A stretch of 25,201 bases of DNA from a virus. Of the stretch, positions 1-25,201 are shown piece by piece; the stretch's first letter is position 1; the number at the start of each line of letters is the position of its first letter. The stretch spans positions 1-25,201 of IMG/VR virus record IMGVR_UViG_3300023178_000248, one strand, 5' to 3'. A program made the translations under genes and the position numbers. Under the pieces are notes generated by a model. The model was not told the DNA's origin and made no database searches. It was given only the letters and a program-made list of their open reading frames with translations.

Positions 1-2
1 AA

Positions 3-395
3 GGTGGTACTGAAGAATTAGATATTACTGATTTGGTTACAACTCAGAAAGATATGTCTGAAAAACAAGAAGAATATATGGAGACTATGATGGATAGGTT
101 AGAAGATTTAACAAGTAAACTATCTGACATGGACCAAATTTTACAAAAGATTAACGACTTAGAAAACAAAGTTGAGAAGTACCGTCAAAAATCACCTGAA
201 GAAAAATTACAACTGAGAAGTTTAGATAGTTATCCTTACAATCAGAAACTAACAGATTTCTTTATGGATAAAGGTGAGGAAATGGAAAGAAGCGGTAAAA
301 ATGAATATGTATTAACTTCTGATGAGGTTGAAAACTATTCAGATGGTGACATCAAAAAATCTTTCGATGCTCCGTTTGAAGATGACCAAATGTAA
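3..395 (+). CDS. Acidic coiled-coil protein, 3' end of a gene (function unknown)
   Basis: The reading frame is open to the left edge of the window, so this is the C-terminal part (about 131 residues) of a longer protein. The TTG at 33 and ATG at 54 are internal codons that could be mistaken for starts. The first 60 residues are rich in Glu, Lys, Met and Leu with heptad-like spacing (YMETMMDRLEDLTSKLSDMD, then ILQKINDLENKVEKY), which predicts a coiled coil. The tail is acidic and ends FDAPFEDDQM. I do not recognise the family. Its position directly before a gp32-like SSB recalls the small late-transcription and loader genes (33, 59) near gene 32 in T4, but no sequence similarity supports either. 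A promoter and a terminator begin immediately after its stop codon, so it probably ends an upstream transcription unit. Confidence 0.7.
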   Translation, partial: GGTEELDITDLVTTQKDMSEKQEEYMETMMDRLEDLTSKLSDMDQILQKINDLENKVEKYRQKSPEEKLQLRSLDSYPYNQKLTDFFMDKGEEMERSGKNEYVLTSDEVENYSDGDIKKSFDAPFEDDQM

Positions 396-424
396 TTGAC
401 AAAAAGAAAATCCTATACTATAAT
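396..424 (+). promoter_or_regulatory. Consensus sigma70-type promoter (TTGACA-17-TATAAT)
   Basis: TTGACA at 396-401 and TATAAT at 419-424 are separated by exactly 17 bases, a perfect match to the -35/-10 consensus of housekeeping sigma70. The -35 begins directly after the TAA stop of the upstream gene. The predicted start, near 431, falls inside the terminator stem at 425-445. It would drive the SSB gene at 541. Whether the host polymerase reads this consensus is uncertain if the host is a Bacteroidetes, whose primary sigma factor prefers a different motif. Confidence 0.6.
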
Positions 425-449
425 AAGACCACACTTTGTGGTCTTTTTT
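425..449 (+). terminator. Rho-independent terminator after the upstream gene
   Basis: A perfect 9-bp stem (AAGACCACA at 425-433 and TGTGGTCTT at 437-445) with a 3-base loop is followed by a run of T to 449. It lies 30 bases after the stop of the upstream gene. It abuts the -10 box ending at 424, so RNAs started at that promoter would lack most of the left arm and escape termination. Confidence 0.88.
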
Positions 450-461
450 ATTTTATAACCA

Positions 462-492
462 TTTGACTAAATAGACTAATGTGTTATATTTA
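462..492 (+). promoter_or_regulatory. Possible Bacteroidetes-type promoter (TTTG-19-TATATTTA)
   Basis: TTTG at 462-465 is followed after 19 bases by TATATTTA at 485-492. This matches the Bacteroidetes primary-sigma pattern (-33 TTTG, -7 TAnnTTTG, spacing about 19-21) except for the last base of the -7 box. It would give a leader of about 40 bases before the SSB start at 541. In AT-rich DNA such a match can arise by chance. The similar arrangement upstream of the gp25-like gene adds some weight. Confidence 0.4.
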
Positions 493-540
493 AAAGAGAG
501 TAATAAGAATAAATTTTTAAAAGAGTAAAAAGAGAAAAAC

Positions 541-1395
541 ATGGCAAATGCATTAGACGCAGTCCTTGCTCAGTATGAGAAAAATACTGCAAAGACAAAC
601 AACGGAAACCAGTCAATGTCTCAAGAAGACAGACTAAAACGTTACTTCACAACGTACCTACCTAAAGGTACTAAATCAGGACAAAAGAGAGTTCGTATCC
701 TACCAACTCCTGACGGTTCTTCACCATTCAAAGAAGTATGGTACCACGAGGTACAAATCGATGGTAAGTGGACTAAATTGTATGACCCAGGTAAGAATGA
801 TGGTGAGCGTTCACCACTTACTGAGGTTTACGAAGAATTAATGTCTACAGGTAAAGAGTCAGACAAAGAATTGGCTCGTCAGTACCGTCCACGTAAGTTC
901 TACATCGTAAAACTTATTGACCGTGAGAATGAAGACCACGGACCTAAGTTTTGGAGATTCAAGGACAACTACAAACAAGAAGGTATTTTGGACAAAATCA
1001 TTCCAATTTGGAAAGCGAAGGGTGATGTTACAGATGCTAATGAAGGTAGAGATTTAATTATTGAACTTTCAAAAGCTAAAACACCAAAAGGTATCGAATA
1101 CACAGTAGTTCAAACAGTTATGTATGACGACCCTTGTGCAATTCACGAAGATTCAGACCAAATGAAAGAATGGATGGAAGATGAGTTGACATGGCAAGAC
1201 GTATACGCTCAAAAACCTGTTGAGTATTTGGAGGCAATCGCAAGAGGTGAAACACCTGTTTGGGATAGTGAGTTGAAAAAGTACGTATACGGTGAGGAGT
1301 CAGAAATGTCTATCGGTGGTTCAACTAATACAGTATCAGAAGAAACTGTTGACCCACAATCTGAGATGGAAGTTGATGACGACCTACCATTCTAA
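541..1395 (+). CDS. Single-stranded DNA-binding protein, gp32-like
   Basis: This 284-aa protein would coat ssDNA during phage replication and recombination and organise the helicase, recombinase and polymerase in the cytoplasm. The N-terminus (about 1-30) is polar, like the cooperativity arm of gp32. A basic and aromatic core at about 30-235 (KRYFTTYLPKG, QKRVRILPTPDG, KFWRFKDNY) fits the gp32-type OB-fold. The last 35 residues are acidic and end DDDLPF, very like the DDDIPF tip of bacterial SSB. There is only one cysteine (C199), so the His/Cys3 zinc site of T4 gp32 is absent. Assignment rests on this architecture and on the UvsX gene next door. It has its own terminator 14 bases downstream and promoters upstream, consistent with an abundantly made protein. 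There is no clear Shine-Dalgarno; the leader is purine-rich. Confidence 0.82.
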   Translation: MANALDAVLAQYEKNTAKTNNGNQSMSQEDRLKRYFTTYLPKGTKSGQKRVRILPTPDGSSPFKEVWYHEVQIDGKWTKLYDPGKNDGERSPLTEVYEELMSTGKESDKELARQYRPRKFYIVKLIDRENEDHGPKFWRFKDNYKQEGILDKIIPIWKAKGDVTDANEGRDLIIELSKAKTPKGIEYTVVQTVMYDDPCAIHEDSDQMKEWMEDELTWQDVYAQKPVEYLEAIARGETPVWDSELKKYVYGEESEMSIGGSTNTVSEETVDPQSEMEVDDDLPF

Positions 1396-1408
1396 GAAAC
1401 ACTAATAC

Positions 1409-1441
1409 GATGATGCGGGTATATACCCGCATCATCTTTTT
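1409..1441 (+). terminator. Strong Rho-independent terminator after the SSB gene
   Basis: Positions 1409-1436 form a perfect 28-base palindrome (12-bp stem GATGATGCGGGT, loop ATAT), followed by TTTTT at 1437-1441. It is the most GC-rich hairpin in the window. It lies 14 bases after the SSB stop and only 14 bases before the UvsX start. It would cap SSB transcripts and reduce read-through into the recombination and replication genes, giving more SSB than UvsX. Confidence 0.92.
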
Positions 1442-1454
1442 AATTTAAAGAAAT

Positions 1455-2456
1455 ATGGCAATAAAGAAAAAAGATTTTAGTAGTATTAAGAAGAAGTTCT
1501 CTACTTCTGCAAAATACAAACCCCAAAGGTTTTTTGACTTAGGGGAACAATTCTTGGATGCTGTTGGTGTTCCTGGCCCTGCTATTGGTCACTTGAATAT
1601 GTTCTTAGGTCACAGTGATACAGGTAAGACAACTGCTTTAGTTAAAACTGCGGTTGACGCACAAAAGAAGGGTATCCTTCCTGTGTTTATCATCACTGAA
1701 CAAAAATGGTCTTTTGAACACGCACAACTTATGGGTTTTGAGTGTGAAGAAGTCGTTGACGAAGAAACGGGTGAATTGGATTGGGATGGATTCTTTATTT
1801 TCAATAACAATTTTGATTACATTGAACAAATCACAGATTACATTAATGACTTATTAGATGCACAATCAAAAGGTGAATTAGATTATTCACTGTTATTCTT
1901 GTGGGATTCTGTAGGTTCAGTTCCTTGTAAAATGACTTTTGATGGTAAAGGTGGTAAACAACACAACGCAGCAACATTGGCTGATAAAATTGGTATGGGT
2001 ATCAATCAACGTATTTCAGGTTCTCGTAAAGCGGACTCAAAATACGAAAACACATTGGTTATTGTTAACCAACCGTGGGTTGAACTTCCCGACAATCCAT
2101 TCGGTCAACCAAAGATTAAAGCTAAAGGTGGTGAGTCAATTTGGTTAAACTCATCTTTGGTATTTTTATTTGGTAATCAGAAAAATGCAGGGACAAACAA
2201 AATCACCGCAGTCAAAGACAAGAGAAAAGTAAAATTCGCAACACGTACAAAGATATCTGTTATGAAAAACCATATTAATGGTTTGGGTTATGAAGATGGT
2301 AAAATCATTGTAACTCCTCACGGATTTTTGGCGGGTAAAGAATCTACTGAAGAAAAGAAATCGATTGAAGCTTATAAGAGTGAACAATCGGAATATTGGA
2401 AAGAGGTCATCGGTACTGATGGTGACTTCAAATTGGAAGAAGAAAAAGAAGTGTAA
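1455..2456 (+). CDS. uvsX: UvsX-like recombinase (RecA/Rad51 family)
   Basis: This 333-aa ATP-dependent strand-exchange protein would form filaments on SSB-coated ssDNA and drive recombination-dependent replication. The Walker A loop is GHSDTGKTT at 52-60 (Lys58, Thr59). A Walker B-like strand SLLFLWD ends at Asp151. Glu82 in the segment FIITEQ sits where RecA-family enzymes carry the catalytic Glu. The NQPWVELPDN stretch after about residue 204 is placed like the DNA-binding loop 2 region. The acidic C-terminus (KLEEEKEV) resembles the regulatory tail of RecA and UvsX. Length is near that of T4 UvsX (about 390 aa) though shorter. It follows the SSB gene and precedes the nuclease gene by 18 bases. 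Host-type RecA is less likely given the phage neighbours and divergent sequence. Confidence 0.88.
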   Translation: MAIKKKDFSSIKKKFSTSAKYKPQRFFDLGEQFLDAVGVPGPAIGHLNMFLGHSDTGKTTALVKTAVDAQKKGILPVFIITEQKWSFEHAQLMGFECEEVVDEETGELDWDGFFIFNNNFDYIEQITDYINDLLDAQSKGELDYSLLFLWDSVGSVPCKMTFDGKGGKQHNAATLADKIGMGINQRISGSRKADSKYENTLVIVNQPWVELPDNPFGQPKIKAKGGESIWLNSSLVFLFGNQKNAGTNKITAVKDKRKVKFATRTKISVMKNHINGLGYEDGKIIVTPHGFLAGKESTEEKKSIEAYKSEQSEYWKEVIGTDGDFKLEEEKEV

Positions 2457-2474
2457 CCTTTTAACACGATAAAA

Positions 2475-3491
2475 GTGGTTAAAACATTATTAGTTGACGG
2501 AAATAATTTATTCAAAATAGGTTTTCACGGTGTTAGAGAATTCTACCACGAAGGAAGACATATTGGAGGTATCTATCATTTTGTCAATACAATCAGAAGG
2601 TTCTTATCTGAACAAAACTATGATAAAGTAATCGTCTTTTGGGATGGAGAAAACAACTCCTCCCAAAGACGACTTATTTTTCCTGACTACAAACAAAACA
2701 GAAAACAAACTTTAAACGAATCTAAAAGAGAATCATTCGAATGGCAAGTCCAACGAGTGAAGACTTATTTGGAGGAAATGTTTGTGCGTCAAATTTGTAT
2801 AGATGATACCGAAAGTGATGATTTAATTGCCTATTATTGTCAAATATCAGAAGATGAATACAAAACTATTTTTTCTTCAGATAAAGACCTTACACAACTT
2901 ATCTCGGATAAAGTAGAGGTGTACCAACCCATGAAGAAGATAACCCTTAAAAACGGAGATATGGTACCTCTAAAAGAAATCTCAATCCCACATCAGAATA
3001 TATCAACATTCAAAATTATATCAGGTGATAAATCTGATAATATTGATGGTATTCAGTATATGGGGGAAAAGACTTTTGTTAAGTTATTTCCTGAGATAGT
3101 TGACAATACGGTCACAGTTGATGATATTAAACAACGTGCTGAGGAATTACACAAAACCGACAAAGATAATCGAGCACTACAAAACCTTTTATCTGGTAAA
3201 ACAAGAAAAGGGGTTTATGGTGAAGAATTTTTTGTTATTAACAAAAAACTCGTAGATTTGTCACAACCATTGCTAACAGAAGAGTCAAAGGAGACTATTG
3301 AACTTTACCACACAGAAAACTTAGACCCTGACGGTAGAGGATATAAGAACCTAATGAGGATGATGATGAGTGATGGAATTTTTAAGTACTTACCTAAACA
3401 TGACAATGCTTGGGTAGAATTTTTAACACCCTTTATGAAATTAACACGTAAAGAAAAAAGAAGATTTAAAAACAAAAAAAGAAAATTATGA
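2475..3491 (+). CDS. 5'-3' exonuclease / RNase H, FEN-1 family (T4 Rnh-like)
   Basis: This 338-aa metal-dependent nuclease would remove RNA primers and 5' flaps from lagging-strand fragments. Family acidic residues are all visible: Asp8 in LLVDGNN, Asp57 in VFWDGE, the cluster D111/E113/D115/D116 in DDTESDDL, Asp136 and Asp138 in SSDKDL, and Asp185 and Asp188 in SGDKSDN. They are followed by a helix-hairpin-helix-like segment GIQYMGEKTFVKLF (about 192-205). The C-terminal 17 residues are strongly basic (RKEKRRFKNKKRKL), probably a DNA-contacting tail. The start is GTG at 2475. No ATG lies upstream in frame close enough, and the next residues VKTLLVDGNN place the first catalytic Asp at the usual distance. 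The stop overlaps the next gene by ATGA (3488-3491). Confidence 0.88.
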   Translation: MVKTLLVDGNNLFKIGFHGVREFYHEGRHIGGIYHFVNTIRRFLSEQNYDKVIVFWDGENNSSQRRLIFPDYKQNRKQTLNESKRESFEWQVQRVKTYLEEMFVRQICIDDTESDDLIAYYCQISEDEYKTIFSSDKDLTQLISDKVEVYQPMKKITLKNGDMVPLKEISIPHQNISTFKIISGDKSDNIDGIQYMGEKTFVKLFPEIVDNTVTVDDIKQRAEELHKTDKDNRALQNLLSGKTRKGVYGEEFFVINKKLVDLSQPLLTEESKETIELYHTENLDPDGRGYKNLMRMMMSDGIFKYLPKHDNAWVEFLTPFMKLTRKEKRRFKNKKRKL

Positions 3492-3940
3492 AAGAAAAGA
3501 GTGACATTACAAAACTAGAATTTTTGTTAACACTTAACGAAAACATTGTAGTACAGAGATACTTCAATGTCAGAGGTTACAACCCTAAAGCAAGGGCGAG
3601 TATGGATTTACACAATTTGGTAAAATCTGTTTCGGAAAAAATTCAAAATGATTTGAAGAGAAAGGCGTTGGATTACATGAGTGAGAATGCAGAACAAATC
3701 ATAGCAAATCCTGACATTTTGGACACGTCAAATACTGAAGGTCCAGAGCATTTTAACATCTATGTTAGGATTGGAGATGAGACAATTTGTCATAGAATTT
3801 GGGATGCGAAAGTTTACCCTCCGAAGACAAGATACACCGTGGACGTACGCCCACACCTAAAAAAGTTGCTTCGTGACCTGACTGACATTTTTTCATCTGA
3901 AGAATTATCTCACACTTACATGAACTATCAGTTAATTTAA
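3488..3940 (+). CDS. Unrecognised 150-aa protein in the replication operon
   Basis: The start ATG overlaps the nuclease stop (ATGA), which suggests translational coupling and a related role. The first half is helical and basic (MDLHNLVKSVSEKIQNDLKR, then KALDYMSENAEQII). The second half looks like beta-strands with a compact motif, HFNIYVRIGDETICHRIWDA followed by KVYPPKTRYTVDVRPHLKKL. No transmembrane segment or signal peptide is seen. I do not recognise the family. Its place between a FEN nuclease and a gp41-like helicase invites comparison with the T4 accessory factors UvsY (137 aa) or gp59 (helicase loader), but I see no residue-level similarity to either. It may be a small replication or recombination accessory protein. 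Confidence 0.78.
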   Translation: MKEKSDITKLEFLLTLNENIVVQRYFNVRGYNPKARASMDLHNLVKSVSEKIQNDLKRKALDYMSENAEQIIANPDILDTSNTEGPEHFNIYVRIGDETICHRIWDAKVYPPKTRYTVDVRPHLKKLLRDLTDIFSSEELSHTYMNYQLI

Positions 3941-3943
3941 CCA

Positions 3944-3951
3944 TATTTATA
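3944..3951 (+). promoter_or_regulatory. TATTTATA element before the helicase gene
   Basis: The 43-base gap between the 150-aa gene and the helicase contains TATTTATA, which reads TATAAATA (the T4 late -10 box) on the other strand and resembles the -7 part of the TATATTTA elements at 485 and 8519. No -33-like TTTG is found at the right distance. This is a weak promoter candidate only. Confidence 0.2.
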
Positions 3952-3983
3952 TTCTACACACAAAGATTAAAGCTCAATAAATT

Positions 3984-5366
3984 ATGTCAAAAGAAAAGAA
4001 TTTTGGATACCTCGGAAACACATTTCAACTACAACTTCTTAACAACATTATCCTATACAAGGATTTTGCAAATTCTATTGTAGACGTTCTCGAACCAAAG
4101 TACTTTGACAATCAATATTTTAAGCTAATCATGCAGATGACTAAGGAGTATTATCAGAAGTACGAACATACTCCGTCATTTTCAACCTTAGAACAAATCA
4201 CAAAGTCAGAAGTATCATCTCCAATGGCCCAAAAAATGGTCCTGGATATGATTGGGCAAGTAAAAGACGCTTCTATTGAGGGTTATCAATACGTTCAAGA
4301 AAAGTCTTTAAAGTTCTGTAAACAACAGGAATTACAGAAGGTGATGAGTAAAGCACAAAAGATTATCGATAAAGGTGATTTTGAGTCTTATGACCACTTG
4401 GAAGAGATGGTAAGAGAAGCTTTACAGGTGGGTGAAATTGATGCAGGAACTGCAGATGTATTCTTTAATTTGGATGAGGTATTGGATGATGATTTCCGTC
4501 ACCCAATTCCGATGGGAATTACTGGTATAGACAACCTTCTTAAGGGAGGATTGGCAAAAGGTGAGATTGGTGTGATTTTGGCTCCTACAGGAGTTGGTAA
4601 AACCACCGTCTTAAGTAAGATTTCAAACAATGCATTTAACTTAGGTTATAACGTCTTACAGATATTCTTCGAGGATAATCCTAAAATTATTCAAAGAAAA
4701 CACTTCACAATGTGGACTAAAATTGCCCCTGACAATTTGTCATTACATAAAGAAGATGTTTTGGATAAAGTAAGACAAATTAAAGAAAACGCTTCTAATA
4801 GACTTATCTTAAAAAAATTACCGTCAGACCAATTAACTATGAGTCAGATTAAAAATCAGATTCGTAAGATGATGGCTGAAGGTACAAAGATAGATATGGT
4901 AGTTTTAGATTATATTGATTGTATCGTCCCTGACCGCAACTTAGGTGACGAGTGGAAGAGTGAGGGGTCTGTTATGAGAGGTTTTGAATCTATGTGTCAC
5001 GAGTTAGACATCGTAGGATGGACCGCAACACAAGGTAACCGTTCCTCTATTTCATCAGAGGTGGTTACGACCGACCAAATGGGAGGTTCCATCAAAAAAG
5101 CACAGGTCGGACACGTTATTATTTCTGTGGCGAAGTCCCTTCAACAGAAAGAGATGAACTTGGCAACAATTGCTATTACCAAATCTAGAATTGGTAAGGA
5201 TGGAATTGTTTTTGAAAATTGTAAGTTCGATAACGAGATGATGGAAATCGATACAGAATCAAGTGTTACTTTCTTAGGTATGGAAGAACAAAAAGAAGAA
5301 AGAAACAAAGAACGTATCAAAGAATTGTTGGAGAAACGTAAACAAAGGGAAACTCCAAATACTTAA
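3984..5366 (+). CDS. Replicative DNA helicase, DnaB / gp41-like
   Basis: This 460-aa hexameric 5'-3' helicase would unwind the phage fork. An N-terminal helical domain (about 10-150) fits the DnaB N-domain and linker. The RecA-like C-terminal domain begins near GITGIDNLLKGGLAKGE (178-194). Walker A is APTGVGKTT at 200-208, the catalytic Glu is in IFFED (Glu230), and Walker B is DMVVLDYID with Asp309. WTATQGNRSS and KKAQVGHVI further on fit the DnaB sensor and DNA-loop regions, and SRIGKDG resembles the late arginine-containing motif. Length is close to T4 gp41 (475 aa) and DnaB (471 aa). No primase domain is fused and no separate primase lies in the window. The gene follows a 43-base gap and precedes nrdB by 20 bases. 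Confidence 0.9.
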   Translation: MSKEKNFGYLGNTFQLQLLNNIILYKDFANSIVDVLEPKYFDNQYFKLIMQMTKEYYQKYEHTPSFSTLEQITKSEVSSPMAQKMVLDMIGQVKDASIEGYQYVQEKSLKFCKQQELQKVMSKAQKIIDKGDFESYDHLEEMVREALQVGEIDAGTADVFFNLDEVLDDDFRHPIPMGITGIDNLLKGGLAKGEIGVILAPTGVGKTTVLSKISNNAFNLGYNVLQIFFEDNPKIIQRKHFTMWTKIAPDNLSLHKEDVLDKVRQIKENASNRLILKKLPSDQLTMSQIKNQIRKMMAEGTKIDMVVLDYIDCIVPDRNLGDEWKSEGSVMRGFESMCHELDIVGWTATQGNRSSISSEVVTTDQMGGSIKKAQVGHVIISVAKSLQQKEMNLATIAITKSRIGKDGIVFENCKFDNEMMEIDTESSVTFLGMEEQKEERNKERIKELLEKRKQRETPNT

Positions 5367-5386
5367 TAAAATACAAAGAATATATT

Positions 5387-6667
5387 ATGGAAAGTTTAGT
5401 AAGTCAGGTAAGCAAAGACATTCGTTATGTCATTAAAAGAAGCGGAGATAAAGTCCCATTTCAAACCGAAAAAATTGAAAGGGCAATCCTAAATGCTATG
5501 AAGAGTATAGATAAAGTCGATGAGGAGACTGCAGAAAAAATTGCAAGAATCTCTACAAAAGCTTTATTTAGAAATAATAAAGATAATGTTCCACATGTTG
5601 ATGATATTCACGACATGGTTGAGAATAAATTAATGGACAATGGTCTTAATGATGTTGCGAAGGAATATATCATTTATCGTTCAAAACATAGACCAAACAT
5701 TTTTGCAAAAAGAGTAAATCTTAAACCTTATGATTACCCAAGTTTAAATGACTATGTGGATGCGATTAGACATTCGTATTGGGTTCATACTGAGTTTAAT
5801 TTTACCTCAGATATTCAGGACTATAAAGTTCATTTGAACGAAAAAGAAAAATCGGCTGTTGAAAGAGCTATGTTGGCAATTTCACAAATCGAGGTTGCGG
5901 TAAAAACCTTTTGGGGTGACATCTACAAAAGAATGCCAAAACCTGAAATCGGAAATGTTGGTGCTACTTTCGCAGAGTCTGAAGTTAGACACGCAGATGC
6001 TTATTCACATTTAATACAGTTGTTGGGTCTAAATAATGAGTTTGAAAACTTGTTACAGGTTCCTGCAATTCGTAGAAGAATTAAGTACCTTGAGAAGTCA
6101 ATTTCAACTTCTAAATCAGTGGAGAACAAAGAGTACTTCGAGTCTGTAGTATTATTCTCAATGTTTGTAGAGAATGTATCATTATTCTCACAATTTTTAG
6201 TTATGTTGTCGTTCAACAAACACAAAAACATGTTGAAAGGTATTTCAAACGCTGTTGAAGCAACATCAAAAGAAGAAAACATTCATGCGGAATTTGGGTT
6301 TGATTTGGTAAATCTTATCAAAGAAGAAAACCCTGATTGGTGGACTGAAGAGTTAATTAACGATTTAACTCAAGCGACCATCGAGGCTTATGAAGCTGAA
6401 AGTGATATCGTTGAATGGATTTTTGAAAAAGGAGATTTAGATTTCCTTACAAAAGAACAAACAATGGAGTTTATTAAACACAGATTTAATATATCATTAA
6501 ACTCTATTGGTATTGATAGTATTTTTGATATTGACGAGTCTTTGTTAGAAACAACAGAGTGGTTTGATGATGAAATCCTAACAACAAAACATACAGATTT
6601 CTTCAATAAGAGAAGTATCAATTATAGTAAGAAATCAAAGTCGGTAACGTCAAACGATTTATTTTAA
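5387..6667 (+). CDS. nrdB: Class I ribonucleotide reductase small subunit with N-terminal ATP-cone
   Basis: This 426-aa protein houses the metal cofactor that starts radical chemistry for dNTP synthesis. Residues about 12-104 form an ATP-cone (IRYVIKRSGDKVPFQTEKIE), a domain normally on NrdA that turns the enzyme off with dATP. The ferritin-like part follows. Metal ligands by motif are Glu169 (SQIE), Glu199 and His202 (EVRH), Glu262 (FVEN), and Glu297 and His300 (ENIH). The equivalent of the E. coli radical Tyr122 is present as Tyr206. Tyr413 near the C-terminus and the final NDLF fit the radical-relay Tyr and the NrdA-binding tail. The extra N-domain explains the length over the usual 340-375 aa. 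It sits 27 bases before nrdA, an order reversed from nrdAB. Subclass (diiron, dimanganese or mixed) cannot be told from sequence alone. Confidence 0.93.
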   Translation: MESLVSQVSKDIRYVIKRSGDKVPFQTEKIERAILNAMKSIDKVDEETAEKIARISTKALFRNNKDNVPHVDDIHDMVENKLMDNGLNDVAKEYIIYRSKHRPNIFAKRVNLKPYDYPSLNDYVDAIRHSYWVHTEFNFTSDIQDYKVHLNEKEKSAVERAMLAISQIEVAVKTFWGDIYKRMPKPEIGNVGATFAESEVRHADAYSHLIQLLGLNNEFENLLQVPAIRRRIKYLEKSISTSKSVENKEYFESVVLFSMFVENVSLFSQFLVMLSFNKHKNMLKGISNAVEATSKEENIHAEFGFDLVNLIKEENPDWWTEELINDLTQATIEAYEAESDIVEWIFEKGDLDFLTKEQTMEFIKHRFNISLNSIGIDSIFDIDESLLETTEWFDDEILTTKHTDFFNKRSINYSKKSKSVTSNDLF

Positions 6668-6694
6668 AAGAAAAACAATAATATAAAAATTAAT

Positions 6695-8401
6695 ATGAAA
6701 GATAGAAAACCTTTTGATTGGATTAACGAAGAATCGATTACGTTTCTTCAAAGAGGGTATTTAAGTGAAGGTGAAGAACCTTTAGACAGAATTAGAACAA
6801 TAGCTGAACATGCGGAGAAGCTTTTAGGTATCGAGGGTTTTGCGGATAAATTCTACGACTATATGGGTAAAGGATGGTATTCACTATCATCACCTGTATG
6901 GGCTAACTTTGGTAAGAAAAGAGGATTACCTGTAAGTTGTTTTGGTTCAAATATTGGGGACAATATTGAATCAATCTTGTATACTCAGGCTGAAGTTGGT
7001 GAAATGAGTAAGATGGGTGGTGGTACCTCAGGATACTTTGGTAACATTCGTGGTCGTGGTGCTGAAATTACAGACAACGGTCATGCACCTGGTGCGGTAC
7101 ACTTTATGAACTTGTTTGAAAGTGTTGTGGACAATATTTCACAAGGTTCTACTCGTAGAGGTAGATTCTCACCATACTTACCTATTGACCATCCTGACGC
7201 GATGGAGTTCTTAGAAATTGGAACAGAAGGATTCCCAATTCAGGACCTCACACACGCAGTAACAGTTACTGATAAATTTATGGAAGAGATGATTGCTGGT
7301 GATGACGAGAAAAGAGCGTTATGGGCAAAAGTAATCCAAAGACGTGGTGAGATTGGTTATCCATACATCATGTTCCACGATACCATGAATAGAAATACTG
7401 TTGATGTATATAAAGACAAAGATGCTACGATTTATAACTCTAACTTATGTTCAGAGATTGCACTTCACAACTCTGAAGAAGAGTCATTCGTTTGTGTATT
7501 GTCATCAATGAATGTTCTACACTACGATGAGTGGAAAGATACAGATGCTGTTGAAACGATGACTATGTTCTTAGATGCAGTTGTTACTGAATTCTTAACT
7601 AAGATTGAGGATATCAGAGACAACGGAACTATTGAAGGTAAGAGAGGGTTCTTCTATTTGGAGAAAGCTTACAACTTTGCTAAGAGACAAAGAGCGTTAG
7701 GTTTAGGTGTATTGGGATGGCACTCACTACTTCAGTCACGTGGATTGGCTTTTGACACAAGAGACACTGCGAGATTGAATGTTGAGGTATTCAAACTTAT
7801 CAAAGAAAAATCATACGCGGCTTCAGAGAAGTTGGCTGAGATGTTTGGTGAACCAGAATACTTGAAAGGTTATGGTAGAAGAAATGTTACGTTGAATGCA
7901 ATTGCACCAACAACATCTTCAGCATTTATCTTAGGTCAGGTATCTCAATCAATTGAACCAATTTGGTCTAACTGTTATGTGAAGGATGTTGCTAAAATGA
8001 AGGTAACCATTAAAAATCCTGTATTAAAAAGCGTATTGTCTGAATTAGGTCAAGACACCAAAAAAGTATGGGATAGTATTAAACAAAATGATGGTTCAGT
8101 ACAACACTTAGAGTTTTTAACTGATGAACAAAAAGATATCTTCAGAACATTTGCAGAGATTAATCAATCATCAATTATCAACCAAGCTGCGGTTCGTCAA
8201 GACTACATTGACCAGTCACAGTCGTTAAACTTAATGATTTCACCTGACATGCCGACAAGGGATGTGAACAAACTTCTTATTGAAGCATGGCAATTAGGTG
8301 TTAAAACTTTATACTATCAACACTCAATGAATTCGGCACAAGCATTCGCAAGAAAGAAACTTGGTTTGAATGACTTACAGTGTGTTGCATGTGAAGGATA
8401 A
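6695..8401 (+). CDS. nrdA: Class I ribonucleotide reductase large (catalytic) subunit lacking an ATP-cone
   Basis: This 568-aa protein reduces ribonucleoside diphosphates together with NrdB. Active-site residues by motif are Cys82 (SCF) and Cys267 (FVCVLS), the redox pair, then Asn250, Cys252 and Glu254 in NSNLCSE, with Cys252 the thiyl-radical Cys. Tyr540 and Tyr541 (LYYQ) are the radical-relay pair. The C-terminal C563-V-A-C566 is the thioredoxin/glutaredoxin-reducible swinging arm. The substrate loop APTTSSAFILG (405-414) is present. It is about 190 residues shorter than E. coli NrdA because it starts directly at the barrel-proximal region, without the N-terminal ATP-cone; that cone sits on the adjacent NrdB. 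I see no intein or intron. It closes the replication block and is followed by a terminator. Confidence 0.95.
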   Translation: MKDRKPFDWINEESITFLQRGYLSEGEEPLDRIRTIAEHAEKLLGIEGFADKFYDYMGKGWYSLSSPVWANFGKKRGLPVSCFGSNIGDNIESILYTQAEVGEMSKMGGGTSGYFGNIRGRGAEITDNGHAPGAVHFMNLFESVVDNISQGSTRRGRFSPYLPIDHPDAMEFLEIGTEGFPIQDLTHAVTVTDKFMEEMIAGDDEKRALWAKVIQRRGEIGYPYIMFHDTMNRNTVDVYKDKDATIYNSNLCSEIALHNSEEESFVCVLSSMNVLHYDEWKDTDAVETMTMFLDAVVTEFLTKIEDIRDNGTIEGKRGFFYLEKAYNFAKRQRALGLGVLGWHSLLQSRGLAFDTRDTARLNVEVFKLIKEKSYAASEKLAEMFGEPEYLKGYGRRNVTLNAIAPTTSSAFILGQVSQSIEPIWSNCYVKDVAKMKVTIKNPVLKSVLSELGQDTKKVWDSIKQNDGSVQHLEFLTDEQKDIFRTFAEINQSSIINQAAVRQDYIDQSQSLNLMISPDMPTRDVNKLLIEAWQLGVKTLYYQHSMNSAQAFARKKLGLNDLQCVACEG

Positions 8402-8411
8402 ATAAACAAAA

Positions 8412-8444
8412 TCAGAAGAAATGAAAACTCATTATATCTTCTGA
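8412..8444 (+). other. Two-step hairpin in the nrdA-gp25 gap, enclosing a 7-codon mini-ORF
   Basis: TCAGAAGA (8412-8419) pairs perfectly with TCTTCTGA (8437-8444). Inside it AATGA (8420-8424) pairs with TCATT (8429-8433), leaving a small bulge. The ATG at 8421 reads only seven codons (MKTHYIF) to the TGA at 8442. It lies just upstream of the terminator at 8459-8488. It may stabilise the 3' end of the nrd mRNA. The mini-ORF is probably incidental. Confidence 0.45.
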
Positions 8445-8458
8445 GGTTAAGGAAGGAG

Positions 8459-8488
8459 AAAAAGGTCGGACATTGTCTGACCTTTTTT
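8459..8488 (+). terminator. Rho-independent terminator after nrdA
   Basis: AAGGTCGGAC (8462-8471) pairs with GTCTGACCTT (8475-8484), a 10-bp stem with one G-U pair and an ATT loop. It is preceded by an A-tract and followed by T through 8488. It separates the replication/nucleotide block from the virion block. Confidence 0.87.
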
Positions 8489-8496
8489 ATTACATC

Positions 8497-8527
8497 TTTA
8501 GATAAAATTATCTGTGTTTATATTTAT
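8497..8527 (+). promoter_or_regulatory. Promoter candidate for the baseplate genes, with inverted repeat
   Basis: TTTA at 8497-8500, then 18 bases, then TATATTTA at 8519-8526. The second box is identical to the one upstream of the SSB gene (485-492) with nearly the same spacing. Between them is an inverted repeat AGATAA-AA-TTATCT (8500-8513). The second box ends only six bases before the ATG at 8533, so a transcript from it would be almost leaderless. That makes it either a leaderless promoter or a chance AT-rich match. Confidence 0.35.
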
Positions 8528-8532
8528 GGAAT

Positions 8533-8994
8533 ATGGCAGACGGTAAAACATATGGTGTATTTTTCCCATTTAGGGATAGTATTAAAGGTGACTATGTAAG
8601 CTTAACTCAATCTTCAGACGAAGAGATTAGAGCTGATTTATTACATCTGATACTAACCAGAAAGGGTGGTAGATACTTTTTACCTGATTTTGGAACGAGA
8701 ATATATGAGTTTATTTTTGAACCATTAGACGGTCCTACATTCGACGCAATTAAAGCAGATGTAAGACAAGCGGTAGATAAATACATACCAAACCTACAAA
8801 TAAATGACATTACCATTGAACCATATTTAGAATCTGAACCATTACCAGGAGAAATAAATTATGAAGAATTAGGTAATCAAGTATTTAAAATACCTGGTAG
8901 AGGGACTGAAGAATACACGGCAAAATTAAGAATAGATTATTCTATCATTAATGGGACATTCTCATCTAAAGATTTTGTAATAATTAATATTTAA
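8533..8994 (+). CDS. Baseplate wedge protein, gp25-like (GPW/gp25 family)
   Basis: This 153-aa lysozyme-like-fold wedge protein is conserved across contractile tails and would join gp6-type and gp7-type proteins in the baseplate inner ring. The diagnostic stretch is present at about 35-70: DLLHLILTRKGGRYFLPDFG, then TRIYEFIFEPLD, matching the family pattern of a helix, T..GER...P.FG and FEP. The C-terminal half (LRIDYSIINGTFSSKDFVI) gives the closing beta-strands. It is slightly longer than T4 gp25 (132 aa) owing to an insertion around residues 100-125. It is followed after six bases by the gp6-like gene, the usual partner. No Shine-Dalgarno is present. This is the first gene after the terminator, so it probably begins the late structural operon. 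Confidence 0.88.
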   Translation: MADGKTYGVFFPFRDSIKGDYVSLTQSSDEEIRADLLHLILTRKGGRYFLPDFGTRIYEFIFEPLDGPTFDAIKADVRQAVDKYIPNLQINDITIEPYLESEPLPGEINYEELGNQVFKIPGRGTEEYTAKLRIDYSIINGTFSSKDFVIINI

Positions 8995-9000
8995 TAGTAT

Positions 9001-10839
9001 ATGGCAAATCGTAAAATATCATACACAGAAAGAGACTTTGAAGGTTTAAGGCAGGACCTCATAAATTATACTCAACAGTATTATCCTGAATTAATTGCTA
9101 ACTTCAACGATGCCTCTATCTATTCTGTGTTTATGGACTTAAACGCGGCTATCGGTGATAACTTACATTACCACATGGACCGTAGTATACAAGAGACGGT
9201 TTTACAATATGCGCAACAAAAGTCTTCAATTTACAACATTGCCAGAACTTACGGTTTAAAGATACCAGGTAATAGACCATCAATTGCATTAGTAGATGTT
9301 TCAATTACGGTACCTGCAAATGGTGACCAAGAAGATGAAAGATACTTGGGTGTGATGAGAGCAGGTTCACAATTTATCGGTGCAGGTCAAGTATTTGAAA
9401 ATCCTAATGATATTGATTTCTCTTCTCAATATAATAGTGAAGGTTACCCTAATAGAACTAAGATACCAAACTTTGATTCTAACAACAGATTGGTAAATTA
9501 CACAATAACTAAAAGAGAAGTAGTAGTTAATGGTATAACAAAAACATTTAAAAAAGTTATTAATAATAATGATGTTAGACCATTCTTTGAATTTTTCTTA
9601 CCTGAAAAGAATGTGCTTAGTATTACATCTGTAATTCAAAAAGATGGTACTACCTATCAGTCACCACCACAATATGGTGAATTTATCACTTCACCAAATA
9701 AGTGGTATGAGGTTGATGCTTTAGCCGAAAGTAGAGTCTTTATTGAGGACCCAACAAAACCATCAGACCAACCAGGTATTAAAGTTGGTAAGTATATTGA
9801 AACAGATAATAGGTTTATTTCTGAGTTTACACCTGAAGGTTATTGTAAGATTACTTTTGGTGGTGGTACAACAACACCTGAAGAACAATTACAACAATTT
9901 GCGAGAACGGGGGTTCCTTTAAGAATACAAGATTACCAAAACAATATTGGTTTAGGTTTAACAGTAAAACCAAACACTACACTATTCGTTCAATATAGAA
10001 TCGGTGGAGGTAGTGCTACGAATATAGGTGTTAACGTTATTACTCAATTTGGTACTACAAGATTTGATGTGAACGGACCATCAGACACTATTAATCAAAA
10101 TGTTATTGAAAGTTTAAGATGTACAAACGTTACTGCTGCTATTGGTGGTGGTGACTTACCAACAACTGAAGAAGTTCGTAACATGGTATCATTTAACTTT
10201 GCAGCACAAAAAAGAGCGGTAACTATTAATGACTATAATTCTTTAGTTAGAACAATGCCGAGTAAATTTGGTGCACCTGCAAAGGCATCTATTGTAGAAG
10301 AGGATAATGCTATTAAGGTTAAAGTATTATCACGTACTCCAGACGGTAAGTTAACGGAATCAGTATCAAACACTCTAAAACAAAATATTGCTAATTACTT
10401 ATCAAACTACAGAATGATAAATGATTACATTGAGGTTACTACCGCTAAGGTAATTGATTTATCGTTTGAACTTTCAGTCGTTATTGACGCTACTCAAAAT
10501 CAAGGAGATGTTATTACTAATGTTATAGGAGGGGTTAACGGATACTTTACACCTCAAAGACAACAATTAGGTGCGAATGTTAATGTTTCAGATATTAGAA
10601 GAATTATACAGGATGTGCCTGGTGTAATTAGTTTGGCAGACCTTAAAGTGTTTAATAATGTCGGTGGTAGATATTCTAATTCACAAACGTCACAAAAATA
10701 TTCTGACAGTGCAACCAAACAAATTCAATTGATTGACGATACGATATTTGCAGAACCAAGTCAGGTATATCAAATAAGATTTCCTGAAAGTGACATTACT
10801 TGTAAAATTAAGATAGCAAGTAATACTGAATTCTCTTAA
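9001..10839 (+). CDS. Baseplate wedge protein, gp6-like / baseplate J family
   Basis: This 612-aa protein corresponds to T4 gp6 (660 aa), which forms the continuous inner baseplate ring. The N-terminal YTERDFEGLRQDLINY and YYPE (about 7-30) is the hallmark opening of this family. The next segment, DLNAAIGDNLHYHMDRSIQE (about 47-66), is the conserved helical part. The C-terminal region at about 480-555 (IDLSFELSVVID, then GANVNVSDIRRIIQDVPGV) matches the baseplate J C-terminal beta-alpha domain. The middle is enlarged by beta-rich sequence. Position immediately after a gp25-like gene supports the call. It is followed by a 72-base AT-rich gap with an inverted repeat. Confidence 0.87.
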   Translation: MANRKISYTERDFEGLRQDLINYTQQYYPELIANFNDASIYSVFMDLNAAIGDNLHYHMDRSIQETVLQYAQQKSSIYNIARTYGLKIPGNRPSIALVDVSITVPANGDQEDERYLGVMRAGSQFIGAGQVFENPNDIDFSSQYNSEGYPNRTKIPNFDSNNRLVNYTITKREVVVNGITKTFKKVINNNDVRPFFEFFLPEKNVLSITSVIQKDGTTYQSPPQYGEFITSPNKWYEVDALAESRVFIEDPTKPSDQPGIKVGKYIETDNRFISEFTPEGYCKITFGGGTTTPEEQLQQFARTGVPLRIQDYQNNIGLGLTVKPNTTLFVQYRIGGGSATNIGVNVITQFGTTRFDVNGPSDTINQNVIESLRCTNVTAAIGGGDLPTTEEVRNMVSFNFAAQKRAVTINDYNSLVRTMPSKFGAPAKASIVEEDNAIKVKVLSRTPDGKLTESVSNTLKQNIANYLSNYRMINDYIEVTTAKVIDLSFELSVVIDATQNQGDVITNVIGGVNGYFTPQRQQLGANVNVSDIRRIIQDVPGVISLADLKVFNNVGGRYSNSQTSQKYSDSATKQIQLIDDTIFAEPSQVYQIRFPESDITCKIKIASNTEFS

Positions 10840-10878
10840 AAACTATCCATATACTTTTTCAAAAATCAAATTAAAATT

Positions 10879-10900
10879 AAGATGAATAACTATTTATCTT
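10879..10900 (+). promoter_or_regulatory. Inverted repeat before the giant baseplate gene
   Basis: AAGATGAATA (10879-10888) and TATTTATCTT (10891-10900) are reverse complements except for one position and are separated by two bases. It ends 11 bases before the ATG at 10912. It has no T-run, so it is not a terminator. It shares AGAT and TTATCT half-sites with the repeat at 8500-8513, so it could be an operator, a promoter element or an RNA hairpin near the start codon. Apart from this the 10840-10911 gap shows nothing clear. Confidence 0.35.
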
Positions 10901-10911
10901 AAAAACTTATT

Positions 10912-13900
10912 ATGCCAAAATCAATCAGAATTAGAACTGAACCTGGTGTTGATAGAAATATCAACGTTAAAATTGACCAAGAGTTTGACTTCTTAGAGAT
11001 ATTGTCTTTAAAGTTAAGACAAGAAGACATATATACACAATTCTGTGCTGACTATGGTGTTGTTGTTGGTCGTGTAATAGCTAATGGTGGTGTAGGTGTA
11101 CCAAACGCTCACATATCTATTTTTATTCCTATAGACCAAGTTGATGAAAACGACCCAGTAATATCTACTTTATATCCGTATAAATCTCCTGAAGGTAAAA
11201 ACGAAGATGGATTTAGATATAATTTATTACCATATCAAAATGAATATTATGGACACACTGCCACAGGAACATTCCCGACAGATGAAGACGTTTTAACAAG
11301 AAAAGAAGTCCTTCATGTATATGAAAAATATTATAAGTATTCAGTAAGAACAAACGATTCGGGTGACTTTATGATTGTCGGTGTACCGTTAGGTGCTCAG
11401 AAATTAGTAATGGACTTAGACCTGTCAAATATGGGTGAGTTTTCATTAAGACCTTCAGACTTAATTAGAATGGGTATGGGTGTACCTGCTCAGTTTGACG
11501 GTCAATTATTTAAGGCATCTGAAAACATTGATTCACTACCTCAAATATTACATGATGTTAAAGACATTGATGTATCTTCTTTTTGGGGTCAAGAGGAGTC
11601 TTGTGATGTTGGTATTACAAGAGCCGATTTTGATTTAAGGGAGAGAGGTATTGAAATATTACCACATGCAGTTTTTATGGGTTCAATCATATCCTCAACT
11701 GAGGAAGATTTCCTAAAGGCTAGTTGTAAACCTAAAAAGGAAACAGGGAATTTATGTTCTTTGTCTACAGGTCCAGGTCAAATATTGGCAATTAGACAGA
11801 CGATTGCCGTTGATGAGAATGGTGACCCAGTATTGGAAGAATATAAATTAGAAGAAGGTGGTAATGTTATTGATGAAAACGGTACTTGGGTAGTAGATTT
11901 ACCTATGAATCTTAATTATGTAACTACAAACGAGTTTGGTGAGAGAGTAACCTCTAACGACCCTACTATTGGTATACCTACTAAATCAAAATATAGATTT
12001 AAGATAAAATGGCAAAATGAAGGGGGATTACAAGCCGATATATTAAGAGCTAATTATTTAATTCCAAATATTAAAGAACATTGGGATATTAACCCTAATA
12101 GTAATTATCCTAACCAACCTGAGGGTAAGTTTAATAAATCTTATTCTTTTTCTTTAGATTGGAATGATTATGAAGATAAGGCTGCGGCTATAAAATGTGA
12201 GGACACATTCTATCAATTTAATTTTAATAAAGTTTATACGACTGCTGCTCATTTAGACCGATTTAAATGGGGTTTTAATAGACAAAAACATTTAGGTATT
12301 AAAGATATCTTAAATAGAGATTGTGCAAATGAAACAAATAAGTTTCCAACTAACGAGGCACAAAGAAATTCTGATTTTATATACTTCTTAATGTCAATTG
12401 TTTTGGCTTTATTTTATCCTATTGGTATCCTTTTAATTATTGTTGCACATTTTTTATCTTTAATTGCGGGTATTATTACATTTTTTATAAACTTACTACG
12501 ACCATTTATTAATTTAGTTTATAGAATTTTATGTCCTGCAATTGCATTTTTATCTAAAAAAGTCAAAAGGAGTGATTGTGGAGAACCACTATTACCTGAA
12601 AAAGTATCAAATCCAATTACGAATTTAGCGTTACCTATGTTGACGTATCCTGATTGTGAAAATTGTAATTGTGAGTCAACACCTGTTGGTGATGGTGCAG
12701 TGGGAACAACTGAAGACCCTCAAACTGTTGAACAGCCGCAAGTTTTATCGAGTGATTTGGCAGATTTTAATGATAGTTTTGCATACAATGAAATCAAATG
12801 TGGTGATAGTGATGTTGAAGATGAATATTTTACTCAGGTATATTCAGGTTATGATGAAGGAATACCTGACGGATTAGATGGGGAATCTGACCCTATATGG
12901 TATAAAACGCCTTTGTATTATCAAACAAATGAAATGAATAATGCAATAAGTAATAAGTGGTATGCTACTGATACAATATCAATGGCACAATCCTTAAACT
13001 TATTAAATCAAAGAAGTAGGTATTTTTTATCTAACCCAAATAAAATAACGACTAAAATAATTAATTCGGAACACGGTCCTTTAAGTTATGCGGGAGGTAG
13101 AAATACTTTTGATGATATGCCTCTAATAATGGTTTGTAGGGAAAGTACCGATTATAGTCCTGGTCAGTTAATAACATTTAACGATACAAATTTAATAAAC
13201 GACCCAAATATTAGTGGTCAGACATCTAATCAATTTAGTACTGACTCTATTACAGGTGCAGTTGAGTACAATCCAAGTGCATATATCACTAAACCTATAA
13301 GATATATAAACAGTAACGGTAGTATTGTAATGACTAATTTAGATTTACAAAATAACGATGTTACAGGTAAAACATATAATTTTAAAACAGGTTTAGAATA
13401 TTTTCAGGTTGTAACTGCAACTACATTAAGTAATGTTGAAAGCTTAGTAGGTTCTAATTCTATACTTAAAACTTATATATTCAATAAAGACTCGGCATAC
13501 AAATGTATTCATGATAGTACCGCTAATAAAATAATAGATAAAACTATTAAAGAATTTGAAGATTATGGAAATCTAAAATTTGTTATATTAACTAGAGGGG
13601 TGGACCCTTATACTCCAAAACAAAAAATTAAGTATGACTTAAGTGATTTATTTGATAATAATAATTTAACTGTTGAAGGTGACTACTATTTAAATGTTCC
13701 AATACAACCTAACGGGTCGGGAAGTTGGAAAATAGATTACAGAACTCCTCAACCTCATTATTATAGGTCGAGTAATAATTGGGCATCAGCATCCAATAAT
13801 GATGACAAATTATTTAGGGAATCATTTTTATTTAGTGTAAAACCTACAGAATTCAATAGCTTCGATAGTCAATCATTAACAACGTACTCGTCTATTGATA

Positions 13901-15771
13901 AACAAATTCAAAGTAGTTTAAATGGTGGGGCTTTCGCACCTAAATTAAATGGGTATGATGGAAGTAATGGAAGTACTAAATCAAGTAATGAATTTGAAAT
14001 TAGTCATAATGGTCCGTCACAGGGTAGGGTTGAAGGTGCAACATATCAATATACGTCAAAAGAATTCGGTAAAAAAATAGATAATCATTTCACCTATTAT
14101 ACTGTTTCTACAACATATAAAAATTTGACTAACACTGTTCCACATACTACCATGTCAAATCATGAAAAATTAATATTTAGGTCAGATAGGTTGCCTGGTT
14201 CTGATAATATGGAACTTGGGCTTGTAGATTCATACCATGATACACAAACATTTGTTTTCCATTTAAATGATGGTTTTTCAATTTATAAAATTAGCGATGA
14301 TGGTTCACAATCGGCATCATATGACTATGGAGAATCTTCTGGTGTTTCTGATGAGACAGGTAATTTTGGTGATATGACAGGTGATACAAATAGTAAATTA
14401 GCTGGTATGTTAAGTACATTTACTTGTGAAGGTATGGTGCCTTTTGATTGTTATGTTGGTGATGGTGTTACGTTTACTGCGGATACTAATTGTGATATTA
14501 AAAGAAGAGTAGAAAACGGTTGTTATACTTTTGTTAATCCTGTTTTATTTGTTAGTATCCCAAGAGATATCAAAAATTTCATCGAATGGAGACAAAGATA
14601 TAAATATGTTTTTGCAGCTTGTAGAAACATATTTGGACACGCTTTTCAAAATAACTGGATTAATGGTACATTATACATGCCATCATTCCAAAAGCGTACT
14701 TTTTATGATAGTCAAAATAATGCTAAAAGGTACAAGTTCTGTGGAGACCCAAATCAAAATGCGTTCGGTTTATTTTTTGCTAATAGAGAGTATAGAGGAC
14801 CTTTGTATTTTAATACGGACTCTAATTCTTTCTACTATAGGTCTACACCTTATTTCGATAACGGTTTTGTTTCCCAAAATATATCACAGACAGGTGTATT
14901 AAAGGCGTTTACTGATTATCCAGGTCGTAATGATGGTCAAATATTTTATCCAACTACAATTATGGACATGGGTCCAAAAACAGAGTTTTTAAAAGATTTA
15001 ATATTAGAACCAGAGTTTCAATCTTATATTGTTAATAGAATACCTTCAACCACATTTAAAGATGTGTCAGGAATATTAAATCTATACATAATCAACCGAC
15101 TAACAAATAAAACCTTTTTAGAGACGTTATTAAAACCTATAATTAAAGGTGATAGTGTTAGGGCATCTTTTTCAAGAGATGGTGGTATATTTAATAATTC
15201 TTATGATGCAAGAATGGATGGGGACTATGTTCAAATGATTAGTATAAATTCAGAGTTTGGTGTTATACCTTATATTGATGGTAATTACACGGATAGTATT
15301 TATGTTGGTAAAGATAGTAGTGGAAGTTCACTTATGGGTATATGGTTTACAAGTGAAGATGAACAAAGAAGAGAGTTAGGGCCAGGACAATTAACTATTG
15401 GTAATGTTACTAGTGAATTTAGTTATCCTAACTCGCAAGAAGTACCTTCATATCAATGGAAGGTTAATGTTAATAACACATGGTTTGGTAACCAAGAAAA
15501 TACATGGGCGACCGATACTAATGATTTAATCACTGTAAAATATCAAGATGAAAACTTTACAGGTGCTACTGACTATATGAAAACAGCTGCGGGTACTGGT
15601 TATGGGTATTTATATAATGAAAATCCACCAGGAACTGAAATAACTAATGTGGCGGTTAATCAAGATAATAAATTCAGAGTTGGTTCACCCTTCTATTTCT
15701 ATTTTGGATTAAGACGTGGAAGAAGTGCCATGAATAGGTTTATAACCAAATTTGTAATACTTGACGACTAA
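10912..15771 (+). CDS. Giant baseplate-region protein with CarboxypepD-reg-like domain and internal hydrophobic segment
   Basis: This is a 1619-aa probable virion protein; I recognise no family for the whole chain. Residues about 50-175 look like a carboxypeptidase-regulatory-like beta-sandwich (VVGRVIANGGVGVPNAHISI, then TNDSGDFMIVGVPLGAQKL), a fold common in Bacteroidetes surface proteins. Residues 489-548 are a long hydrophobic stretch with a Pro-Ile-Gly turn (IVLALFYPIGILLIIVAHFL, then LIAGIITFFINLL), enough for two or three membrane helices. It is followed by basic KKVKR and a Cys-rich patch (C556, C582, C585, C587). The rest (about 600-1610) is Asn/Ser/Tyr-rich and beta-like, ending with a compact FYFYFGLRRGRSAMNRFITK motif. 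It lies between gp6-like and gp7/gpI-like genes, so it is probably baseplate or a tail-tip part. It is coupled to the next gene by TAATG at 15769-15773. Confidence 0.85.
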   Translation: MPKSIRIRTEPGVDRNINVKIDQEFDFLEILSLKLRQEDIYTQFCADYGVVVGRVIANGGVGVPNAHISIFIPIDQVDENDPVISTLYPYKSPEGKNEDGFRYNLLPYQNEYYGHTATGTFPTDEDVLTRKEVLHVYEKYYKYSVRTNDSGDFMIVGVPLGAQKLVMDLDLSNMGEFSLRPSDLIRMGMGVPAQFDGQLFKASENIDSLPQILHDVKDIDVSSFWGQEESCDVGITRADFDLRERGIEILPHAVFMGSIISSTEEDFLKASCKPKKETGNLCSLSTGPGQILAIRQTIAVDENGDPVLEEYKLEEGGNVIDENGTWVVDLPMNLNYVTTNEFGERVTSNDPTIGIPTKSKYRFKIKWQNEGGLQADILRANYLIPNIKEHWDINPNSNYPNQPEGKFNKSYSFSLDWNDYEDKAAAIKCEDTFYQFNFNKVYTTAAHLDRFKWGFNRQKHLGIKDILNRDCANETNKFPTNEAQRNSDFIYFLMSIVLALFYPIGILLIIVAHFLSLIAGIITFFINLLRPFINLVYRILCPAIAFLSKKVKRSDCGEPLLPEKVSNPITNLALPMLTYPDCENCNCESTPVGDGAVGTTEDPQTVEQPQVLSSDLADFNDSFAYNEIKCGDSDVEDEYFTQVYSGYDEGIPDGLDGESDPIWYKTPLYYQTNEMNNAISNKWYATDTISMAQSLNLLNQRSRYFLSNPNKITTKIINSEHGPLSYAGGRNTFDDMPLIMVCRESTDYSPGQLITFNDTNLINDPNISGQTSNQFSTDSITGAVEYNPSAYITKPIRYINSNGSIVMTNLDLQNNDVTGKTYNFKTGLEYFQVVTATTLSNVESLVGSNSILKTYIFNKDSAYKCIHDSTANKIIDKTIKEFEDYGNLKFVILTRGVDPYTPKQKIKYDLSDLFDNNNLTVEGDYYLNVPIQPNGSGSWKIDYRTPQPHYYRSSNNWASASNNDDKLFRESFLFSVKPTEFNSFDSQSLTTYSSIDKQIQSSLNGGAFAPKLNGYDGSNGSTKSSNEFEISHNGPSQGRVEGATYQYTSKEFGKKIDNHFTYYTVSTTYKNLTNTVPHTTMSNHEKLIFRSDRLPGSDNMELGLVDSYHDTQTFVFHLNDGFSIYKISDDGSQSASYDYGESSGVSDETGNFGDMTGDTNSKLAGMLSTFTCEGMVPFDCYVGDGVTFTADTNCDIKRRVENGCYTFVNPVLFVSIPRDIKNFIEWRQRYKYVFAACRNIFGHAFQNNWINGTLYMPSFQKRTFYDSQNNAKRYKFCGDPNQNAFGLFFANREYRGPLYFNTDSNSFYYRSTPYFDNGFVSQNISQTGVLKAFTDYPGRNDGQIFYPTTIMDMGPKTEFLKDLILEPEFQSYIVNRIPSTTFKDVSGILNLYIINRLTNKTFLETLLKPIIKGDSVRASFSRDGGIFNNSYDARMDGDYVQMISINSEFGVIPYIDGNYTDSIYVGKDSSGSSLMGIWFTSEDEQRRELGPGQLTIGNVTSEFSYPNSQEVPSYQWKVNVNNTWFGNQENTWATDTNDLITVKYQDENFTGATDYMKTAAGTGYGYLYNENPPGTEITNVAVNQDNKFRVGSPFYFYFGLRRGRSAMNRFITKFVILDD

Positions 15772-17513
15772 TGGGTAATCAAAAAAATAATGAGACTATT
15801 AGAATTGTTAGAGGCTCTGACAGATATGCAGGTGCTCCTGATACTGATTTATTTATTCAGGTACCTTTAAATTCCACAAAAAAAGAAAAAATAGAAGGTG
15901 ATAGAAATGTACTTTTAAATTTAGAGGAAAGATTTAATCACGAACGACAAATATCAACAAAGTTTAGAGTTGCAGGAAAAATAGTTAATATTTTTAATAA
16001 TTCAGTTTCTGGTAAGTGTACAACTTATGACCCATTTAGAGATAGTCTTTATTATATTGATGTTGAAAATTCAATTACCGCAGCAACTAACTTTAATAGT
16101 ATAATTTGGAAAGGGTATCCACAGTATGATGAGTTTTCATTTTTCAGAACGTCATCAGTAAAAAACCACATACCTTTTACAACTAAAAGTGCATCAACAT
16201 ATAACTGGTCATTATATATTACATATCCAAGCTCAAATGATTATGAGCAACCAATGCAATTTACAAACGATGATAATAACGTACCTAATAATTTTATCGT
16301 ATCTGATGGTATACCATACGTTATTAAAAACAGAGTGGTAAATGGTAAGAGATTAATCACATTTTATTGTGGGTTTAAACACAACGTAAATAAAGGTGAA
16401 TCTATATACTTAAAAAATCCTATTGACGGTAAAAATATGTTTGAGGTTTACAGCTTAGGTGACCAGTCTTTCGGCAATGAAGAAACGGTGTTGAATATCT
16501 ACGATTATGGGTTTACGGGAACCTCTTTCAATGACGGTACTGTTGGTAATTTTAAAAGAGTTATCAACCCTAACAACTCAGGTGAGACAATGTCTGAATA
16601 TTATGTTAGAAAACATAAAACATTAACAGAAGTTCAAAATGTAGACCTTCACAGAATGGGTTTTGAAAAAAGTAATTTTCCTATTAAAAAGAAAATAGAA
16701 TACTCAGGAGCCACACCAAATAAAACACAAAGAATTTCAGTAAAAGACGGTAGAGATGATTATGGGTTCTCATTTGACCGTGATATCGATATTATTGGTT
16801 TGATTGATAATTTAGACCGACCGTTAACTGAACTATTTGTTACCATAGTTAATAAAGGATATATGGGTTGGTTTAATAATCCGTTCAATCCTTTGAATTT
16901 TAGTAATAATCAATCAGGAATTGAGGTTGGTTGGAGTTTTAATTTTAGAAAAAATGATTTAGATGAGTGGTGGAAGAAGAGTAATCAAGACAATAAAGAC
17001 AATATACCGTATGGGTCTTATACCAATGCAGGTAAAACGTTTTATTACAATGCCGACCTACCAAAAGGACATGAATTAAAAGGTGATTTGTGTGAATGGA
17101 ACAAATTCGACCAAAAAGAAACGGTTTTGTCTTATATGTCACACAAATTTTCATTCAACAACAATCATTTTGATGATGGAGGTACTGTTAATTTACCTTT
17201 TGGTTATGGGTACCAACCACACTATAGTATACCTATTCGAGCTTATTCTGATTATGTAGAAACAGGAGACGAAGATAAGGTTTCAGACATACCTGATTAT
17301 TCATTTTACTCAAATTATGAAGGTTTATGGAGATGGAGAGACATTTATCCTTATGGATACATAGATACTAGTGGTAATGGTGTTAATCATCCTTTTTTAA
17401 ACAACGAACATTACCCTTTTAGTCAGATTTTGTTCTTGCAGACGCCAATAGAAAGAAATAATAACGTCTTTAACGACATAATTTACCCACCATTAATTGA
17501 TAATTGTGAATAA
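15771..17513 (+). CDS. Unrecognised 580-aa tail/baseplate-region protein
   Basis: It starts within the stop of the preceding gene (TAATG), so its translation is probably coupled and its amount matched. The composition (Asn, Tyr, Phe, Asp, Gly; few Leu) is typical of beta-rich virion proteins. There is no signal peptide or membrane segment. Notable stretches are an opening RIVRGSDRYAGAPDTDLFIQ, a middle DIDIIGLIDNLDRPLTELFV (about residues 340-360), and a Trp/Tyr-rich C-terminus LWRWRDIYPYGYIDTSG followed by NEHYPFSQILFLQTPIERNN. The N-terminal phrase IQVPLNST and the strand pattern would fit a protein packed against the giant protein. I cannot name it. It overlaps the next gene by eight bases. 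Confidence 0.8.
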   Translation: MGNQKNNETIRIVRGSDRYAGAPDTDLFIQVPLNSTKKEKIEGDRNVLLNLEERFNHERQISTKFRVAGKIVNIFNNSVSGKCTTYDPFRDSLYYIDVENSITAATNFNSIIWKGYPQYDEFSFFRTSSVKNHIPFTTKSASTYNWSLYITYPSSNDYEQPMQFTNDDNNVPNNFIVSDGIPYVIKNRVVNGKRLITFYCGFKHNVNKGESIYLKNPIDGKNMFEVYSLGDQSFGNEETVLNIYDYGFTGTSFNDGTVGNFKRVINPNNSGETMSEYYVRKHKTLTEVQNVDLHRMGFEKSNFPIKKKIEYSGATPNKTQRISVKDGRDDYGFSFDRDIDIIGLIDNLDRPLTELFVTIVNKGYMGWFNNPFNPLNFSNNQSGIEVGWSFNFRKNDLDEWWKKSNQDNKDNIPYGSYTNAGKTFYYNADLPKGHELKGDLCEWNKFDQKETVLSYMSHKFSFNNNHFDDGGTVNLPFGYGYQPHYSIPIRAYSDYVETGDEDKVSDIPDYSFYSNYEGLWRWRDIYPYGYIDTSGNGVNHPFLNNEHYPFSQILFLQTPIERNNNVFNDIIYPPLIDNCE

Positions 17514-18366
17514 GTTTAGATTTACAGTAAAACAAAACGACACGGAGATAAATTTACCTATTGAAATCAAATTTGATGGTTTAGGTAGGGAAGATTTGGT
17601 GCAACAGTATGAGGATGATGTATTAGAACAAATCATCAACCCTGTTGAAGATTTTGAGGTTACGAGATATTCACATAACGAGTGGTTAGACTCTAATAAT
17701 GAGAAAAAAACAAGTACAACGTATAGTTTTAACTTTTTTGATAGGTCTAAAAATATAACCAGCACTACAATTGCTGATAATGGTTTATGGGTGTCGGATT
17801 ACAACTATATAGACCCAGCAGTATTCTCAACATATAGTGGAATTACCTTTACTGATAAGGAAGTTTACTACTATGCAAATTCATTTAGTAGAAGTTTTTT
17901 TAAGTTGGATTTTTATGATAGTGTAAAATCTGAAAACCAACAAATATACTTCACAATCATCATTCCGACACAACAAGGTAGAAAAGAAAGTGTAGATATT
18001 GGTACGGTGTCCGTTCCAAATGTAGTGGACATACGAAGACCTACCTTTGATTTAGATTTTGTGGGTGACAAAGAAGGGTATTTTATCTATTGGCTAAAGA
18101 GTAGAGAATATATAAACATCAACGATTTTTATATGTCTGCAAAATTCTATAATGCTAAAACAGGTGAGTTTACTCGTATGATGAACCGTCCTCAATCATC
18201 ATTAAGTCAGAAATTTAATTTTGATAAAGAGGAGTACTTTTATTACAAAGTAAGCTTAGATGTTAATAATTATGAATATGAAGTTTTCAATACATACGGT
18301 ACACAAAATAGAGTGGGTACTTTAATTGATAACATAAACTGGTATGAATATGTAAACCCACAATAA
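17506..18366 (+). CDS. Unrecognised ~286-aa tail/baseplate-region protein
   Basis: The preferred start is GTG at 17506 (MNKFRFTVKQND), which overlaps the preceding stop by eight bases. A TTG at 17497 would add three residues but is less likely. The protein is beta-rich and acidic with alternating hydrophobic strands (YYYANSFSRSFFKLDFYD, QQIYFTIIIPT, FIYWLKSREYININDFYMSA) and no Cys cluster, membrane segment or signal. A C-terminal segment YYKVSLDVNNYEYEVFNTYG resembles an Ig-like closing strand pair. I recognise no family. Its place in a stop/start-coupled series with the 580-aa and 360-aa genes suggests a structural component of the same sub-assembly. Confidence 0.75.
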   Translation: MNKFRFTVKQNDTEINLPIEIKFDGLGREDLVQQYEDDVLEQIINPVEDFEVTRYSHNEWLDSNNEKKTSTTYSFNFFDRSKNITSTTIADNGLWVSDYNYIDPAVFSTYSGITFTDKEVYYYANSFSRSFFKLDFYDSVKSENQQIYFTIIIPTQQGRKESVDIGTVSVPNVVDIRRPTFDLDFVGDKEGYFIYWLKSREYININDFYMSAKFYNAKTGEFTRMMNRPQSSLSQKFNFDKEEYFYYKVSLDVNNYEYEVFNTYGTQNRVGTLIDNINWYEYVNPQ

Positions 18367-19448
18367 TGGAAGAAAGATATTACATAAAGATTTCACCTGA
18401 ATCTTTAAAGGGTGATGTGGTCCAAGAATTTTTTAGTGGAAATACTTTTGGGGTATACACAGGTATGACTAATATCTTAAGTGGAGGGACTAATGGTGCT
18501 AGTTTATTGACAGGTTTGACAGTACCTTTGGTATTTACGCAAACGTATGAAAATTTAGGTTACTATACGCCTTTTGATGGGTTTATTTTACAAAAAGATG
18601 TGGTAAATAATTTTGTTACCAACAAAGACCCTGGTAACCAATATACTATCAGATTATATAACACTTCAGACCAGTATAAAGGTTTTTTAAAACTGGCAAG
18701 TTACACTGTAGATTGGGGTGACGGTACAACTGACCCACTAACCTCAAACGCTCCTCAGTATTTATCACACACCTATCCGTTTACACCTTCAGGGTATACG
18801 ATTACTTTAACACAAAACAATCCGTGGGGTGAAACTATTGTAAATAAAAAAGTATACGTTCCAACAACAGGAGTTACGATTAATAATCCTGCGGGAGAGA
18901 TAACTTTTACACCTCAAGGGGGTAATTGGTCAGGTATTCCGATTAGTTACAAATACATTTTTAGTGGGGATAGTTCAAATACTGTTGCGAGTCAAACATC
19001 GAATAACTTTACAACGGTACCTTTTGTTGTTAGTGGATTTACATCATCAAGATTAAACGAATTAAAATTATATGGTACAGTTCCTTATGATGTGACTGTA
19101 ACCGTTAAAAAACAAGGACAACCATACGGTAAAGTCAATGCGATAACTAGTGGTTATACCTCATATACAATTAATAATGTGGATTATTATGATTACCCTG
19201 ACGGTACCACATATTACGTAGCCAATTCATCAGGTTTAACAAGTAATGAGCTTGTTGCATCTGCGATTACAAAACAAGAAGTATTAATTAATGTAGTTGA
19301 CTCTCCAGAAATACAATCTGAAATATTTATTGAGAGAGGTAAGCTATCAGGATTTGAGTCTTTGCAGAGATTAGGTGAAGTTGATAACATGGGTGACTTA
19401 ACTTCTTATGGTTATGGTTACTTCAAAATAAACAAACAGAAAGAATAA
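18366..19448 (+). CDS. PKD-domain tail/baseplate-region protein, 360 aa
   Basis: The start overlaps the preceding stop (TAATG, 18364-18368). Residues about 105-170 contain a PKD-type Ig fold with the signature VDWGDGTT (Asp116-Trp117), an HTY strand (LSHTYPFTP) and GYTITLTQNNPWGE. PKD domains usually mediate protein or carbohydrate contacts outside cells, so a receptor-binding or bridging role on the virion is plausible. The C-terminal 50 residues (SEIFIERGKLSGFESLQRLG, then EVDNMGDLTSYGYGYF) form a separate conserved-looking block, perhaps the baseplate attachment. No signal peptide or membrane helix is present, as expected for a virion protein. The exact role is unknown; the PKD assignment is fairly secure. 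Confidence 0.8.
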   Translation: MEERYYIKISPESLKGDVVQEFFSGNTFGVYTGMTNILSGGTNGASLLTGLTVPLVFTQTYENLGYYTPFDGFILQKDVVNNFVTNKDPGNQYTIRLYNTSDQYKGFLKLASYTVDWGDGTTDPLTSNAPQYLSHTYPFTPSGYTITLTQNNPWGETIVNKKVYVPTTGVTINNPAGEITFTPQGGNWSGIPISYKYIFSGDSSNTVASQTSNNFTTVPFVVSGFTSSRLNELKLYGTVPYDVTVTVKKQGQPYGKVNAITSGYTSYTINNVDYYDYPDGTTYYVANSSGLTSNELVASAITKQEVLINVVDSPEIQSEIFIERGKLSGFESLQRLGEVDNMGDLTSYGYGYFKINKQKE

Positions 19449-19452
19449 AAAA

Positions 19453-20361
19453 ATGGCATTAGGAACATACGGAACTGTAAGACCCGCAGACATGTCCCCT
19501 GAAGATGTGGAGATTATTTTAAACTACACTGCTTCAAGAGATGTGACAACAAACTTTGTTTTATCAAAACTGAACGCCGCTGACGTACTTACCCCTTACT
19601 TTCACAATTCAGACACAGGAGGAAGTCCTGATGTTGAGATTTTAGGTGGTTTATACAATTTAAAATTACCAGCCGAAGAGTTCAATAAAATAGGTATATA
19701 TACCTTATACATTAGACCTGTAGAGATTAGAACGACAATCACTGATTGTGGTGTTCTATCTGCATTACCTAATGTGAAGGGTATCATCATCGATTTAAAT
19801 GGGGTACCTGAAGAATTTAGAAGTAGATTTACCAACCAGGGTCTTGTTGGTTATCGAATAGAGTATTTGAATAGTGATGGTACGAAAATTCCTAATTTCT
19901 ATAGAGTAATTACATCTTCTTTCTTTTGTGAACCTGTGGTGACTAACTTAACTAACACATCACAAAAAGCAATTAGATATAGGTATGTTGATAGCGGTAG
20001 TGATTTAATTTTCTGTACTGTATCACCTTCGAGTGCTCCTTCTAATAAGGCGACTGCGACACCATTTATAGGTCAACCTAATCAAAACATAATTGTAACT
20101 AATACATTCTTTAATCCAATTACGGTAGATATTGAATTGGCTGAGCATGATATTGATACACTTGCTATTGCACTTTACGGAAATCAGACTAAGAGTATGG
20201 AAGACGGTATCTACACATTATATGATAGAAACCTTAACATTTATAAACAATACAACTTATTTGAAATTCGTGACGAGTTTAACAATCTTCTTTATGAGGT
20301 TCGTCAAGACCGTGATGAGAACATTGATTTCAGCAAGAATTTCAATAACATAATCAGTTAA
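19453..20361 (+). CDS. Unrecognised 302-aa tail/baseplate-region protein
   Basis: It begins four bases after the PKD gene. The leader is A-rich with no Shine-Dalgarno. The opening MALGTYGTVRPADMSPEDVEIILNY is followed by a beta-rich middle (GGLYNLKLPAEEFNKIGIYT, LYIRPVEIRTTITDCGVL, KGIIIDLNGVP) and a C-terminus with IYTLYDRNLNIYKQYNLFEI and DEFNNLLYEVRQDRDENIDF. Four scattered Cys do not form an obvious site. The size is similar to T4 gp8 (334 aa), a wedge protein placed between gp7 and the tail periphery, but I see no sequence evidence for that. A structural role is inferred from its position directly before the gpI/gp7-like gene. Confidence 0.78.
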   Translation: MALGTYGTVRPADMSPEDVEIILNYTASRDVTTNFVLSKLNAADVLTPYFHNSDTGGSPDVEILGGLYNLKLPAEEFNKIGIYTLYIRPVEIRTTITDCGVLSALPNVKGIIIDLNGVPEEFRSRFTNQGLVGYRIEYLNSDGTKIPNFYRVITSSFFCEPVVTNLTNTSQKAIRYRYVDSGSDLIFCTVSPSSAPSNKATATPFIGQPNQNIIVTNTFFNPITVDIELAEHDIDTLAIALYGNQTKSMEDGIYTLYDRNLNIYKQYNLFEIRDEFNNLLYEVRQDRDENIDFSKNFNNIIS

Positions 20362-20364
20362 TAA

Positions 20365-23322
20365 ATGGCGAATAACAAGAAGAAATATTTTTATCCACCT
20401 GCACCTCCGAGTGGTAATGAGTCATTCTCACCAAACTTGGTAGGTTTTCAAGTTAATAATGGTGGGGGTTTAACTCAAGGGAACTTCGAGTTTACTACTT
20501 CTATTGTAGAAAAGGTAAACAGAACGTTTGAAACTGGAGTTTTTTCAAACCCTATTTCTTTATTGGATATCGATGTTAAAAGTATTGAAGATTCTAAGGC
20601 GATTGCTCTTAAAAACTTTCGAGTATACCCGAACTACGATATTAGTCAGGTAACAAATTATGCATTATATGGTTCGTTACAAAAAAGGTTATCGGCATCT
20701 ATTACTAAAATTATTCATTATTTCCCTGCGTGTATTGAAGTCAATAGGGTAAAGTTATTAGACTACTCAACTGCAAACACTGCGAGTAATATCAGTTTTA
20801 ATCAAACTCAAAATACGACAACATTCAAAATGGATGTTACTCGATTTATTAATCATTTTGATATTGATTATTCAAAGAATGCTACACGTAATATAGAAGT
20901 AAGACCATTTGCAACGAGTCCATTACGAAACTTAACCAAAAACTATCAAAAATATGCATTGTATGTTGATGATATGGAAACTGAATATAAGATGGTTAAT
21001 TTTATACCGTCTACTGTATTATCGGCAGGAACGGTGACGGTGACTGTTGAAGGTAATCCGTTCAGTGGTTCATCATCAACAACATCTACTTTGGTGTTAA
21101 GACCAAATAAGTTTGAAACTGAGGTTGCATTTAAAGAACCGTTTGATGAAGTTGAAGATTTCCTTTTAAATAGGTTTAGTAATCCACCATATAAAGCAAC
21201 TTTTGATTTAGTTGAGGAAACAGATTCAGGTAGGTTTGTAAAAACAAAAAAATCAGCAGTTTGGCCAAAAAATGGTTTATGGAACTTAGACATCGTTACT
21301 GAGAGGTTTGACGAGTATTTGGCGGAAATTAGTAATATTGCGTTATTATTAGATACGAATAAGACTGATTTAATTGTTCGTTTTTTAACGACAGGTGCAT
21401 TTAAGGACTTCGATACTGGTGACCAAAAAATAGAAAAGGTATTACAAATTTATGGTAGAAGTTTTGATGAAACGAAAAAATTCATCGATGCGTTATCATT
21501 TATGAACTCAGTTAATTACACACCTCAAAATGATATACCTTCAGAGTTATTAAAGAATTTAGCCCAAACATTAGGTTGGAATAATAATATATCTCCAATT
21601 ACTAACGATGACTTTTTAAGTTCAGTATTTGGAACTAAAAATAAATCGATATACCCTGGTTTCCAAAACGACCCTACACCAAATCAGTTAAACTATCAAT
21701 TCTATAGGAACCTTATATTAAATTCTGCATACCTATTCAAATCAAAAGGTACGAGAAGAAGTATTATGGCTCTTATGGCCTTTATAGGTGCACCTAAAGA
21801 TTTAATTGAATTTAATGAGATAGTATATGTTGCCGATGGACCGATTAACGTTGAAAGATTTAATGGTGAGTTCTTAAAAATATCGGGTGGTACAAAGGTA
21901 GATGTTATTCCTCAGTTGGACCCTAATGTAACTTACAATATACGAGGAAAAAAATACACAGGATTTACTACTTCAACTTCAGTGTTACAAATAGATAGTA
22001 CAAGGGGTGATTACCCTATGGATGATAATGGTTATCCAAAGAGACCAACAGTAAATAACGACTTTTTCTTTGAGAAAGGTTCAGGTTGGTATATCCAAAC
22101 TCCTGACCACAGGTCACCTGAAAAATTAGATGTTACTAATTCTACATTTACAGGTGCTAATCCTAATGTTCAAACGACTCTTGAAACATTTACTTACGGC
22201 CAGAAATACTTTGATAGGTTTAGACAGTTCCCATATATGAATTTAGGTTTTGGGTTAACTAAGACTATCGATAACAACAAATCTTGGGACGATACTGAAA
22301 CGGGATTAAGAAGAAACAGAGATGTGTACAATGCGTACTACGAAGTTGCTGATGAAAGATTAGTTTTAAACGCCAAGAATGTTGAGTTGTCACTTAACAT
22401 GGGTCAGGGTATCTTATATGATATTTGGAGAATGTCGAGAAGGTACGATTATCCATTCCCTTCAACAGGGTTAACGGCTCCATATCCATCACCATACGGA
22501 AAAGATTGGACGGTCATTAATCCGAGACCAAAAGAAAAGACTTTCTTTGAGTTTGCTCAAACATTCTACAATAACATGATTAATGTTAGGAACCGTCAAA
22601 CCATCAACGATGGTGCTCATAATGGATATCCTACATTACAATCAATTTATTGGAAATACCTTCAATCTGAGGAGACGGTTAATATACCGTCAAATAAGTA
22701 CACTTACCAAAAGATGATTGACTTTACTTTAGGATTAGGTGATTACTGGACTAAGTTGGTAGAACAAATGATTCCAGCATCTACGATATGGGTGGGTGGT
22801 CAAAAAATGGAAGATGTAACTCTTTTAAGACAGAAGTATGTGTACCGTAGACAAAGAGGTTGTGAATGGCAATTGGTGGAGTGTATTCCTTGTGAATATA
22901 ACGGTCAGTTATATTCTTATGACTGTATCGACCAAACGATAAGTTGTAGTGTAAACCTTGATTCGATACCAACTATTTTAACTAACAGTATTAGTAATTG
23001 TGTTTCTAAGTCAGGGTATACGTCAACAGATTGTGTATTGGCAAGTTTAGTGAGTGATTGGTATGTCGATGTTAGGTTAGATAGTGATGTGTTAGTACAA
23101 GAAAAATTCTTTACTGGATATGGTAATCAAGATTACCCATCTAATACTGATTGGATTAATGCATTGAATCAGAAGCTAGAGTATTTATATCAAAATGGTT
23201 TGAATTACTATATAGATGAGAATAATGTTTTAACAGTAAGTAATACTACTTGTTATGACGATTTCACTGATAAAAAACTAACGGTAAATGTTGGGGTAGA
23301 CATACAAATTAATTGTAGTTAA
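20365..23322 (+). CDS. Tail protein I / gp7-like baseplate wedge protein with Cys-rich C-terminus
   Basis: This 985-aa protein contains, at about 360-480, a helical region like phage tail protein I (P2 gpI, the counterpart of T4 gp7). Segments are YGRSFDETKKFIDALSFMN, SELLKNLAQTLGWNN, and NLILNSAYLFKSKGTRRSIM followed by ALMAFIGAP; the KGTRRSI helix pair near 460 is the most characteristic. The N-terminus is Pro-rich then beta-like. The last 150 residues are Cys-rich (C833, C840, C843, C853, C860 and more) and look like a separate domain. T4 gp7 is 1032 aa, so the length fits. With the gp6-like and gp25-like proteins this would complete the baseplate wedge core, although here five genes intervene between it and gp6. 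The stop overlaps the next start (TAATG, 23320-23324). Confidence 0.7.
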   Translation: MANNKKKYFYPPAPPSGNESFSPNLVGFQVNNGGGLTQGNFEFTTSIVEKVNRTFETGVFSNPISLLDIDVKSIEDSKAIALKNFRVYPNYDISQVTNYALYGSLQKRLSASITKIIHYFPACIEVNRVKLLDYSTANTASNISFNQTQNTTTFKMDVTRFINHFDIDYSKNATRNIEVRPFATSPLRNLTKNYQKYALYVDDMETEYKMVNFIPSTVLSAGTVTVTVEGNPFSGSSSTTSTLVLRPNKFETEVAFKEPFDEVEDFLLNRFSNPPYKATFDLVEETDSGRFVKTKKSAVWPKNGLWNLDIVTERFDEYLAEISNIALLLDTNKTDLIVRFLTTGAFKDFDTGDQKIEKVLQIYGRSFDETKKFIDALSFMNSVNYTPQNDIPSELLKNLAQTLGWNNNISPITNDDFLSSVFGTKNKSIYPGFQNDPTPNQLNYQFYRNLILNSAYLFKSKGTRRSIMALMAFIGAPKDLIEFNEIVYVADGPINVERFNGEFLKISGGTKVDVIPQLDPNVTYNIRGKKYTGFTTSTSVLQIDSTRGDYPMDDNGYPKRPTVNNDFFFEKGSGWYIQTPDHRSPEKLDVTNSTFTGANPNVQTTLETFTYGQKYFDRFRQFPYMNLGFGLTKTIDNNKSWDDTETGLRRNRDVYNAYYEVADERLVLNAKNVELSLNMGQGILYDIWRMSRRYDYPFPSTGLTAPYPSPYGKDWTVINPRPKEKTFFEFAQTFYNNMINVRNRQTINDGAHNGYPTLQSIYWKYLQSEETVNIPSNKYTYQKMIDFTLGLGDYWTKLVEQMIPASTIWVGGQKMEDVTLLRQKYVYRRQRGCEWQLVECIPCEYNGQLYSYDCIDQTISCSVNLDSIPTILTNSISNCVSKSGYTSTDCVLASLVSDWYVDVRLDSDVLVQEKFFTGYGNQDYPSNTDWINALNQKLEYLYQNGLNYYIDENNVLTVSNTTCYDDFTDKKLTVNVGVDIQINCS

Positions 23323-25201
23323 TGGCAATCAGGTATTTTAGATTAGAACAAGCGGCGAGTGGTTCTTCACCAGTCACAGGGGATACTATTGTAATGAAGT
23401 GGGATGATACTGTTGTACCTGCGGGTCTTAATCAGGCAACTACTTTAAATTTTATAAATGCTTTTCCAAATGCGACATGGCAATTTAGGTCTCGTGTTTG
23501 GGATTTGACCGACTTGGGTACGGGATATTCAGGTTCTTTCGATACTGAAATGATTTCAGGTGAGCCATGGGCTTATGTTAGTACGATAGGTACTAGAGTT
23601 TATGTTGGGTATACTTTTGATATTGATACCACATTTTTTGCGCAAAACTATATTACAGTAGAAGGTCCGACAGGTGATTTTAAATCGCCAAGATATCAAA
23701 CTAATTTCTATAGTGCTTCCTCATTTAATGATACCTTAAAACTTATTGGAACTGACACGAATAGATATGACTATATTAGGTTAACTACTCAAGACGATTA
23801 TGACCATGTTACAAATTCGGGGGCGACTACCTATAATTTTAGTGCTGCAACTGGTGTTAGTTCTGAAATAGATGTAAATAGTGGTACGGCTATAATTCCA
23901 TATAGTGCGACTTCCGCTAGAAATTATTTTAATAATTTATATGACGGTTGGATAACTGAATCTGACGATTGTTCAGGTAATGAGGTGACAAGTGCAAATG
24001 CTGTTATCTACTCTGGTAATATGCACAGTAGGTCAGAGTCTTACGAAAGTATATATGGCGGTGTATGTCTTAGGGTTGATTCTGCTCAGATACCATATTC
24101 GGGTTCACCGTCAGATATAAATTTAGCCAATAATTATGACGTTGTAGACACTTGGTATACCGATTGTGACGATTGTCAAAGCACTTCACCATATTATGGT
24201 GTGTATCACTTTAGTGGGGGTACTGATTGTCAAGGTAATAGTATTACTCCTGTTGTTTTTACTTCAGATGTATTAAGTTATGGAGACCCACTTGTTGGTG
24301 GTCCAGTAAATACTGGAGTATTCTTCAAGGTAAATGGAGAATGTTTAGGAGGTGAGCAATATACGATTTCTCAAATTGAACCGACAACAACTACAGGAAC
24401 TATAAGTGCCACTTATTCAACTTGTGCGGATTGTACGGGTAGTACTAATCCAATTGAAACACACTATTACTTCTCAGCATGTACTGACGGTAGTATATAT
24501 AGAGCGGTTATTCTTGACTTTGATGCTGAATTAGGTGCGGTTAGTAATGGAAGAACTTATTTACTTGAAGATATTAGTGATTTACCTAATGGTTGTTATA
24601 CTGTTGTATCTTCACAATTAAGTTATACTGATTTTGTGGGGTACGGACCAGATTCTAATGCCACTCAATCATCAACAGATTGTGATGATAGTTTATGTGA
24701 TTTACCGACTCCAACACCTACTAATACTCCAACACCAACTCCAACTATATCTTTAACCCCAACTAATACTCCGACACCCACTTCTACACCACCTGTAAGT
24801 ACTATACTTGCTGAAAAATGTGATATACCTGGTATTGTTTATCAGATTACAGGTTATACTGGTAATTCGATTGTGGACCAAGCATTTTATTTAGATTTTT
24901 CTGATAATAGTGGATGTTATAAAGTAGTTGGTGACGGAGAAATTTCAATATTTTTAAATATAACAGGAGTACCAACCACTGACTATGAAACTTGTGAGGA
25001 GTGTAATAACTCAACACCTACACCGACACCTACAAATACTCCAACACCTACACCAACACTGACTAATACTCCGACACCTACACCATCTATTACTCCTACA
25101 TCTTCACTTACGCCTACACCTAGTATTACTCCTACTTCATCGGTAACTCCTACACCATCAAATACTCCTACTTCATCGGTTACGCCTACACCATCTATTA
25201 C
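23322..25201 (+). CDS. Repetitive adhesin/fibre-like protein, 5' part (runs off window)
   Basis: It starts in the TAATG overlap after the 985-aa gene and stays open to the right edge (at least 626 residues). It begins MAIRYFRLEQAASGSSPVTG with a beta-rich N-terminal region (about 1-275). Then come modules bounded by Cys pairs: C282/C285, C368/C371, C454/C459 and C558/C561, that is at intervals of 86, 86 and 104 residues. Modules share a [YH]FS.CTD-like strand and a G-C-Y-x-V-V strand. Thr/Pro linkers occur at residues 462-491 and from 565 to the edge, the latter becoming a 12-residue repeat. There are no membrane or signal segments. It is probably a distal tail fibre or receptor-binding protein, its amino end attaching to the baseplate; this is inference from repeats and position. 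Confidence 0.82.
   Translation, partial: MAIRYFRLEQAASGSSPVTGDTIVMKWDDTVVPAGLNQATTLNFINAFPNATWQFRSRVWDLTDLGTGYSGSFDTEMISGEPWAYVSTIGTRVYVGYTFDIDTTFFAQNYITVEGPTGDFKSPRYQTNFYSASSFNDTLKLIGTDTNRYDYIRLTTQDDYDHVTNSGATTYNFSAATGVSSEIDVNSGTAIIPYSATSARNYFNNLYDGWITESDDCSGNEVTSANAVIYSGNMHSRSESYESIYGGVCLRVDSAQIPYSGSPSDINLANNYDVVDTWYTDCDDCQSTSPYYGVYHFSGGTDCQGNSITPVVFTSDVLSYGDPLVGGPVNTGVFFKVNGECLGGEQYTISQIEPTTTTGTISATYSTCADCTGSTNPIETHYYFSACTDGSIYRAVILDFDAELGAVSNGRTYLLEDISDLPNGCYTVVSSQLSYTDFVGYGPDSNATQSSTDCDDSLCDLPTPTPTNTPTPTPTISLTPTNTPTPTSTPPVSTILAEKCDIPGIVYQITGYTGNSIVDQAFYLDFSDNSGCYKVVGDGEISIFLNITGVPTTDYETCEECNNSTPTPTPTNTPTPTPTLTNTPTPTPSITPTSSLTPTPSITPTSSVTPTPSNTPTSSVTPTPSI
24705..24794 (+). repeat. First Thr/Pro linker in the fibre-like gene
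   Basis: Thirty codons (residues 462-491), almost all Thr, Pro, Asn or Ser in TPTPTNTP-like order, form a low-complexity extended linker inserted into the third Cys-pair module. At DNA level it is a degenerate ACTCCAACACC-type repeat. It is likely to be an extended spacer between folded modules. Confidence 0.85.
25014..25201 (+). repeat. Second Thr/Pro linker with 36-base tandem repeats
   Basis: A Thr/Pro/Ser-rich coding repeat starts just after C561 and continues beyond the window. From 25089 it settles into 36-base units (25089-25124, 25125-25160, 25161-25196, then the start of a fourth). These encode the 12-residue pattern xTPTSS(L/V)TPTPS. Units two and three differ at few bases. They are in frame and coding, not CRISPR. 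Confidence 0.88.

Follow-up and report, generated by a model that had tools for sequence, protein, structure and literature searches.

Introduction

Membrane-active segments of phage tail proteins are already known, and little is understood of the way in which contractile phages bring their DNA through the last membrane of the host. Tape measure proteins, such as T4 gp29, carry hydrophobic segments that are thought to act at the host membrane. T4 gp7, which is a component of the solved baseplate, bears in the GenBank record of its gene (L199 in our set) the note 'C-terminus is predicted integral membrane domain'; such an annotation on a solved baseplate protein is a warning for claims that are based on hydropathy. 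In the tail knob protein gp9 of Bacillus phage phi29, the pore-forming L-loops are bundled together inside the virion; when the genome is released they emerge and assemble into a barrel of helices whose outer face is hydrophobic (PMC6542822). Here we add to these systems a candidate, a helix module carried by an unannotated family of baseplate-region proteins.

The giant protein is encoded in a baseplate cassette

The window analyzed here is the whole stretch of 25,201 nucleotides of a 25-kb virus record (IMG/VR IMGVR_UViG_3300023178_000248), which carries, in order, a gene for a UvsX-like recombinase, other genes of replication and nucleotide metabolism, the gp25 and gp6 genes and an ORF of 1619 amino acids. 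The cassette includes the following features:

8533..8994, + strand: gp25-like baseplate wedge protein (Pfam GPW_gp25, 8e-11)
9001..10839, + strand: gp6-like (Baseplate_J) wedge protein (Baseplate_J, 3e-7)
10912..15771, + strand: 1619-residue baseplate-region protein with an ATG start, founder of an unannotated family
20365..23322, + strand: 985-residue protein that closes the conserved cassette, with a weak match to a 1336-residue protein of Microcystis phage Mel-JY01

On the 3' side of the 1619-residue gene follow, in order, proteins of 580, 289, 360, 302, 985 and more than 626 amino acids. The 985-residue protein (20365..23322), for which PHROG and Pfam profile searches gave no family match, is likely a gp7/gpI-like wedge core, judging from gene order and inspection by eye. 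The succession of gp25, gp6, giant protein, proteins of about 600, 280, 300 and 300 residues and a 985-like protein recurs in window-like as well as in distant relatives, within the reach of their contigs. The nearest isolates, found through gp6 or UvsX, are Flavobacterium phage immuto and Microcystis phage Mel-JY01, where gp6 is followed by smaller proteins and by a protein of 1266 or 1336 amino acids without a comparable hydrophobic segment. The protein encoded at 23322-25199, cut by the end of the window, carries long PTPTPT / TPTPSIT repeats and is a possible stalk. At locus L146, the ORF immediately 5' of gp6 (2103-3251; MRYKAYKYRIYPNKEQQ...) is, by eye, a candidate of the IS605 OrfB/TnpB type.

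Tail sheath matches were found in 8 of 11 genomes, one of them above the Pfam cut-off; in a 162-kb relative the PHROG sheath match reaches 9e-54, and genes for a tube and a T4_baseplate protein lie beside it. The sheath of this relative (L193, 9445-12642) measures about 1065 amino acids and is thus far larger than T4 gp18 (about 660). A bS21 gene was present in four of the 11 family genomes (L037, L055, L078, L097), and genome contigs matched two Bacteroidota MAGs, both uncultured. Taken together, the sheath, the bS21 genes and the MAG contigs suggest that these are Bacteroidota myoviruses. The bS21-encoding Bacteroidetes myophages of freshwater lakes, for which baseplate assembly and sheath genes have been reported, resemble them in the bS21 gene and in size (331 kb there, 326 kb here), and in the available portion of that report a protein of the 1619-residue type, or its hydrophobic segment, is not singled out (PMC9723584). 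The 1619-residue protein is probably a baseplate component specific to one lineage of large phages with contractile tails, whose hosts are probably Bacteroidota.

A strongly hydrophobic stretch within the giant protein

The initial annotation had described a strongly hydrophobic segment in a large baseplate-region protein. The ORF is real, its synteny with gp25 and gp6 agrees with that description, and the segment is conserved in the family. The features of this region are:

12376..12552, + strand: hydrophobic helix, residues 489-547 (hydropathy, family conservation, AlphaFold models, periodicity)
12448..12450, + strand: H513 inside the hydrophobic helix, kept in 55/60 near-clade members
12556..12570, + strand: KKVKR basic flank, residues 549-553 (sequence)

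Residues 489-547 (FIYFLMSIVLALFYPIGILLIIVAHFLSLIAGIITFFINLLRPFINLVYRILCPAIAFL) include two R and no D, E or K, and form the sole strongly hydrophobic stretch of the protein in a hydropathy scan. The Kyte-Doolittle mean peaks at 2.51 over 30 residues and at 2.76 over 19 residues, a value that on its own a rare shuffle can exceed; none of 3000 shuffles attained the 40-residue mean of 2.37 (maximum 1.79). A 19-residue mean above 2.0 was found in 95/96 homologues versus 2/566 other ORFs of at least 250 amino acids from the same loci. The earlier remark that such segments are rare in baseplate proteins holds as a matter of degree: of the 16 T4 proteins of baseplate, hub and tube that were compared, gp7 (2.07 over 19 residues, 1.48 over 30) and the tape measure gp29 (2.20 and 1.58) alone come near.

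The giant protein resembles T4 gp7, which is likewise large, encoded next to gp6 in a phage with a contractile tail, and provided with one hydrophobic helix once predicted to span the membrane; the gene of the giant protein directly follows gp6 in the gp25-gp6 cassette of a contractile phage. The helix of gp7, however, is much weaker and lies near the C-terminus (886-904), and the window holds another gp7 candidate, the 985-residue protein. No gp7 match was obtained with PHROG or Pfam or by structure, and a PDB profile search was empty although the PDB contains T4 gp7. The likeness to tape measure proteins lies in the hydrophobic segment, whereas the N-terminal half of the giant protein is beta-rich and its gene stands within the wedge cassette. 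In the 162-kb relative, a separate ORF of 2223 amino acids follows the tube genes.

A predicted single helix with a polar stripe

AlphaFold models of residues 1-640 and 421-1619 each place one helix at 489-547, with pLDDT values of about 76-87. In 94 non-redundant 40-residue cores, polar residues recur with a period of 100-101 degrees (z of about 20 over within-segment shuffles, a score inflated by the relatedness of the sequences), and the two halves of the core share their phase in 81% of them versus 33% by chance. Periodicity and phase thus indicate that the first 40-50 residues form one continuous helix, whose polar stripe is narrow (7.6 polar residues in 40, about 80% hydrophobic). Residues 489-547 are therefore predicted to form a single long alpha-helix with a narrow polar stripe. 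A hairpin, or two or three membrane helices, had been proposed initially, and for the window protein both models and the phase-continuous periodicity speak for one helix instead. Nothing in the predictions indicates an ordinary soluble, polar-faced bundle; a soluble coiled coil shows a largely polar surface crossed by a thin hydrophobic stripe, and the helix described here is roughly its inverse.

A hairpin may exist in those relatives (e.g. L049, L088) that combine about 100 hydrophobic residues with a short polar return. The idea of a polar return strand matched in length to the helix was dropped, since no correlation was found in the single-helix subset (Spearman 0.18).

A continuous helix of 59 residues is typical of bundles, and a stripe that stays regular for 40-50 residues would fit an extended packing interface. 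Three or six copies could thus form a permanent hydrophobic bundle, buried in the baseplate or in the axis of a trimeric appendage, that never meets lipid and whose polar stripe would face another protein or a lumen. T4 gp7 offers a precedent, albeit a weaker one, for a hydrophobic helix in a solved baseplate. The helix of the window is far greasier than those of T4, with a 30-residue mean of 2.51 versus 1.48 for gp7 and 1.58 for gp29, and we regard this arrangement, the main rival to a role at the membrane, as somewhat unlikely.

Conserved cysteines bracket the helix

The hydrophobic insert is bracketed by the motifs C471-x(7)-P-x-N and LPMxTYPDCxxCxC, which include the following features:

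12322..12324, + strand: C471, on the N-terminal side of the insert, in 60/60 near-clade members
12655..12672, + strand: CxxCxC (C582, C585, C587) within LPMxTYPDCxxCxC, invariant in the near clade

C471, P479, P580, C582, C585 and C587 are invariant in the 60 near-clade rows, some of which are near-identical, and the pairs C429/C585 and C582/C587 co-occur perfectly, the exceptions being few and related. The KKVKR flank and the cysteine patch C556, C582, C585 and C587 listed in the initial annotation are all present; C556 is not conserved (22/69), and C471 had not been listed. The bracketing cysteines likely hold the base of the helix together, as a metal site or as disulfides.

The insert drifts, varies in length and was lost once

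A protein-level scan of IMG/VR yielded 25 loci, and in two alignment scans at least 592 of 600 and at least 463 of 599 of the pattern matches listed were confirmed; the best 80 of at least 592 and the best 80 of at least 463 relatives were taken further. A 40-residue hydrophobic core occurs in the same place in at least about 170 IMG/VR loci. Family contigs reach 401 kb and come from many metagenomes, of marine, freshwater and rumen origin according to sample identifiers and MAG titles. A tblastn search of the INPHARED isolate phages with three family members was empty. The family is large and mostly uncultured, and no annotation for it was found.

Among 42 non-redundant members, mean pairwise identity is 24% in the insert versus 58% in the N-terminal domain, and 38 of them have no D or E in the 30-residue core. 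The hydrophobic stretch is kept in all close homologues; neither of the two outcomes named at the outset as refuting the initial proposal, its absence there or a predicted soluble helical bundle, was observed. A codon test of hydrophobic conservation between the window and L001 gave an uninformative 15/20 versus 65% expected. Across the family the hydrophobic part spans 37 to 107 amino acids, and in some rumen relatives the insert is more amphipathic.

In four homologues (L140, L144, L146, L147), which are natural deletion variants, the insert is swapped in frame for a polar linker of 30-50 residues; the flanks are kept and the cysteine motif is missing as well. In a quick maximum-likelihood tree, from which L146 was left out as a near copy of L140, the three insert-less homologues form one clade (support 91) nested in insert-bearing relatives (99), and we therefore conclude that there was one loss. 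Since the flanks were retained, the surrounding fold does not need the insert.

These data bear on the permanent bundle, for which sequence drift and large length variation would be odd in a packed core; about 100 hydrophobic residues in some relatives and the loss of the helix without loss of the flanking fold also speak against it. Such a wide range of lengths would be easier to expect of a segment that faces lipid than of a protein core of fixed size. Relatives with 90-107 hydrophobic residues also resemble ordinary multi-helix membrane proteins, as would be expected if the segment tethered the protein, or a baseplate under construction, to the infected cell's membrane at assembly, or served a host-membrane function such as superinfection exclusion, with no part in entry. 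As no signal peptide is evident by eye at the N-terminus of the window protein, insertion from the cytoplasmic side would be needed. The conserved position of the gene inside the baseplate cassette argues against such an anchor. We hold this explanation to be decidedly unlikely.

Proposed role of the helix

By analogy with the phi29 gp9 loops, we tentatively read residues 489-547 as a membrane-active helix module that the baseplate keeps in store for entry into the host, a reading to which we give slightly less than an even chance. The helix would be a module inserted between two conserved cysteine-bearing anchor motifs. In the scheme that we infer for its location in the virion, its oligomer, its trigger and its insertion into a membrane, helices of neighbouring subunits would be packed against each other so that their greasy surface is shielded; rearrangement of the baseplate on contact or contraction would release them, and the released helices could insert into a membrane of the host envelope, where they would either serve as an anchor or build a barrel, polar stripe inward, and so let the tube or the DNA through.

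The membrane reading is supported by the fact that hydrophobic character is kept while the sequence drifts; drift, length variation and clean loss of the insert together favour it, to a moderate degree only. The giant protein shares with phi29 gp9 a non-terminal hydrophobic helical loop inside a tail protein, with conserved non-membrane domains on either side. It differs in that phi29 is a podovirus of a Gram-positive host, in length (599 amino acids for gp9 versus 1619) and in the mild hydrophobicity of the gp9 loop (19-residue mean of 1.29 versus 2.76). PDB sequence searches were empty, with neither phi29 gp9 nor any pore-forming protein found as a homologue, and gp9 was absent among the fold matches listed. 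The lack of such homology and the far less hydrophobic phi29 loop weaken the membrane reading, as do the T4 gp7 helix, which belongs to a solved baseplate component, the length of 40-59 residues, which exceeds one membrane crossing, and the more amphipathic rumen relatives together with the clade that has no insert.

A broader proposal, unlikely in this full form, is that a lineage of contractile Bacteroidota phages, jumbo phages included, uses a dedicated membrane-inserting baseplate helix with a four-cysteine staple at its base as an entry pore or anchor. If true, the contractile phages of this lineage would own a membrane pore that is built in and distinct from the tape measure protein. The conserved helix is a concrete candidate for a part in DNA passage across the last host membrane, and its natural variants, which range from a single helix through a far longer hydrophobic stretch to an amphipathic form or no insert at all, represent a ready comparative series.

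Domains flanking the helix

The two parts of the protein that flank the helix region are:

10912..12351, + strand: conserved N-terminal part, residues 1-480, beta-rich, with CarboxypepD_reg / Ig-like resemblance (alignment, AlphaFold, PF13620 in relatives, weak fold matches)
12673..15768, + strand: C-terminal part, alignable in window-like relatives (alignment)

The N-terminus had been likened to a CarboxypepD-reg domain; PF13620 was matched, with a best E of 2e-4, in 3 of the 11 relatives scanned, which gives the resemblance some backing in relatives, and Pfam gave no such match in the window protein itself. A fold search with the N-terminal part returned weak pilin and Ig-like matches only, and BFVD contained one match to the family, A0A8S5LA66, an uncharacterised metagenomic viral protein. 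Profile and sequence searches found no match of the 1619-residue protein to T4 gp7, gp9 or gp10 or to any PHROG, Pfam or PDB family; a hit to phrog_4721 (E 0.0046, residues 438-523) was dropped as weak and absent from the homologues scanned.

The C-terminal half is more variable than the N-terminal domain in the alignment of relatives, and a fold search with it, from an AlphaFold model too poor to use, gave no match. SprB repeats (PF13573) were found by Pfam in 4 of 11 relatives scanned, all freshwater (best 5e-6), and not in the window protein. In the C-terminal parts of L014, L015, L017, L018 and L020, the SprB repeats correspond to the gliding-adhesin repeat of Bacteroidota. On sequence grounds, SprB and CarboxypepD_reg in relatives are consistent with an adhesin-like virion protein of Bacteroidota phages. 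Adhesin-type repeats argue for a protein of the virion surface and hence against an anchor at assembly.

The same domains, together with the greater variability of the C-terminal half, would suit a receptor-binding or fibre-anchoring protein, whose helix merely joins a baseplate-binding N-terminal domain to a variable adhesin part. A plain stalk of this kind is expected to be a polar-faced coiled coil, in contrast to the roughly 80% hydrophobic 40-residue core observed, and we hold this explanation to be very improbable.

A second hydrophobic segment of 45-55 amino acids was seen in the C-terminal half (residues ~1000-1100) of L069-L073, L081, L083, L084, L090 and L103. In L010, L016, L107 and L125, the reading frame of the homologue stops early (605-1078 amino acids), reflecting a frameshift, a split gene or an assembly error.
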